Source: Streptomyces sp. DT2A-34
GTDB taxonomy: Bacteria; Actinomycetota; Actinomycetes; Streptomycetales; Streptomycetaceae
Direction: 5' to 3'
Assembly: GCF_030499515.1 (NCBI RefSeq)
Contig: NZ_JASTWJ010000002.1
Span: forward strand, 90,653 to 154,652
DNA: 64,000 nucleotides
Under the pieces are notes generated by a model that made no database searches, was not told the DNA's origin, and worked only from the letters and a program-made list of their open reading frames with translations. Shown in pieces: positions 1 to 64,000 of the stretch; positions within the stretch are counted from its first letter, which is position 1, and each line of letters starts with the position of its first letter. A program made the position numbers and the translations under genes.

Positions 1-2454
1 ATCGTCGACGAGGCGCACCATGCCCCGGCCTCTACCTGGACGAATGTGATCCGCCGGTTCGAGGACCGGCGGGTACTGCTGTTCACCGCGACCCCGTTCA
101 GGGAGGACGGCCGGAAGATTCCCGGCCGGACCGTCTTCCGCTATCCGCTGCGCCAGGCGCAGGCCGAGAACTACTTCACAGCCATCGACTACCGGGCGGC
201 CCTGAGCCTGGAGGGCAACGACCAGAAGATCGCCGAGCTGGCCGTGCAGCGCCTGCGTGCCGACCTGGACGCGGGCTATGACCACCTGCTGATGGCGCGG
301 GTGAACACCGTCAGACGGGCCCGGGAGATCTGCGCGCTGTACCAGGAGTTGGCAGATGATCTGGGTGCGGTAGCGCTGTATGACGGGCTGTCCGCGGCTG
401 ACCGCAAGGTGGCGCTGGCCTCGATGCACGACCGCAGCTGCCGCATCGTGGTGTGCGTGAACATGCTCGGCGAGGGCTTCGACATGCCCCAGCTGAAGGT
501 GGCGGCGGTGCACGACGTCAGGAAGAGCCTCAGCCCGATGATCCAGTTCATCGGCCGGTTCACCCGCACCTCGACGCTCGCCCCGAAACCGATCGGGACC
601 GCCTCGGTGTTCGTGGCACGGGATCCGGCGGCGGCCCTCTCACCGCTGCGCGACCTGCTGAAGGAGGACGCGGACTGGGATCTCCTGCTGCATGACATCA
701 CCGAGCAGAGCGCTGCGCGGGGTGAGGAACTCAGCGAGTTCGACGCCTCCTTCACGCATGTGCCGGCCGACATGGCGGTCAGTGTGCTGGAACCGAAGAT
801 GAGCGCGGTAGCGCACCGGGCTCCGAGCGGCGCGTGGGATCCGCAGGCCGCGATCAGCTGCTACGGCGAGGACCGCGTGCTCGGGCAGACCGTGGCCACC
901 GGCGCCGACGGCCGCATCGCCTGGTTCGTCGTCGAGCACCGCACCCTGGTCGACTGGGGTGCCCCGCAGTTCCTTGAGCAGACCCAGTACGAGTTGATCG
1001 TCATGTACTTCGACGATGCGCGGCGGCTGCTGTACATCTACGGCTCCCACAAAAAGGGCGACTACAAGGAGCTGGCCAAACGGGTCCTGGGAGGCGACAG
1101 CCAGCCGATCAAGGGGCTCGACACCTTCCGGGTCTTCGCTGGTCTGGAGCGGGTGGTGGCTACCAACATCGGTCTGCTGGACTCGCGTGACCACTTCAAC
1201 CGCTTCTCGCTCCTGGTCGGCAGTGACGTCTTCGAAGCGCTCAACGCCGAGGCCCGCAAGAACCGCAGCCAGACCCACATCATCGCCTCGGGCCTGGACG
1301 ACGGCACCAGAGTTTCCGTCTGCGCGGCCCTGTCGGGCCGCTTCTGGTCGCCGCGCACCGCTCCCAATCTGCTGGCCTGGATGCAGTGGTGCAACACGCA
1401 GGGCACCAAGATCCTCGACTCCCGTGTGGACCTCGAACACGTGATGGCCGGCTTCATCATCCCCGTCGAGCAGACCGAACGTCCCCCCTTCCCGCTGCTC
1501 GGCCTGGAGTGGCCGTGGCAGTGGCGTGCCGGCCTGGGAGAAGGTCCGCCGTTCACCGTCGACAGCCGGTCCCATCCCGTGACCGACATCGGCTTCCGCG
1601 TGGACGACTTCACCGACCAGGGGCCGCTGCGCTTCTCCCTCGTCTCCCCCACCTGGCAGGTCGCCTACAGCGCCGACTTCACCGACCAGGGGCTGGTCTA
1701 CTCACCCGTCGCCGACGACGCCCTCGTCCGGCATCAGCACACGACGGTGCCCGCCGCCGAGTGGATCAACAAGCACAAGCCCTACCTGTACTTCGCCGGC
1801 GACCGCCTGCTGACACCCGACGACCGGCTACACGCACCCCGCACCGACCTGCCGCCCTTCGACCTCTCCCTGCTGAAGCCCTTGGGCTGGAACGGCGTCG
1901 ACATCAAGATCGAGTCCATGGGACCCGAGCGGCTCCCCCAGTCCATTCAGCACTACATGTCCCTCCACCTCAGCGGCCAGCAGCACTTCGACGTCCTTGT
2001 CGACGATGACGGCTCCGGCGAAATCGCCGACCTCGTCGGCATCACCGCGGACGACACCGAGATCACCATCACGCTCGTGCACTGCAAATACTCCTCCGAG
2101 CCCTTCCCCGGAGCCCGCGTCGACGATCTGTACGAGGTGTGCGGGCAGGCGGCCCGCGGCGCGAAATGGCGCGAGTACGGCACAGACGCACTGCTGCGGA
2201 CCCTGGACCGCCGGGCTGGCAAATACGCCGCCCGCAACCCCGGCAAGACCCCGTACCTGATCGGCAGCATCGACGAGCTGTACCGCCTCCGTGAACGCGC
2301 GCCCCACCTGCGCCCGCACATCAATACCGTTATCGCCCAGCCCGGCCTATCCGCCGCCGCCTGCAGCAGCGAGCAGCAGCGCCTCCTCGCCGGCGCCCAC
2401 TCCTACGTACGGGCACTGACCAAAGGCACCTTCACCGTCTTCTGCAGCCCGTAG
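1..2454 (+). CDS. SF2 DEAH helicase with nuclease-like C-terminus (5'-truncated)
   Basis: The reading frame is open from base 1, so the N-terminal part with Walker A lies upstream. The first visible residues are IVDEAHH (DEAH box, motif II). They are followed by the TATP motif III, by GEGFDMPQ (motif V) and by QFIGRFTR (motif VI), the core of a superfamily 2 ATP-dependent helicase/translocase. The C-terminal ~180 residues contain a spaced D...GEIAD and an HCKYS block that resembles the D-(D/E)xK core of Mrr/PD-(D/E)xK nucleases, but this is inference. Helicase–nuclease proteins of this shape are common in phage-defence loci, and the following genes fit that setting. The stop at 2452–2454 is followed by ~550 bp without a convincing gene. 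Confidence 0.85.
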   Translation: MVDEAHHAPASTWTNVIRRFEDRRVLLFTATPFREDGRKIPGRTVFRYPLRQAQAENYFTAIDYRAALSLEGNDQKIAELAVQRLRADLDAGYDHLLMARVNTVRRAREICALYQELADDLGAVALYDGLSAADRKVALASMHDRSCRIVVCVNMLGEGFDMPQLKVAAVHDVRKSLSPMIQFIGRFTRTSTLAPKPIGTASVFVARDPAAALSPLRDLLKEDADWDLLLHDITEQSAARGEELSEFDASFTHVPADMAVSVLEPKMSAVAHRAPSGAWDPQAAISCYGEDRVLGQTVATGADGRIAWFVVEHRTLVDWGAPQFLEQTQYELIVMYFDDARRLLYIYGSHKKGDYKELAKRVLGGDSQPIKGLDTFRVFAGLERVVATNIGLLDSRDHFNRFSLLVGSDVFEALNAEARKNRSQTHIIASGLDDGTRVSVCAALSGRFWSPRTAPNLLAWMQWCNTQGTKILDSRVDLEHVMAGFIIPVEQTERPPFPLLGLEWPWQWRAGLGEGPPFTVDSRSHPVTDIGFRVDDFTDQGPLRFSLVSPTWQVAYSADFTDQGLVYSPVADDALVRHQHTTVPAAEWINKHKPYLYFAGDRLLTPDDRLHAPRTDLPPFDLSLLKPLGWNGVDIKIESMGPERLPQSIQHYMSLHLSGQQHFDVLVDDDGSGEIADLVGITADDTEITITLVHCKYSSEPFPGARVDDLYEVCGQAARGAKWREYGTDALLRTLDRRAGKYAARNPGKTPYLIGSIDELYRLRERAPHLRPHINTVIAQPGLSAAACSSEQQRLLAGAHSYVRALTKGTFTVFCSP

Positions 2455-3008
2455 ACCCAGCGGCGGCCATCTGCCGGGACAGCATGATCCTGCGCAGCCA
2501 ACCGCCCCTGCCGCAATGGACGTGACGCCGCCGCAGGCGGGCCGGGCAGGGCCGCACCGGCGTGAGTGTGCCGCGGCTCTGCCCGGCGCGAGACCTCACT
2601 GGGGCACTTCATCGGCGCCTGGCACTCCGGCTCGTTCATCTTCCCGAAGGGGACGTGCACGCTGGGCGTGTTGCGGGCGGTGCCGGCCAGATGACGGACC
2701 TGGTAATCGAAGAAGATGTGGGGCTTGAGAACGCCCATGAGCCACGGCTCGCGGGATGGCGTCGGCTGGCGCCCCTTCCGACTGGGCTCTTTGAGAGGCC
2801 GCCGGGACGGCAAGCGGCAATGGGGGCAGAGGGGGTGGGCAGTCTTGTTCGCCGCGCAGGTTGATCTGCCCGGTCGCCGGCTGTCCGAGCAGGAACGAAA
2901 TGGTCCGGCACCCGTGTTCCGGCTGCCGGCCCGGTGTGCTGTTCGGGCCTCCTTGCCTCCTGCAGGCGGTGAAGGACGCACCGGAGCGGCAGCAGGGGTG
3001 GGAGTGCT
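2455..3008. other. Stretch without a supported gene
   Basis: Open frames on both strands cross this ~550-bp interval, but none has a good ribosome binding site, a recognisable domain or Streptomyces-like third-position composition over its length. A minus-strand frame across 2600–2860 looks vaguely protein-like and might be a gene remnant. Confidence 0.4.
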
Positions 3009-3140
3009 TCATCGCGAGATCAGCCACAGGAGCACCCCTGTCATGACGGTGCTGCCGGTTGCGTATGCAGCGCCGCGGAGCATCGCGAAGCCTGCGGCGT
3101 GCAGCAGGCGGCGGCCGGTACAGCGGATAGGTCGTGTCAT
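3009..3140 (-). CDS. 43-residue single-span membrane peptide
   Basis: A short frame starts with ATG at 3138–3140, with a perfect AGGAGG four bases upstream, the best Shine–Dalgarno in this part of the window. The product begins with a basic stretch (MTRPIRCTGRRLL) and ends in a hydrophobic helix followed by SR-stop, so it should insert in the membrane with the N-terminus in the cytoplasm. No family is recognised. It stands alone between the helicase and the 3283 gene, on the opposite strand to both. Small basic membrane peptides in such islands can be toxins or plasmid spread proteins, but nothing here decides that. Confidence 0.5.
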   Translation of the reverse strand: MTRPIRCTGRRLLHAAGFAMLRGAAYATGSTVMTGVLLWLISR

Positions 3141-3282
3141 GAATCCTCCTACTGGTGACATGAATTGAGAACGTCGCACCCCTCGCGGGCCGTCGTCGCA
3201 CGGCGAGTGCGTGATCCAGTAGGCCATTCCCGGCGCCGCCAGTTGGGCGGTTTAATCGCGGGGTTCTAACTAGGGTGAGGTA

Positions 3283-4422
3283 GTGGCGTGGAAGGGACCG
3301 AGTGCGGCTGAACAGGAGCTTTCCGAACTCCTGGGGGCGCGGGATCTGTGCGTGAGCTGGGCCAAGATCAGGCGCTGGCGGGAGTTCGGGGCTCTGCCGT
3401 GGGGCCCCCGGCGCGGCCTGGGCAGAGGTGTCGGGTCGGTGTCGGAGCTCACTGCGGATACGGCGGTGGTCGCCGAGGCCCTTGCTCTGGCCACGGCCAG
3501 GAAGACGCGGATTGAGAAAGCCGTGCTCCGCGTGTTCACGGTGCATCCGCGGTCCGGAGATGCGTTCGTGGCCACCTGGGTTCCGCTGCCGGAACGTGGT
3601 GTCCGCAGGGCATTGATGTGGTACGTCGGTCAGGATCGCTCCAGCGCGGTGGCTGTCGTCGAGCGAGCTGTCGAGGCGGCGGGCGACGATCCCGATCGGC
3701 GTGCGGACGCCGCTCTTGCTGCCGCGCACACGTACTACGCCAGGCGGTATCACCGGGCCCGCAACACGCGCCGGGCGGGCGGCCGCGTCCGCCCGGCCGA
3801 TCCGCACAGCCGGGCGGACGCACATGGGCTGGCGACGTTCGCGGCCGCCGTGGTGCTGGGCGTGCAGGAGTTCGCCGCGGACGGCGTGATGGAGGCCCTC
3901 GGGCAATCGTTCGGTTCACCAGGCAATGGGCTCGTGTCCGCGCAGGCGTTCACCGAAATGGAGGCCATCGCCACACAGGCCGAATGCTCCGGCGACCAGC
4001 TGGTCCTGCCGGGCGGGGGGCTCACGGCCGACAAGGCGCGCCGGCTGAGGGAGACGGACTACGACACCCTCTGCACGGTCCGCCACGTGCTCGCCGTTTT
4101 GGTGGAGTCCTCCCTTCCGCTGCGTCTGGCTTCCCGTGCCCGCCTGCAAGATCCCGCTCTGCGGCACATCGAGCAGGTCCGTGCTGGCAACCCCCGCGTT
4201 CGCCACTACCTGGACTGTGCTGATTTCATCAGCCGTCGTCCTCCGGCTGATGCGTGGGAAGAGTTGATCCTCTTGCTAATCAGCATCTGCACCACCCCCG
4301 AAAAACTGGAGGCCTTCCAGGGGGACGTCACCGCCCTGGACCCGGCCCTCGACGAGATCCACGCCCTCGGCCAGCGCGCGGTGGCCCGTCTCGCACCAGC
4401 GGCTGGCGAAGGAACGGCCTAG
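3283..4422 (+). CDS. Conserved hypothetical protein, possible N-terminal HTH
   Basis: A GTG start at 3283 follows a GGGTGAGG ribosome binding site by a few bases and gives 379 residues. Codon use is typical of the host. Residues ~15–60 contain SWAKIRRWREFGALP, which reads like the recognition-helix region of a MerR-like or winged HTH. The rest is mostly alpha-helical with no motif I can name. No membrane segment or signal peptide is visible. It stands alone, with short gaps before and after. A regulatory or DNA-binding role is only a guess from the N-terminus. Confidence 0.75.
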   Translation: MAWKGPSAAEQELSELLGARDLCVSWAKIRRWREFGALPWGPRRGLGRGVGSVSELTADTAVVAEALALATARKTRIEKAVLRVFTVHPRSGDAFVATWVPLPERGVRRALMWYVGQDRSSAVAVVERAVEAAGDDPDRRADAALAAAHTYYARRYHRARNTRRAGGRVRPADPHSRADAHGLATFAAAVVLGVQEFAADGVMEALGQSFGSPGNGLVSAQAFTEMEAIATQAECSGDQLVLPGGGLTADKARRLRETDYDTLCTVRHVLAVLVESSLPLRLASRARLQDPALRHIEQVRAGNPRVRHYLDCADFISRRPPADAWEELILLLISICTTPEKLEAFQGDVTALDPALDEIHALGQRAVARLAPAAGEGTA

Positions 4423-4551
4423 AGGCACCACTCATGCGGTCGTTGCCCGCAGCCGACTGCAGGATGATCGCACCTGACGCGCCAGCGTCATGCGCAATAA
4501 GCGCGCTGGCCGACAGCGGTGCTGTCTGCATCCGCTGCCGTGGGGCTTGGG

Positions 4552-5409
4552 TTAGGGGGTGCTGGTCTGCACGATGAGGTCGGCGAGCGGCCGTTGGGCG
4601 AGGTAGCGGTGGGCGGCGTGCGGTTCGCCGATGCCGTTGCGGACCAGTTCGTCGCGGGCGGCCGGGGCGAGGAGGGCCAGTCCGCTCTGGGCGACGATGT
4701 CACCGGCGGCGTGGAGGTTCATCCAGTCGATGCTGTCGGGCAGGTGCAGTGCGCCGTCCTGGCCCAGGGAGTGACGAATGGTGGGCCAGGCGAGGGGGGA
4801 TCCGCAGGTGACCAGGGTGGTCAGGCCGTCGGGTCCGGGTCCGGTGTCGGCGCGGGTGAGCATGTCGAAGGCGATGATGCTGCCCAGGGAATGCGCGATG
4901 ACCAGGCGGGGTTCGGGGCGGTGCAGTTCGGTTCGGACTTCGGCGCGGATGCGCTCGCCGATGTCGTGGTGGAGGTAGCGGTAGACCTGGCGGATGAAGC
5001 GCAGCAGGCGTCGGCCCATGTTGCGGCCGATTTTGTGGTCGGCGGCGGCAAGTGCCCTGGCGACGGGGCGGGGGACGTAAGGGATGCCCAGTCCGAGGGT
5101 TTCGGTCTGGAGTTGTTCGGGGTCTAGGCCCGGCGGGGTGTACAGGGCGAGGGTGTCGAGGACGAACGCTTCCTCCTGGTCGGTGAAGGGATCGGTGTCG
5201 TCGACGAGAGGGCTGCCGTCTTCGGTTCCTAGCCGCTGGCTGGGGGTGCGGAAGAGGTTGCCGTAGTAGGCCACGCTCAGCGGTGGGATGGGGCAGGCGG
5301 GTCCGTGGTGGGTGCGCAGTCCCTTGGTCAGGGCACCGGCCCAGTCAGCCGATAGTTTCACGGCGTTGGTGTTTCCCTGCCAGATGCCGTGGATTCCAAC
5401 GATGTGCAT
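4552..5409 (-). CDS. Alpha/beta-hydrolase fold protein (lipase/esterase-like)
   Basis: The 285-residue product starts at ATG 5407–5409 with GGAAGG upstream. It opens with MHIVGIHGIWQG, the usual first beta-strand and oxyanion HG of alpha/beta hydrolases. The nucleophile elbow is IAHSLGS (A-H-S-L-G, with alanine replacing the first glycine), an acidic residue follows in the D-W-M-N region, and a late histidine lies in HAAHRYL, giving a plausible Ser-Asp-His triad. No signal peptide is visible, so it should act in the cytoplasm. It is divergent from the caspase-like gene at 5529, with a 119-bp shared upstream region. Hydrolases next to caspase/NTPase genes are known as effectors or accessory proteins in bacterial conflict systems, so a joint role is inferred. 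Confidence 0.8.
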   Translation of the reverse strand: MHIVGIHGIWQGNTNAVKLSADWAGALTKGLRTHHGPACPIPPLSVAYYGNLFRTPSQRLGTEDGSPLVDDTDPFTDQEEAFVLDTLALYTPPGLDPEQLQTETLGLGIPYVPRPVARALAAADHKIGRNMGRRLLRFIRQVYRYLHHDIGERIRAEVRTELHRPEPRLVIAHSLGSIIAFDMLTRADTGPGPDGLTTLVTCGSPLAWPTIRHSLGQDGALHLPDSIDWMNLHAAGDIVAQSGLALLAPAARDELVRNGIGEPHAAHRYLAQRPLADLIVQTSTP

Positions 5410-5528
5410 GCCGGCCTTCCACTCCCCCGAGGACGGGCCCTGCGGCTGCGGGACCTTGGTGACTGCGGGGATCGTAATTGCTGGTCGTTAAGGTACTCAA
5501 GGAGCATCTGCGGCGAAGGGGGCTGGGG

Positions 5529-8500
5529 TTGAGCGAGACGGCACCGGGTTCGCGGCGGTTGGTGATTGTCGCGGTTGACGACTATGCGACTGAGGACAAT
5601 GAGTTCACTACGGGGATCCGGGCTCAGGTGGAGACGGTGACCGGGTGGCTTGCTCATCCGTCACTTGGCGCGGAACGGCAGTTCGAGGTCGCGCAGCCCA
5701 AGGAACTGACATGCACGGAGGATCTGCGCGAGTTCCTGGCCCGCCAGGAACTGGCCAGGGCGGACTGGGACGAGGCTCTCGTGGTCTACATCACCGGGCA
5801 CGGTCTGCGGGGCATGTCACGGCGACACTATCTGACTTTCGCTGGCACAGACACCGGGCGGCTGCTCGCCACGGCGTTTCCCACCAGCGAGCTGGTGACG
5901 CAGGTTGTGGACAGTGAGGCCGAGCATGTTCTGGTGCTGGTCGACTCGTGCTTCGCCGGGAGCCTGAAGAGCGAACTGGGTGTCCTGTTGGAGGAGTTGT
6001 CCGCCCAGCGGCGGAAGCTGAGGACTCTCGCCGTGATCACCAGTGGTGATTTCGAGCAGCGGCCGCGGTTGGGTGAGTTCACGCGGCTGATGGAGCTGGC
6101 CCTGGAGCGGGCCAGGGACGAGTCGGCCGGCTTTACGGCGCCTCATCTGTCGCTGGAGGAGTGGGAGAAGCTTCTCAATACTGTCGGTGACGACCATCCG
6201 GAACTGATACGGGCGCTGTGGGTGTGGCCCGACTCGCGCCGTGACGAGCCGAGCCTGTGCCTGCCCAATCCGCATTTCCAGCCCGAGGAACAGGTTGTGC
6301 AGGCCCCCCGGCAGTCGGTGTCGCTGTCGGCGTCCGCCCTTGAGCAGTACTGGCTCTCGCGTGCCTCGGGCCGCACGGACGACGGGGATCCAGGCTGGTA
6401 CTTCAGCGGGCGCCGGGATTTGATGAGGGCGCTGGTGGAGTTCGTTCGTGCCGGCGAAGGCGTGTTGGTAGTGACCGGTGCGGCCGGATCGGGCAAGTCG
6501 GCGCTGCTGGCCCGTTTGGTCACGTTGAGCGATCCGCTGTTTGCCACTGTCTCACGGTTCGCGGCGGTGGTGCAGGCGATTCCTGCGCCGCTTCGCCCTG
6601 CAGTGGGTGGCGTCGACGCGGCGGTGCTTGCCCGCGGGAAGTCGTCTTTGGCGCTGATCGAGGATCTGCTGGCCGCTTTCGGTGGAGCCGTTTCGAGAGG
6701 GGAACCTGCGCTGCAGGCTCTGCTGCAGCGGATCGCGGCCGCCGGTGAGGCCAAGCAGGGGCCGGTCACGGTCGTGGTCGACGGACTGGACGAGGCGCTG
6801 GAGCCTGCGGCGTGCCTGTCGGACGTGATCGGGCCTCTGGCCCGGCTGCGCACGGCGGACGGCCAGGGGGCGGTCCGGCTGGTGGTGGGTATGCGCAGTT
6901 CGGCGCAGGATGTCACGGACGGACGGCTGCAGGACGCGGCGGCCGATCAGTTGCTGGGTGTCCTGCACACGGTCCTCCAGGCAGGGGTGGGCGAAGCCTA
7001 TGTGGAGCTGACACGGCTGCATACGGACGGTCCGCAGACGCGGCAGGACATCGCCGCCTACGTGCGGGCGGTACTGCAGGCCCAGGAGGAGAGCCCCTAC
7101 GCGGGCTACGAGGAGGAGGCCAACGAAGCAGCCGAAGTGATCGCGGAGGCGGTAGCACCGTCGTTCCTGGATGCACGTCTGGCGGCTGCTCAGCTCAGGG
7201 GCGCTTCCCAGGCGCAGGATCTGCACGACCTCCGGTGGCGCGAGCGGCTGTTGGCCGGGACGACAGCGCTGCTCAGCAGTGATCTGCGGGAAGTGGCTGA
7301 AGAGCAGAGGGTGGACCTGCGGGTCTTGCTGGCGGTGTTGCGGGCCAGCGCTTTCGGTCAGGGGTCCGGTCTGCCGTGGGCTGAAGTATGGCCGGCGACC
7401 GCAACGGCGGTCCTGGGGGCCGATGCTCCTGCACAGGGGGTGATCGACACGGCTATCCGGACGGTGCGGCACAGCCGTCTGGTCGGCTATCTCACCACCA
7501 GCGAGGAGGACGCCCGTGTCACGTACCGGCCGGTCCATCAGCGAGTGAGTGAGGTCCTTCTGCGGGAGCCGGGCCTGCTGGTCGTGGACCCGCTCACCGG
7601 GCAGCCGGAGGCCTGGGCCGCGCGTCTGCAGGAGAGCCGTCCGCCTGAACTGGTTCACCGTGCCATCGCCCAGGCGTTGGCCGGGCTGGCGCGGCAGTCC
7701 GGGCATCTGGCACCGCACCCGTATGTACGCCGCCACACCGTGGCACACGCGGATCGTGGCGGGGGCCTGGACGACTCAGTCATGCCGGTGGAGCTCGCGG
7801 CCCATGAAAGCTCGGGAACCTTGCGCGGTCGTCTGGGGCTGCCGCTGCCGTTCGGCGAAGAACAGCGCCGGGTCGTCACGTCAGCCGGTCTCATCGAGCC
7901 CTACCTGGACGAGTCAGTGGACGTGCCGTCCCGGCTCAGCAGCATCCGTTTCCACCTGACGGCGCAAGCCCAGTTCACCGCCAGTGCGAATGTTCCGGGC
8001 GTGACGTCGCTGGCCGCGCCCTCGCCGGACGCCGCCTTGCCCACGCACTGGGCGCACTGGCGGCCCCGCGGCAACGTGGTGGCCTCGCCGGCCGGCCGTG
8101 TCCACTCGATGTGCTCCCTGCGGACACTGGACGGCCGTGATCTGCTCGCCGCCAGCACCCCTCACGGCCTCGGCGTCTGGGACAGTGCGACCGGCCAGCA
8201 GCTCGTCTCGATCGACACCGCAGTGGCCCACAGCCTCACCGTCGCACGGGGCACCAGCGGCCGCCCCTTCTTGGTCGTGGCCCACCCCACCAGCGCATCG
8301 GTGTTCGATCCGCTGTCGGGCCGTCAGCTGGCGCGCATCGACAAGTTCAGTGTCCGCATGGTCACCGTGGCCCGCGACGGCGAAGCGCGCTGGGTCATGG
8401 TGGTGGCCAGCGGGAGATCCCTGCTGCTGTGGCGGCCTTCCGAAGACGAGACGGAGTGGGTCGCGCTGCCCGACGACCTCAGGCTCCCGGAACGGCTGAC

Positions 8501-9923
8501 CTGGGTCCGCGGCCCAGACGGCCAGGGCTACCACTTGTGCAAGCGGGTGCGGAAGGGATGGGTGCTGTTCGATCCCCTGACCGGTGACGTCGTCCCCGTG
8601 CAGCTTCCGTTCACCAAAGCGCGGCCCCTGGCTGCAGTACGCGGACCGTCCGGAGGCGATCTGCTCGCGTTCCTACCCCGCCAGGGCGGGTCTGTCCAGT
8701 GGGTCGACCCCTTCCAGCCCGGCGCAGGCGTTGACGGTTTGCCATGCCAGGGCCAGCGGGTGGTGGCCCTGAACGCTCCCGGAGGTGCCGATGGCCTCGG
8801 CGTCGTCACGGACAGCGCCGTCGACGTATGGGATGTAAGCACCAACACTCCCCAGCACGTGGGGCGGTACCCGGCCCGGCCCCAGTCCCTGTTCGCGCGC
8901 GTGGCCGACCCGTCCGGTTCCTGGAAGCTGGCCGCCACCGGTGACGAAGGCATCCTGTTGCACCGGAACACGCCGCACAGGCAGGCTTCCTCTGCTGCCA
9001 AGCGGGCCCTCGCGCCGCCCTGGTCCCCGCGCGTGTCGCGTGGGATGGCCGCGCTGGAGCCGGTGGAAGGGACGCAGTACCTGGCCGTTGCCAGCGCCTC
9101 CACCGTAGAGGTCCTGCATCCGGCCACCGGCCAGGACATCAGCAGGTACAAGCATTCCTCGCCCGTGACGTTCCTGGAGCCGGTACCCGGTTTCCCAGAC
9201 GGCCCTGCCGTGCTGGTGGGCGATGCCACCAGCGTGCACCTGTGGCACATCGGCCAAGAGACAGCCACCGTCGTGGCCAGAGACCTGCACGACAGTGCCA
9301 GCTGCCTCGTGCAACTCCCGGGCGGCGAGCCCGCGCTGGCGGTGGTGGGACGTGACGGAATGCGTGTGGTGGATCTCCATGCAGGATCGGGATCCGCCCG
9401 ATTGCCGTTGGGCCGCATGCCGCGGCCCAACGCCCTGGTGGCGCTCCCCTCTCCCGATGGCCACTGCCTAGTGGCAGGTTCCGTACGTTCCCGGCTGCTG
9501 GTGTGGGACGTGGTCAGCGGCGAACTCCTGGAGCAGATCCCCCTACCCCAGCGCCACGCGATCACCGCACTGTGTGCTGTCCCGCTGCCCGAGGGCCGGT
9601 TCGCCGTGGCCGCCGCGACGTCCCGTGAAGTCACATTCTGGGACCCGCAAAGGTGGAAGGTCATGAACCGTGTCGCGACACCGTCCACCACCGTGCTCCA
9701 CGCACTTGCCCAGCCTTCCGGATCAGCGCTGCTGGCAGCCGGAAGCGGAACCGGCCTGCGGCTGTGGGAACCCCTCGCGGGCCGCCTGGCGCACACCCTG
9801 CTCACCGCGGCCCCGATCGCCGCCCTCACATCCACCAATGCCAGCGGGCAGCAGCATGTGCACATCGGCGGCCCGGCAGGAATCGCCGCCCTGGACTGGC
9901 CGCTGAAGCCGTTCTCCTCGTGA
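5529..9923 (+). CDS. Caspase-like / P-loop NTPase / beta-propeller protein (copy 1)
   Basis: This 1464-residue multidomain protein has three parts. Residues ~9–250 are a caspase/metacaspase-type (C14) peptidase with catalytic His91 (YITGHGL) and Cys141 (LVDSCFAG). Residues ~300–820 are a STAND-like NTPase with Walker A GAAGSGKS at 317–324 and Walker B VVVDGLDE at 415–422. Residues ~840–1464 are repeated short units with GLGVWDSATG- and LRLWEPL-like ends, a WD40-type beta-propeller that probably senses or scaffolds. An upstream TTG at 5478 is also in frame. I chose TTG 5529 (GAAGGGGG upstream) because it places His and Cys at exactly the same residue numbers as in the copy at 11953. This is the architecture of NLR-like signalling systems in multicellular bacteria, in which NTPase oligomerisation activates the protease. 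Target and trigger are unknown. Confidence 0.9.
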   Translation: MSETAPGSRRLVIVAVDDYATEDNEFTTGIRAQVETVTGWLAHPSLGAERQFEVAQPKELTCTEDLREFLARQELARADWDEALVVYITGHGLRGMSRRHYLTFAGTDTGRLLATAFPTSELVTQVVDSEAEHVLVLVDSCFAGSLKSELGVLLEELSAQRRKLRTLAVITSGDFEQRPRLGEFTRLMELALERARDESAGFTAPHLSLEEWEKLLNTVGDDHPELIRALWVWPDSRRDEPSLCLPNPHFQPEEQVVQAPRQSVSLSASALEQYWLSRASGRTDDGDPGWYFSGRRDLMRALVEFVRAGEGVLVVTGAAGSGKSALLARLVTLSDPLFATVSRFAAVVQAIPAPLRPAVGGVDAAVLARGKSSLALIEDLLAAFGGAVSRGEPALQALLQRIAAAGEAKQGPVTVVVDGLDEALEPAACLSDVIGPLARLRTADGQGAVRLVVGMRSSAQDVTDGRLQDAAADQLLGVLHTVLQAGVGEAYVELTRLHTDGPQTRQDIAAYVRAVLQAQEESPYAGYEEEANEAAEVIAEAVAPSFLDARLAAAQLRGASQAQDLHDLRWRERLLAGTTALLSSDLREVAEEQRVDLRVLLAVLRASAFGQGSGLPWAEVWPATATAVLGADAPAQGVIDTAIRTVRHSRLVGYLTTSEEDARVTYRPVHQRVSEVLLREPGLLVVDPLTGQPEAWAARLQESRPPELVHRAIAQALAGLARQSGHLAPHPYVRRHTVAHADRGGGLDDSVMPVELAAHESSGTLRGRLGLPLPFGEEQRRVVTSAGLIEPYLDESVDVPSRLSSIRFHLTAQAQFTASANVPGVTSLAAPSPDAALPTHWAHWRPRGNVVASPAGRVHSMCSLRTLDGRDLLAASTPHGLGVWDSATGQQLVSIDTAVAHSLTVARGTSGRPFLVVAHPTSASVFDPLSGRQLARIDKFSVRMVTVARDGEARWVMVVASGRSLLLWRPSEDETEWVALPDDLRLPERLTWVRGPDGQGYHLCKRVRKGWVLFDPLTGDVVPVQLPFTKARPLAAVRGPSGGDLLAFLPRQGGSVQWVDPFQPGAGVDGLPCQGQRVVALNAPGGADGLGVVTDSAVDVWDVSTNTPQHVGRYPARPQSLFARVADPSGSWKLAATGDEGILLHRNTPHRQASSAAKRALAPPWSPRVSRGMAALEPVEGTQYLAVASASTVEVLHPATGQDISRYKHSSPVTFLEPVPGFPDGPAVLVGDATSVHLWHIGQETATVVARDLHDSASCLVQLPGGEPALAVVGRDGMRVVDLHAGSGSARLPLGRMPRPNALVALPSPDGHCLVAGSVRSRLLVWDVVSGELLEQIPLPQRHAITALCAVPLPEGRFAVAAATSREVTFWDPQRWKVMNRVATPSTTVLHALAQPSGSALLAAGSGTGLRLWEPLAGRLAHTLLTAAPIAALTSTNASGQQHVHIGGPAGIAALDWPLKPFSS

Positions 9924-10078
9924 GCTCGGCGGCGGCCACCGTCCGTACCCGGTGCTCCACCGGACAGGTCAGCCCGGGTGCAGGCTGCTGTTGTCGGCGA
10001 ACGGACACGGGTCTTTGTTGTGCCGCAGCCTGAGGTGGTGATCCCTGGTATGCATGGGCGGTGAGCGCCGCGGCCGGG

Positions 10079-10249
10079 TCAGTCCTGCCCTCCGCCGTGA
10101 CGTCGCTGCAGCCATCGCCGTATCCGGCTCACCGGGCCTCGCCACGCGTCAAGAAAATGCTCCAGGTCGGCAGCAAGTTTCGTGCCCAGCACCAAGATCA
10201 GGCTGGCACACCCGAACCCGGCAGGAATCCACACCGTGAGCCTGTCCAC
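10079..10249 (-). CDS. 56-residue putative membrane peptide
   Basis: The GTG start at 10247–10249 is preceded on the minus strand by AAGGGGAG at good spacing. The product has a hydrophobic segment (WIPAGFGCASLILVLG) followed by an acidic stretch and a strongly basic tail (RIRRWLQRRHGG), a typical single-span membrane peptide. No family is recognised. It lies between the caspase-like gene and the NucS-like gene but on the other strand, so it is not part of their transcript. Confidence 0.45.
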   Translation of the reverse strand: MDRLTVWIPAGFGCASLILVLGTKLAADLEHFLDAWRGPVSRIRRWLQRRHGGGQD

Positions 10250-10764
10250 GTCTGACTCCCCTTCCCGATGGGCCGGACGTGACGTGACAGGCACGGCTCA
10301 GCCCGGCCACTGATGGACAGTGGTTGAGGACTGAGAGCGGTGCCGACGCAGAGCCTCAGACGAGACTTTGTATTCGATCTGACGGTGCTCCTGCAGATGA
10401 CGGATGCGGGTTCCACACAGGTGCGGGGTTGCCCTCCCCGGCTGCACAGGGCGCGAAACCGGCCGTCGGCCCGGGCCGTCTCCCCATGCCGCTGTGGTGC
10501 GGCGAGCAGTCAAGTCACCGCACCACCATGGTAGTTACAGTATCTGAGGCATGCTAGAGAGCGAGCTGGCCCCATCGTGCAGACCATGACGTGACGCCAT
10601 GCCGCACCAGGGCGGCTCAGTCCGCCCGGCCCGCCAGTTTCACGGCGTACCCGGGCTCGTTGAACGGCCGGGCTCCCCCTCCGCTGCACTCTCCCCAGCG
10701 GATGAAGACCAGGTCATGCGGTTAGGCTTCGTCGAATCAGCAGGTACGGCAGATCGGAGCAGCG
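10250..10764. other. Intergenic region upstream of the NucS-like gene
   Basis: About 515 bp with no supported gene on either strand. The A/T-richer tract near 10527–10560 is the likeliest place for the promoter of the 10765 gene, but no clear -35/-10 pair can be assigned. Confidence 0.4.
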
Positions 10765-11871
10765 GTGGAGCATCTCTTCGCAGTCGACGAAGAAAAAGCG
10801 GCCGCGGTCCCGCCCACCACGCTCGTACAGGAAAAGCTGCTGGAGCCGCAGCACCTGCAGGAATGGGTGATCGCCCATCCCGAGGTGCTGGGCGAGGACG
10901 TGCTGGTGATCACCGCAGAGTATGACCGCTGGGCCGACGCCGAGGGCACACCTGCCCGGGACCGCCTGGACGTGCTGGCACTGGAGGCTTCCGGACGGCT
11001 GGTGGTCGTGGAGCTCAAGCGCAGCCTGGCCAAGCGGGACGTACATCTGCAGGCGATCACCTATGCCGCGCTGGTGTCGCGGTTCAGCGTGGAGACGCTG
11101 GCACAGGCTCATCAGGCGTTCCTGGCCGGGCGCGGGGCGCAGCTCAGCGTCGAGGAGTGCCGCACCCAGCTGCTGGAGCATGCGGGCGAGGAGTGGGACG
11201 TGGAGCTGTTGCGCCGTCCCCGCTTGGTCATCGTCGCAGAGAGCTTTCCCAAGCAGGTCACCCACAGCGTGGTGTGGCTGTCGGAGATGGGCCTGGACAT
11301 CGATCTGCTGCAGGTGAGCCTGTGGCGGGTGGGAGAGCAACTCGTAGCTGGTTTCAGCAAGCTCTACCCGACCCCGGAGGTCGAGGAGTTCACCCTGGCG
11401 CCGGCCCGGGCCGAGTCCAGTGAGGTCGCCCAGAAGCTGCAGGAGCGCAAGCGCTCCCAGAATGCGGTGCATGTGCTGGTCAATGCCGCTCTGCTGCCAG
11501 ATGGCACGCGGCTACGCATGGTCCCCGACCACGGCGCTCCGGTAGCTGTCAAGGAACGCATCGCGGCCTGGGTGAATGAAGACCCGCGCCGGGCCATGGT
11601 CACCTGGCGCAACACCACGGCAAACCCCTTGCAGTGGGATGCCGACGGGCAGTGGTACAGCCCAACGGGACTGGCCGAGCACGTCTTCTTCCAGGTAGCC
11701 GGCCGTACGCCCCCCGGTATCCAGGGCACCACCTGGTGGGTCCTAGATACTGCATCGGTGCCTGACGGAGCGGATCCCGGCAGGTGGGCCGACTTGAGCT
11801 TGGTCACCCTTTCGCAGCGGGTCGATGTCCTGCTGGAAGATCTCGACGGGGTTCAGGCGGCAACCGAGTGA
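10765..11871 (+). CDS. NucS/DUF91-like PD-(D/E)xK nuclease-domain protein
   Basis: A GTG start at 10765 gives 368 residues. Near residues 70–95 the sequence reads RLDVLALE...VVVELKRS, the D-(x)n-ExK signature of the PD-(D/E)xK nuclease fold as seen in NucS and other DUF91 proteins. Just before it is LQEWVIAHPEVLGEDV, which also matches the start of that domain in my memory of the family. The C-terminal ~150 residues have no recognised domain. The gene sits between two paralogous caspase–NTPase genes on the same strand (840 bp after the first, 81 bp before the second), suggesting that it belongs to the same module, perhaps as a DNA-cleaving arm. Confidence 0.75.
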   Translation: MEHLFAVDEEKAAAVPPTTLVQEKLLEPQHLQEWVIAHPEVLGEDVLVITAEYDRWADAEGTPARDRLDVLALEASGRLVVVELKRSLAKRDVHLQAITYAALVSRFSVETLAQAHQAFLAGRGAQLSVEECRTQLLEHAGEEWDVELLRRPRLVIVAESFPKQVTHSVVWLSEMGLDIDLLQVSLWRVGEQLVAGFSKLYPTPEVEEFTLAPARAESSEVAQKLQERKRSQNAVHVLVNAALLPDGTRLRMVPDHGAPVAVKERIAAWVNEDPRRAMVTWRNTTANPLQWDADGQWYSPTGLAEHVFFQVAGRTPPGIQGTTWWVLDTASVPDGADPGRWADLSLVTLSQRVDVLLEDLDGVQAATE

Positions 11872-11952
11872 GGTCCGTGCCGGTGCCGTGCCTCATGAAG
11901 GATCAGCGCCGCCGGTTGTGTCGCTGGCAGTACACAAGGTGAGGGTTTGCGG

Positions 11953-14900
11953 GTGAGTGGGCCAGTGACGGCGGCGCGGCGGCTTGTCGTGGTCAGTGTG
12001 GACGACTACGGAGACGGCGACGAAGGCTTCACCCGGGCCGTGGGCGCTCAGGTGTCGGTGGTCACCGACTGGCTGGCCGGCCCTCATCTGCCGGATGCGG
12101 GCCGGTTCACGCTCTCGCGGCCGGTGAAGCTGGAGCAGGTCCAGGATCTGCGCCGGTTTCTGCTGGAGGAGAATTTGGCCGCAGCCGCGCACGACGGGGC
12201 GCTTGTGGTCTACATCACCGGGCACGGGGTGACGAGCGCGGCCAATCATCATTATCTGACGTTCGCCGCGACCGATCCGCGTCGTCTGGTGGCAACGGCG
12301 TTCCCGACGCGGGATCTGGTGGGGGCTGTCCTGGACAGCGAGGCCGAGCACGTTCTGGTGCTGGTGGACTCGTGTTTCGCCGGCGCGCTCGGTGCGGAAG
12401 TCACCGCGCTGGTCAACGACTTGGCCGCTTCCCGCCGCAGTCTGCCCACTCTCGCGGTGCTCACCAGCGGTGATGTGCACGAGCAGCCGTATGTGGGGGA
12501 GTTCACGAAGCTGATCGCGCTGAGCTTGGAAAAGGCGGCGGACGAGGCGTCGGGGTATGTCAACTCGCATCTTTCACTGGCCGATTGGGAGCGTTTGCTG
12601 GCCGAGGTGGGTGCGGAGCATCCGGAGCTGATCGAGCCGGTGTGGGTGTGGCCGCGCTCACGCAAACCGGTGTTGAGCGCGTGTCTGCCCAACCCTGCGT
12701 ACCGGCCAGTGGAGCCGATGGTGGGGGCGGCCCGGCGGGAGGTGTCGCTGTCCCGCGAGACGCTGCAGTACTGGGCATCCCGCGCCTCCGGGCGGACCAG
12801 TGAGGAGGACGCCGGGTGGTATTTCAGCGGCCGCGGCGTGTTGATGCGTGAGCTGGTCGGCTTCGTGCGCGGTGGTTCGGGCGTGCTGGCTGTCACGGGG
12901 GCGGCGGGCTCGGGCAAGTCGGGCCTCTTGGCGCGGTTGGTCACCCTCAGCGATCCGGTGTTCTTGGCCCTGCCCGACTTCCAAGACGTCCTGCAGCGCG
13001 TGCCCGGGCCGATGCGCCCGAGCGCAGGGGCGGTGGATGCGGCGGTCCTGGCACGGGCGAAGACCTCGCTGGGGCTGATCGAGGATCTGCTGCGGGCACT
13101 CGGACACACGGACCTCTCCGGTGACAGGCCTCCGCTGCAGGTGCTGCTGGGGCTGCTGGGCAAGCGGTCGGCCATGCTGGGGCGGTCGCTGACGGTGGTC
13201 ATCGACGGCCTGGACGAGGCGAGTGAGCCGCTGGCGTGCATCAGTGATGTCGTGGTGCCGCTGGCCCGGCAACGGGGGGCTGATGGAAGTGCGGCGGTGC
13301 GGCTGCTGGTGGGGCTGCGCAGTTCCTCCCCCGCTGGCACGGACGATATGCGCGGGCTGCGTGATGAGCGGGCGGACCGGATGCTGACCGTCCTGCAGGA
13401 GGCGTTGGATGGCGCCCGTGTGCAGCAGCCGGTGCCGTGCCGGCTGCTGCGCACGGACCGGCCAGACAGCATCGAGGACATCGCCGCCTACGCCCGGGCG
13501 CTGCTGCTGGGCGGTGAGCACAGCCCGTACCGGCCAGAGCCGGCTGCCGCGGCTGCGACGGCCCGGCTGATCGCGGCGGCTGTGTGGCCGTCGTTCCTGG
13601 ATGCCCGGCTGGCGGCCGCCCAGTTGCGGACCGCTGCGCGGGTGCAGGATCTCGGTGACCAGGTGTGGCAGTCGCGGCTGGAGTCGGGCACGGCCGCGTT
13701 GCTGTGTGCGGACATCCAGCACGTGGCACGTGACCAGCAGGTACGCGGCGATGTGCTGCTGGCCGTGCTGAGGGCCACGGCGTTCGCCCAGGGCAGCGGC
13801 CTGCCCTGGGCGGAGGTGTGGCCGGCGGTCGTCCGCGGGGTGCTGGGTGGCCGGTCACCGGACGATGCCGCTATCAGTGAGGCCATCCGCATCGTGCATG
13901 CCAGCCGGCTGGCCGGTTACCTGGCCCACGGGGTGGAAGACGGCCGGGCCACCTACCGGCCCGTCCACCAGCGGGTGGCCGAAGCCCTGCTGAACGAGCC
14001 CGCATCCCTGCTTCCCCTGGACGACGGGCCTGCCGCCCGACTCGGCGGGCTGGACGGGGCGCAGCGTACGCACCGCGGCATCGCCCGCCAGCTGGCGGGA
14101 CTGGCCCGGGATACGGCGCCGCTGCCGGCCCACCCGTATGTGCGTCGGCATCTGCTGGCGCACGCCGATGCCGGTGCGGTTCTGGATGACGATCATGTGC
14201 CGGCCAGTCTGCTGGTGCAGGAGACGTCGGGTACGGTGCGGGCCCGTCTTCGGCTGCCGCTGCCGGTAGGCGATATGGGACGGCCCACCCTGGTCGCTGC
14301 CGCGTTGATCGAACCGTATGTCGATGCCGGCGTCGATGCGGCCTCGCGTTTGTCCAGTATCGCCTTCCAGCGTGCGGCGCTGAGCAATCTGGCGGACGAG
14401 CACGGGATGCTGCCGCTGCCCGCAGCGGACTTCTCTCCGCTTGAGCCAGTGTGGACGACCGCTTGGTCGCAGTGGCGGTCGAGAACGAACGTCCTGGCCT
14501 CGGTACGCAAAGCCGTACGCGGGCTGTGCGCGTTCGCCACCGCTGACGGGCGGGGGCTGGTCACCGCCGCGTCCGGTGCGGGCGTGGATGTGTGGGACAG
14601 TGCCACCGGTCAGCGGCTGGTCCACATCCGTATCCCGCAGGTGCGGGACCTGGTGCTGATGGGCGGCCGCGGCGGGCGGACGTTCCTGGTCACCGCAGGG
14701 CGAAAGAGCGCAGCGGTGTGGGATCCCCTCTCGGGTCGCTGCCTGGCCTCACTGCCTGCCCCCGACAACAGGCTGGTTCCCGGTCTGCGGGCAGTCCGGG
14801 TGCTGCAGGACGGCGATCAGGACTGGCTCATCGCGGTCCTCGCGGGCCGTCGCATCTGGCTGTGGCGGCCCGCCGAGGAACAGGTGCATGAGCTGCCCCA

Positions 14901-16368
14901 TGAGGTGGCGCCCGCGCGTGCGGTCGACCTCGTGGTGGTGCACGGCAGCAACAGGCCGGACCTGCTGGCTTACCCCGACCCGATGGCGCGCGGTGTAACG
15001 GTGTGCGACCCGCAGTCTTCGCATGTGTGGCCGTTGGAGATGCCTCGCCAGTTCACCGGCCGTGCCCTGGCCGCGGTGCGCGGACCGGACGGGCATGACG
15101 TGCTGGTGACCCCGCATGGATTCAAGTACGGCCTGTACGTCTGGGACCCCTACAGCGGTCAGCGGTTGTCCGGCCTGGGCGGGGCGGCACAGGACTTGTA
15201 CGCCCTCACCGGCCCCGACGGTCATCGTGTGCTGGGCGTGAAAAACGGCCCCAACGTACGCATCCACGATCTCTCCCGGTCCCGGTCCGGTGACGGCCGT
15301 CTGGGGACCGTCACCGACGACGGCATCCGCGCTGTTGCCGGTGTGCCGCGGCATGGGGGCGGGTGGGCGGCGGTGGCGACGGTGGGAGAGGGAGGCATCC
15401 GCCTGGCCTCTCCTTTTGCTGCGGCGTCCCGCGCCGCGGCGGCTCGTGAGGGCCAACGCAGCGGACAGGCACGGGTACCCGGTCCGCTGCGGAGCCTGCA
15501 CCTGCTCACGGGAGGTTTCCCTGACTTGCTCGCCGGGGTGAGGGCAGGGCGGGCCGTGCTGCTGGGCGCCGACGACGGGCGCTTGTGGTCGAAGTTGCCC
15601 GGCGGGCGTGTGCGCTCTCTCCAGCCGTTCCTGGAAGAGGCAGACGGCAGTTGGCTGGCCGTGGCGACGGAGATAGAGATCACCGTGTGGGACCTGCGCA
15701 AGGAGCAGGCTGTCGGCAGTGTGCCCCTGCAGGAACCGTCGGTGTGGTGCACTGCCGCACTACCTGGCCGCTCCCCTGCGCTGGTGGTGGCCACTTCCCT
15801 GGGTCTGCACCTGTTCACCACCAGCGGCGAACTGGTGTGGCACACGCCTGCGGAGCACCGGTGGCAGGCCTGGCCGCCCGGCAGTCTGTACGTCTGGGAC
15901 CGGGGCACGCGCCACGGCCAGGTCATCGTCGCCGGGGCCGGAAGCACCCTGCTGTTCTGGGACCTGGGCTCCGGAGAACTCCTGGACGAGGGCCACATCC
16001 CGGGCCGGGGCTCGGCCCGCATCATGGCCTCACTCCCCCACACGTCCCACGGGCCGCTGCTGGCCGTGGCCGGCGGCCACCAGGTCAGTCTGTGGAAGGG
16101 CACGTCTCCGTGGGCCACCCTTGAGGCCCCCGCGCCGGTCAACACGCTTGCGGCCCTCACCTCACCGGGCCGACGCTCCCTGCTCGCCACGGGCGGCGGC
16201 ACCGGCGTACAGCTATGGGACCCGCATACCCGCGACGTCGTGCACACCCTGCTCACCGCTGCTCCCGTCACCGGCCTCGCCCACCGGTCTTCCGGTGGGC
16301 ACCACCGCCTCTGGATCGCCGGCCCCGCAGGGATCGCCGCAGTGGACAGCATCCTCCCCGCAGCCTGA
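11953..16368 (+). CDS. Caspase-like / P-loop NTPase / beta-propeller protein (copy 2)
   Basis: This 1471-residue paralogue of the 5529 gene aligns with it from end to end, with the same domain order. The caspase-like domain has His91 (YITGHGV) and Cys141 (LVDSCFAG), the NTPase has GAAGSGKS and VVIDGLDEA, and a C-terminal propeller follows. Frames also open at TTG 11947. GTG 11953 is preferred because GAGGG lies seven bases upstream and the leader before the shared RRLV strand then has the same eight-residue length as in copy 1. The NTPase and caspase cores are much more alike than the propeller blades, which is expected if the propellers recognise different ligands. The gene follows the NucS-like gene by 81 bp and may share its transcript. 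Confidence 0.9.
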   Translation: MSGPVTAARRLVVVSVDDYGDGDEGFTRAVGAQVSVVTDWLAGPHLPDAGRFTLSRPVKLEQVQDLRRFLLEENLAAAAHDGALVVYITGHGVTSAANHHYLTFAATDPRRLVATAFPTRDLVGAVLDSEAEHVLVLVDSCFAGALGAEVTALVNDLAASRRSLPTLAVLTSGDVHEQPYVGEFTKLIALSLEKAADEASGYVNSHLSLADWERLLAEVGAEHPELIEPVWVWPRSRKPVLSACLPNPAYRPVEPMVGAARREVSLSRETLQYWASRASGRTSEEDAGWYFSGRGVLMRELVGFVRGGSGVLAVTGAAGSGKSGLLARLVTLSDPVFLALPDFQDVLQRVPGPMRPSAGAVDAAVLARAKTSLGLIEDLLRALGHTDLSGDRPPLQVLLGLLGKRSAMLGRSLTVVIDGLDEASEPLACISDVVVPLARQRGADGSAAVRLLVGLRSSSPAGTDDMRGLRDERADRMLTVLQEALDGARVQQPVPCRLLRTDRPDSIEDIAAYARALLLGGEHSPYRPEPAAAAATARLIAAAVWPSFLDARLAAAQLRTAARVQDLGDQVWQSRLESGTAALLCADIQHVARDQQVRGDVLLAVLRATAFAQGSGLPWAEVWPAVVRGVLGGRSPDDAAISEAIRIVHASRLAGYLAHGVEDGRATYRPVHQRVAEALLNEPASLLPLDDGPAARLGGLDGAQRTHRGIARQLAGLARDTAPLPAHPYVRRHLLAHADAGAVLDDDHVPASLLVQETSGTVRARLRLPLPVGDMGRPTLVAAALIEPYVDAGVDAASRLSSIAFQRAALSNLADEHGMLPLPAADFSPLEPVWTTAWSQWRSRTNVLASVRKAVRGLCAFATADGRGLVTAASGAGVDVWDSATGQRLVHIRIPQVRDLVLMGGRGGRTFLVTAGRKSAAVWDPLSGRCLASLPAPDNRLVPGLRAVRVLQDGDQDWLIAVLAGRRIWLWRPAEEQVHELPHEVAPARAVDLVVVHGSNRPDLLAYPDPMARGVTVCDPQSSHVWPLEMPRQFTGRALAAVRGPDGHDVLVTPHGFKYGLYVWDPYSGQRLSGLGGAAQDLYALTGPDGHRVLGVKNGPNVRIHDLSRSRSGDGRLGTVTDDGIRAVAGVPRHGGGWAAVATVGEGGIRLASPFAAASRAAAAREGQRSGQARVPGPLRSLHLLTGGFPDLLAGVRAGRAVLLGADDGRLWSKLPGGRVRSLQPFLEEADGSWLAVATEIEITVWDLRKEQAVGSVPLQEPSVWCTAALPGRSPALVVATSLGLHLFTTSGELVWHTPAEHRWQAWPPGSLYVWDRGTRHGQVIVAGAGSTLLFWDLGSGELLDEGHIPGRGSARIMASLPHTSHGPLLAVAGGHQVSLWKGTSPWATLEAPAPVNTLAALTSPGRRSLLATGGGTGVQLWDPHTRDVVHTLLTAAPVTGLAHRSSGGHHRLWIAGPAGIAAVDSILPAA

Positions 16369-16385
16369 GCCAGCGCATGCTGTAC

Positions 16386-16810
16386 TCAGACCGGACGCGG
16401 GAGCAGGTCGGTGATCGCCTCGGATGAAGGCAGGACGTGGTCGCGGGGTGCGCGGCCGGCGGCCGGGTCGGGCGAGATCGCGGCCAGCCTCTGCCGGGCG
16501 AGGTCGACCGGCTCGCCCCGCCGCCACAGCAGGAGCAGCTCGATCTCTTCGCCCTCAAGGGCGTTGCGGCCGTGGAAGGGGAACGGGCACCGCTCCGCCG
16601 GCCGCGCAGTGCCTGCCGCATCACCACGTAGCCGTCACGGCCGCTGAACATGGCATGGAGCGAGTCCTGTCTCCAGCGCTCGTCGGTGGCGTGCTGCACC
16701 ACGACGTCCACGTCGCCCGCCTCCAGAGCGCCGCGGATGTAAGAGCGGAACAGGTAAATCTCCTTTACGAGGTTCAGGGGCCATACGCGCTGCTCCAGCC
16801 GGTCGAGCAA
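16386..16810 (-). pseudogene. Frameshifted minimal nucleotidyltransferase (MNT-like)
   Basis: The first ~75 codons from TTG 16808–16810 encode KEIYLFRSYIRG...GDVDVVV, the GSxxRG...(S/D)xD nucleotidyltransferase core with the usual G-S reduced to R-S. They run on to FSGRDGYVVMRQALRG. The frame then drifts into low-complexity arginine/serine. One base over, the continuation is clear: CPFPFHGRNALEGEEIELLL, then a normal C-terminus ending at 16386. The full span is not a multiple of three (one base short), so a single-base deletion near 16585–16610 breaks it. MNT proteins act as antitoxins with HEPN toxins or modify nucleic acids. No HEPN partner is adjacent. Confidence 0.7.
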
Positions 16811-16956
16811 CTGTCGCCCGTTCCCGCTTCATACCCACTGCTCCCACTCCCCACGGACCGGCACGGTGCCGGGGTGGAGAACCTTAACTCCCGGCACTGA
16901 CAGTGATCTTGGCGTGAGGTACTGCTCAGGCTGCACCGTGCCACCGGCCGCGAGAC

Positions 16957-18279
16957 TTACTCGGGGCCTGTTTCCGCCTCGGCCGCTTCGCACTCGTCGA
17001 CCCGATCCTTGACCTGTGGGTCATCGGCCAGCTCCTCGGGGAGTGTTGTGTCGTGGGTGATGTGTGCCTTGATGAGCTGACGGACGCTTAGACCCCTGGC
17101 CGTACTCAGGTTGGCGGCAGTGAGGTCGGCGTCCGTGAGGTCGGCGTAAGCCAGGTCTGCTCCGCCGAGTTCGGCCCCCGTGAGATCTGCTCCCTGGAGT
17201 TTCACGCCGACAAGGTCAGCGCGGGTCAGGTCGGCGCCCTCCAGGTTCGCCTTGCTCAAGTCGGCATGCTCAAGACGTGCGTGGCTCAAGACGGCCTTGC
17301 TCAGGTGTGCGCGCGTCAGAGTCGCACGGGGCAACGATGCATGGCTGAGGTCAATGTGCGTGAGGTCCGCCCCCACCAGAATCGCTCTCGTCAGGACTGC
17401 GTTCGTGAACTTCGTGCCCACGACGTTCACCGCGGTGAAGTTGGCGTCCGGGGCGATCACGTCGGACAGGTCGCCCTCCCAGAATGTGGCACCCGTCAGT
17501 GCTGCCGATGCGAGATGGGCACCGGCCAGCACGACGCCCTCCAGACGGGCGCCCGTGAGTTCGACGCCCTGCAGATTCGCGTCCTGTAGGTCGACGTCGC
17601 GGATGGTGGCCCCGGTGAGGCGGGCACCCCGCAGGTCCATCACGAGATGGCTCTGCCGCACCGGCTGGCGTCCAAGGACCGTCAAAGCCGCGGTGACGTC
17701 AGAGGCGAGAAGTGTGGATGGCGTCTCCGCCGAGTCCTCCGCTGCGCCCCCTCCTGCCCCGTCCTTCGGCCTGCTTCTCTCTTGTGCTGGGGTGCGCACG
17801 AACGCTGACAGGACCTCGACGACCGTCCGATGGTCTCTCTCGCTGTCGTTCATGATTCGTTCGAGGCTGTAGATGCCGCCGAGCCGTTCGTGAAGATTGC
17901 CGGATCCAAGCAATTTGATCGCTTCGACGTACCGCTCGGTGACCTGTCCCTCGCGTGTCAGCTCCGCTTGCTCGCGGTCCTTCTCACGCAGGTGGGCGAA
18001 CTGCTCCTGGCTGTGTTCGTACAGCTTCTCGGCGTGCCGGTGGTTGCGATGAGTGTAGTAGAGGCCAAGCCCGGTGATCGCTCCTGCCCCGACAGCGACG
18101 AGCATGGTCCGGAAGCCGGTGATGACCACACCGTCGGCCGGCTGAAGGTCCCTTTCCCGAAGGTGGGCACCGTCGATCCACCACGGTCCGCGCCACAGGA
18201 GCAGGACATACCCGATGGCTGCGGCCGTGCCCACTGCAGCGAGGACAAGGCGCCCGGTCTCCGGCTTCATGCAGTGCAT
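16957..18279 (-). CDS. Membrane-anchored pentapeptide-repeat protein
   Basis: The product has 440 residues. Two hydrophobic segments near residues 10–28 and 55–75 should anchor it in the membrane. A charged helical linker (REKDREQAELTREGQ) follows, then a segment common in Streptomyces pentapeptide proteins (YVEAIKLLGSGNLHERLGGIY). From ~residue 210 to 400 there are about forty A(D/N)LxxA pentapeptide repeats, which form a right-handed quadrilateral beta-helix. Some members mimic DNA, but most have no known function. A second ATG three codons downstream (MKPETG) could be the real start; neither has a strong ribosome binding site. Confidence 0.85.
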   Translation of the reverse strand: MHCMKPETGRLVLAAVGTAAAIGYVLLLWRGPWWIDGAHLRERDLQPADGVVITGFRTMLVAVGAGAITGLGLYYTHRNHRHAEKLYEHSQEQFAHLREKDREQAELTREGQVTERYVEAIKLLGSGNLHERLGGIYSLERIMNDSERDHRTVVEVLSAFVRTPAQERSRPKDGAGGGAAEDSAETPSTLLASDVTAALTVLGRQPVRQSHLVMDLRGARLTGATIRDVDLQDANLQGVELTGARLEGVVLAGAHLASAALTGATFWEGDLSDVIAPDANFTAVNVVGTKFTNAVLTRAILVGADLTHIDLSHASLPRATLTRAHLSKAVLSHARLEHADLSKANLEGADLTRADLVGVKLQGADLTGAELGGADLAYADLTDADLTAANLSTARGLSVRQLIKAHITHDTTLPEELADDPQVKDRVDECEAAEAETGPE

Positions 18280-18824
18280 GATGGACCGAACTCGCTACAG
18301 CGCACACATGAACAGGTCATCTCTGAGGGGAAGTTGAGCTTCGAAGTGGCTAACTGAATCGGGCAGGTCAGCCCGGTGGTGTCCGGTTGGGAAAGCAGGG
18401 CGTTGATCAGCGGCCGGACCGCCGGGATGTCGCCCCGCCCACAGCATGGCGTGCTGACCGTCTCCATGGGAACGTGCCAGGTCCCTTCGGCCATGTGAAC
18501 GGAGGAAAGGCCCTGTACGCGTAGGGTGGTCCGGTGAGTTCATCGCTTCGCGGCCGAGCGCGTGGGCCGCTCCCGGCCAGGAAGAGCGCGTCCCGCAGCA
18601 CAGGGCCACAAAGCCGGAAGACAACCCTGCAGTAGAAGTGGCCGACAACGCCATCGCCGCAGCCATCGAAGCCGACCGGGCAAGCTACCGATAGGGCTGC
18701 GACTCCTCATCCGCTTCGCCTCAGGGCTCAGTACTGCGACATAGGAAGTGCCATCGATTTGTCCAGCACCATCGTCACTTGACGCCATCGACTGATGTCA
18801 GCAGCCGCCACCACGAGCACCCAC
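18280..18824. other. Stretch without a supported gene
   Basis: The ~545 bp between the pentapeptide gene and the next minus-strand gene has only short overlapping frames without ribosome binding sites or recognisable protein content. A 75-codon minus-strand frame (18267–18494) has a cysteine-rich product but no start signal, and I do not call it. Confidence 0.4.
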
Positions 18825-19217
18825 TCAACCGCAGGTCAGAGGGCCTATCTCCGACACCTGACACTGGCTCAGTGACGACATCCCCTCACTGGCACTGCAA
18901 CGGCACTTCACACGTGCCCCGGCGCTCGGCATGGACTCGTGCAGTGCGAGAAGGCCCTCGATCACGCCCATGACCGGCCCCCAGTGTTCAGCGAACAGCT
19001 TCACGCCGGTGCGGGGGAACTCAACAGGGATCGGGCAGTAGTCCCAGTTCGTGTGTACTCGCCACAGGTGGTGTTCGGGCGGCACTGTCCCGCGAAGGTA
19101 GACGAGCGCGGCGGTACGCCAGCGGACTTGATCACACGGGTCGCTATCCACGCGCAGGTCACGACCTTCGCGAAGAAAATCCCGCAGCGTGGCCACCTGC
19201 TCCTCAGTCAGCTCCAT
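18825..19217 (-). CDS. Small hypothetical protein
   Basis: From ATG 19215–19217 the frame encodes 130 residues beginning MELTEEQVATLRDFLREGRD. The amphipathic helices and the regular hydrophobic pattern (VKLFAEHWGPVMGVIEGLL) look like a real folded protein. The last ~25 residues are poorer in quality and may reflect a shifted end. The frame extends upstream to 19295 but has no better start. It is divergent from the HEPN/zinc-ribbon gene at 19367. No family recognised. Confidence 0.5.
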   Translation of the reverse strand: MELTEEQVATLRDFLREGRDLRVDSDPCDQVRWRTAALVYLRGTVPPEHHLWRVHTNWDYCPIPVEFPRTGVKLFAEHWGPVMGVIEGLLALHESMPSAGARVKCRCSASEGMSSLSQCQVSEIGPLTCG

Positions 19218-19366
19218 ACTCCGTGCAACGACCGGCCCCGCCCAAGGGCACCGCAGGTCAGCCGACGGTGAGCACAACCTTGCCCTTCCGGACATCGGGC
19301 CATCTCAGCGAAGACGAGAGGTGGAAATTCGAGATCTTCCTGGTTCCTTCGCCCTACGGTTCTGGG

Positions 19367-20251
19367 ATGGACAAGGACGAAATCCGTGATGACCTAGTGA
19401 GTTCGGCTCAGCGTTGGGCCCGGACATCTATCGACGCCTACCTGCAAGAGCCGGCGGACCAGGACTTCGCCGTCCATCACATGGCTGTAGCCGTCGAACA
19501 TCTGGCGAAGGCGTGCCTAGCCTCCATCACCCTCACACTGCTGGCCGACATCAAGCCCTCTCTAGAAGATCTGCTGCTACTGGGCGGCCGAGAGGACAAG
19601 GTGGAGAAAGGGCGTGCGGCTCTCAGAACCGTCAGTGGCGCGGGGGTCGTAATGCGGCTCACGAAGTTGGGAATGGGCGAGGTACCACAGCAACTTGCGG
19701 CCTTGAGGGAGGCGCGTAACGGCGTCACTCACATGGGGTGGGGGAAGTCATCCAACGAGTGCCGGGAACTCCTGGCATCTGGCGTGAAGTACATCGATTC
19801 CTTGTTGCCCGAGCTAGCGAAGGAACCAGACTGGTTCTGGGACAAGTACTACCAGACGTGCAAGAGCCTCGTAGAGGAGACGACGTCCGAGCTGACAGTC
19901 CGCTACTCCGCCAAGATTCAGCGGGCGCAGGAGAACTTCGCGATCAAAACCGACGGCTTGTCCGAAAGTGAGAGGACGGCGGTGATTGCCAGCCTGGCGG
20001 CAGCGCCACTGCCCAGCCGCTGGCTTCTACACGTACCCACGACGTGTCCGGCTTGCGGGAAGCCTGCGTTCATCAGCGGGCGCGACAAGAGCGGGGACTA
20101 TGGGGATATCTGGTTCTTCCCGCGCTACTTCGGGTGTCGGGTCTGCGACCTCACACTGACCGGACCCGAACTGGACCTCGCGGATATGAGAGCTCACTCC
20201 CTGCGCACCGAAGAAGAGGTGGATGACGACTGGGAACCCGACTTCGACTGA
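19367..20251 (+). CDS. HEPN-like domain protein with C-terminal zinc ribbon
   Basis: The product has 294 residues from ATG 19367. The frame is open further up, but codon quality drops there. The N-terminal ~200 residues are alpha-helical with EHLAKACLASI and LREARNGVTHMGW. R117-N-G-V-T-H122 fits the Rx4–6H motif of HEPN ribonucleases, preceded by the usual helix for partner binding. Residues ~227–265 hold two CxxC pairs (CPACGKPA...CRVCDLT), a zinc ribbon. The tail is acidic (EEEVDDDWEPDFD). HEPN proteins commonly act as RNA-cutting toxins or effectors in defence loci. The divergent AbiJ-like gene and the CoiA-like nucleases nearby support a defence setting, but catalytic activity is inferred from the motif only. 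Confidence 0.7.
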   Translation: MDKDEIRDDLVSSAQRWARTSIDAYLQEPADQDFAVHHMAVAVEHLAKACLASITLTLLADIKPSLEDLLLLGGREDKVEKGRAALRTVSGAGVVMRLTKLGMGEVPQQLAALREARNGVTHMGWGKSSNECRELLASGVKYIDSLLPELAKEPDWFWDKYYQTCKSLVEETTSELTVRYSAKIQRAQENFAIKTDGLSESERTAVIASLAAAPLPSRWLLHVPTTCPACGKPAFISGRDKSGDYGDIWFFPRYFGCRVCDLTLTGPELDLADMRAHSLRTEEEVDDDWEPDFD

Positions 20252-20294
20252 TCCAGCGGCGTATCACGTCGTCTGGCGGTGTCGGGTGGAGCAG

Positions 20295-21683
20295 CTACGG
20301 GCAGCTGTCAGGTGTGCGGCCCAGCAGCGTTCGGAAGAAGTCGGTGAGCACGGGGCGGGCGCGCTCGCGGTCGCGCAGTTCGTCATGGCCGAACCGGAAC
20401 ACCTCGTATCCGCGGAACTTCAGGTCGCGGTCACCGGCCATGGTGGCGGCGTACCTTGCGCTGTCGGGTACGGCTCCACCGTCGCGCGTGTAGTGCTGCA
20501 TGCCGTCGACTTCCAGCACCACGCGGCGGTTCCCGGGCAGCAGCATGAGGAAGTCCATGCGGAGGTTCTGCATGGCACGCTCTCCGCGCTCGCGGAGGGT
20601 CTTGGGGTCCCAGTGCACCCATATCTCTGGCAGGAGCGCGGGTACCTCGTGCAGTTGGCCCTTGTAGAGGTTGTGGTAGAGCCAGAAAAGATTCTTCTGG
20701 CCTGCGGACTCACGTGGCAGGGAAGCCTGCATGCGGTCGTAAAGGGTGTGGCGGGCCGTCTCCGTGTCCTCGATGCTGCGGGTTTCCTGCCACCAGGACA
20801 GCAGGTCGCTCCAGAGGAGCCCGTTTTTGCCTACTGGGTGGTTGTAGACCAGGATCTTGTCGGCTTGTTCGGCGATCTCGATGTCGTTGTCGAGGGCGCT
20901 GGTGAAGCGGATGTCGGGCTTTCCCTGGGTGGCGAAGATGAGGTTGCGCGGCCGGCGGGCGGTGCCGCGACCGAGCTGGTGCAGGTGGAACTGAGGGTAT
21001 CCGTCCGTCTCCCCTTCTTGACGGAGCTGTGCGCCGACCGGCTGCAGATGGCGGTTGGCCAGTTCGACGAAGCGGCGCTGTGCCTGCTCGTCAGGAAGAA
21101 CCTCTGGCGCGGCCAGGCCCTCGAGGAAGCGGCCGAATCGAGGATGTGGGGCTTCGAAGGCTCTGAGCTGCTCGAAGAGGTCCTCGGTCGACCAGTCGTC
21201 TGGAAACCTGATCACGTGGCGCTGGATGTCGGAGCGCAGGGTGCCAAGGTGGGGCCCCCACACGTTGAACTCGTCCTCACCGAGATCCCACAGGTTGCCC
21301 AGCAGGGTCAGAAATCGGTCCGGATACGTGAGGTGATCGGAGAGGTCGAGTTCCTTGGCCAACTCTCGCCGCGTACGGCCGGGAATCTCCACGTAGTCGC
21401 CACCGAGCCACACAACGTCCTGCAGTTCCATCTGCTCGGGAGCGAGAAGCGGCTCGCTGTCGAGAACTGCCTGAGCCACATGAGGCAGTCGGTCGTCCGG
21501 GCAGGCCCCCAGGCTCGCGGTCAAGCGCTCGTGTTTGCTCGCTTGGTCTTTGGGAGGAGGTGAGGGCAGGCCCAGTCGCTCGCACAGCGCTGGCAGATCC
21601 TCATGCCCATATCGCTGGTACAGCGTGATGCACACGCCTTCGATAAGGCTCCGCAACCGCTGAAGGTCCATCTGCTCAGCCAT
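20295..21683 (-). CDS. AbiJ-NTD-like protein with Vsr/DUF559-type nuclease domain
   Basis: From ATG 21681–21683 (MAEQMDLQ) the product has 462 residues. The first ~80 form a helical domain ending in LCERLGLP, of the kind placed before effector domains in conflict proteins. Residues ~95–150, with IPGRTRRELAKELDL, resemble the AbiJ N-terminal domain family. The last ~100 residues contain MDFLMLLPGNRRVVLEVDG and later FRGYEVFRFGHDEL, the D...ExD pattern of DUF559 proteins, which share the Vsr-like nuclease fold. The frame upstream to 21998 has no protein-like content and is excluded. An abortive-infection role, with DNA or RNA cleavage on phage sensing, is inferred from domain composition. Confidence 0.75.
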   Translation of the reverse strand: MAEQMDLQRLRSLIEGVCITLYQRYGHEDLPALCERLGLPSPPPKDQASKHERLTASLGACPDDRLPHVAQAVLDSEPLLAPEQMELQDVVWLGGDYVEIPGRTRRELAKELDLSDHLTYPDRFLTLLGNLWDLGEDEFNVWGPHLGTLRSDIQRHVIRFPDDWSTEDLFEQLRAFEAPHPRFGRFLEGLAAPEVLPDEQAQRRFVELANRHLQPVGAQLRQEGETDGYPQFHLHQLGRGTARRPRNLIFATQGKPDIRFTSALDNDIEIAEQADKILVYNHPVGKNGLLWSDLLSWWQETRSIEDTETARHTLYDRMQASLPRESAGQKNLFWLYHNLYKGQLHEVPALLPEIWVHWDPKTLRERGERAMQNLRMDFLMLLPGNRRVVLEVDGMQHYTRDGGAVPDSARYAATMAGDRDLKFRGYEVFRFGHDELRDRERARPVLTDFFRTLLGRTPDSCP

Positions 21684-21882
21684 CCCACGATGATGAGCCA
21701 GGCCACGCTTCAGATTCCAGACGCGGCCGCACTGGGCCGTCCGCGACTTTTCCTTCGAGGCGAAGGCGGGGGCTTCAGAAGGTACGACGCCGCAGGCTGG
21801 AGGCCCTCTGTCAGTGGGGCCTGGTATCTGGTGTGCTGTCAGATACGCCGTCAGCATGCCGGATCGCCGGGAGATGCGATTC

Positions 21883-23305
21883 ATGCCTTTCACTGCGCTG
21901 CATCCCGAGCTGGGCCTTCTCGACTCGACCCTCACTGGTCTCGGACACGACCTGAAGTGGGGCCAGGTCCACAAGGTCCACCCCCGCGTCCCACTCACCT
22001 GCCCCGACTGCTCCTGGGGCCTCCACCCGAAGGTCTCCCGCTACGGGGTCCGGTTCTTCTGCCACGACCGCAACCGACCGGAGTCGTGTGAACTGCTGAA
22101 CGAGTCGTGGGAGCACCACATGCTCAAGCTGGAGATGGCGGGCGCGATCCGGGCCGCCGGGTGGTTCGCGGCCCTGGAGGTGCCAGCCGAGGACGGGTCA
22201 TGGCGGGCGGACGTCATGGCCTCGTCCGCGGACGGGAGCCGACGCATGGCCTGGGAGGCGCAGCTGTCGCCGATCACTGTGGACGACATCGCCACCCGCA
22301 CTGACCGGTACGCCGAAGAGGGGATCCGGGTGTGCTGGGTGCACCCGGGCGCGCGGCCGCCGCAGTGGATCAGCGCAGTGCCGGCCGTCCGGGTCAGGGC
22401 TCCGCAGGAGCGGGATCAACCGTGGGTGGTGGACGACGGGCTTGCCGGGTTCGTGTACCGGAGCGGGCGGTGGGAGTTCCAGGAGGAGCCGCTCGAGCGG
22501 TTCGTGCGCTGGGCGCTGGAAGAGCAGCTCGTTCCCGTCGGGGTGCTACCTCGATACCGGCGGGTGTACCGGGTGGTCGACGGTGAGCAGCGGCGGTTCC
22601 GCCGTGATCAGTGGTGGACATCGCGGAGGTCGATCGCCGATCAGGATAAGCACGAGGCCATGCGGCAACGGCAGGAGGCCGCGCGGGCGGAACGGGAGGC
22701 GCGGCAGAAGGAGCAGGAAGAGGCTGCGGAGCGGCGGCGCCAGGAGCTGGAGGAGCAGGAACGTGCGCGGAAGGCCGAGGAGGCCGAACGCCGACGCCTT
22801 CAGCGGGAGGAGGAAGCCCGCGTGCGCTTGGAGGAGGCGCAGCGCCGATGGGCAAGAGGAGGACGCGCGCCGGGAGCGGGAGCGGGTGGAACGCGAGGCG
22901 CGTCTTGCCCGGGAGCAAGCCGAGCGTGAAGAGCAGGAGCGCCAGGACCTGGCGACGGCGCGAGCGTGGTGGTGTCGGCTGTCGCCGCAGCAGCAGACCG
23001 AGCTGTTCGCCGCCGTCGCCGAGTACGCCTGGCGCGAGTCGAGTGTTCGAGTGGAACTCCCGGAGAAGCCGATGATGTGGCCCCAGTACGCCCGCGGTGT
23101 CCCCATTCATGTGGCCGACAAGCGGCGGACACTGTACGGAATCGTGCGGCCCTGCCCCGGCCTGGTCGCCGCCTGCCCCACGCTCGCGGAGGAGCTGGTC
23201 TTGGTCCGCAGCGCCCACGAGGCGCGCGAACTCGCCGCCGTCCTGCCCCAGAGCCGGATCGTCCACCTCGACCTGCCCGAGCACGAACAACTCACCATGT
23301 GCTGA
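21883..23305 (+). pseudogene. Frameshifted CoiA-like nuclease with long coiled coil
   Basis: ATG 21883 follows GGGAG by nine bases. The N-terminal half matches CoiA-family proteins: MPFTALHPELG, a zinc-binding CPDC...FFCHD segment, then ESWEHHMLKLEMAGAIR. The nuclease core is ADVMAS...AWEAQLSP, with Glu-x-Gln in place of ExK. It continues as a glutamate/arginine-rich coiled coil. Near 22835–22855 the coil shifts by one frame (EEAQRR to ADGQEEDARRERERVERE) and carries on to a compact C-terminal domain that ends at 23305. The total span is one base more than a multiple of three. If the shift is real, only ~330 residues including the nuclease domain are made. If it is a sequencing error, the gene encodes ~474 residues. 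Confidence 0.8.
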
Positions 23306-23422
23306 AGCGGCGGGCTGGCAGCACTTCCACGGCAGCAGCATCGCCACCGCGCGGGCCTGCCTCTCCTCCCTCGGCGCTGGGCCTTGCCGGGCGGCCCCAG
23401 GCGGGTCCGCCCGGCAAGGCCC

Positions 23423-23707
23423 TCAGGTCAGGGCAGCGTGGCCGGCCTCAGTGGCCTCCATCAGGTCTGGCCGCTCTCCGTTCGCCGGGTGGACAATCCG
23501 GATGAGACCGCCGTCGTGCAGGTCGATCATCGCTTTGTAGAGCCCGAACTGCTTTTCCTGCCATGCCACACGCCGAGGGTCTTCCTCTGTGGCGCTTCGT
23601 TCGAAGTTCGCCGGGTGGATGGTGTGAAAGAAGTCGGAGGCAGCCACGGGCTCTGGTGACTGGGCGATCAGACGGAGGAGCTCATACTCGTCGGCGTTCA
23701 GCGTCAT
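23423..23707 (-). CDS. Small winged-helix-like hypothetical protein
   Basis: The product has 94 residues from ATG 23705–23707 (MTLNADEYELLRLIAQ). The pattern of helix, turn, helix, then GLIRIVHPANGERPDLMEATEAGHAAL is typical of a winged-helix fold: the last segment reads like the wing and the common 'TEAGHAAL' ending of MarR/PadR-type proteins. No ribosome binding site is obvious, so it may be leaderless. It is convergent with the CoiA-like gene. Confidence 0.65.
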   Translation of the reverse strand: MTLNADEYELLRLIAQSPEPVAASDFFHTIHPANFERSATEEDPRRVAWQEKQFGLYKAMIDLHDGGLIRIVHPANGERPDLMEATEAGHAALT

Positions 23708-23876
23708 GACGGCAGCGTAGAGGCCGGGCTAGACAGCGTTGACGGATCCCGGCCCAGGTGTCGATAGACGTGGCGAAGGACGGCAGCCCGGCCGGTCGGG
23801 CCCCGTGACCCTTCTCGGTCGGGTGAAGCCCGCCGCGTCCCAGAACCTTCGGGCTCGCTGACGCGTAGTGCCAGGC

Positions 23877-24131
23877 ATGAGGCAGATCAATGACGCGCAT
23901 GTGGCAAGGCCGGGTCTGGCCGTGGTGGAAGTCGCGGCCGCCGATGATGAGACCGCGCTTGCGGTCCAGGAGTTGCTCGCCGCCCGCTGGGGAATCGCGC
24001 CGGCGGACCGTACGACCCGCGAGCCTGATGAACCCGGCGTACGGCTGCGCTGCTTCCTGGATCTGCGCCAGGAACCCGAACCCGAAGCGGAGCACCAGGC
24101 GGAGGGCGAGCCTGCCCCGGTGGCCGTCTGA
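23877..24131 (+). CDS. DUF6207-like small protein
   Basis: ATG 23877 gives 84 residues. LAVVEVAAADDETALAVQ, followed by AARWGIAPADRTTREP and RLRCFLDLR, matches the Streptomyces DUF6207 family as I remember it. Members are ~80–100 residues, cytoplasmic and of unknown function. The C-terminus is a glutamate-rich tail. An in-frame GTG three codons upstream (23868) is an alternative start. Confidence 0.75.
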   Translation: MRQINDAHVARPGLAVVEVAAADDETALAVQELLAARWGIAPADRTTREPDEPGVRLRCFLDLRQEPEPEAEHQAEGEPAPVAV

Positions 24132-24262
24132 CCTGCCGTGGACGCCGTCAGCGGCAGCATGGTCGGGAGTTCCCCTCGCGCCCGACCACGAGCCTGACCA
24201 AGACCGGTCCGGCCATGGCAAGTCACCGGGCGGCCGATGACCTGTGGGGAAGGCATGGCGCG

Positions 24263-24505
24263 GTGACGTGGACACTGCCGGAGCCGATGCTGGCCACCCC
24301 CGTGCCTGATCCTGCTCTGCGGCCGGGGTGGAACACCGCTCACCACTGCATCCACCACACCACCGGGGTGTGCGGGTGGATGCACCACAAGAAGCCCGCG
24401 GACAAGTACGAGACCGCGAAGTGCAGGGACGCTTCCCTGTCGTACTCGCGGCACTCACAGGGCACCTGCTCCCACCATCACGGCGTCCGCTACTGGTTCA
24501 AGTAG
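24263..24505 (+). CDS. Chimeric ORF: DNA ligase N-terminus joined to a DUF3761-like domain
   Basis: The GTG start at 24263 has GGAAGG ten bases upstream. The first ~23 residues (VTWTLPEPMLATPVPDP...) are the conserved beginning of Streptomyces ATP-dependent DNA ligases, which should continue with the KWDG active site. Instead, after LRPGW, the frame enters a cysteine/histidine-rich segment ending ASLSYSRHSQGTCSHHHG, which is the core of DUF3761. The product is 80 residues. The ligase start, with its ribosome binding site, seems to have been joined to the end of an unrelated gene by recombination near 24330. It may be translated, but function is unknown. Confidence 0.6.
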   Translation: MTWTLPEPMLATPVPDPALRPGWNTAHHCIHHTTGVCGWMHHKKPADKYETAKCRDASLSYSRHSQGTCSHHHGVRYWFK

Positions 24506-24622
24506 ACCGCTCCGACTCTCCCCGTGTTTCTCAATACGCCCCGTTTCCGCAGTTCAACCCCGATTGTCAGACCCTCCCCGTAGCGTTGTGCGTCCTACTC
24601 GTGGCGGCTGCGGGGAGCATCA

Positions 24623-25845
24623 ATGGACGACGACCTTCAGATCGACAGCGACGAAGACCTCTTCCGCAACCCCGTCTACTATGAACCGGCCGGCCGCAAC
24701 CTCGACCTGGACCGCCCCGACCTCGGCGTCCCGCAAGGCCAAGACCTCCTGAACGTGCTGCTGCGCATGCGAGGACGTGTCCCCGTCGAAAAGCGCGGAC
24801 TCATCTGCCCCGACTGCCGGGACCTCCGCGGTCGGCGCGTCCCCATGTACCTCGTCCAGCGTGACGGCGTATGGCTCGCCTCCCACTACCGGAAACCCGG
24901 GGAGAAGCCCATCAGTCACGAGTCCGACGAGCACCTCGCCCGCAAGGAACGTGTCGCGAAGGACTCCGAAGATCACGGCTTCCACGCCGACATCGAGTCG
25001 CAGACCGCCGACGGGCACGCGCGCCTCGATGTACGGATCAACGGCGCCAACGGCATCGTCTAGGCTACGAGCCTCAGCTGAGCGCTCAGACAGCCCGCGG
25101 AATGCGTGCACGGGAGGTGTTCCGGCGCCGCGGCGGTATTCAGTCGGTCTGGGACTTCGCCGACCCCGACCACGCTGGCATCGGCACCGTCCCATACGTG
25201 CGCACGCCCAACCTGCCGGCCTCCGTGATCCGCGTGCAGAAGAACCCCATCGCGGTCCAGGATGGCAACTTCGTCCTGGAGGAGGGCCAGTGCAGCCAAA
25301 ACGGCGCGCTCACCCGGTGCCCAGAGAAGCCCTACGACCCGGAGAACCCCACCGACGCCGGGTACTGCGGGGGCTGGCACCGCGTCCTCATGCCCGCCCA
25401 TCAGTCGAGCACTTTCACAGGGGAAGGCGGCCTGACCCTTACCCGGTTCATCGTGGAGGCTGCAGCCGGTGAGCGGGTCCCGTTCCAGCGGAGCGGCCAC
25501 CACGGTTGGCTCCCCGCCCGGCAGTGGCAGCAGTACCTCGAGGCGAACGGGCCCGCCCTGGACGACGGGGAACGCCAGCCATCCGTACGACAGGGGGACC
25601 GGCGCGACAGGTGCACCGAGGACCGTCCGGCTGCGGAGGTGCGGGCTGAACCGAAGCATCCACGTGGCAGCCGCGCGATCGTCCTTGAGTCCCGCCCCCG
25701 AGAAACCGAGACGGCCAGGGTTCCGGTCGACGCGTCGGGTCAAACGATCCCGCTCTGCCGCTTCGGCTGCGGTCAGCCCGCAAGCCTTCAAGGACCCGAA
25801 GGGCTGCCCGAACACTTCTCGTGCCGCAGGAAGCATGAGGCGTGA
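24623..25845 (+). pseudogene. Second frameshifted CoiA-like / REase-fold protein
   Basis: ATG 24623 has GGGGAG at good spacing. The first frame encodes 146 residues with a zinc-like CPDCRDL, an ESDEHLARKERVA helix and RLDVRINGANGI, then hits a stop at 25061–25063. In the next frame the protein continues without a gap as LGYEPQLSAQTARGMRAREV and runs to 25845, ending in a CRFGCGQ...FSCRRKHEA zinc-binding tail. The D...YEPQLS pattern is the same D-ExQ core seen in the CoiA-like gene at 21883. The span is one base short of a multiple of three, so a one-base loss near 25055–25062, inside the catalytic core, would inactivate it. Intact length would be ~407 residues. Confidence 0.75.
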
Positions 25846-25916
25846 ATAGATCTCTGGCGGGCGATTGGCCGTGCCGGATGATGGCCGCGGTGGCCAGCTA
25901 GCGTCAGGCTGCATTG

Positions 25917-25985
25917 TCGGTGGTTGGGGGCGGTGGGGGCTCCACCAGATTCTCTGGTGGAGCCCCCACCGCCCCCAACCACCGA
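25917..25985. repeat. 33-bp perfect inverted repeat with 3-nt loop
   Basis: Positions 25917–25949 and 25953–25985 are exact reverse complements over 33 bases, with the loop TTC at 25950–25952. The arms contain GGGGGCGG and its complement and would form an extremely stable hairpin. It lies 72 bp after the CoiA-like stop. There is no T-tract after either arm. It could be a factor-independent terminator, an RNA stability element or a recombination remnant. Confidence 0.9.
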
Positions 25986-26396
25986 GCAGGTCTGCTGGAA
26001 CAGTCCCTGCTTTGTTCCCCTGAGTGTCGAGTGGCGATGGCCGGGGGAGCCGTGCGGTCAAAGCACCGCAACGCCTTGACGACGAGTATGTCGGGGGCCG
26101 GAACGGATGGACAGCGGCGACCGGACACATTTGGTTCTGTCTCGTGCCGCCGTGGTGGCTTGTCCGGGCCCTTGTAGCCGCTGAGCTGTGTGTTTCATGA
26201 GGCGGCGGGGTGTTTCACCGCCGCCGATTCAAGTGTTTTGCCCGGACAGAATGAAACGGTGGGCTGTGCCCGTTGGACTTACCCCCTACGCGCCCGGAAC
26301 GATGACAGGCAGTCGCTCAACTCCACTGGGCTGGAAACCAGTTGGAGTACGTACAGGGCGGCTTGTCGAGTGGCGAACCGGTAGTGGAGTCCATCT
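25986..26396. other. Intergenic region between hairpin and membrane-peptide gene
   Basis: About 410 bp without a supported gene. A weaker hairpin (GGCGGCG / CGCCGCC, loop of ~11) is centred near 26211. The promoter for the 26397–27706 pair should lie in the last 150 bp, but no clear consensus is visible. Confidence 0.4.
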
Positions 26397-26630
26397 ATGC
26401 CCAAAGCAAGAGAGGCCGCCAACAGCGCGGCGCGTCCCCCTCGTTCCGAATCGACTGCCGTACCCACGGCAGCAGCTCTCCTCGTGATGACCGTGCTCCT
26501 GATTGTTGCCGGTCTCGTCTGGTCCGGCATGCCTTTGGAAAGCGTCGTCACGGTGGTGACGGTGGGCGCTGGCCTGGGCCTCTGGGTCGTACGGGAGCTG
26601 ATCGCCGCGTCTCGATCGGGCCGCCGCTGA
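26397..26630 (+). CDS. 77-residue two-span membrane protein
   Basis: ATG 26397 has GGAG seven bases upstream. A hydrophilic N-terminus is followed by two hydrophobic helices (AAALLVMTVLLIVAGLVW and VVTVVTVGAGLGLWVV) and a basic tail. Its stop overlaps the start of the next gene (TGATG), so the two are translationally coupled. No family recognised. A small membrane protein coupled to a DNA-binding protein might be a sensor or an immunity partner. Confidence 0.7.
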   Translation: MPKAREAANSAARPPRSESTAVPTAAALLVMTVLLIVAGLVWSGMPLESVVTVVTVGAGLGLWVVRELIAASRSGRR

Positions 26631-27706
26631 TGGGAACCGCGGCGTTCGAGGATGGGCCCCAGATGCCGCCTTCCCTGGTTCAGCGAGCTCTTCGCAAGAA
26701 GTCCTCTGGCACCGGACAGGTGGAGGCCTACGCCGCGCTGGGAGCTCACCTGAAGCAGCAGCGGCAGCTGGCCCGCCTGTCCCTGCGTGCAGTGGCGGCG
26801 CGGCTCGAGGGCCGGCCGGGATGTTCGGCGGCCTCACTGTGCCGGGCAGAGCGGGGCCGCAGTTCTGTCCGCTGGGAGACCGTGGCGGGTTTCCTGACGG
26901 CGTGTGGTGCGGATGTACGGCCCGCCAGGAAGTTGTGGTTCGAGGCCTCGCTGGCCACGAAGAAGCAGCCCCGTCCTGCAAGGGGAGCCAACCATGTCAC
27001 GCGTCCGGGATTGGACCCGCAGCTCATCGGGACCCCAGCGGCGCTGATCGAGGCCATGCGGCTGCTGCGCATTAACCGGGGCAGCCCTACTTTGCGGACA
27101 CTCGAGCGGCGGGCGCGGCGTGAGCTGGGTTGCCGGCTAGCGCGCAGCACGCTTTCGGACGTCCTGCGTGGCAGCCATCTGCCCTCGGAGGCTTTCTTCC
27201 GGACGTATCTCCTGGCGCTGGGACTCAGCCCGTTGGAGGCTCAGCCGTGGCTGTCCGCGTGGTCACGGGTGCACATGACGAGCAGAGGGACTGACCGGGC
27301 AACGTACGCGCCCGCGGCTGCAGATCTGTTGCACCTGGCCCGTCAGGGGATACGGAAGGCTCGGACAGGCACGCCCAATGAATGTTTCGCCGAAGCGCAT
27401 CTTGCGGCGTTGCGTACGGCCGCAGCCGTCTTGGCGACACGAGGCCGTCCCGAGTCGACACGCAAGCGGGGGCGCATTCGCAGCGCCTGGGAAGTCCTGC
27501 CAGAGATCGCTCCAGAACTCAGTTCCTGGGCCGAGCATTTCGGAGCACAGGCCACGCAAAGGGCTCGCGCTGAGGCAGGCATCACAGGAGCGGCGTCGCC
27601 ACGGGATGCGCAGGAAATGGCGAGAGACGCCGATATGTTCCTTCGCTTGGTGGAACGCATGCTGTTGCTCCCCACCAGAGCGAATCTCGCCGACCGGGCA
27701 GCCTGA
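26630..27706 (+). CDS. XRE-type HTH regulator
   Basis: ATG 26630 overlaps the preceding stop by one base; 358 residues. Residues ~30–85 form an XRE/Cro helix-turn-helix (YAALGAHLKQQRQLARLSLRAV...CRAERGRSSVRWETVAGFLTACGAD). A second HTH-like segment lies at ~130–190 (LERRARRELGCRLARSTLSDVL...YLLALGL), a duplicated arrangement found in Streptomyces signalling regulators. The C-terminus is helical without a named domain. Translation coupling with the membrane peptide upstream implies joint function. Confidence 0.75.
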   Translation: MGTAAFEDGPQMPPSLVQRALRKKSSGTGQVEAYAALGAHLKQQRQLARLSLRAVAARLEGRPGCSAASLCRAERGRSSVRWETVAGFLTACGADVRPARKLWFEASLATKKQPRPARGANHVTRPGLDPQLIGTPAALIEAMRLLRINRGSPTLRTLERRARRELGCRLARSTLSDVLRGSHLPSEAFFRTYLLALGLSPLEAQPWLSAWSRVHMTSRGTDRATYAPAAADLLHLARQGIRKARTGTPNECFAEAHLAALRTAAAVLATRGRPESTRKRGRIRSAWEVLPEIAPELSSWAEHFGAQATQRARAEAGITGAASPRDAQEMARDADMFLRLVERMLLLPTRANLADRAA

Positions 27707-27873
27707 TCTACCTGCATCGCGCGCGGCCCCGCCGTCGCGCGCGAGGGCGAGCCGCGCGGCGCCCAATCCCCCCACGCCGCGCGGCCGATCTGCCCCGCCC
27801 CACCCCGCTTCTTCCTGCTGGGGCGCGTAGAGGGGATGTCGGGCTGGCAACAAGCTCCGACCGGCCCTTGCCG

Positions 27874-28710
27874 TCAGCGCCGGCGGAGTTCCTCCGCCCA
27901 GTCCCGGAGCCGGTCCTCGAGGACCAGGTTGTCGCCGCGGGCCACGGTCTGCAGCATCTGGGCGCACATGGTCGCTTCGGCGGCGAGGCCGGCCTGGCTG
28001 CCCAGGATCGGGAAGACGGTGCGGATGCGGGCGGCGGTGTCCGGCTGGAGCAGTGCGTAGGCGTAGAGCGTGGCGGCGTCGAAGCCCTCCGGCGCGCGGC
28101 CCCAGCCCTCCCAGTCCAAGAGCCGCAGCGGCGACGCGGTGAGGTTCGCCCAGTGCACGTCGGAGTGGGCGGTGGTCCAGCAGGTGACGGCGGGGGCCGG
28201 AATGCCTACGAACTGGGGAATCGCCCGGTCCATGTACTGCTGTCGTACGGCGACGCGGTCGGTGTCAACGGCCGCCACCTTCTCCAGCGTCCCGGCGAGC
28301 TCCTGCCACCAGGAGTCAGACAGCTGGGCCTCGTGCTGGAGGATCGGATCGTCGGACAGGACCGGCTCGTCGACGCGCACCGACAGCTCCGCCCGGTAGG
28401 CGGTGCCGTCGTCGACGGCGTCATGGACGGCCAGGAGGGCGGGCCGGTGCCCGTCAAGGCCGCCGAAGGCCTGCTGGGCATCCAGGGCGCCGTCCCACAA
28501 CTTCCCCGACGCCTTGTCCTCTGGCGCGGACGCCAGCCGCAGCCAAGCAGGTTGGCCGTCGGCGGTGCGGGCCGGGGCTCCTAGGGTGCGCCCGGCCCAT
28601 CCCCAGCACTCCCCGCCCGGCTCGAGTTGTACGTCCAGGGCTTTCGCGGCGCGGGCGTGGTGGGCGCGCATGCGGCGCTCGGTATCCGGGTCAGGGGGAG
28701 GCGAGTACAC
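27874..28710 (-). CDS. Aminoglycoside-phosphotransferase-fold kinase
   Basis: The product has 278 residues. The kinase catalytic loop AHSDVHWANL corresponds to HGDxHxxNL of the APH/choline-kinase superfamily, with serine replacing glycine, and LLDWEGWG is the metal-binding D-x-E. It is the last gene of the operon that starts at 30939 and overlaps the aldo-keto reductase by 20 bases. In such a context the substrate could be the encoded peptide or a small metabolite. Antibiotic resistance is possible but not supported by anything specific. Confidence 0.75.
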   Translation of the reverse strand: MYSPPPDPDTERRMRAHHARAAKALDVQLEPGGECWGWAGRTLGAPARTADGQPAWLRLASAPEDKASGKLWDGALDAQQAFGGLDGHRPALLAVHDAVDDGTAYRAELSVRVDEPVLSDDPILQHEAQLSDSWWQELAGTLEKVAAVDTDRVAVRQQYMDRAIPQFVGIPAPAVTCWTTAHSDVHWANLTASPLRLLDWEGWGRAPEGFDAATLYAYALLQPDTAARIRTVFPILGSQAGLAAEATMCAQMLQTVARGDNLVLEDRLRDWAEELRRR

Positions 28711-29602
28711 CAGTGATCTCCCGCAACTTGGCGGTGGTCAGGGAGCGTTGGGCGACGGCTTCGGCCACCTCCCTCCAGTGTGGCGCACTGGAAGCGGCGA
28801 TGAGGACGTCCGTCACTCCTGGGCATGACGCGACCGCCAGAACGCACGCCTGTGCGGGGGTCAGGCCCGGCCGGATGAGGTCGGCGAGCTCCTGGTCGAC
28901 CATGCCGGGCAGCTCGCCGCCGTGCAGCGGGGCGGAGGCCATCACCCGCAGCCCCGCGCCGGCGGCGGCCGGGAGCGGGCCCCGACCGTGAAGGGCCTGC
29001 GCGATCGGCGTCATCATCACCAGGCTGACGGGCAGCTGGACCGCGACCAGGTGGTGACGCTGCCCGCCAGCGGCTTCGGCGGCCAGGGCGAGCAGCTCCC
29101 CCACCGTGAACACCTCATCCTCCAGGCCCGCCCACGTGGCGATGCCGTACCCGGTCACGTGCCCAGCCGCCGCGGCTTCTTCCATGACGGCGAACGCGTC
29201 CCGGATCGCGCGGTGCAGGGCGGGGCGGTCGCCGGTGTATGCGCGCTCGGGGTTGTGGAGCAGGACCAGGTCCAGCGCGTCGCGCCCGAGTTGCTCGCGG
29301 TTGCGGGCGACCTGCCAGCGCACGTAGTCGGGGGCGAGGCTGTGCCCGGCCGCAGCCTGGTCCTCGGTGAGGGCACCGGCGTTCACGGCTTCGGTGCCGG
29401 TGGCCGCGGTGAAGTAGCCGGCCTTCGTGGAGGCCCGCAGCGACGGGTGGGCGGCCAGGGCCGGGGCCAGAAAGGTCTGTGCCCGGCCGGTGGCGTAGTT
29501 GGGGGCGGTGTCGACCCACTGCGCGCCGGAGGCGGCCGCACGGGCAGCCGCCTCCGGGATCGCCCGGCACCGGTAGGTGCCCAGAGCGAGTTGTGCCGTC
29601 AC
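28691..29602 (-). CDS. Aldo/keto reductase family protein
   Basis: The product has 303 residues. LALGTYRC at the start, then VDTAPNYATG (catalytic Asp and Tyr), ASTKAG (Lys) and LVLLHNPE (His), make up the tetrad of NAD(P)H-dependent aldo-keto reductases on a TIM barrel. Its start overlaps the stop of the JmjC gene by four bases (ATGA), and its end overlaps the kinase gene, so the three enzymes should be made together. Reduction of a carbonyl on the operon's product is inferred. Confidence 0.8.
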   Translation of the reverse strand: MTAQLALGTYRCRAIPEAAARAAASGAQWVDTAPNYATGRAQTFLAPALAAHPSLRASTKAGYFTAATGTEAVNAGALTEDQAAAGHSLAPDYVRWQVARNREQLGRDALDLVLLHNPERAYTGDRPALHRAIRDAFAVMEEAAAAGHVTGYGIATWAGLEDEVFTVGELLALAAEAAGGQRHHLVAVQLPVSLVMMTPIAQALHGRGPLPAAAGAGLRVMASAPLHGGELPGMVDQELADLIRPGLTPAQACVLAVASCPGVTDVLIAASSAPHWREVAEAVAQRSLTTAKLREITGVLASP

Positions 29603-30768
29603 AGCAGGCTCCCCACCGTCGCGGCCTGCCCGACAACGAGCTCCTGGACCAGCCCGGCGACGTCCTCCAGGGCGAGGCCGGCTGTTTCCGCGAGCGTGGC
29701 CAGATCGACGGTGCGTCCGTCGATCAGCGGGCGCAGCACCGCCTCAGCAGCCGGGGCGAACTCGTACATGCTCCCGGCGGCGGACAGCGTCACCGCGTCC
29801 TCGCCGGTCTCCAGGACCGCGCGGGCCGTGGTCAGCCGGATCCGCAGGCTGCCGTCGACGGGGATGGCGTCGATGTACGGCAGGCTCGGCACCATCCGGC
29901 CGACGGCCTGCCCGTCCATCGCCGCCCGGTAGCGGGCGATCAGCGTCGGGTCGTCCAGCAGTTCGGCGAGCCGCTTGCGCATCCCGTCCACGGCGTCGGC
30001 CTGGACGTCCGGCGAGGCGAGCAAGGGCAGGTCGCGCCGCCAGTCCTCGTGCGTGAGCAGCTGCTCGGACACCCACGCCATCAGGTCGGTCGCGGTGTGG
30101 GTTCGCAGGCCGCAGGTGACGTGCAGGGAGCGCACGCCCTGGTCGGCGGAGACCGCGTGCCACACGCCGCGCGGCACGTACAGCACGTCGCCGGGAAGGA
30201 GGACCAGGTCGGCGACGGGCTCGCTGGGCGCCTCGCCCGGGTCCTCGATGTCGCGGTAGAGCGGGAACGGTCGGGTCGTGCCGTATCGCCACCGCTTGGC
30301 GCCGTCAAGCTGGACGACGACGGTGTCGTGGCCGTCCCAGTGAACGCCGAAGCCATCGGTGCTGGTCCACGAGGCGTAGAGGTTCGCCTGCACGCGGGTA
30401 CGGAGGTGGCGCTCGATTGCTTCGGCGAGGCGGGCGATCGGCGGGTGAAGTTCGTCGACGCTGTCCAGGGCGAGCGAGGCACCCTCCTCGAGGCGGGCGT
30501 GCAGTTCGGCCGGGTGGAGGCGGTGCCACACGGTGTGCCGACGCGTGGCCACCGGCGCGGTGTATCCACCGACCAGCAGCGTCTTGCCGTCACGGGACAG
30601 CCGCATGCGCGGCGGCTCCAGCCGGTGCGCGGCCAGGATCTGGTTGAGGTCGTCCCAGGTCATCAGTCCGGCGACGTCGAGCGCGCCGGGTACGTGGCGG
30701 TATTCGCGGTGCAGTGCCTGGGCGAGGAAGTCCTCGCCCAGGCATGCCGCGATGGACAGATCCGTCAT
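29599..30768 (-). CDS. JmjC/cupin-type Fe(II)/2-oxoglutarate oxygenase
   Basis: The product has 389 residues. The metal-binding HxD is His143-Trp-Asp145 (GVHWDGHD) and the distal histidine is His204 (RGVWHAV), in a DLVLLPGDVLYVPRGVWHAV strand typical of JmjC domains of the ROXA/NO66 group. These enzymes hydroxylate protein side chains. A C-terminal helical and winged-helix-like region follows. The start lies 21 bases after the stop of a 49-residue peptide gene. That spacing, and the coupled reductase and kinase genes downstream, suggest that it modifies the peptide. Confidence 0.8.
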   Translation of the reverse strand: MTDLSIAACLGEDFLAQALHREYRHVPGALDVAGLMTWDDLNQILAAHRLEPPRMRLSRDGKTLLVGGYTAPVATRRHTVWHRLHPAELHARLEEGASLALDSVDELHPPIARLAEAIERHLRTRVQANLYASWTSTDGFGVHWDGHDTVVVQLDGAKRWRYGTTRPFPLYRDIEDPGEAPSEPVADLVLLPGDVLYVPRGVWHAVSADQGVRSLHVTCGLRTHTATDLMAWVSEQLLTHEDWRRDLPLLASPDVQADAVDGMRKRLAELLDDPTLIARYRAAMDGQAVGRMVPSLPYIDAIPVDGSLRIRLTTARAVLETGEDAVTLSAAGSMYEFAPAAEAVLRPLIDGRTVDLATLAETAGLALEDVAGLVQELVVGQAATVGSLL

Positions 30769-30789
30769 CGCGTCAGGGCTCCCGGTCCG

Positions 30790-30939
30790 TCAGTCGTTGC
30801 CGTCGCTGCGGCCGGTGCCGCCGCCGTCCGAGGGGATGGCGTTGCGGCGCCGGGCGGCGACGATCAGCCGGCGGGAGCGGACCAGGCCGCCGGTCGACGG
30901 CCCGGACGCGGCGGGCGGGGGCTGAACGGGACTCTGCAT
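30790..30939 (-). CDS. 49-residue candidate precursor peptide
   Basis: ATG 30937–30939 is preceded by GGAGGG at seven bases on the minus strand. The peptide begins MQSPVQPPPAASGPSTGG, has a basic centre (LVRSRRLIVAARRRNAI) and ends PSDGGGTGRSDGND. It has no hydrophobic segment and no cysteine. As first gene of an operon with a JmjC oxygenase, an aldo-keto reductase and an APH-like kinase, it is a plausible substrate (a ribosomally made, modified peptide), with serine, threonine, arginine and proline as possible targets. It could equally be a small regulatory leader protein. No known RiPP class matches. Confidence 0.6.
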   Translation of the reverse strand: MQSPVQPPPAASGPSTGGLVRSRRLIVAARRRNAIPSDGGGTGRSDGND

Positions 30940-31104
30940 GAGGACCCTCCTTCTGATCGGTTGGCCGCCCCCTGGACGGAACGGCCGCGAACACCCGCCA
31001 GTGAAGCCGGGGCAGCCGCTTGCGCTAACCCCTCCATGGGGGCCCCACGGTGGGTATGGTCGTGAGGCTGACGCACTGTCATTCCAGAGATTTCAGGGGG
31101 ACTT

Positions 31105-32433
31105 GTGGACGATTTACCGCCGTCACCCGCTCAAGTGCCGCACCGCCTGCTGGCCGACCCCGGCTTCGTTCGGGCCCTGAGCCAGCGCGACTTTTCCACC
31201 GTCTTCGCCATAGCCCACGACGTGGGGATCTCCTTCAACCGGATCGCTGAGGCGTGCGCGCTCAAGTCCGAGCGGGTCAGCCAGATTGCCCGGGGCGCCG
31301 CGGCTGTCACCGCGCTGGCAACTGTCGAGCGAATCTCCGGCGGTCTGCGCATTCCTGGTGCCCTCCTGGGGCTGGCTGCGCAACCCTGGGAGGACACCGC
31401 CGCTCTCAGCACGGAGTCCGACCATGGAGATGATCCGATGAAGCGCCGCAATCTGCTGCGTGGCGCGCTCGCCGCCGGCCTCACCGCTCCGGCGCTCGCC
31501 GCCCTTACCGCCGCCCGGACCGACGTCGACAAGGCCCTCTCCTCTGACACGCCTAAGGATCTCGCCGACCTGGAGGCCGCAGCCGAGAGCTACGGGTACG
31601 GCTACCACGGCCAGCAGCCCACTGGCGTTCTTGCCGATCTGGTCTCGGACTTCGCCGGTCTGCGTTCGCTGCTCACCGGCCCGCAGCCCGCCCCGGTACG
31701 GGCACGGTTGTGCCGGACGGCCGGGCAGATGGCCGGGATGACCGCGATCGTCTTACACGACCTGGGCAGCCGCCGGGAGTCCCGCGCCTGGTTCGCCACG
31801 GCCGCCCGGGCCGCCGCCGAATCCGGCGACGACCAGCTGCACGCATGGGTCCTCGCCCGGGAGGCGATGGTCCCGCTCAACTACGGCGCCCCGAAAGCGG
31901 CGGTCGGCCTTGCCGAACGGGCCCGTCACGTCGCCGGGCACCGGCCGACCGCCGCGGCGACGCTGTCGGCCGCAGTCGCCGCCCGCGCCTACGCCCTCAA
32001 CCACCAGGGCGAGCAGGCCCGCGCCGCGCTCGAGGCCGCCGACGCCCTCATGGACCGGCTCCCCGAGGGCGAGCGGTCGGACACGTGGCTGACGTACGGC
32101 GAGCAGAAGCACCACGTTCACCTCAGCCACGCCTTCACCACGCTCGGAGACACCCGCCTCGCCCACGTCAGCCAAGAGCGCGCCTTGGAGCTGTCCGCGC
32201 CGACCAGCACCATGACGCGCACCCTGCTGAACATCGACGCCGCCGCCTGCTCCCATCACGACGGCGACACGGAGCAGGCGTGCCGTCGTACGGTCGACGC
32301 CCTGACAGCGCTGCCCGTCGACTACCGCACCGGCCTGGTCCGCCGCCGCGCCCTGGACCTGTACGAGGCAATCCCCGCCGAGCACTACCGTGAGCGTGCC
32401 GTACGGGAACTCCGAGACCTCCTCGCCGCTTGA
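31105..32433 (+). CDS. XRE-family regulator with TPR-like domain
   Basis: A GTG start at 31105 has AGGGGGA in front; 442 residues. Residues ~30–85 read as an HTH (GISFNRIAEACALKSERVSQIARG) with a variant cyclic start. They are followed by a twin-arginine-like KRRNLLRGALAAGLTAPALAAL segment that is buried and typical of this Streptomyces regulator family rather than a secretion signal, then tetratricopeptide-like helical pairs to the end. It is divergent from the peptide/JmjC operon, with a 165-bp shared region, so it probably controls that operon in response to a ligand bound by the TPR part. Confidence 0.8.
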   Translation: MDDLPPSPAQVPHRLLADPGFVRALSQRDFSTVFAIAHDVGISFNRIAEACALKSERVSQIARGAAAVTALATVERISGGLRIPGALLGLAAQPWEDTAALSTESDHGDDPMKRRNLLRGALAAGLTAPALAALTAARTDVDKALSSDTPKDLADLEAAAESYGYGYHGQQPTGVLADLVSDFAGLRSLLTGPQPAPVRARLCRTAGQMAGMTAIVLHDLGSRRESRAWFATAARAAAESGDDQLHAWVLAREAMVPLNYGAPKAAVGLAERARHVAGHRPTAAATLSAAVAARAYALNHQGEQARAALEAADALMDRLPEGERSDTWLTYGEQKHHVHLSHAFTTLGDTRLAHVSQERALELSAPTSTMTRTLLNIDAAACSHHDGDTEQACRRTVDALTALPVDYRTGLVRRRALDLYEAIPAEHYRERAVRELRDLLAA

Positions 32434-32447
32434 GGCGGCAGAGGTCC

Positions 32448-33410
32448 TCAGTAGGCCGGGCTGTCCGGCCACACATGGCGCAGGACCACAGTCCGGCGCA
32501 CTCCGGCATCCAGCATCGCCTGAACGCGGTGCTGGCCGTTGATGAAGCCATTGCTGATGTAGTCGTCGCCGGAAGGCTGGATGGCGTCGCCGAGGCAGTA
32601 CAACGTCCGGAACACCTGCTGCTCCCACTCACTCGCGCCAGCCGCAGCGGCGTACTCAAGGGCGTAGTCGACCATGCATTCCGCCTTCACGCCCTCGTGC
32701 TGCGCGCGCGACAGGGCGGCGAGAGCCATGTGGTTGACCCGATGCCAGTCGCCAGAGTGGTACCAGCAGCAGGACCGCCCCCCATGCCGCGGGAAAACCC
32801 GGTTCGTCCAGCGTCGCCACCAGGGTGTGCCGCCGGACATACATTCCTCGCGGAACGGGCGGGGCCTCGCCAGGCGCCACAGCGCCATCGCCTCGAACCG
32901 CAGGTCCGGCTCCGGTTCCGGCTCGGGCGGCACGTAGCCTTTGCCGCGGTCTTCGGCGACCGGACCGCCGACCAGGTGCACGATCTGCTCCGCGCTGATC
33001 GTGCACCAGCTCGGATGGCGCACCTGGTACGGCTCGTTCTCACCGAAGGTGACCAACCGAAAGTCCGGCTCCCTACCGAACGCGCCCGGAAACTGCCGCT
33101 CGATCCACACCGGCGGCAGTCCCTGGTCGGGGCAGTGCTGCTGCCACACCGCTGCTGCACACGACTCGGCCACGTTGGTCAGGCTCGGGGTCTCTCCCTC
33201 GGCTTGAATAGCCACCGCCACTGCCCGCTGCCCCGGTGCCGTGAACAGCTGCAATCGAAACGACGTGCGCCCCGCACGGAACATGTGGTCGTCCACGGTG
33301 CGCCGACGCGGAGCAGCGAGGCTCAGCACTTCTGACGGCGTCTCGCCGGACGCGCCGAGAGCTGCAGTATCGGGTCGGGCAGGGGGCGTTTCCTGCGGTG
33401 CGTCGTCCAT
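32448..33410 (-). CDS. ParB/sulfiredoxin-like domain protein
   Basis: From ATG 33408–33410 (MDDAPQETPP) the product has 320 residues. The frame runs up to 33728, but that part is not protein-like. The C-terminal segment DDYISNGFINGQHRVQAMLDAGVRR matches the NGxHRxxAMxxAG core of ParB-type nuclease/CTPase folds. The middle is rich in tryptophan and histidine (CCWYHSGDWHRVNHMALAAL). Similar proteins are common on Streptomyces mobile DNA with unknown roles. It converges on the regulator gene. Confidence 0.65.
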   Translation of the reverse strand: MDDAPQETPPARPDTAALGASGETPSEVLSLAAPRRRTVDDHMFRAGRTSFRLQLFTAPGQRAVAVAIQAEGETPSLTNVAESCAAAVWQQHCPDQGLPPVWIERQFPGAFGREPDFRLVTFGENEPYQVRHPSWCTISAEQIVHLVGGPVAEDRGKGYVPPEPEPEPDLRFEAMALWRLARPRPFREECMSGGTPWWRRWTNRVFPRHGGRSCCWYHSGDWHRVNHMALAALSRAQHEGVKAECMVDYALEYAAAAGASEWEQQVFRTLYCLGDAIQPSGDDYISNGFINGQHRVQAMLDAGVRRTVVLRHVWPDSPAY

Positions 33411-33724
33411 GCCGACATCATGGCCGTCGATCGCCTTGCGTACTTCCCCCAAGCCACGGCGGGCACCAGACGAAATGGGATCGAGGCGGTGACGAAATAC
33501 ACGGGTGGGCGACCTCGCCCACTGGCAGGAACGGGACGATGAAGCCCCGGGTACGCCGCTGGGACAACTCATACCGGGAAACCGCCCTTCCTGCTGGGAG
33601 CGGTCCTCAGGTCTTCTCGGGCCGAGTTGTAGCGGGGCAGACCAGGAGGGGGCGGTGCGCTGTGGGCCCGGTGCAGCCAGCCTGTTCGGGGCGCTGGCAG
33701 TGGTGTGCACAGGTGGGTTCGATG
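33411..33724. other. Gap upstream of the ParB-like gene
   Basis: These 314 bp contain the promoter side of the ParB-like gene and the end of sbcC. No gene, repeat or clear regulatory element seen. Confidence 0.35.
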
Positions 33725-36700
33725 TCATTCGGCTGCCTCGGTGATGTGGACGAGGGTGGAGCCGACGGGGCTTTTACGGACGTGGAGGCGTTGGGTGATG
33801 CGGCGGCGCATCTCGGCGACGTGGCTGATGACGCCCACGGTGCGGTCGTGGTCACGCAGAGAGTCGAGGACGTCGAGGACCTGATGGAGGGTGTCGTCGT
33901 CGAGGGTGCCAAAGCCTTCGTCGATGAAGAGCGTATCGAGTGCTTGTCCGCCAGCTTCGGCGGTGACGACGTCCGCGAGGCCCAGGGCCAGGGACAGGGA
34001 GACGTAGAAGGATTCTCCGCCGGAGAGGGTGTCGGTGTGGCGCTGGTGTCCGTTCCAGGCATCCAGGACTTTCAGGCCCAGGCCGGATTTGGCGCCGCGG
34101 GCGGCCCGTTCGTCGGAGTGGACGAGGGTGAAGCGGTGGTGCGACATGCGGGTCAGGCGGGTGTTGGCTGCGTCGACGACCTCCTCGAGGCGGGCGGCCA
34201 GGACGTAGGACTCCAGTTGCATGCGGAGTTGGTTGCTGAGCGAGCCGCCGCTGATCAGGCCGTGGAGGTGGTCGACGGTGCGGTAGGCGGCCTCCAGCGG
34301 TTCGAGGCTCGCTGTGAAGGCGTCGAGTTGGGTGCCGAGTACGGCGAGGGCGTCGACGCGGTCGGTGGCTTTGGTTTCGGCAGCCGTGGCGCTGGAGTGG
34401 GCGGTGGTGGCCTTCTCCAGTTCCGTCACTGCGTGCTCCAGGCATGCGGGAGGCCGGGCGGCGGCGTTCTTGAGGTCGGGTTGGTCAAGGCGGGCGGCCA
34501 GGACGAGGCGCTGTTCGCGCCAGCGGGTGATCTCTTCGCTGATCCGGGCGAGGTCGTCGTCGGGCAGCAGGGCGTCCGTGGCCTCGGCTGGTGAAGCGAA
34601 TCCGGCTGCCTGGGCTGCCTGCTCGGCGCGTTGTGTGGCGGTGCGCAGATCGTCGGTGGTGCGGACCAAGGCGGTGGTGCACTCGGCTGCGGTCTCGAGT
34701 TGCTCGGCGAGTTGGGTGAGGTGGCGGATGCGGTCGGCGAGCGTGGCGTGTTGGCCCAGGGCGACAGCCAGGCGCCGGTTGAGAGTCTCGCGCTGGGTAT
34801 GCAGGCTGTCGTAGGTGGCGTCGATGGCGCCCAGGCGCTGCTGTGCGGTGTTGCGGGTGTTTTCGCGGTCGGTCTGCTGCTGTTGCAGACGGGTGAGTTC
34901 TTCTTCGGCTGCGCCTGCGTCCGCGGCTTCGGCTAGGGTCTGGCGGAGGCGGTCGGTCAGCTCAGTGCGTCGGGCCGTGAGGTCGGCCAGAGGGGTGTCG
35001 CCGCCAGCCTGTCCACGTGCTTCAGCGGCCTCCTGCTCGAGGCCGCCCAGCCTCTGGCTGGCCTTCTTCTCCTCTTGCTGCGCGGCGGTGTGGGCGGCTT
35101 CGGCGGCCTGTTCGTCGGCGGCTGTGGGTTGGCCCGGCTGGGGAGTAGCGGGTGCCGGGTGGGTGGCGGAGCCGCAGACGGGGCAGCTTTCGCCGTCCTT
35201 GAGGCGGCCGGCGAGTTCGGCGACGATGCCGTCGGTGCGGCGCCGGCGGATGTCGATGTAGGCCGCGGCGGCCTGGTTGAGAATGCCGGTGGCTTTGGTG
35301 AGGGCTTCCTCGGCGACGGCGACCTGCGTGAGCAGGCTGTCGCGGCGGGCGGCGGCCTCGCACTGGGTATTCACCGCGCTGAGGGTGACGGTGAGTTCTC
35401 GGCTGGCTTCCTGGGCGGTGCGGGCTGCTTGAAGCCGTGCGGTCAGTGTCTCGCGCAGCTGAGGCAGGCCGTTGAGCCAGTCCTGAGCCTCGGTGACGGT
35501 GTCGGCCAGCTCGTTGCGTTCTTTTGAGAGCACAGCGAGTTCGTCGGTGAGCTGCTGCAGCGCGGCTTCATCCGGGAGCAGGGCCTGTGCGGCGCCGATG
35601 CGGCCGCGTACCTGTTGCGCGGCCTGGGAGAGATCGTTGCCGTCCTGGGAGGCGTGTTCGGCCGACAGGAGAGCGCGGGCGTTTGCGTCGGCGGCCAGGG
35701 CGAGGCTGTGTTCGCGGGCCGCGGTGTGGGCGTCGTCGAGAACGGTCTGCAGTTGCCTCGCCGTGCGGGCGCGCTCGTGTCGGTCGGCGAGCTGTGTGTA
35801 GTGGTCGGTGCGTTCGTCAAGCTGGGTCAGTTCCTGCTGTGCGGTGTGGTGTGCCTGCTGAAGGCGGTGCAGGTCGCGGGTGTGCTGCTCGGTGGTGCGG
35901 CAGTCGGCCAGCAGCTGGCGGGCGTTTTCGGTGCCGGCGGTGGCATCCTGCTGGAGCGTGACGGCCTGCCGGTGCAGGGCGGCGGCCCACAGACGCGCTT
36001 GATCGGTGAGGGTGGCTGGGTCGTCGGGGCGTGGCGCGCCGGTGGAGGGGTCGAGTTCGTCGCCGGCGGCCTGCTGGATGCGTTCGGTCAGGCGCATGAC
36101 GTCGGCGCGGGCCTCGTCGCGGCGTTTGGCGGTCGTGGTCTTGCGTTCGGCCAGGAACTGCTCGATGAGGCCGAAGCGGCGGGTTCCGAACAGGGTGCCC
36201 AGCAGGACGCGGCGTTCGGAGGCGTCCGCTTGCAGGAACTTGGTGAAGTCGTTCTGCGGGAGCAGGACGACTTGGCAGAACTGCTGACGGTTGAGGCCCA
36301 GGAGGGATTCGATCTCTTTGCCCGCCTCTTTGTGCGAGCTGGTGATGCCCTCCCAGCGGCCCTGCCCGTGCTCGTCTTCGGTCCACTGCTTGAGGTCGGT
36401 TTCGGGTTTGTGGTCCACGAAGTCGCCCGGGCGGCGCGAGTGGGGCTTCCGCTGCGCGGGCACGCGGCGGATCTGCAGGCGTTTGCCGGCGATGGTTGTT
36501 TCCAGGGTCACTTCGGTGAGCAGGTCGGCGGGTGCGTGGTCGCTGCGCAGCCGTGCGTTGCGCTCGCGGGGCGGATAGCCGTAGAGGGCGAAGCAGATGG
36601 CGGCGAACAGGGTGCTTTTGCCTGCTCCGGTGTCGCCGTGCAGGAGAAACAGGCCGTCGGTGGTCAGGGCGTCGAAGTCGATGCTGTGCCGGCTGGCGAA

Positions 36701-36739
36701 GGGGCCGAATGCCTGCAGGTGCAGGGAGTGCAGGCGCAT
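33725..36739 (-). CDS. sbcC: Exonuclease SbcC (ATPase subunit)
   Basis: From ATG 36737–36739 (MRLHSLHLQAFGPF) the product has 1004 residues, normal for SbcC. Walker A GDTGAGKST is at 35–43. Two long coiled-coil arms flank a zinc hook CPVCG near the middle. At the end come the signature LSGGESFYVSLSLALGLA and Walker B TLFIDEGFGTLD. With SbcD it forms the Mre11–Rad50-type complex that processes hairpins and double-strand ends. The start is two bases after the sbcD stop, so the two are coupled. The frame upstream of 36739 is a shadow of sbcD. Confidence 0.95.
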   Translation of the reverse strand: MRLHSLHLQAFGPFASRHSIDFDALTTDGLFLLHGDTGAGKSTLFAAICFALYGYPPRERNARLRSDHAPADLLTEVTLETTIAGKRLQIRRVPAQRKPHSRRPGDFVDHKPETDLKQWTEDEHGQGRWEGITSSHKEAGKEIESLLGLNRQQFCQVVLLPQNDFTKFLQADASERRVLLGTLFGTRRFGLIEQFLAERKTTTAKRRDEARADVMRLTERIQQAAGDELDPSTGAPRPDDPATLTDQARLWAAALHRQAVTLQQDATAGTENARQLLADCRTTEQHTRDLHRLQQAHHTAQQELTQLDERTDHYTQLADRHERARTARQLQTVLDDAHTAAREHSLALAADANARALLSAEHASQDGNDLSQAAQQVRGRIGAAQALLPDEAALQQLTDELAVLSKERNELADTVTEAQDWLNGLPQLRETLTARLQAARTAQEASRELTVTLSAVNTQCEAAARRDSLLTQVAVAEEALTKATGILNQAAAAYIDIRRRRTDGIVAELAGRLKDGESCPVCGSATHPAPATPQPGQPTAADEQAAEAAHTAAQQEEKKASQRLGGLEQEAAEARGQAGGDTPLADLTARRTELTDRLRQTLAEAADAGAAEEELTRLQQQQTDRENTRNTAQQRLGAIDATYDSLHTQRETLNRRLAVALGQHATLADRIRHLTQLAEQLETAAECTTALVRTTDDLRTATQRAEQAAQAAGFASPAEATDALLPDDDLARISEEITRWREQRLVLAARLDQPDLKNAAARPPACLEHAVTELEKATTAHSSATAAETKATDRVDALAVLGTQLDAFTASLEPLEAAYRTVDHLHGLISGGSLSNQLRMQLESYVLAARLEEVVDAANTRLTRMSHHRFTLVHSDERAARGAKSGLGLKVLDAWNGHQRHTDTLSGGESFYVSLSLALGLADVVTAEAGGQALDTLFIDEGFGTLDDDTLHQVLDVLDSLRDHDRTVGVISHVAEMRRRITQRLHVRKSPVGSTLVHITEAAE

Positions 36740-36741
36740 GT

Positions 36742-37914
36742 TCAGACGGTTTCCTTCTGCTGGGCGTGCACGTGCATGTGGTCGACGGCTTCCCACAGCA
36801 GGGCTTGCTCGTCGTCGGTGGGGGCGCTTCCGCGGACGGCGGTGATGAAGTCGTGGGTGATTTCGAGGTCGCCGCGGCCGCGGACCCGGTCTCGGTAGGT
36901 GGGGGTGTCGGTCGCCTGGGCGGGGATGGCGGCGGGTTCGTGCTTCATGTCGAGGGTGTGGGCGAAGCGCTGGCGCAGGCGGCTCATCGCCTCGTACGGG
37001 CGGGCGGGATCGGTGAGGGTGGCGTGCAGCCACGCGTCGGTCAGCGGTGCGTGGGCGGGGTCGGATAGCAGGTCCTCCAGGCGCCCGGTGAGCCGGGCTA
37101 GCGGCAGGTGCAGGTTGGTGGGGATGTCCTGGTGCGTGACGGTGGGCGTGCCGTCGGCTGCCAGGTCGACCAGGGCCAGGGATTTGGTGTGGCCGGCTTC
37201 GGAGAAGGAGTAGGCCAGCGGGGATCCGCTGTAGTGGATGCGGTCGCTGACGGCCTGGGGGCGGTGGAGGTGGCCGAGCGCGGTGTAGTGGATGCCGTCG
37301 AACACGGCGGCGCCGGCGTGGGCGACGCCGCCGACGCTGATATCGCGTTCGCTGTCGCAGCTGTCCGCGCCGGTGATGAACGCGTGGGCCAGGACGACGG
37401 CCCTGGTGTCGTCTGGGCGGGTGGCGAGGTCGGCGCGGATGCTGTCCAGGGCCGCGGTGAGAACGGCCTGGTGGGAAGGTATCTCCACCTGCATCTGCTC
37501 GCTGACCAGGGTGGGATGCAGGTAGGGCACGCCGTAGACGGCGACCGGGCCGTGGGCATCGGCCATCAGGACGGGGCGGGACGCCTCGGCGAGATCAGTA
37601 CGCAGATGCACGCCGGCTTTGGCGTACAGGCCGGAGCCGATGCCGAGGCGGTGGGCGGAGTCGTGGTTCCCACTGATCATGATCGTGGGGATGCCCAGGT
37701 CGGCGAGTTCATGCAGGGCCCAGTTGAACAGACGTGCCGCGTCCAGGCTCGGGATGGCGCGGTCGTAGATGTCGCCCGCGATCAGCAGAGCGTCGACCTG
37801 TTCGGTGCGGGCGGTTGCGCAGATATGGGCCAGAACCTTGCGCTGATGGTCGATCAGGTCTTCCCCGTGGAACCGACGGCCCAGATGCCAGTCCGAAGTG
37901 TGCAGGAACCTCAT
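36742..37914 (-). CDS. sbcD: Exonuclease SbcD (Mre11-like nuclease)
   Basis: From ATG 37912–37914 the product has 390 residues beginning MRFLHTSDWHLGRRFHG, the first metallophosphoesterase motif. ALLIAGDIYDRA, MISGNHDSAHR and ALGHLHRPQ are the next metal-binding motifs. Length and order match SbcD. On a linear replicon an extra SbcCD can matter for terminal hairpins or palindromes. Streptomyces chromosomes already carry one, so this is probably a mobile second copy. Confidence 0.95.
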   Translation of the reverse strand: MRFLHTSDWHLGRRFHGEDLIDHQRKVLAHICATARTEQVDALLIAGDIYDRAIPSLDAARLFNWALHELADLGIPTIMISGNHDSAHRLGIGSGLYAKAGVHLRTDLAEASRPVLMADAHGPVAVYGVPYLHPTLVSEQMQVEIPSHQAVLTAALDSIRADLATRPDDTRAVVLAHAFITGADSCDSERDISVGGVAHAGAAVFDGIHYTALGHLHRPQAVSDRIHYSGSPLAYSFSEAGHTKSLALVDLAADGTPTVTHQDIPTNLHLPLARLTGRLEDLLSDPAHAPLTDAWLHATLTDPARPYEAMSRLRQRFAHTLDMKHEPAAIPAQATDTPTYRDRVRGRGDLEITHDFITAVRGSAPTDDEQALLWEAVDHMHVHAQQKETV

Positions 37915-38232
37915 GACGCCAGAACGTAACGGGTGAGGCCACAGCAGCGGATGGCTTTTCAGATAAAAACCGTACTTCAGGCGCATGAAGCGGCATGGCA
38001 GGACTACTGCGTCGGCACGGCATGAAAGGGAGTGCTGCACTCCGGACGGCAGTTCGACCACAGCTACCTGCAATCCCACTGCGCTACGAGCCGGAGTTCG
38101 AACTGCCCACCAGCCCCGGCGACGAGGAGTTCTTCAACGTGAGGCCCGGGACGGGCAGGCACGGCCTACCATCACTGCTTGATCACCGCTGCTGTTGGCA
38201 GGGCTTGACGTGCCGGGGACGGGGGGCGGACT
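37915..38232. other. Divergent promoter region of sbcDC and the Gabija-type pair
   Basis: The 318 bp between divergent starts contain no gene. The A/T-rich tract TTTTCAGATAAAAACCGTA (37954–37972) stands out in this GC-rich DNA and probably holds the sbcD promoter. Confidence 0.4.
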
Positions 38233-40115
38233 GTGTACGTGTCCGAGGTGCTGGTGGAACGATTCCGCTCGTGCGAGCGAGTGCGGATCCCTCTGCGGCC
38301 GGAAGTGACGGTGCTCGTCGGGGAGAACAACGCGGGCAAGTCCAGCGTGATCGATGCAATTCGCCTGCTGACGGACCCCTTGGACGGGCGCCGGGTGCGC
38401 TACTTCGAGGAATCCGACGTTCTCAAGCCCGCCGCGGCCGAACGGGGCGGCCCGAGCCTGCAGCTGGATGTCGCCGACATCTCCGCACAGCAAAGCGGCG
38501 CGTATCTTGAGGCGTTGCTGCGTGAGGGGGATCCCGACAGCCGCACCGCACGGTGGCAGGTGTCCTGGACGCCACCGCAAACGGGCGGACGGCGCGGCAG
38601 TACCGCCTGGTCGCAGGGCGCGGGCCTTCCGGTCACGGGGGAACCTCCGGCACGCAGCGGCGTCCGGCATGTCTACCTGCCGGCGCTGCGCGATGCGGAG
38701 CGGGAGCTGGCCTCGGCCGGCGGTGACCGGGTCCGGATGATTCTTCGCGGGCTGCTGGGCGACGACACGTATGTTGATGCCTTCGTGGATCGGATCGGCA
38801 CCGAGCTGAAGAAGGTGGCCGCGGACCCGGACGTGGTCAAGGTCAGCGAAAAGATCAACGAGCCGCTGCGGGACCTGACCGTCGGCGCGCATCCCCAGAT
38901 GAGTGAACTGGCCCTGGCCGAGGCCACCTTCGCGTCGATCACCCGGTCGCTGCGCATGCTGTTGGGCGACGCCTCCGCCCAGCCGTTTCCTCTTTCGGCC
39001 TCAGGACTGGGCTACGCCAACACCCTGTTCATCGCCACGGTGATGGCCGAGCTGGACGCGGCGGCAGAGGCAGACCTGACCGTGCTGCTGGTCGAGGAGC
39101 CCGAGGCGCACCTGCATCCGCAGCTGCAGACCCTGCTGCTGCGCTATCTGCAGCAGCGGGCGCGGGCCTCGCGCCGTCGGCCCGCCTGTGACCCGGCCCA
39201 GCCGGCCGGGCACCTGCAGGTGGTGGTCACCACCCACTCCCCCATCCTGTCGGCCGCAGCCAGCGTGGAGGACCTGGTGGTCATGGCCCGCTGCCCGGCC
39301 GAGCTATCCGACGGCTGGCAGGCCAGGCCCCTGCCCATCCCCCAGCTGCATCTGAGCCCAGACCGGGTGGCCATCTGGACCGCTACCTGGATGCCACGAA
39401 GAGCGCCCTGCTGTTCGCATCGCGGGCGATCCTGGTGGAGGGCATTTCCGAGCTCCTGCTACTGCCCGCTCTGGCCCAACGTGTCCTGGCCGCCGGTGAG
39501 GACGCCGACGCTCAACAAAACCAGGAAGCATTCGATGCGCTGGAACGGTTCTTCGGCACCACCCGGGTGATCGTGGACGGTGTCGGATTCGAGGTCTATC
39601 TGCGGGTGCTGCTGGCGCCGGTGGACGGCATGTGTCTGGGAAGGCGGGTGGCGCTGATCACCGACACGGATGTGGCGCCCGGGCAGCCAGAACCGGCCAG
39701 GCTGCAGTCGCTGCGGGAACTGCCCCGCCGCTGGCACTCCCCCGGCGTGCTGCATCTGGCCGCAGCGCCGCGGACGCTGGAGCCGGCCCTGTGGTCGGCC
39801 GACAACATCACCGCCTTGCGGGCGGCGTTCCTGCGCTGCGCGCCGCGCTCGGAGGCGCGCTGGGAGCAGGTCGTCACGGCTTCGGATCCCGCCGTGGCAT
39901 TCGGGGAGCTGTTCGTCACGAAGACCAGCCGGACCCGCACCGGTGCCGATGGAGACGTCACGAAGGGCACCAAGATCTCCAAAGGGCTGTTCGCCCAGGA
40001 ACTGGCCGACGTGCTGGCCGACCCGACGGTGGCATTCACCGTGCCTGCCTACCTGGCGGACGCCATCCGCTTCATCACCGCCACGGACCGCACTTCTGCG
40101 GTGAGCGCGCCATGA
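38233..40115 (+). pseudogene. gajA: Gabija GajA-like OLD-family nuclease, frameshifted
   Basis: GTG 38233 follows a GGGGGGCGGA tract. The first frame encodes an ABC-type ATPase: MYVSEVLVERFRSCERV, Walker A GENNAGKS at 30–37, SASGLGYANTLFI (signature region), VLLVEEPEAHLHP (Walker B) and VVVTTHSP (switch histidine). At ~39365–39370 it moves to another frame, in which GHLDRYLDATKSALLFASRA and ILVEGISELLLLP (TOPRIM glutamate) and later ALITDTDVA (TOPRIM D-x-D) continue to 40115. The span is one base short of a multiple of three. Intact, it would be ~627 residues, close to GajA. As read, the ATPase is cut from the TOPRIM nuclease and the protein should be inactive. Confidence 0.85.
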
Positions 40116-41869
40116 CCGGGCCGACAGGGCCGGGAGAGACAACGTCGGTACTGGACGATGCTAAAGCGCAGCAGCAGGCTGCCATGGCTGTGTCCGCGCC
40201 TGCCTTCGTACCTGCCTGCCCGGGCGCCGGCAAGACGCATGTGATCACCAGTCGGCATCTGCAGTCGCCCCGGCGGCTGCTGCGGCAGGGCCGGGCCCTG
40301 ATCTCGTTCACGCGTGTGGCGCGTGATCAGATGATCCGCCGCTGCCGCCAGGCAGGCCGCGCAGACCTGGTCCAGGCACCGCACTTCATCGGCACCCTTG
40401 ACTCGTTCCTGTGGGAGTTCCTGGTCAAGCCGCGGCGGGCGGCCGAGCCCGTGCCCCGCCTGCTGGAGTCGTGGGCGGGCATCAAGGCCACGGTGGAGGG
40501 CGTGGACCGGGAGGTCTCCCTGCACCGCTTCCCCATGACCTTGGACCCCTCACAGAGCCCCGCGCGCGAGGCGGTCGCCTGGGACAAACTCGACTACGAC
40601 ACCCGGCAGCTCATCGAGGCCAGCACGTACAGCCAGCAAGCGTGGGAAGACAAGATCCTCGCCACCCGCAAGTCGTGGTGCCAGCAGGGGTATTTCACCG
40701 GGCACGAGGCGCGGGTGCTGGCCCTGTGGAACCTGCACAACGCCGAGGCCGCCACCGGGCTGCTGGGACCGCTGTGCTCCCGGTTCGCTGAAGTCATCGT
40801 CGATGAGGCGCAGGACTGCTCCGCCGCCGACCTCGCCATCCTTCGACTGCTGCACGACGCCGGCCTGCCGCTGGTCCTCGTCGGCGACCCGGACCAAGCC
40901 ATCTACGCCTGGCGCGGAGCCGAACCCCAGGCTCTTGGGGCCTTCGCGGCGCAACTGTCCCCCACCCCTCACCGCCTGACCGGCAACTGGCGCAGTTCCC
41001 CCGTCATCTGCCACCTGGCGTCCACCCTGCGCACGGGGCAGCGCCCGCCGGACACGTCCGTCGTACGCGACGACGACATCCCCGCCCTGCTGCTGCCCAC
41101 CCAGTTCGCCGCCTCCGGCAGCCGCCACCTGCACGCTCCGACCGGCACCGGCATCGTCGACGCTTTCCGCGCGCTCGCCGAGGAGTACGCCGTCCCGGCA
41201 GAGAACTGTCTGGTGACCGCCTACAAGTACGCCACCTTGCCGGGCATCACCCGAGAGCGGCCCAACACCAACATCATCACCAGCCTGGCCTGGGCCCGCA
41301 CCGTCGCCCACACCCCGAGCGCCTCCGGCGACGACCTCGCCCGGGCCTGCGCGATCGCCGTGCGCGTCCTGTTCGGCTACTGGTATCCGGGCGAGACCGG
41401 CGGCCCCGACCGCATCATGGCCGCCCACCGCCTGTCGGCCGGCCAGGTCAACCGCACGGCCTTCGCGTTCCTGCACAGCCTGCCCCCGCCCCACAAAGAA
41501 TGGGGTCCGCAAGTGTGGCAGGCCATGAAGGCCTGGCCCGCTCTGCCCGGGGCCGCCCCGCAAGGAGGCAAGGGCCGCCCCGCCGGAAAACCCACCCTGT
41601 CACGCCCCCAGCTGGCCACCGGCATGCGCACCAACATCGTCCACCAGATCAAGGGCGACGAAGCAGACGGCGTCCTGCTGTTGCTGCCCGATGCCGGAAG
41701 CGTGCAGCGCTGGGCCACCGCGGACCCGGCCACCGACGAGGTGCTGCGCGTCTGGTACGTCGCCGTAACCCGCGCCCGCCGCCTGGCCGCCATCGCCCTG
41801 CCCGAGGACGAGACCGACGCACTGGCCCGACTGCTGACAGAGCGTCAGGTACCTGTCCGTGTTGTGTGA
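40112..41869 (+). CDS. gajB: Gabija GajB-like UvrD-family helicase
   Basis: ATG 40112 overlaps the gajA stop (ATGA); 585 residues. SF1A motifs are in order: Walker A ACPGAGKT at 35–42, SFTRVA (Ia), VIVDEAQDCS (II), GDPDQAIYAWRGA (III), TNWRSS-like GNWRSSPVIC (IV), HQIKGDEADGVLL (V) and WYVAVTRARR (VI). In Gabija, GajB senses DNA ends and partners with the GajA nuclease. The gene order, the overlap and the partner family all match. GajB itself is intact here. Confidence 0.9.
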   Translation: MTGPTGPGETTSVLDDAKAQQQAAMAVSAPAFVPACPGAGKTHVITSRHLQSPRRLLRQGRALISFTRVARDQMIRRCRQAGRADLVQAPHFIGTLDSFLWEFLVKPRRAAEPVPRLLESWAGIKATVEGVDREVSLHRFPMTLDPSQSPAREAVAWDKLDYDTRQLIEASTYSQQAWEDKILATRKSWCQQGYFTGHEARVLALWNLHNAEAATGLLGPLCSRFAEVIVDEAQDCSAADLAILRLLHDAGLPLVLVGDPDQAIYAWRGAEPQALGAFAAQLSPTPHRLTGNWRSSPVICHLASTLRTGQRPPDTSVVRDDDIPALLLPTQFAASGSRHLHAPTGTGIVDAFRALAEEYAVPAENCLVTAYKYATLPGITRERPNTNIITSLAWARTVAHTPSASGDDLARACAIAVRVLFGYWYPGETGGPDRIMAAHRLSAGQVNRTAFAFLHSLPPPHKEWGPQVWQAMKAWPALPGAAPQGGKGRPAGKPTLSRPQLATGMRTNIVHQIKGDEADGVLLLLPDAGSVQRWATADPATDEVLRVWYVAVTRARRLAAIALPEDETDALARLLTERQVPVRVV

Positions 41870-41907
41870 ACCGACTGCCGGCCGCGGACACCCGCGTGGA
41901 CCACGTG

Positions 41908-44900
41908 CTATTCCACGCTCTCCCGCGCTGTGCAACAGCCCCCCTGTTTCGAAGAGGCCGGGTCGAGAAGGCGAGTGAGTACAGCGTCGTGTTCCTGGTA
42001 GAGGACACGTCCTGTCGTGCGCAGTTGGGCGGCCAGTGCGGGATCACAAATGCTCGGCAGGGGGCCGAGCGGGACGGCAGAAGGCAGATCGCCTGCCGCT
42101 CGAACGAGAGCGGTGTCCATGGCGATGAGTTCTGCCCCGTAGGTCTGCTGCACCGTGGCGGCGATGTGCAGACCGGCGGCGTCCAGGTCGCCTGTGTAGC
42201 GAAGGCGCACGCCCTGGTCGACGGCCAGTTGGAGGAGGACGTGGTCGACGGCGCGGAGCTGGCCGCTGGTGCAGGCCATGGGCTGAGGGCTGGCGCACTC
42301 CATCGCGGCCTTGAGGACGGAGGGATTTTCGACGACGGTGAGGGTCTGCGGCGCCAGTCGGGGTGGGGTGCGGGTGAGGTCGAGGAGGTTGAGGGCGACG
42401 GGGGTGGTGGCCTCGTTGAGGCGGCGGTCGATGGGGCCGTCGCCGAGGGCGCGGACCTGGTGGAGCAGGACGGTGGCAGAGAGCCGGTCGGCGATGATGC
42501 CGTAGTCGGTGCGGACGTCCCATTCGACCTGGACACCGACGTGGGCGACGCCGGTGCGGACGTCTTTGAGGGTGTCGTGGATCTGGGCGACCAGTTCGAG
42601 GGCTGCTTCCCGGCGCAGTTGGATGTCGCGCTGCAGGCGGGTGAACAGGCTTGTCTTGAGGACCTGCTTGATGTCGGCGCGCAGGTCGTCCTCGAGTTGG
42701 GCGGCGGTGGCCTTGAGGTCCTGGACGGTGGTGGTGACGTCTTCGCCGCGTACCGCGGCGGGGTCGGCGACGACGGCGCGCCGCCAGGGGGTGTCTTCGA
42801 TGCCCAGCAGGGTGACCTGCCGGTCGAAGCCGGCCAGGCCGGTGCTGGCTTTGCGGGCGGCGGTTTCCAGCAGGGTCAGGTCGCGGTCGCGCTGCCGTTC
42901 CAGGACGGTGCGGCGGTCGGTGCCGCCGGGGGCGTCGGCGAGCAGGCGCCTGGCCCAGGCAAGGCCGGCGGTGATGTTGGCGGGGCGGCCGGGGCCTTCG
43001 GTTGGGATGTCGTCGGGAACTTGGGCCAGGTGCTCGTCGACCAGGCGGCCGAGCTGGGCAAGGCAGGCGTCCCGGTTCTTCTCGGCGGCTTCCCGCTGCG
43101 GGGCGACCATCACCAGCGTGGCCTGGGCGGCGCTGGCTTGCCTGTCCGCTTCCTGCTGGCGGCTGCGGCATTGTTCGGCACGGTCCTCGGCCTGCCGGAG
43201 CTTCTCGGCTGTGGCGTCCCGGCGGGCCAGGAGCTCTTGGTACTGGGCGCCGTGCAGGGCTTGCATTTCGGCGACCGTTGCGGCTTCCTCCTCGGCTCGC
43301 CGTCGGATGCGGTCGGCTTCCTGCTGGGCCTGGGTGTGGCGTGTGCGGCGCTCGGCGGCCTGCTGACGGTCGCCGTCGGCCCGCGCGAGCAGGTCGGCCA
43401 CCCGCTGGGCGGCCGGTGCCCAGGCCTGGATGTGGCCGACGAACTGGGCGACAGACTCCCGGCGTGCATCGAGGTAGTCCGGTTCGGTGCGCAGCATGTC
43501 GCCTGCGGGCAGGGCTGCTGCGCGGTTGAGCGCGCGCAGGGCCTCGCTGACGGCTTTGCCGGCGTCCTCGTGGCGGCCAGTGGCCTTGACGACATCGGCG
43601 CGGGCCCGGTTCAGATCCTGTTCGGCTGCGTCCTCGGCCCGGTGGGCTGCCTCGACGGATTCGATCTCCTGGCGCGGGAAGGCGTCCTGCTCGGTGTCGG
43701 CGGCCTGCTGGGCGGCCGCGGCACGGGCGCGCGCGTCTGCGCTGGCCTGGGCAATGGCTGCCTGCTCAGCTGCGGCATCCTCAGCGATGCGGGCGGCCTC
43801 GGCAGCGCGGGCCTCGCTGTGCCGGGCGTGTTCGTGGGTGAGGGCAGCGGCATCGACGGCGGCGGTGCGGGCTGCCGCGGCGGCCTCGAGTTCGGCCAGG
43901 ATCCGCTCCAGGGCCCGGTCGGCGTCGGCCAGGGCTACGGCGGTGCGGTGCTGGAGGGCATCGGCGGCCGCGCGTCGGTCGGCGGCGTGGTCGCGTGCGT
44001 CGTCCACCTGGGTGACGGGCGGGAGGCTGTCGCGTTCCGCGGCGGCGGCGGTGATGTCCCGGCGGCGGCCCGCCAGGTGATCTTCGGCTTCCTTGAGGGT
44101 GCTGCGGGCAGCGGCCAGGTCGTCTTCGAGGCGCCTGACGTGCTGTTGGCGGGCCCTCTCCCGTGTGGTGCGGCCGATGAAGGCTGCCCGGTATCCGGCG
44201 GGAGCGCTGGCGGTAAGGACGCCGTGGGCCAGCCGGCCGGCCGCCGTGTCGCTGCCGGGGGCGTCGAGGGGGATGGCGGCAAGGATCTCGCCTACCCGGG
44301 TGGTGTCGATGGCCGGGGTGTCTTCGACGACCAGCAGGTCGGCCAGGGTGCGTCCCGGAGCGGGGGTGGTGGGGGTGAGGGTGAGATCGCCGCCGCACAC
44401 CCGGCCGTCGGGGGTGACCAGGGCGTCCAGGAGGCCTGCCACCAGGAGGGCTCCCTCGAGGCGGTCGGCGTCGGCGGAATGCAGTCCGGGGGCGAAGTCG
44501 ACCAGTGCCCACAGCGGGACGCCGTCCCCTGGGGTGCGGGTGCGCCAGGGCGGGGGTGCGGGGACCGGTGCGGCCTGCTGGGCCTGGTGGAGCTTTTCGG
44601 TGAGCGCGGTGACGGTTTCGGTGGCGGCTTGGACCTGCCGGGCGGCTTCTTCGGCGTGGCGTTGGAGGCGCGGTGCGGCCTGGGCGTGCGCGCGCACGGC
44701 CGCCAGGGTGAGGTCGGCGGGTTGCAGGGCGTTCAGGTCGGCTGCCGGTGCGGTGGCATCGGGCAGAGGAAGGTCGGTGGCGGACAGGTGGGCCAGGCCG
44801 TCGCGCCAGGCGTGCACCTCGCCCAGCCAGTCGCGCACCGCCTGAAGGGCGGCCGCGTCGGCCTAGGCGAGGGCCTGTTCGGCTGCCTCGAGCGCGGCCT

Positions 44901-46788
44901 GCTCGAGGGCGGCCCTGGCTGCGGCGTGGTGGGTACGGGCCTGGTCTGCGGTGCGGGCTGCGGCGTGAGCGAGGGCGGTGTCGGCGGCTGCTCTCTGCTG
45001 GTGGCCGGGAAGGTCAATGCGGGCACGGGCCGCGGCAGCGGCGGCCGAGAGCCAGGCGGTGAGCCGGCTGGTGTCGGTGCGCTCTTCGGCATCGCCTGGT
45101 TCGGTCAACTGCACTGGCAGCGGGCCGAGCAGCGGCGCGGACTCCTGCCAGGTGTGAAGTCGGGCGGAGAGTTCCTCCTTGGCGTAGCGGCGGTGGCTGG
45201 TGGCCTGGTCGGCTGCTTCGCGGCGAGCGTGTTCCGCATCTTCGGCGGCGTGCTGTTCGTCTGCGGCGGTGCGCTGGTTGTCCTGCAGGTGCTGGTAGGT
45301 GCCCAGCGCCCGGTCGGCGGCCTGGATCTGGCGCTGGTGGTCTTCCGCCCAGGCCAGCGGGTGGCTGCACAGCCACGCTGTGTCCAGCGTGGCGTCGGCG
45401 CTGCTGCGGGCTGCGGCGAGGGCTTCGGACGCGGTCAGGAGGTGTTCGCAGGCGGCCTGGGCTCCCAGAGCGGTGGCGCTGGTGCGCAGGTCACCGGAGA
45501 TCCGGGTGAGCTGGACCTGCGCGGCATCGGCGTCGTCCCGGCTGCCGGCGGCCTTCCGGTGAGCCTCGTCGGCGTCGGTACCGGCCGTCTGAGCGCGCTC
45601 GGCCGCGGCTGTGGCCTGGGCGGCGAGGTCGCGTGCGCGGTCCTCCCGGTGCGGCAGTTCGGCTCCGGCGTGTTCGCTCAGCAGTGCCTCGTCTGCGGAT
45701 AGTTGTCCTCGGGCGCGGGAGATGTCGCTCTGGGCGTCGGCATATTCCTGGGCCGCGTCCTGGAATGCCTTCTGGGCGGTGTCCAGCTGGTCGGTGGCCT
45801 TCTTGAGGCTGCGGGCCTGGTCGTCGAACTCGGTGTTGGCTGCGGTCAGGGCGGCGGCTTCGGCCTGGGCCACGGTGCGCAGGTAGCGGCGGTAGCTGCG
45901 GTAGCTGCGGTCGGTGCCTTCCAGGAGCTTGGCTTCCTGGCGGGTGCGCTCCAGTTTGGTCTTGAGTTCGGAGATGCGTTCCATCGCCTCGGCGACCTGG
46001 GTGAGGTTGTCGGTGTCGAGGGCGGGCAGGGCATCGGTGAGAACCTGCCGCATCCGGGTGGGGGAAATGGCCTCGGCGGTGCGCACGCTGCGCAGGGAGC
46101 GCAGGACGGCGAGCAGCGCCTCGAACTGGACCTCATTGAGCGGGGCGAACAGGCGGGTGCGCACCTTTTGACGGTAGGAGCGTTCGTCTTGGGGGGTGAG
46201 CTGGGTCAGGGAGCCCCGCAGGGCTTTGGAGTCGGTGAACATCTCGCCTTGGCAGGCGGCCAGTTGTCCGGCGAGGGTATCCAGGCGGACGGGGTCGCGG
46301 TCCTGTTCCAGGATCAGGTCGCTGCCCACCCGGCCGGAGGTGAGGAAGAAGGCGCGATGCAGGTGGCCTGCGGTGGCCCGCAGCCACAGGCCGGTGGTCA
46401 CGTATCGGGTGCTGCCGTCGGCCGGATCGTGCAGGCCGTACTCGAGCCACCAGATGCCGGTGCGGTCTTCCCGGTCGTTGAAGTCGGTGTGGCGGCTGGT
46501 GAGGGTGCCTGCGGCCTTGCCGGACACCGACAGGGCGGTCTGGGAGGTGTCGGCGTCCAGCAGGACAGTGATCAGCATGGAGGCGGTGAGGGACTTGCCG
46601 GACCCGTTGGGGCCGACCAGGGCGAGCCAGCCGCCGGAGAAGTACAGCTGTTCGCTTGCCCAGGCCCAGGAGTTGACGATGCCGGCGCGCGTGGGCTGCC
46701 AGCGGCCCTCGGCGCTGGGGATATCCAGGGCCGGCTCGTCAACGGCGGTCAGGCTCAGGTGCGGGGCGGGGTGCTCGGCGGGCTTCAT
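41908..46788 (-). pseudogene. jetC: Wadjet JetC (SMC-like ATPase), amber-interrupted and fused to the end of JetD
   Basis: From ATG 46786–46788 the N-terminus is a TIGR02680-type SMC ATPase: SEGRWQPTRAGIVNSWAW, Walker A VGPNGSGKS, then long alanine/glutamate/arginine coiled coils. At 44863–44865 an in-frame TAG ends the frame after 641 codons. Eight codons later the same frame continues as VRDWLGEVHAW with no shift. The coil returns (IQLRREAALELVAQIHDTL...VQVEWDVRTD), but the expected C-terminal signature and Walker B are absent. At ~42495–42510 the sequence passes straight into GIIADRLSATVLL...TLTVVENPSVL...RYTGDLDAAGLHIA, the TOPRIM-like C-terminal domain of JetD (TIGR02679/DUF2399). A deletion thus removed the end of jetC and the front of jetD. 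The locus cannot encode a complete complex. Confidence 0.8.
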
Positions 46789-48138
46789 CCGTCGTCTCCT
46801 TGGCGGGCCTGGTGCGCGGCATGGGCTGTGGGGGCAGTCGCGGCCGTGTCGGACGCCGTGAACAGGGGGATCGCCGGGTCGGCGGGCGGGGTGTCGGCCG
46901 GTACGGGTGGCGGGGTGGGCTGGCGGACGCGGACGCGCCACAGGTGCACGCCGGGTGTGGGCAGCCATGTATCGGGGCGGCCGGGCTCGGGGGTGAGCAG
47001 GCCGGCGCTGGTCAGTTCGGCGGCCGCGGCGCGGGCCAGCGCGGGAAGGCGTTCGTAGGAGGCGGCCCAGCGGGGCTGGCGGGCGCGTACCTGGGTGAAC
47101 AGTTCCGCGATGCCGGTGAGGGTCAGCGGGGCGGTGGGGGTCATCACGGCCGGGGAGGGTGGCCAGCAGGGCGAGGGCCGCCTGGCGCTCGGTGCGGCGG
47201 CCGTTGGGGAAGTCGATGCTGCTGGCCTGGCCGCTGGGGTCGGTGATCTGCCACCAGTCGCGGCGCACGGTCGCGGTGAGCCCGAGGGCGGCGACAGTGT
47301 TGAGGGCGCGTTCGCGTCCGGCCAGGGTGTGCAGGTAGGGGGTCGTGTCGGTGGCGTCGTCGAGAGGGTCGGCGGCGGGGTCGTCGACCAGGCGGCGGAT
47401 GGCGTTCAGGCGCCGCTGTTCCAGTGTGGGGGCCTCGCCTTGGGTGTGGGCGGTGTGGTCCAGGAGGGACGCGGCGGACAGGGCGGCGGCGTGCTGGTCG
47501 GGCGGCAGGCCGTCGAGTTGAAGGAGGGTGGGTGACAGGGAAGAGAATTTGGTGGCGAGGCGATCGCGGGAGGCGGTGACGACGAGGTCGCCGTCCTCGT
47601 CGGCCAGGGCGCGGTCCAGGTCGGCGTCGACGGTGATGGTTCCCTCCGCGACGAGGATCTTCAGGGCGTCGGCCAGGCTTTGGCGGTTGTGGCGCGCTTC
47701 CTTCTTGCTGACGTCCTCGGAGGCGACGACCGGGAAGCGGGGCAGGCGCCCGTCCGTGGTATCGGCGGCGCAGACCTGGGCGATGGCCTGCATCAGTTCC
47801 CGCACGTTCATACGCGGGCGGCGCCACAGCTGTTCGCAGGCCAGGCAGATGAGGATCATCACCAGGGCGCCCGCCAGCGGCTGCCGGTCCCGCACCAGTC
47901 TCGGCCCCCGGTCGGCCGGGACATCGCTGCGGCGTTTGTGCAGACGGATCAGGCCGGCGACTTCGTGGACCTCCAGGGTCCAGTTCAGTTCGGTGCGGAA
48001 GAACTCCGCCAGCGCATGGCGGCCCTGCAGGGCCGCCCGGTAGTGCTCGGGGTCGCCTTCGATGGTGAGACGGCCGGCCGCCACGAGCAGGCGGGCGCTC
48101 TCGCGCAGGTCGGCATCGAGCAGCAGAGTGTCGTTCAT
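46785..48138 (-). pseudogene. jetB: Wadjet JetB-like (TIGR02678/DUF2398), frameshifted
   Basis: ATG 48136–48138 overlaps the jetA stop. The first frame (MNDTLLLDADLRESARLLVAAG...) matches the TIGR02678 protein up to RQAALALLATLPGRD near 47155, then becomes arginine/proline-rich nonsense. The true continuation, MTPTAPLTLTGIAELFTQV...WAASYERLPALARAAAAEL, lies in another frame and ends at 46785, overlapping the jetC start by four bases. The span is one base over a multiple of three, so one base is inserted near 47150. Intact length would be ~451 residues. This is the kleisin-interacting winged-helix subunit of the SMC complex. Confidence 0.8.
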
Positions 48139-49703
48139 GCCACGCTCCAGTTCTGCCCGGCCGCGCCAGGCTCGGCCGGCCGGTGCACGGCGGGCGTCCG
48201 GCCCTGAGGGGTGACGGACAGTCGCAGATCGGGCCCGACCAGGCGTCCTTCGGCCAGGTCGACGGTGACGGTTGTGTCGGGGCGGCCGGGCCTGACCGTC
48301 ACCTCCAGGCCGGCCTCGTCGACGGCGGCCCGCCCCATCCCGTCCTGCGGGCGGTAGCGGCTGAGAGCGACCTCGACGGCATTGAGCAGGATCACAGCCG
48401 CTTCGAAGGGCAGTTGGGCGACGTATTCGAGGCCGACTTCACCGTCGGTGGCCAGCTGCGCGGCGAGACGGCGGCGGCGCTGTGCGGCCGCCTGTGCCTG
48501 GGCATGGGCGGCGGCCCGGTCGGCGGTGGTGTCGGGCACTTTGCGGGGCCGTCCGGTGGCCGGTCCGTGCCGTTCGTGTTCCCGCAAGGTCACCTCGACC
48601 TGGTGACGGCCGATGCCGGCCCGGGCGGGAGTGCCGTGGGCGACGTCCTCCTCGCCGGCGCCGATGACCGCGTGCCAGGCGGGCCAGTCCCCGAACGCGG
48701 CCGCGTACACGCGGCGGGCCTCGGCGTCGTCCGGCTGGCTGTACAGGCTGTAGGCCAGTGCGCGGAAATCGACGCCGAGGTCGCTGCCGCGTCGGCGGGC
48801 CATGTAGCGGCGGTCGATGGCGACCAGCAGTGTGTGCACGGCCCCGCTGGCCGAGTCGATCAGCCGGTGCACTGTGCCGTCCGGTTTGAACCAGGCCTCC
48901 AGGTCGTTCAGGCGGCGGATGCGTTCGTCGATCCAGTGCTGCTGGTCGGCGACGTCGAGGAGTCCGGCGTGCTCGACGGCGGCCTCCACGGTGCGGGCGA
49001 ATCCGGCCAAGCGCAGCTCGGCAAGGGCCGTCTCGACTCGTGGCAGGCCGCGCCCGTATTCGCGGGGGAACTGGCGCAGTGCCTCCACGACGCGGTCGCG
49101 GTTCTCGCCGAACACGTCGTTGTCGGTCACGTCGGACTGCACCATCTTCGCCAGTGCCGCGTAGAAGTCGGCCGTCACCCGCTGCAGTTCGTCGATGCGG
49201 GTGCGTACGTCCTCCAGGTCGCCCGGCAGCCGGCCGTGATCATCCTTCAGGTGATCGAGGATCTCCCGAAGCGTGTCCTGAACCCCGTCCAGAAGACGGC
49301 TGGGCAGTTGCAGGGCGCGCACCACGTCGACGACCGCAGTGCGTACGGCGGCCACGATGCCGCGTCCCCGCTGGGTCAGCGCCCACGCCTCCTCACGCGC
49401 CGACAGGCCCTGCAAGCTACGCAGCGGGGCCGCGTAGTCGTGAAACGGCTCAGCAAACTGCCAATTCAGCAACTGGTCCAGCAAGGCGCGCAGTTCAGTT
49501 TCCGGCAACGGGTCGTGGTAGCCGACCGCCTTCAACTGGGCGGTGATGTCGGACAACGTCGCCATCGGCCCCCGTGTGGACAGCTCTTCCAGGGCGGCCA
49601 GCGTGGCAAGGTAGCGCTCCTTCACGAGGCCCTCGGGTATCCCGAACACGTACCAGTCCCCCGGTACGACCTCCTGCCACCACATCCGCGAACGCAACAC
49701 CAT
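48135..49703 (-). CDS. jetA: Wadjet JetA-like (TIGR02677/DUF2397)
   Basis: The frame is open from 49907, but the part before ~49700 is weak. GGGGGAG lies directly before ATG 49701–49703, with GTG 49698 and TTG 49695 also possible. From 49703 there are ~522 residues. The sequence is helical, with LVKERYLATLAALEELS, a LTQRGRGIVAAVRTAVVDV segment and a basic C-terminal helix of the TIGR02677 type (kleisin subunit). It is first in the order TIGR02677–02678–02680–02679, the gene order of a Wadjet-type plasmid-defence system; I believe type III, but the subtype number is from memory. JetA alone appears intact. Confidence 0.8.
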   Translation of the reverse strand: MVLRSRMWWQEVVPGDWYVFGIPEGLVKERYLATLAALEELSTRGPMATLSDITAQLKAVGYHDPLPETELRALLDQLLNWQFAEPFHDYAAPLRSLQGLSAREEAWALTQRGRGIVAAVRTAVVDVVRALQLPSRLLDGVQDTLREILDHLKDDHGRLPGDLEDVRTRIDELQRVTADFYAALAKMVQSDVTDNDVFGENRDRVVEALRQFPREYGRGLPRVETALAELRLAGFARTVEAAVEHAGLLDVADQQHWIDERIRRLNDLEAWFKPDGTVHRLIDSASGAVHTLLVAIDRRYMARRRGSDLGVDFRALAYSLYSQPDDAEARRVYAAAFGDWPAWHAVIGAGEEDVAHGTPARAGIGRHQVEVTLREHERHGPATGRPRKVPDTTADRAAAHAQAQAAAQRRRRLAAQLATDGEVGLEYVAQLPFEAAVILLNAVEVALSRYRPQDGMGRAAVDEAGLEVTVRPGRPDTTVTVDLAEGRLVGPDLRLSVTPQGRTPAVHRPAEPGAAGQNWSVA

Positions 49704-50238
49704 CTCCCCCTGCAGACGACGGCACCATGGCGTCTCGGCGAAGCGGACGGGCAAAAACCGGTGCCGCTTCCCTTTTCCGAGCCGTATGTGAAAGCTAGCC
49801 GCCGCCACTGACAACGCCCGCTGTATTCCCGGGAATTCGAGGGGAGTCGACCACTCGTCAATGACTTGAATCAGTGCCCAAGCACCATTGCAGGGGCACT
49901 GATTCAAGCGGGAGAACGGACGTGTTCGTCTCGCCTACCACGAGGAGGAAGAAGCTCAGAAGAAACCATCTGAGCTGCGGAAACGAAAGCTTTCGACATG
50001 ATCGCGGCCCACAGGACCAACCATCCGGAGCGCCAAGGATCAGCGACAGTTCACTTGCCGGCATCAGCCGAAATCAAGTCAGTTCCTCATGAGAGACGCG
50101 CCGCATCCGCGCAAGATACCGAACACGCATTCACAGCGACGCATTTCGCATATACGTTCGGGCTCTCTATTTGGCTGAGCAAGACAGCTTCGCAAGACTC
50201 AGTCACAGGTCCGAGGCGCGCGGGGTGTTCGGGGACGC
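49704..50238. other. Region between the Wadjet operon and tpg
   Basis: No convincing gene. A/T content is higher than the surroundings around 49920–50180. The only structure is the inverted repeat at 49865–49908. It probably contains the Wadjet promoter. Confidence 0.45.
49865..49908. repeat. 15-bp perfect inverted repeat upstream of the Wadjet operon
   Basis: CTTGAATCAGTGCCC at 49865–49879 and its exact complement at 49894–49908 are separated by 14 bases. It lies ~160 bp before the jetA start in an otherwise non-coding region, so it could be an operator. A T-tract is absent, which argues against an intrinsic terminator. Confidence 0.8.
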
Positions 50239-50796
50239 CTACAGCTCGAACTCCAGGTGCATGATGTCGGTGAAGCGCACCTCCTCCAGCTGGCCGGCGC
50301 GGCGGCCGCCGTCTTGGAAGTACACCTCCTTGAGCGCTTCGGCGGCGATCTCCTGCAGATGCTGGTCGGTGGCGCCCTGCTCCTGGGCCTCGAAGAAGCG
50401 GGCTGCGTATTGGGGTGGCAGCGCCACGGTCAGGTGACGGAGCCGGTCCTCGTCAGTGGTGCCGACCGGCGCTTTGTAGCCGATCCGGGCGCGGGTGTCG
50501 ATGACGATGCCGCCGGTGGTCGCCGCCTTCTGCCGCGCCTGGGCGCGGATCTGCGGCTGCCACCGTGCCTTGACCTCGCGCTCCAGGCGGGCGGCGAGCT
50601 GCGGGCGGGGCTTCTTGGCCTCGTCCTTGACGTACCGCTCCACCTGGCGCTGGGACATTGCGAGCAGTTCGGCGACCGCCTTGGTGCCCTTGAGCTGCTT
50701 GACCAGGTACCGCATCTGAGCACCCGCGCGTTTGGGGGCCGGGCGGGTGAACGCCTTCTGCACCGCCTTGTCCAGGCCGTCCCCGAACAGGGTCAT
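50239..50796 (-). CDS. tpg: Telomere terminal protein Tpg
   Basis: The product has 185 residues, the standard Tpg length. RAGAQMRYLVKQLKGTKAVA and MSQRQVERYVKD form the N-terminal HTH-like DNA-binding part. LVKARWQPQIRAQARQ-type and HLTVALPPQYAARFFEAQEQ segments and a final EVRFTDIMHLEFEL complete the match to Streptomyces terminal proteins as I know them. Tpg is covalently attached to the 5' ends of linear replicons and primes end-patching. It lies 12 bases after tap in the same transcript. Confidence 0.93.
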   Translation of the reverse strand: MTLFGDGLDKAVQKAFTRPAPKRAGAQMRYLVKQLKGTKAVAELLAMSQRQVERYVKDEAKKPRPQLAARLEREVKARWQPQIRAQARQKAATTGGIVIDTRARIGYKAPVGTTDEDRLRHLTVALPPQYAARFFEAQEQGATDQHLQEIAAEALKEVYFQDGGRRAGQLEEVRFTDIMHLEFEL

Positions 50797-50808
50797 CGTC
50801 GCTCTCTC

Positions 50809-53061
50809 CTACTCTCCGTTGTCGACGTCGGTGACGGTGCCGTCCTTGATGTACCGGGCGAGGTTGAGCTCCGGGGCGTTGAACCGCTCGCGGACCTCTT
50901 CGCCCCACAGCACGCTCTGGGTGCCCTCGTGCTTGACCAGGCCCGGGTTGATGCCGAGCTTGAAGCCGCCGGGCAGCGGCTTGCCGTCCCGGTAGGGAAG
51001 GAAGTCCAGCGGGCTGTCGCCGTTGGCCGCGTACACGACGCAGTCGGAGAGGATCGCCACCGGGTACTGTCCGGTGAACGCCGCGTGCTTGACGATCTTC
51101 CGGTGCAGGTTGATCCGCGTGCGGGAGATGACCGCTGCACGGATGTCCGGCCGCCACGTCGGGCGGGACAGCGCCCGCCATGGCTGCCCGGGCTTCCAGC
51201 CCTCGCCCCGGGGGCGTTCGCGCAGCTTGCCGAGGCCGCCCTTGACCGTCGCCTTGATCGCCGAGACGGCGATCGCCAGCTGCGGGTCGCGCTCCTTGTA
51301 GCCGTCCATGGCTTCCAGGAAGTCGGCTGGGGACAGGTCGGCGTCGACGCCGAGGTCGGCCATCGTGGCGAGGTAGGCGTCGCGCAGGCGGTTGTACCAG
51401 GCGTCGAGGTAGCGGCCGTTGTCGTACCGCACGTATGCCTCGAGCGGCGCGACGTCGTAGCCGAGTTCCACCGCGTACGCCACCGTCGGCGTCGCGTACC
51501 AGGCCGGTCCTTCGGGGCGCTCGCCCTTCGGCGTGAACGGGCTGGGCAGCAGGCCGGCGTCCAGGTCCGTCCACTTGTCCTTGGCGACCTTCACGCGGGA
51601 CAGGTCGACGTGGGACAGGTCGACCAGCCAGCTTCCAGGGAGCTTCGGGTCGAACACCGGCTGCTTGACATGCGTCGGCTCGCCGAGGCCGAGGATCAGC
51701 CCGTTGGCGCCTGCGGCGAAGGCCATGTTGACGTCGATGCCGACGAGGTTGCGGCGCATGCATTCGTCGTCGGTGAGCGGGCGCGCCCAGTCGTAGGCCT
51801 CCTCGAGCAGCTTCTCCGCCGGTCCGCGGACGTGGAAGCGCGGCAGGTCATTGAGGAGCGGGTGCCCGTCCGGGGCCTCGCAGGGCGCGCAGTCCACCGG
51901 GTGCTCACCCAGTGAGCCGGGGTTCTTGCTGTCCGCCTTCCGGAAGCCGCCGGTGGCTTCGTCGCGCACGGCGTAGGTCGGTGGGTGCAGCGCGGTCATC
52001 AGCTCCAGGCCGGTCACGGCGGTGGAGCCGCGCGGCGTCATCACCCTCGACGCGTACACGCCCAGGAGCCGGCCGAGTTCCGCCGCCGGGAGCTGGGCAG
52101 CCTCGCCCCAGTGGCGGGAGTCGAGCGCGTGCCAGGACGGGATGCACAGCTGCACGCAGTTGCGCTCTGAGCCCTGCGCCGGGCGGTAGATCCTCGCCCA
52201 AGGCCCGAAGCCCCTTTTCGTGAGCTTCCAGTCGGCGCGGGCCAGCTGCTTGATGACCTTGTGGCTCTCCGGGATCCGTCCGGCGAGCTTCTCCTCATCG
52301 GTGAGGGCGACCGGCAGGCCGTAGCGCTCCAGCGCGGCCTTGGTGAGCACGATCAGCGGGTCGCCGTCTTTGCCCGGCCCGGACAGCTTTGGCTGCCCGA
52401 GCCTGGCCTCCTTCAGGGTCCAGTCGACCAGGGCCGGGATGGACTTGGCGGGCACGTCCAGGACCAGGCCACCGACGCAATACGCCAGTACGTGGCCGTC
52501 GTCGTCGACGTCGACGACCGCAAGCGGACCGTTGGCGAAGCGTGGATCGGCATTGGCGGGAGTGTTCTCCGGGGCGGCCTTCCGGGCGGCCGGGCGGCGT
52601 GACGTCGACGACGGTCTGGTGATGCGCGGCGGACGTGATGCGGCGGCCGAAGCAGCGGTGGTGGCGGTGGGGCGGGGTTCGGTGTTTTCGGAAGCAGCCA
52701 TGGTCACGGCCTCGGAGGCCGGGGCTGTGGACAGAGTCCGCGCTTCCGGAGCGGGGGCGGGGGTGCTCGCGGACGTCGCGGGAGCGGCCGTGTCGTGTAC
52801 CGGGGTTGTGGCGCTGGGATCGGCAGGGTAGAGCTCCACGAGCTTGCTGAGCAGGCGTGCGTACGCGTCACGCTCGGGGGGCCGGGGCTCCGTCTTGCCT
52901 GACTCCCAGGCACTGACGGTCGCCCGACGCACCTGCAGGGCCTCAGCCACTTCGTCCAGTGTGAAGCCGTGGGCCTGACGCAGCCGCTTGCGCTCCGCCG
53001 GTGGCGGAAGCACGGCACGGGACGCGATCAGCGCGTCGACCCGATCGAACAACTCGGGCAT
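50809..53061 (-). CDS. tap: Telomere-associated protein Tap
   Basis: ATG 53059–53061 has AGGAGGT five bases upstream; 750 residues. An XRE-like HTH is at ~20–60 (LRQAHGFTLDEVAEALQVRRATVSAWESG). An alanine/proline/threonine linker follows, then a large domain with the Tap features WARIYRPAQGSERN, ALHPPTYAVRDEATGGFR and GIDVNMAFAAGANGLILGLG. Tap binds telomeric 3' overhangs and recruits Tpg. The pair is strong evidence that this DNA comes from a linear Streptomyces replicon. It may sit near one end, or have been carried in by a linear plasmid. Confidence 0.93.
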   Translation of the reverse strand: MPELFDRVDALIASRAVLPPPAERKRLRQAHGFTLDEVAEALQVRRATVSAWESGKTEPRPPERDAYARLLSKLVELYPADPSATTPVHDTAAPATSASTPAPAPEARTLSTAPASEAVTMAASENTEPRPTATTAASAAASRPPRITRPSSTSRRPAARKAAPENTPANADPRFANGPLAVVDVDDDGHVLAYCVGGLVLDVPAKSIPALVDWTLKEARLGQPKLSGPGKDGDPLIVLTKAALERYGLPVALTDEEKLAGRIPESHKVIKQLARADWKLTKRGFGPWARIYRPAQGSERNCVQLCIPSWHALDSRHWGEAAQLPAAELGRLLGVYASRVMTPRGSTAVTGLELMTALHPPTYAVRDEATGGFRKADSKNPGSLGEHPVDCAPCEAPDGHPLLNDLPRFHVRGPAEKLLEEAYDWARPLTDDECMRRNLVGIDVNMAFAAGANGLILGLGEPTHVKQPVFDPKLPGSWLVDLSHVDLSRVKVAKDKWTDLDAGLLPSPFTPKGERPEGPAWYATPTVAYAVELGYDVAPLEAYVRYDNGRYLDAWYNRLRDAYLATMADLGVDADLSPADFLEAMDGYKERDPQLAIAVSAIKATVKGGLGKLRERPRGEGWKPGQPWRALSRPTWRPDIRAAVISRTRINLHRKIVKHAAFTGQYPVAILSDCVVYAANGDSPLDFLPYRDGKPLPGGFKLGINPGLVKHEGTQSVLWGEEVRERFNAPELNLARYIKDGTVTDVDNGE

Positions 53062-53256
53062 GAAACACCTCCTGTGCCTCAACCATAGTCTGAAGCGCAT
53101 GTTTTGCGTACTAATAGCGTACGACCAGCGTGCGGAGCCTTTTGGCGGGTGACTCGACGTAAGCCACTTGAAGCCCGTACGAGGGGTCCAGAAGAGGACG
53201 TCCTGTTCAAGATCAAGTGAGCTGCGGCGTCTTTCGCCCGAGCGGCTGTCGCACAC

Positions 53257-54342
53257 TCACGATCGCGCTCCTCCCTCATCCGTATCGCCCGGAGCGGCCG
53301 TGTCGTACTGGCGGTTGGCGTCGTGGACTCCCCTTCCGAGCGCGAGGGTCCAGTGCAGGTCTCCCGAGTGCGGGCAGGCCTGCCATGACCTGAGCAGCCC
53401 GGTTGCTGCCAGTTGGTCGAGCAAGGTGGGCAGTTGCGCAAGCGGGAGGCCGCAGGCGCGCGCCATCTGGTCGAGCCCGCTCAGGCCACTGCCGGCCTGC
53501 GGTTCGGCGTTCGCTGTGAGGTAGGCGCTCGCCAGTTGCGGCAGCGGTCCGGTTGTTCCTGCTGTCGAGGAGGAGCTGGCACGCAGTGCCCAGTCCGCGG
53601 CGCGCATCCGGTCGGGGCGGGCCGGGGCTTGGCCGAGCAGCGTGGCGTCCAGTAGTTCGGCAACGACCTCGTTGGCCGCGGTCGCGGGGATGATGCGCAG
53701 CCATCGTGCGTGCTCCAGCTCGCGCCATGGGTCCTGGACGGCGTTGAGGCGGAGGCTGCGCAGCACGCCGTTGGGCAGCCGGACGTGCATTCCGATGTTC
53801 ACGCGGAGCGCGCACTGCAGCGCGAGCAGGCGCGCGGCGGCCGAAGTGCTGACTGGAAGGGCAGCGGCCAGGTAGCTGAGGATTTCACGTACCCGGACCT
53901 GTTCGCCGGGCCCCTTGGGGCGGCGTCTGCGCCGCCGGGCGGTTGTCGGGTGCAGCGGTACGTGGGCGAGGACGGTGTCGGGCACTACGGCGGCCTGTGC
54001 TGTTGCTGCGGCGCAGGCGCTGCATGCGTCGGCGAGCCGCCATAGTCGTCCGCCGTGTTCGCGTTTGAGGAGGAGGCGGATGGGGCCGGCGCAGCCGCGG
54101 TGGCGGGGGTGCCAGTGGCAGCCGCGTTCATGACATTGGCAGATCCGTAGGTGCGAGGGGAGGAGGTTGCCGCGTGCGTGCCGTGCGAGGTGGGCGAGGG
54201 CGGCTGCGCGTGCGGCGGCTGCGGTGATCTGCCCGCTGGTGTGCGGGCATTGCCGGCATACGAGAGCAAGCCCACCGGCGTGCGGGCGCAGTTCCACGGT
54301 CCAGGCGCATGGTGTCGTCGGACATGCTAGGCGCAGCCTCAT
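53257..54342 (-). CDS. Cysteine-rich hypothetical protein of Streptomyces mobile DNA
   Basis: ATG 54340–54342 has AAGGAGG ~11 bases upstream; 361 residues. The N-terminus has repeated C-x-C/H patterns (CPTTPCAW, CRQCPHTSG, CQCHERGCHWHPRHRGC, ACSACAAA), probably two zinc-binding units. A helical middle contains LRVNIGMHVRLPNGVLRSL. No named domain is recognised, though proteins of this look are frequent next to tap/tpg and HTH genes on linear plasmids. It is divergent from the small XRE gene, with an operator-like repeat between them. Confidence 0.7.
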   Translation of the reverse strand: MRLRLACPTTPCAWTVELRPHAGGLALVCRQCPHTSGQITAAAARAAALAHLARHARGNLLPSHLRICQCHERGCHWHPRHRGCAGPIRLLLKREHGGRLWRLADACSACAAATAQAAVVPDTVLAHVPLHPTTARRRRRRPKGPGEQVRVREILSYLAAALPVSTSAAARLLALQCALRVNIGMHVRLPNGVLRSLRLNAVQDPWRELEHARWLRIIPATAANEVVAELLDATLLGQAPARPDRMRAADWALRASSSSTAGTTGPLPQLASAYLTANAEPQAGSGLSGLDQMARACGLPLAQLPTLLDQLAATGLLRSWQACPHSGDLHWTLALGRGVHDANRQYDTAAPGDTDEGGARS

Positions 54343-54411
54343 AGGCGCGTGTTCCTCCTTGCCACGTCCGCGCCGGTCCCGTTCTTGGGTATGGGGACGA
54401 CCGCCCACCGT

Positions 54412-54474
54412 AGTGCAGACCTCTGCCCTCTCGCGTGCGTCGCCACCTGGGAAAATAGGGCAGAGGTATGCACT
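54412..54474. promoter_or_regulatory. Operator-like inverted repeat between divergent genes
   Basis: AGTGCAGACCTCTGCCCT (54412–54429) faces AGGGCAGAGGTATGCACT (54457–54474); 17 of 18 positions are complementary. A half-related palindrome GTGCAGGGGTCTGCAC follows at 54479–54494. The spacer contains GAAAATAGGG, a possible -10. It sits between the 54342 (minus) and 54509 (plus) genes and is a likely binding site of the XRE protein encoded at 54509. Confidence 0.7.
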
Positions 54475-54508
54475 GGCAGTGCAGGGGTCTGCACCGTCGG
54501 ATGGACGG

Positions 54509-54772
54509 GTGACGATCTTGCCGCCCGATCCGGACCTCACTGCGCTGCGGTTCGAACTCGCGCGCCTGCGGGCCGCGCGCGGGTGGAGCTATGACGAGCT
54601 TGCTTCCCGCAGCGGCCTGGCCAGACGCACCGTCATCGAGATCGAGCAGGGCCGCACCATCGGCACGCTGAAGACCTGGCACGCTCTCGCCCACGCCCTG
54701 AGCACCCCGCTCGACGAGCTCTTCAGGACCCTGTGCCGCGGGCACGACCTGCCCGGCCCGGCCCAAGACTGA
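54509..54772 (+). CDS. Small XRE-family HTH protein
   Basis: GTG 54509 gives 87 residues consisting almost entirely of an HTH: RFELARLRAARGWSYDELAS, then RSGLARRTVIEIEQGRTIG and TWHALAHALSTPLDELF. This is the length of a Cro/C-protein type regulator. It lies 15 bp after the last palindrome of the operator region, so autoregulation and control of the divergent gene are likely. Confidence 0.75.
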   Translation: MTILPPDPDLTALRFELARLRAARGWSYDELASRSGLARRTVIEIEQGRTIGTLKTWHALAHALSTPLDELFRTLCRGHDLPGPAQD

Positions 54773-54933
54773 CTCCCCGCCAGAGTGTCTGCCACAGATC
54801 ACCCGAACTGGCGAGACCCGCTCGAACGCGCGATCAAGCATTCGCACTCCAGTCGCACCGTGTGAGGCTGACCGGGCGATCCGGCAGAGCTGCCTGCCGC
54901 GGATCCGGCGTGTTGGCTGACAGGTTCGCCCGC

Positions 54934-55830
54934 ATGCGCTCCACACCTCCTCCCCCGGCCCGGCGCTGGGACGGAAGCCCCCTTGCCCACCACGTACGCC
55001 GTTCCCTGCACGTCTCCCCCGACGGCGTCAGCCGGCTGCTGCGCTGCGGCCAGGGCGACCGGTGCCGCGAGTGCGGCAACCGGATCGAGTGGTACCACCG
55101 CGGCGCCCAGCGGCCCGTCCGTCTCCATCCGCACGAACTTCCGGCCGCCCGGGTGCCCGCCGCGTGCCGCTGGCACGTCAGCTCCGGTGTCGCCTACCCG
55201 GGCGGAGACGGCAGCAGCTGGTGCCGTCTGCCACACGCCGTCGTCTGTCCCACCCGCGACACTCCCCCGCCCCCGCCCGAGCTGACCGGGCTGCGCCGGT
55301 CGCTCGCCGTGAACACCCGCCGCCTGATCGACGCCGGCGCCTTCACCCCTCCCCCGGCCTCCCCCGACAGCCCAGCACCCCAACGGAAGAACTCGGCAGC
55401 CTGCCGCCCGGCCCGCCCCGTCGTGCAGCTGCTGTACGTGCGCTACCTCGCCGCCCGCCCGGTGGACGAGATCCAGTGCATCGCCCAGACCCGGCGCCGT
55501 CACCGCTGCACCAGCACCCTGCTCTCCCTCGATACCCCGGCTGGCACCTGGAAGCTGGTCCCAGCCACCGCGACGAGCGGGCAACTGGCCCTGCCCGCCG
55601 CGGTCATGGCCATCTACGACCTCAGCGCCATCCCGTACGCCGAGCAACTGCGGTGGCGCACCCAGCGCTGCCCGCAGCACGCCGCCATCCCCACGGCCGC
55701 CGACCTGGGGGTGGCCGACTGGGAGCCCTTCGACCCCCTGGCCCACCACGAGCACATCCACAACCGCCTTCCCACCCGCACCCGACGCCCGGGCCCCACC
55801 GGCAGGGCACACGAGGCAGCCCGCCCATGA
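54934..55830 (+). CDS. DUF6083-like protein
   Basis: From ATG 54934 the product has 298 residues; GTG 54910 just upstream is also possible. It contains SRLLRCGQGDRCRECGNRIEWY, RPVRLHPHELPAA and VPAACRWHVSSGVAYPGGD...WCRLPHAVVCP, a cysteine/histidine pattern matching the Streptomyces DUF6083 family as I recall it and probably binding zinc. Function unknown. Confidence 0.7.
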   Translation: MRSTPPPPARRWDGSPLAHHVRRSLHVSPDGVSRLLRCGQGDRCRECGNRIEWYHRGAQRPVRLHPHELPAARVPAACRWHVSSGVAYPGGDGSSWCRLPHAVVCPTRDTPPPPPELTGLRRSLAVNTRRLIDAGAFTPPPASPDSPAPQRKNSAACRPARPVVQLLYVRYLAARPVDEIQCIAQTRRRHRCTSTLLSLDTPAGTWKLVPATATSGQLALPAAVMAIYDLSAIPYAEQLRWRTQRCPQHAAIPTAADLGVADWEPFDPLAHHEHIHNRLPTRTRRPGPTGRAHEAARP

Positions 55831-56361
55831 CGTCCTTCCATGCCCTCGAGCTCACCCTGCCCAGACCCGCCACCCAGGGCGAGCTCCAGCACGTCCGGGC
55901 AAGCGTCCGCCCGACCGCGAACGCGGACCATGCGCAGCCCCGGCGCTGCCCTGCGCCGCGGCACCAACTGGGCACGCGGCTGCCGATCGACATCCTGACA
56001 ACGCCGCTACCCCAACCGGCGCGACCGGGTTCTGCTCATCATCGCTCTCGGCCCCCTGAGCCGTTGCGGCCTCCCACCGGACCGCAACAGCCCTGGGCAG
56101 CGGCGGCAGGATGTGCTCGGCCGGTGCGTGGCCGCGGACCTTGCCCAGCAGAGCAGGAACGCGCTCGGCGCCCGGAAAACCGCTCGAGAGTCTGCTCGCC
56201 CACCACAGTGCCGATGAAGTCCTGGTCTGTACGGCCCGAATCCTCCACAGCCGGTATCACCACTGCATCCCGGCAGCGCTGTTAGCCAGCGCGGGCGCTG
56301 CACCTTGCCGGGACGGCAGCTAACGCCGCAGACCTCACTCATCACTCCTTTCCCCCTTCCG
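55831..56361. other. Stretch without a supported gene
   Basis: About 530 bp. Frames here are proline/arginine-rich shadows with no start signals. No repeats or hairpins stand out. Confidence 0.4.
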
Positions 56362-57861
56362 ATGTTTTTCTTCTCTTTCGCGGAGTTCTTGTTGCACACG
56401 CCTACCGATGAACAGGCGCACGCTGCCGACGTTTTCCGGGCCGGTCACCATCTCGTCCTGCAGGCCGGCGCCGGGACAGGGAAGACCAGCACCCTCGGCC
56501 TCCTCGCGGTCGGCACCCATCGCCGCGGCCGCTACCTCGCCTTTAACAAGAACATCGCCCAGGACGCCGCCAGCCGCTTCCCCCGCACGGTGCTGTGCAA
56601 GACCGCCCACGCCACAGCCTTCGCCGCCGTCGGTCACCGCTACACCCGCCGACTCAACAGCCCCCGCCAACCCGCATGGAAGACCGGCCAGGCGCTCGGC
56701 ATCACGCGTCCGGTGCGCGTCGGTGCTTACGAGATCGGGCCCCGCGCGCTCTCCCACACCGTGCTGCGCACCGTCACCCGCTACTGCCACTCCGCCGACC
56801 GCACTCTGACCCGCCACCATGTTCCACGACTGCGCGGCATGGACACACCCGGCGACCATGCCCGACTCGCCGACGAGGTCATGCCGTTCGCGACCAAGGC
56901 CTGGGCCGACCTGCACAACCCCGATCAGGGGATGGTCCGTTTCGAACACGACCACTACGTGAAGATGTGGGCCCTGACCCGGCCAGTCCTCGAAGCCGAC
57001 TTCCTTTTCCTCGACGAGGCCCAGGACACCAACCCGGTCCTGGAAGAAGTCTTCACCGCCCAGCGCGGCCATGCCCAGCTCGTCATGGTCGGCGACTCCG
57101 CCCAGGCCATCTACGGCTGGCGCGGCGCCCGCGACGTGATGACCGGCTTCGACGCCACCCCTCTCACCCTGACCCGCTCCTTCCGCTTCGGCCCCCTGAT
57201 CGCCGAAGAAGCCAACCGGTGGCTCACACTCGCCGACGCCCCCATTCGCCTGACCGGCAGCGAGACCATCCCCACCGAAATCGGCAGCCTCGAGCGGCCG
57301 GACGCGGTGCTGTGCCGCACCAACATCGGCGCCATGGCCGAAGTCATGCAACTGCTCGCCACCGGCCACCGCGTCGCGCTCGCCCGCGGAGGACGGCAGC
57401 TGGCCGCACTCGCCCTCGCGGCCCGCGACCTCAAGAACGGCCGCCGCACCTCCCACCCCGAACTCGTCCTCTTCGCTGCCTGGGGCGAACTGCAGGACTA
57501 CGCCGCCCACGACCCCGCAGGACGTGACCTCCAGCCCTTCGTCGACCTCGTCGACACCCACGGCCCCGACGCCATCCTGGCCGCCGTCGACCAGCTCACC
57601 GATGAACAGCACGCCGACGTCACCGTCACCACCGCCCACACCGCCAAGGGCCGTGAATGGCCCACCGTCAAAATCGCCGACGACTTCCCCCCACCCAAGG
57701 ACACCGACCAGCACGCCGCCCAAGGCCAGCCCATTCCGGAACCCGTCAGCGACACCGACGCCCGCCTCGCCTACGTCGCCGTCACCCGCGCCCGCCACCA
57801 ACTCGACCTCGGCGGCCTCTCCTGGATCAACACCCACCCCACTGCAGCAAGCATGGGCTGA
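56362..57861 (+). CDS. UvrD/Rep-like SF1 helicase
   Basis: From ATG 56362 the product has 499 residues; TTG 56392 (LHTPTDEQ) fits the usual start of the family better and has GCGGAG upstream. Motifs: QAGAGTGKTSTL (Walker A), YLAFNKNIAQDA (Ia), FLFLDEAQDTNPV (II), GDSAQAIYGWRGA (III), LTRSFRFG (IV), TVTTAHTAKGREW (V), YVAVTRARHQL (VI). This compact UvrD-like helicase is often found on actinobacterial plasmids. No nuclease partner is adjacent, so a stand-alone repair or plasmid role is likeliest. Confidence 0.9.
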   Translation: MFFFSFAEFLLHTPTDEQAHAADVFRAGHHLVLQAGAGTGKTSTLGLLAVGTHRRGRYLAFNKNIAQDAASRFPRTVLCKTAHATAFAAVGHRYTRRLNSPRQPAWKTGQALGITRPVRVGAYEIGPRALSHTVLRTVTRYCHSADRTLTRHHVPRLRGMDTPGDHARLADEVMPFATKAWADLHNPDQGMVRFEHDHYVKMWALTRPVLEADFLFLDEAQDTNPVLEEVFTAQRGHAQLVMVGDSAQAIYGWRGARDVMTGFDATPLTLTRSFRFGPLIAEEANRWLTLADAPIRLTGSETIPTEIGSLERPDAVLCRTNIGAMAEVMQLLATGHRVALARGGRQLAALALAARDLKNGRRTSHPELVLFAAWGELQDYAAHDPAGRDLQPFVDLVDTHGPDAILAAVDQLTDEQHADVTVTTAHTAKGREWPTVKIADDFPPPKDTDQHAAQGQPIPEPVSDTDARLAYVAVTRARHQLDLGGLSWINTHPTAASMG

Positions 57862-57953
57862 AGCCTGCCGAGGGGAGCGTCATAGCCTGCGCGGGGGTTA
57901 CGCCCGGCTCCCCGCCGAGATGCAGGCCCACCGGCCAAAAGGAGGCCACTACG

Positions 57954-58163
57954 ATGACATTCACGCCCGCAGAGCGAGAGGCGATCGCCGCCCACTCTGC
58001 CGCTCTGGGCCTGTCCGCTGATGAGTACATCCGTCGGACGGCAGCCGACCGAGCCCTGTCCTGGCAGCGCGAGCGGGAAACCTTCCACGCGGTGGCGCAA
58101 CGACGTGGCTGCACTACCGACGAGCTCGTACAGCGCGGAACCCTCACCGACAACAGCCTCTAA
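57954..58163 (+). CDS. 69-residue RHH-like protein
   Basis: ATG 57954 has AAGGAGG ten bases upstream. The N-terminus MTFTPAEREAIAAHSAALGLSADEYIRR has the strand–helix–helix pattern of ribbon-helix-helix/MobC-type proteins, then a short helical tail. It may bind DNA as a dimer. No toxin partner is adjacent. Confidence 0.65.
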   Translation: MTFTPAEREAIAAHSAALGLSADEYIRRTAADRALSWQRERETFHAVAQRRGCTTDELVQRGTLTDNSL

Positions 58164-58281
58164 CCAGCCCGCGCCCATGGCCGCCGGGGACAGCTGCCAC
58201 ACGAGAGGTGCGGCTCGTCCGAGAAGACCACTGCCGGTGGCTGGCCCGCCGGTCCAGCCCCGTGCGCGTGCTCCGATGTCA

Positions 58282-58364
58282 GCGGCCAGTTGGATTTCCC
58301 CACTCGCGGCCACTTCGTCTCCCCACCACGGCTACTTCAATTCCCCACTGGCGGCCACTTCGTG
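58282..58364 (+). repeat. Left-end array of ~22–23-bp repeats
   Basis: Units begin at 58282, 58306, ~58328 and 58351 and follow the pattern GCGGCCAnT...TTCCCCAC. The CCCC blocks fall at 58298, 58321 and 58343, a 22–23-bp period. The last unit is partial. They look like transposase binding sites. Confidence 0.8.
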
Positions 58365-58378
58365 TACGCAGCGTGAGG

Positions 58379-58924
58379 TCACCCTCGGCGTTGTTCGCCC
58401 CACCACGGCAGGATCGGAGGCAGGTCGCTGAGGCCGCGGGCCGGCCGCTTCGGCATCGGGGACTCCCCATCGTCCCCGTCCCAACGGCGCGCGTACTGGT
58501 CCGGGAGGCTGCCCCAGCCCCAGTAGGGAACCGGGCGGTCGGCCACCTCGCCGAGTTCCTCGAGGGGATCAATACGCTTCTCCGCCACCGTGCACAGGTG
58601 CGCCCAGTCATCGCCCATGTCGAAGACATAGGCGAACTGTTCGCCGGCCTGCAGCCTGTTCAGCTTGGTCACATGGCCGTCCACGGTGCCGTCCGGGGCC
58701 TCGCCGTCCCACCAGTCCAGCGGGCTGACGTGGGTGGCGTCGGACAACGTGAACAGGTGCAGGTGAGCCAAGTCCCAGCGTGCGAAGCCGAGATCGATGG
58801 CCGACGCGAGCTGCGCGAAGGAGTGCGACCGAGCAGCGGCGAACACCCGGCCGGGACGCGGCCACAGGTCCGCACCGTGACCGGAGACCAACTCCACCCG
58901 GATCGACAGCCAGGTACGAGCCAC
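58379..58924 (-). CDS. pRiA4b ORF-3-like / IS1096 passenger TnpR-like protein
   Basis: The product has 181 residues. TWLSIRVELVSGHG, SFAQLASAIDLGFARWDLAHLHLF and FAYVFDMGDDWAHLCTVAEKR are the conserved blocks of the PF07929 family (pRiA4b ORF-3-like), proteins often found as passengers of insertion sequences and of unknown biochemistry. It is the only gene of the 763-bp cassette and is oriented against its left end. Confidence 0.8.
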   Translation of the reverse strand: MARTWLSIRVELVSGHGADLWPRPGRVFAAARSHSFAQLASAIDLGFARWDLAHLHLFTLSDATHVSPLDWWDGEAPDGTVDGHVTKLNRLQAGEQFAYVFDMGDDWAHLCTVAEKRIDPLEELGEVADRPVPYWGWGSLPDQYARRWDGDDGESPMPKRPARGLSDLPPILPWWGEQRRG

Positions 58925-58991
58925 GTCATTAACCCCCTCATGCGCCAGATCCGCGAGCCAGCACCGAGGCTACTGAGTGTGACTGCGGACT

Positions 58992-59039
58992 GGGGAATCG
59001 AGCTGGCCGTACGTGGGGAATTTCTACTGGCCGCCGTCA
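58992..59039 (-). repeat. Right-end array of ~23-bp repeats
   Basis: Two inverted copies of the left-end unit: GGGG blocks at 58992 and 59015, 23 bp apart, each followed by AAT...TGGCC. Opposite in orientation to the left array, as expected for a transposon's two ends. Confidence 0.78.
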
Positions 59040-59140
59040 CTCCGACTTGCCCTCTGGCAGAAGGCACTGCTGACTGCCGCGCCCGGACCACACGCGTAAG
59101 ATTCTCTATCGATAAAGCTGGCCTCGCAGGTCAGCAAGGC

Positions 59141-59230
59141 GTTATCCCCACGTAAGTAGGGGTCTCTCCACGGCCGCACCACCGGTGGCGTCACCACCTG
59201 GTTGTTCCCCACGCGGGTGGGGATCCGGCA
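59141..59230 (+). CRISPR. Minimal type I-E-like CRISPR: two repeats, one 32-nt spacer
   Basis: Repeat 1 is 59141–59169 and repeat 2 is 59202–59230, with a spacer at 59170–59201. The conserved CCCCACG starts at 59146 and 59207, exactly 61 bp apart, the type I-E unit (29-nt repeat plus 32-nt spacer). Repeat 2 (TTGTTCCCCACGCGGGTGGG...) has the I-E hairpin CCCCAC/GTGGGG. Repeat 1 is degenerate (CCCCACGTAAGTAGGGG). An A/T-rich leader-like stretch (59101–59120) precedes it. No third repeat occurs at the expected positions on either side. Degenerate short arrays with one guide are typical of CRISPR-associated transposons. Confidence 0.7.
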
Positions 59231-59426
59231 AGCCGGCTGCTGAGCATAAGCGGGCGCCGGTCGAGCACAGCTTCTTGGACCTAGACGGGGCTCCGGGGCC
59301 AACCGGCCCGTGTGATGCGTTGGCTGGGCGGGCTGGTCGTTGTTCGACCCCTCCGGGGGTGGGCGTGCCAGCCACTCCCCCACTTTGAGGGTCACCGGGC
59401 GTTGGAGTATCGGATAGCTGCCGGTG

Positions 59427-59455
59427 CCGCACCGCCAGCTCCGGTGGCGGTGCGG
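59427..59455. terminator. Hairpin after the transposition operon
   Basis: CCGCACCGCCA (59427–59437) and its exact complement (59445–59455) with a 7-nt loop. It lies 25 bp past the tnsC-like stop, in the direction of the operon. No T-run follows. Confidence 0.6.
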
Positions 59456-59480
59456 ATGCGTCCAGACGCCGGGCAGCGCT

Positions 59481-60350
59481 TCAGTCGGTGTGACGTTGGG
59501 TGGGGTCAAGGCGGCTGAGGACGGCGCGCACAATGTCCCGGCTGTAAGGAGGGAGCGGTGTGGCCGCGCCGCGTGGGGTGGGCGGGTTCGTCGGACCCGT
59601 GCTACCGGCTCCCTTCGAGCCGGGGCCGCCGTGCTGTTCCCGGAGCAGGTAGGTGATTTTGGCCCACTGGCGGAAGTTGCCGTGGCAGGCGACGTCGTCG
59701 ATCCACAGCAGTTCGTCTGCGGGTACGTCCGCCCACAGCGGGTGGTACTCGGGGATGGTGGTGAGGACTTCGGCGGGTGTGAGGGGCTTGTAGCGCTGCC
59801 AGACGAGGATGCGGGAGTCCAGAGCAGGACGGTTCTTGATCTTCTGGTAGCAGGTTTCGGCGCCGACCAGGACGACGGCGAGGCGGGTGTCTTCGTCGTC
59901 CCAGAGCTCGCGGATGAATTCGAAGGCCCGTGTGTCCAGCCACTGGGCTTCGTCGACGACCAGGACGCGCGGGGTTTGCGACAGGGCTTCCTTGAGGATG
60001 GTTTCGCAGCGGGCGCTGTTGAGGGGGGCCTCGCCGGGCAGGTCGAGCTTTTTGTACAGGGAGGCGCGCAGGGCCTGGATTTTGGCGGAGCCGACTTTGA
60101 TGCGCAGGGTGGTGTGGGGGGCGAGGTCGTCGAGGTGGCTGTTGACGGCGAAGGTCTTGCCCAGGCCGACGCCGCCGTGGACGCACATGATGGCGCCCTT
60201 GCCGGCGTCGGCGTTGAGGGTGGTGACAAGGTTGGCGTAGGTCTCTGCGCTGGCCTGGGTCAGCATGGCGCGGGCGCCTGGCAGGCCCATGTAGTGGTAG
60301 TTCGGGCCAGCGGTCGGCTGGTTTTCGGGCGTGGTGGTCGGGTGGGTCAC
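59481..60350 (-). CDS. tnsC: TnsC/TniB/MuB-like AAA+ ATPase
   Basis: GTG 60348–60350 overlaps the transposase stop (GTGA); 289 residues. Walker A HGGVGLGKT is at 58–66 and Walker B PRVLVVDEAQWLD at ~127–139, with an AAA+ sensor region VVLVGAETCYQKI. The order and length match the transposition regulators that select targets and activate a TnsB/MuA partner. The larger frame up to 60971 is a shadow of the transposase. Together with the upstream cas6e this is the TnsB–TnsC core of a possible CRISPR-guided transposon. No TniQ is present inside the window. Confidence 0.88.
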   Translation of the reverse strand: MTHPTTTPENQPTAGPNYHYMGLPGARAMLTQASAETYANLVTTLNADAGKGAIMCVHGGVGLGKTFAVNSHLDDLAPHTTLRIKVGSAKIQALRASLYKKLDLPGEAPLNSARCETILKEALSQTPRVLVVDEAQWLDTRAFEFIRELWDDEDTRLAVVLVGAETCYQKIKNRPALDSRILVWQRYKPLTPAEVLTTIPEYHPLWADVPADELLWIDDVACHGNFRQWAKITYLLREQHGGPGSKGAGSTGPTNPPTPRGAATPLPPYSRDIVRAVLSRLDPTQRHTD

Positions 60351-61933
60351 TCGGTGTCCTGGGGTTTGGGGTCGGGCCGGGGCTTGGTCCAGCGGGCGGA
60401 GTCGGGCTGGGGCCGGTTGAGGAGGTCGGGCCGGGCCTCGGCCTGCAGGTGACCTTCCGGTGTCTGCAACTGGCGTAGCTGGGCGGCTGCCTGGCTGGCG
60501 GTGAGCCGGTTGAGGGGTTCGGGCGCGGCGGCGACGCTGGTGGCGGCGTAGCGGGGTGTGGCGTTCTTGCGTGCTCGGCGGGCTTTGGCGGCGTAGCGGT
60601 CGGCTTCGCGTCGGCGGGCGTTGCGCAGTGCGCGGGCTTGGCGGGGGCTCATCTCGTCGCTGCGGAAGGCGGGTCCGCGGTAGGTGAGGGTGTCGGCGTC
60701 GTAGAGTTCGACGCGGTGGTAGTGGTGGGGTTCGTGGCGCAGGCGGACCATCTCGCCGGCGCTTGAGTGGCCGTGCATCCAGTCGCCGACGTAGTAGGCG
60801 CTTTTCCAGCGGACGCCCTTGCTGGTGATCTTCCGGGGTGGGCCGGCATCGGTGAGGGTGTAGGTGTGCAGGTCGGCGGGGTCGAGAGTGTCGATGGGGG
60901 TGAGGTCGGCGTGCCAGGCCTGGGCGGGGGTGCGCCGGTGGAGGCGGGCGATGGTGTGGTCGTTGTTCCACCAGTCCACCCAGTCGAGGACGACGGTGAC
61001 GAAGGTTTCGTAGTCGAGGAGGTCGTTAAGGGCCCATAAGGGCTGGCCGCGGCGGTCTCGGCGGCTTCGGGGGGTGTGGGCGTAGCCGGGCAGTCCTTTG
61101 AACAGCATGTGCTTGGCGGCGCCGTTGATGGCTTCGACGGTGCCTTTGAGGTGGGGGCTGTAGGGCGGCAGGACGATCAGTTCGGTGCCGAACTTTTTGA
61201 ACGCCTCGTCCACGCACCTGCCCAGGAAGTCGCGGCCGCGGTCGGTGCGGATCTTGCGGGGGATGCCTCCGAAGGGCCGGTGGTGATCCGTGCAGAGGAT
61301 GGCGTCGCGGGCGGCGGCCAGGATGGCGTCCTGGCTGGGCTGGTGGGGGGTGATGGCCAGCCCGCAGATGACGGCGGTGGTGTGGTCGATGAACCAGGTG
61401 ATCCAGGGTTTGCGGCGGCGGCCGTCGATGTTGACGAAGACGCTGGCTTCGACGTGGTCGGTCTCCCAGACGTCGTTGCGGTTGCCGTGCGGGCGCAGGG
61501 CGTGCACGTCGTGTCGGCGGCGGGCGGCTTCGCCTCCTCTGAGGGCGGCACGCTGGCCGGGCGTGAGTTCCCGGTCTACGGCACGGTAAAAGGTTGCCTG
61601 TGATACACGGGGCGGGTTGCCAAAGATGCCGTCGGCGACGAGTTCGCGGTAGGTGGCTGCGGCGTTGCCGTTCCATCGGGCCAGGGCTTCGTGCATGGCC
61701 GGGGTGAGGGTGAAGTGGCGGCGGCCTTGGGGGGTGTAGGTGCCGTTGTGGGTGGTGGCGTTGTCCATCCAGCGGCGCACGGTGCGCCAGTGGACGGTGA
61801 AGGCGGCGGCGACGGTACGCACGTCGTAGTGGGTCAGGCGTTCGGCATTACGCAGGCGCAGTAGGCGGCGTACGGCGGCGGCGCGCAGGGAGGTGGTGTC
61901 GTAGGGGCCGTCGGGTGGTGGTGTGGCGGGCAC
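60347..61933 (-). CDS. tnsB: TnsB/TniA/Mu-type DDE transposase
   Basis: GTG 61931–61933; 528 residues. N-terminal HTH segments (LTHYDVRTVAAAFTVHWRTVRRW) come before an rve-type catalytic domain with Asp159 (VWETDHVEA), Asp231 (KIRTDRGRDF) and Glu267 (KGTVEAING), 35 residues between the last two. A Mu-transposase C-terminal beta-barrel with VRLRHEPHHYHRVELYD follows, then a basic tail expected to contact TnsC. The gene starts 46 bases after the cas6e stop on the same strand and overlaps tnsC, so cas6e–tnsB–tnsC form one operon. Confidence 0.9.
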   Translation of the reverse strand: MPATPPPDGPYDTTSLRAAAVRRLLRLRNAERLTHYDVRTVAAAFTVHWRTVRRWMDNATTHNGTYTPQGRRHFTLTPAMHEALARWNGNAAATYRELVADGIFGNPPRVSQATFYRAVDRELTPGQRAALRGGEAARRRHDVHALRPHGNRNDVWETDHVEASVFVNIDGRRRKPWITWFIDHTTAVICGLAITPHQPSQDAILAAARDAILCTDHHRPFGGIPRKIRTDRGRDFLGRCVDEAFKKFGTELIVLPPYSPHLKGTVEAINGAAKHMLFKGLPGYAHTPRSRRDRRGQPLWALNDLLDYETFVTVVLDWVDWWNNDHTIARLHRRTPAQAWHADLTPIDTLDPADLHTYTLTDAGPPRKITSKGVRWKSAYYVGDWMHGHSSAGEMVRLRHEPHHYHRVELYDADTLTYRGPAFRSDEMSPRQARALRNARRREADRYAAKARRARKNATPRYAATSVAAAPEPLNRLTASQAAAQLRQLQTPEGHLQAEARPDLLNRPQPDSARWTKPRPDPKPQDTE

Positions 61934-61979
61934 TCGTCGGGGTCTTTCTTGGGGTGGCGCACGTCGGGGCGCGGGTGGG

Positions 61980-62621
61980 TCAGGCGGGGGCGAGGGTGAG
62001 CAGGCCGGCGCCGTAGGGCTTGCCGCGGCCGATGCCGGTGAGCAGGGCGTGGCTGAGTTGGTCGGGGTCGGTGATGGTGGCCAGGCCGTCGAAGCGGGTC
62101 AGTGCGTGCATGGGGCCGGGAGAGTGGGCTTGTTCGCCGGGCTTGTCGGCGCGGCGGCGTGTGCGGGGGAAGCGGGCGGGGGTGATGTCGGTGGTGGCCA
62201 GGGTGAGGCCGGCTTGGTGGGCGCGGCGCTGCCACCAGGCGAGGGCGTCGTCGCCGTAGAGCGCGACGATTTTTCTGCCGTGCTTGTTGTCGACGGGGTG
62301 GTGGTCGTCCAGGACGCGGCGGGCGGCGCTGGCGTTCGCGGTGATGCGGTAGCGCACCGCTCGGCCGGGGGTCAGGGCCTGGAACATGGGGTGCAGGGGT
62401 CGGGTTTCGGCGGTGCCGTAGTGGTGGGGCAGGCGGGTGAGGTCGGGCGGCTGGTGGGACTGGACGAGCAGGGTGGGTGGGGTGCCTTCGGTGGCGTCTT
62501 CCAGGCGGAAGAGCAGGCCGGCCTGCTGCCGGGGGTTTTCGCCGAGGTCGTCGGGGCCAGGAGCATCACGCTCTTGTGCAGGCTGACGGCGTCGGCCAGG
62601 TCACGGCGGGCGGCCGGGCTG
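61980..62621 (-). pseudogene. cas6e: Type I-E Cas6e (CasE), frameshifted and truncated by an IS
   Basis: The C-terminal frame (MFQALTPGRAVRYRITANAS ... ALTRFDGLATITDPDQLSHA, then GIGRGKPYGAGLLTLAPA) is the standard end of Cas6e, including the glycine-rich loop. Reading back, the same frame continues to DDLGENPRQQAGLLFRLED near 62562, where one base is missing. Before it, in the neighbouring frame, is SPAARRDLADAVSLHKSVMLLAP, the N-terminal part. The first few residues and the start are removed by the IS256-family element at 62622. Cas6e cuts the CRISPR repeat hairpin and stays bound in Cascade. Here it cannot be made whole. Confidence 0.8.
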
Positions 62622-62647
62622 GGGACTGTAAATCGTTCGGTGTAACT
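62622..62647 (+). repeat. Left inverted repeat of the IS256-family element
   Basis: 26 bp, matching the right end at 21 positions; GGTGTAACT at its inner end is identical in both. Confidence 0.85.
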
Positions 62648-62654
62648 CCCGATC

Positions 62655-63962
62655 ATGGAAGATGCACCGATGACCAGTGAGAACGTGGCCGAGCACGAGG
62701 TCGGCGAGTCGGCGGCGGCTGTGTCGGCGAAGGCCGTCGACGACCAGCTGATCGACGAGTTGGTGAGCCGGGCGCAGGCAGAGGGTCTGCAGCTGACCGG
62801 TGAGGGCGGGCTGCTCCAGCAGCTGACCAAGCGGCTGCTGGAGTCCGCCCTGGAGGGCGAGATCACCGACCACCTCGGCTATGACAAGCACGATCCGGCG
62901 GGCAAGGACGGCGGCAACTCCCGCAACGGCAAACGCTCCAAGACCGTGCTGACCGAGGTTGGGCCGGTGGAGATAGCCGTGCCCCGAGACCGGGACGGCT
63001 CGTTCGAGCCGAAGATCGTCAAGAAGCGGCAGAAGCGCCTGACCGGCGTCGACGAGATGGTGATCTCGCTTGCCGCGAAGGGCCTGACCACCGGCGAGGT
63101 CCAGGCCCACCTGGCCGAGGTCTACGGCGCCGAGGTCTCGCGGCAGACCATCTCCACCATCACCGACAAGGTCCTCGAGGGCATGGCCGAATGGCAAAGC
63201 CGCCCACTCGACGCCGTCTACCCGGTGGTCTTCATCGACGCCATCCACGTGAAGATCCGCGACGGCGCAGTCGCCAACCGGCCCATCTACGTGGCCCTGG
63301 CCGTGACCGTCGAGGGCCGGCGCGAGATTCTGGGCCTGTGGGCCGGCGACGGCGGGGAGGGTGCCAAGCACTGGCTGCACATCCTCACCGAGATCAAGAA
63401 CCGCGGCGTCGCTGACGTGCTGATGCTCGTCTGCGACGGGCTCAAGGGACTGCCCGAGGCGGTGGAGACGGTCTGGCCCCGCACCATCGTGCAGACCTGC
63501 GTGGTCCACCTGCTGCGGAACTCCTTCCGCTATGCCGCCCGCCAGGACTGGGACAAGATCGCCAGGCTCCTCAAGCCCGTCTACACCGCGCCGACCGAGG
63601 AGGCCGCCCTGGACCGGTTCGCGGAGTTCGCCGACGCCTGGGGCAGGAAGTATCCGGCGATCGTCAAACTCTGGGAGAACGCGTGGGAGGAGTTCACTCC
63701 GTTCCTGCGCTTCGACACCGAGATCCGCCGCATCGTCTGCACCACGAACGCGATCGAGTCGGTCAACGCCCGCATCCGGCGGGCAGTCAAGGCCCGCGGA
63801 CACTTCCCGAACGAGCAGGCCGCCTTGAAGTGCGTCTACATGGCCATCATGTCCCTCGATCCCACCGGCAAGGGCCAAGCCCGATGGACCATGCGCTGGA
63901 AGACCGCGTTGAACGCCTTCGACATCACCTTCGACGGCCGGCTCTCAGCGGCCCGCCACTAA
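62655..63962 (+). CDS. IS256-family (mutator-type) transposase
   Basis: The product has 435 residues, full length. DDE residues: Asp195 (VVFIDAIHVKIRD), Asp261 (VLMLVCDGLKG) and Glu368 (TTNAIESVNARIRRAV), with the CVVHLLRNS block of the family between. The N-terminus has the typical GEITDHLGYDKHD and GNSRNGKRSKTV segments. ATG 62655 is eight bases inside the left repeat; ATG 62670 (MTSENVAE) is an alternative start. It is intact and could be active. Confidence 0.93.
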   Translation: MEDAPMTSENVAEHEVGESAAAVSAKAVDDQLIDELVSRAQAEGLQLTGEGGLLQQLTKRLLESALEGEITDHLGYDKHDPAGKDGGNSRNGKRSKTVLTEVGPVEIAVPRDRDGSFEPKIVKKRQKRLTGVDEMVISLAAKGLTTGEVQAHLAEVYGAEVSRQTISTITDKVLEGMAEWQSRPLDAVYPVVFIDAIHVKIRDGAVANRPIYVALAVTVEGRREILGLWAGDGGEGAKHWLHILTEIKNRGVADVLMLVCDGLKGLPEAVETVWPRTIVQTCVVHLLRNSFRYAARQDWDKIARLLKPVYTAPTEEAALDRFAEFADAWGRKYPAIVKLWENAWEEFTPFLRFDTEIRRIVCTTNAIESVNARIRRAVKARGHFPNEQAALKCVYMAIMSLDPTGKGQARWTMRWKTALNAFDITFDGRLSAARH

Positions 63963-63974
63963 CCCAACCACCCC

Positions 63975-64000
63975 AGTTACACCGTTCGTTTGACAGACCC
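63975..64000 (-). repeat. Right inverted repeat of the IS256-family element
   Basis: 26 bp ending on the final base of the window; complement of the left repeat at 21 of 26 positions. Confidence 0.85.

Follow-up and report, generated by a model that had tools for sequence, protein, structure and literature searches.

A putative truncated type I-E CRISPR–Cas operon carrying tnsB and tnsC in Streptomyces, and the linear-plasmid genes matched by the spacers of its relatives

The locus in strain DT2A-34

The window analysed here comprises 64,000 nucleotides of Streptomyces sp. DT2A-34 and stops where its contig of 154,652 bp stops, window base 64000 lying inside a copy of an IS256-family element; the contig thus offers no sequence beyond base 64000, where the original prediction advised reading on. 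The features considered are the following.

54509-54772, plus strand: XRE gene homologue, the counterpart in the window of the gene matched by the spacer
59126-59138, plus strand: leader-proximal motif GCAGGTCAGCAAG, immediately 5' of repeat 1, read from the sequence
59141-59169, plus strand: CRISPR repeat 1, with the handle GTCTCTCC, near the GTCTGTCC of relatives
59170-59201, plus strand: spacer of 32 nt, matching an XRE/HTH regulator gene of sister linear plasmids
59202-59230, plus strand: CRISPR repeat 2, diverged, read from the sequence
59481-60350, minus strand: tnsC, AAA ATPase of 289 aa (AAA_22), Walker A and B kept
60347-61933, minus strand: tnsB, DDE transposase of 528 aa (rve, Mu-transpos_C; PADLOC TnsB, 1.6e-12), D/D/E kept
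61980-62621, minus strand: cas6e remnant (CRISPR_assoc Pfam, 1.3e-36; over the TIGR01907 cut-off)
62622-64000, plus strand: IS256-family element (transposase 62655-63962), terminating both operon and contig

The tnsB gene lies 46 bp beyond cas6e and overlaps tnsC by 4 bp, and the array (59141-59230), which consists of two I-E-like repeats and one spacer, is read on the plus strand, away from the leader motif. The genes and the two-repeat array had been described in the original prediction and were confirmed by the Pfam, TIGR01907 and PADLOC models and by the sequence; the I-E ancestry claimed there also held, as a Cas6e above the family cut-off, 29-nt repeats and a 32-nt spacer are features of type I-E CRISPR–Cas. 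The term remnant was apt as well: cas6e is represented by its C-terminal part, matched in two frames, and its 5' end was removed by an exact copy of the IS256 element, of which five more copies are found on contig C1 of the assembly. Searches of the window's own assembly returned no second cas6e and no cas8e, the latter an empty result rated weak by the search tool itself. Because cas6e is broken and no cas8e was found, the system looks dead in this strain. We give an even chance, jointly with the whole explanation developed below, to the view that the window holds the 3' end of a truncated Streptomyces CRISPR–Cas operon of type I-E that includes a TnsB–TnsC pair.

Intact relatives

Intact relatives, in which TnsB is up to 98% identical to that of the window, share the order cas3-cas8e-cse2-cas7-cas5-cas6e-tnsB-tnsC, which is also seen in an independently annotated plasmid copy. 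Among 41 loci, tnsB has cas genes directly upstream in 22, one is cut at tnsB and 18 have none in the stretch; in every locus intact at that point, cas6e is followed by tnsBC. The cas3 gene is visible in 17 of 23 linked relatives, the remaining six being damaged or cut by a contig end, and the contig of DT2A-34 stops before the cas3 position; the missing cas3, originally put forward as evidence, therefore carries no weight, and a cas3-less system was rejected since the gap is an assembly edge. The cas3-less I-E loci of Streptomyces that the original prediction mentioned do exist, but in the published accounts, as far as these treat them, they are a different variant, linked to STAND NTPases. 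The motifs of Cas3 are kept in 14 of 15 proteins, D/D/E in 33 of 33 TnsBs and both Walker motifs, A and B, in 32 of 32 TnsCs. In contrast to cas3, cas1-cas2 are missing from the locus of the relatives, and a host-genome search for Cas1 alone found none in 20 of 23 genomes (an E. coli control gave a match), with Cas1 present in the other three. The cas-linked TnsBs form one clade (24 linked versus 16 cas-free; 100/100) that requires one change in cas linkage on the tree, compared with 12.9 in shuffles, and has members in Streptomyces, Kitasatospora and Actinacidiphila, with identities as low as 42%.

A shared transposon end was not found: 10 of 14 pairs compared stop matching at differing points 6–200 bp after tnsC, and the remaining four are close relatives. 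Tandem pairs of TnsB sites were detected in none of 42 linked stretches, by a motif search that a different end sequence would escape, versus 11 of 18 cas-free loci; eight cas-free plasmid loci also lack the motif, and its loss was accordingly dropped as strong evidence against transposition. Inverted ends were likewise not found at the cas-free plasmid tnsBC loci, which may be plasmid backbone and are therefore referred to simply as cas-free tnsBC loci; their third gene had no Pfam match, and its predicted fold (mean pLDDT 49) was left unused. Across the 23 genomes searched, TniQ never falls within the locus, although the TniQ model matches elsewhere in 12 of them, the nearest about 22 kb away.

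Arrays and their repeats

A locus was taken as readable if more than 300 bp were available upstream of cas3, which excluded L058 and L074 with 207 bp. CRISPR arrays were found in 15 of 15 such loci, and since the array finder always returns a best repeat, support for them comes from the hairpin and the 61-nt period. Repeats within these arrays are 0.67–0.88 alike, versus 0.95–0.99 in canonical Streptomyces I-E arrays; adjacent repeats resemble each other beyond chance (p<0.05) in only 6 of 14 arrays, and repeat identity toward cas3 rises in two, falls in one and is trendless in 11. The canonical repeats seen differ from those of the TnsBC type. The leader motif is retained, canonical Streptomyces I-E arrays being preceded by GCAGGTCAC-AAG, which is similar to the GCAGGTCAGCAAG of the window. 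Spacers are 32 nt long in 137 of 177 cases, counted where repeats are at most 75 nt apart, with wider gaps dropped; canonical arrays were chained at 59–63 nt, and spacer lengths of the two types are not like-for-like. The L030 and L033 loci are 95% alike, yet no identical spacer occurs among the 16 and 12 read (L066/L067). This, together with matches of up to 31/32 to present-day genes, points to spacer turnover.

Spacer targets

The 174 spacers of 28–37 nt were used for matching. Ten of them, representing seven different sites, match cas-free tnsB or tnsC at ≥78%, nine beside AAN, in DNA that was gathered by TnsB likeness; 12 shuffled spacer sets gave a mean of 0.33 matches (0–1 each) and canonical I-E spacers one match among 129. 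L077 and L078, which are short and CRISPR-linked, were counted among the cas-free bases, but their only match is below the threshold. AAN adjoins 47 of 52 matched sites in cas-free tnsB/tnsC; the share of AA among dinucleotides there is about 2%. Another 19 of the 174 spacers have other matches, linked tnsC genes included, and at least 145 have none in the searched DNA at the 78% threshold. A comparison with an inside control was possible on three linear plasmids (179 kb), likewise picked by TnsB: seven of 174 spacers, at five sites, match the 6.9 kb of tnsB and tnsC, with AAG or AAA adjoining 21 of 21 places, and six match elsewhere, two of them in a helicase gene, versus none and three, respectively, of 129 canonical spacers. 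For one tnsB spacer, a search of 72,556 plasmids gave matches in 25 records, of which 21 are from Streptomyces, with AAG at three of three sites read; its match in NZ_CP134205 is unannotated, lies near a cas3 and may itself belong to a different array as a spacer. One further spacer matches the helicase gene in 110 plasmid records, at sites flanked by TAG, TTG or TAA and not AAN. One leader-proximal spacer of L059 had no match in a phage search and weak plasmid matches.

The spacer of the window is common to L016, L019 and L023. At its regulator-gene sites on sister linear plasmids AAC adjoins five of six, whereas the window's own XRE-gene site (54648-54679) matches at 22/32 and has AGC in place of AAC; no other site at ≤3 mismatches is present in the genome, and by eye this shared spacer is not clearly better conserved than its flanks. 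A self-regulating guide was ruled out by this poor own site lacking AAN, and a homing guide by the varying distance to the locus, the matched regulator gene lying 4.0–7.7 kb from tnsC in L018, L020, L021 and L030.

A candidate anti-plasmid system

The system probably combats rival linear plasmids instead of steering a jumping gene, since the intact relatives carry guides whose matches lie in jumping-gene and plasmid-end genes of other linear plasmids. From the operon order, TnsB clade, Cas1 scarcity, arrays, spacer matches and PAM observed here, we infer that Cascade together with Cas3 would eliminate competing linear plasmids through spacers matching their tnsB, tnsC, helicase and regulator genes, and that the TnsB–TnsC pair, in place of the cas1-cas2 of a type I-E operon, would act as the integrase that acquires spacers. 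Such an anti-plasmid system with spacer-acquiring TnsBC, dead in the window copy, is in our estimate about as probable as all other explanations together. Indirect signs of spacer integration at the leader end are the turnover of spacers, the leader motif and the missing Cas1. We further suggest, tentatively, that TnsBC may be a second, independently recruited adaptation machine which, acting on related TnsBC replicons, biases memory toward tnsB and tnsC; if so, a captured transposase would vaccinate its plasmid against its own relatives. The divergence of the repeats, odd if every acquisition copies a repeat, speaks against acquisition by TnsBC, and so do the PAM-anchored, mostly 32-nt spacers expected from Cas1–Cas2. 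It is thus quite possible that an I-E system of the same anti-plasmid kind obtains Cas1–Cas2 in trans from another I-E system and that TnsBC serves otherwise, for example in competition with related TnsBC elements. The three genomes with Cas1 make in-trans supply, present or past, conceivable, as they carry it beside canonical arrays with a leader junction like that of the TnsBC type, and the targeting of tnsB and tnsC themselves would suit competition; the 20 genomes devoid of Cas1, the unlike canonical repeats and the constant position of tnsBC after cas6e argue the other way.

The original prediction favoured a CRISPR-guided transposon, in which Cascade would guide TnsBC and the whole locus would be inserted beside matched sites. 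Cascade genes do adjoin tnsB and tnsC, TnsB resembles that of CRISPR-associated transposons (CASTs), and a 2024 review, in the part concerned, counts I-E among the subtypes captured by Tn7-like elements and notes that CAST I-D can do without TniQ. Nevertheless, the search for intact operons recommended there returned a stable cas6e-tnsB-tnsC with the nuclease retained, TniQ outside the locus, end points that differ after tnsC, no tandem TnsB sites and a regulator gene at varying distance, and we consider this reading improbable. Least credible is that tnsB-tnsC are chance neighbours or hitch-hikers sharing no function with the decaying CRISPR locus beside them, the outcome named in the original prediction as its refutation. 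Several loci are indeed damaged (the window, L019, L021 and L036) and the repeats have drifted, but the single linked clade across three genera has kept operon order and active sites.

Relation to known systems

An I-E/tnsBC variant of Streptomycetaceae has been published (Faure et al. 2019, as described in the reviews PMC12231136 and PMC8730458), and TnsBC has been proposed as its alternative adaptation module (PMC12231136, PMC8730458). The passages of these reviews that treat the variant present loci of this type as candidates for a CRISPR memory module derived from a different transposase, with no transposon ends reported and no published experiments on such variants. Like the relatives studied here, the variant as described there has cas3 and an array, no cas1-cas2 and no detected ends, and its cas6e-tnsB-tnsC part is present in the window, whose copy differs in being truncated and broken; relative to those accounts, the present analysis adds a tree of TnsB, a comparison of repeats and the targets of spacers. 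Within the literature searched, the TnsB clade, the absence of Cas1, the diverged-repeat arrays, the tnsBC, helicase and regulator targets and the AAN PAM appear to be new. According to the target list, at least some of the array content is a record of genes of rival linear plasmids, including tnsB and tnsC. Interference and Cas1–Cas2-free acquisition can now be tested directly with defined spacers, a known PAM and specific target replicons.

CASTs of types I-B, I-D, I-F and V-K likewise have TnsB and TnsC adjoining Cascade or Cas12k genes, whereas the present locus type keeps Cas3, has no TniQ in the locus and has no ends found. Canonical Streptomyces I-E systems (L082–L085) share the effector genes, 29-nt repeat, 32-nt spacers and leader motif, but have Cas1, near-identical repeats and no tnsBC preference. 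The cas-free actinobacterial and linear-plasmid loci encode a related TnsB and TnsC; they fall on the other side of the TnsB tree, have no cas genes, carry tandem end-like sites in some cases, and are themselves spacer targets.

Genes and damage at the window locus

The locus comprises the following features:

61980-62621, minus strand: cas6e, on which Pfam, NCBIfam and PADLOC agree
60347-61933, minus strand: tnsB, encoding a Mu/TnsB-type DDE transposase
59481-60350, minus strand: tnsC, encoding an AAA ATPase
59141-59230, plus strand: CRISPR array with one spacer
62622-64000: IS256 element, with five more full copies on contig C1 of the same assembly

The start of cas6e is lost to the IS256 copy and the cas6e matches are split over two frames. 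Base 64000 is the end of contig C2, and the rest of the operon may be hidden by this contig end at the IS256 repeat; neither a second cas6e nor a cas8e was found in the assembly. Among solved structures the best match to the TnsB profile is the TnsB of 7svw (1.1e-25), a V-K CRISPR-associated transposon protein, and a query with TnsC alone returned no match. A 764-bp insertion (58276-59039), not present in the locus L016 from elsewhere, is flanked on either side by CTCCG and has TGTCAG.../...CGTCA ends, repeated GGCCACTTC-type units and a single ORF (58379-58924, minus strand); we take it to be an IS21-type passenger element from its looks. Genes at 50239-53255, conserved with loci L023 and L030, resemble the telomere pair Tap-Tpg. 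Together with the palindrome-rich start of C2, they suggest that C2 may be a linear plasmid.

A known family of I-E loci with tnsB-tnsC

In I-E operons cas6e is normally followed by cas1-cas2. A profile built from 38 TnsBs retrieved 41 loci in named genomes, of which 22 have cas genes directly before tnsB, one starts at tnsB and 18 are without cas genes in the stretch examined (cas-free). The complete operon reads cas3-cas8e-cse2-cas7-cas5-cas6e-tnsB-tnsC, with cas3 visible in 17 of the 23 linked loci and the remainder damaged or cut by contig ends. TnsB is found at 1e-120 in three of 150 relatives of the window's genome, its own included. An unrooted tree of 40 TnsBs, built by maximum likelihood, has one branch (100/100) that separates the 24 CRISPR-linked rows (including the window and L092, a further locus) from the 16 cas-free rows; this requires one label change compared with 12.9 in shuffles. 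The I-E/tnsBC locus type is already known, since the available text of two reviews attributes the same arrangement (cas3 present, cas1-cas2 absent, no transposon ends) to Faure et al. 2019 and relates that TnsBC has been proposed as an alternative adaptation module (PMC12231136, PMC8730458).

Guided transposition

The locus had been predicted to be the remnant of a CRISPR-guided transposon. In favour of such a role, a 2024 review, as far as its available text goes, describes TniQ-independent transposition for I-D and counts I-E among the captured subtypes. However, the Cas3 motifs are present in 14 of 15 Cas3s and no TniQ lies within the locus in the 23 host genomes, which makes guided transposition unlikely; TniQ matches do occur in 12 of these genomes, one of them ~22 kb away on the locus contig. 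The shared sequence also ends at varying points, 6-200 bp after tnsC, in 10 of 14 compared pairs, the other four being close relatives. Of 18 cas-free loci, 11 carry tandem 25-bp sites, which are missing from all 42 linked stretches (counting overlapping ones). Eight cas-free plasmid loci are without them too, however, which makes this test weaker than it had initially seemed.

The exceptional Cas3 (L035:1450-4389, Streptomyces sp. SID12488) is without the HD and GGHHG motifs. In strain CB01373 a second tnsB (L057:8656-10560), ~40% identical, lies directly before the CRISPR array, with end-like tandem sites between the two by eye. Near linear-plasmid ends, L097, L098 and L099 carry tnsB-tnsC followed by a ~370-aa gene without a Pfam match; inverted ends were not detectable at these three loci, and the unit is perhaps plasmid backbone rather than transposon.

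Arrays and repeats

An array lies upstream of cas3, reading away from it, in all 15 loci with >300 bp there, and has a 61-nt period. In the window, in several TnsBC-type arrays and in canonical (ordinary Streptomyces I-E) arrays alike, the first repeat is preceded by a CAGGTCA-nAAG-like motif. In contrast to the nearly identical canonical repeats (within-array likeness 0.95-0.99; five arrays from three Cas1-positive genomes), those of the TnsBC type are diverged (0.67-0.88). Their stem is preserved: any given pair is disrupted in 2-5 of the 84 repeats of loci L065-L067, and in eight cells both sides of a pair have changed with standard pairing retained. In L059, L060 and L072 the repeats are near-identical at one array end and worn at the opposite end, as polarised growth would leave them. 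However, across 14 arrays, repeat identity rises significantly towards cas3 in two and falls in one, and neighbouring repeats are more alike than chance in six.

In the 46-repeat array at L065:7240-7710 one spacer is present twice, with a single change and different repeat variants adjoining; L066 likewise has two copies, with a change, of a different spacer. A canonical I-E array with 57 repeats (L082; G008:C1:92000-111999) lies ~50 kb from the TnsBC-type locus of Streptomyces sp. HM190, making this strain a natural place for testing crosstalk.

Spacer targets and a predicted role for TnsBC

Two loci that are 95% alike, with 16 and 12 spacers read, have none in common. A few of their spacers share a target register with changes (e.g. 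28/32), as if each locus had acquired them independently from variants of the same gene. When 174 spacers were scanned at a threshold of at least 78% against 1.55 Mb of DNA gathered by TnsB likeness, 10 matched a tnsB or tnsC gene of a cas-free locus, over seven different sites, and other DNA was matched by 19. Twelve shuffled sets had means of 0.33 and 3.2, and 129 canonical spacers gave one and eight. AAN adjoins 47 of 52 tnsB/tnsC sites on the 5' side; the available text of a review (PMC12231136) names AAN as PAM for an I-E system from Streptomyces. Because the 1.55 Mb had been gathered by TnsB likeness, the count was redone on 179 kb of three linear plasmids. Here, seven spacers (five sites) fall in 6.9 kb of tnsB+tnsC and six elsewhere, AAG or AAA adjoins the tnsB+tnsC sites at 21/21 places, and canonical spacers give none and three, respectively. 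In a collection of 72,556 plasmids, matches to one tnsB spacer were obtained in 25 records (21 Streptomyces), with transposase annotation under 12 of the best 15 and AAG at the three sites read. A second spacer matched 116 records (111 Streptomyces), over most of its length in 110 and mismatch-free in two; helicase annotation accompanies six of the best 10 matches, and the sites are flanked by TAG, TTG or TAA. No earlier report of tnsB/tnsC-directed spacers was found in the accessible text of the literature searched.

Based on the spacer matches and PAM, we infer that a linear plasmid, whether incoming or co-resident, would be cut by Cascade and Cas3 if it matches a spacer beside AAN. In line with the published hypothesis, the memory step is predicted to be supplied by TnsBC, judging from its place in the operon, the missing Cas1 (the I-E and Pfam Cas1 models match the same three of 23 host genomes), the turnover of spacers and the conservation of the active sites (TnsB D/D/E and TnsC Walker motifs in every aligned row). 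The present data render this hypothesis testable.

The window's spacer is common to L016, L019 and L023. Its L016 form matches a small HTH gene (28-31/32) on L018, L020, L021, L030, L079 and L080, next to AAC at five of the six sites and AGC in L030; the first four are themselves TnsBC-type loci, 4.0-7.7 kb from the HTH gene. One spacer of the L034/L069 array lies in the same register of this gene. In the plasmid collection, HTH regulators account for seven of the best 60 of 441 matches, the top one included. The window's own HTH homologue (54509-54772) matches at 22/32 with an AGC flank, and its genome contains no other site with three or fewer mismatches. Matches on related replicons alongside a diverged own site fit competition between related linear replicons.
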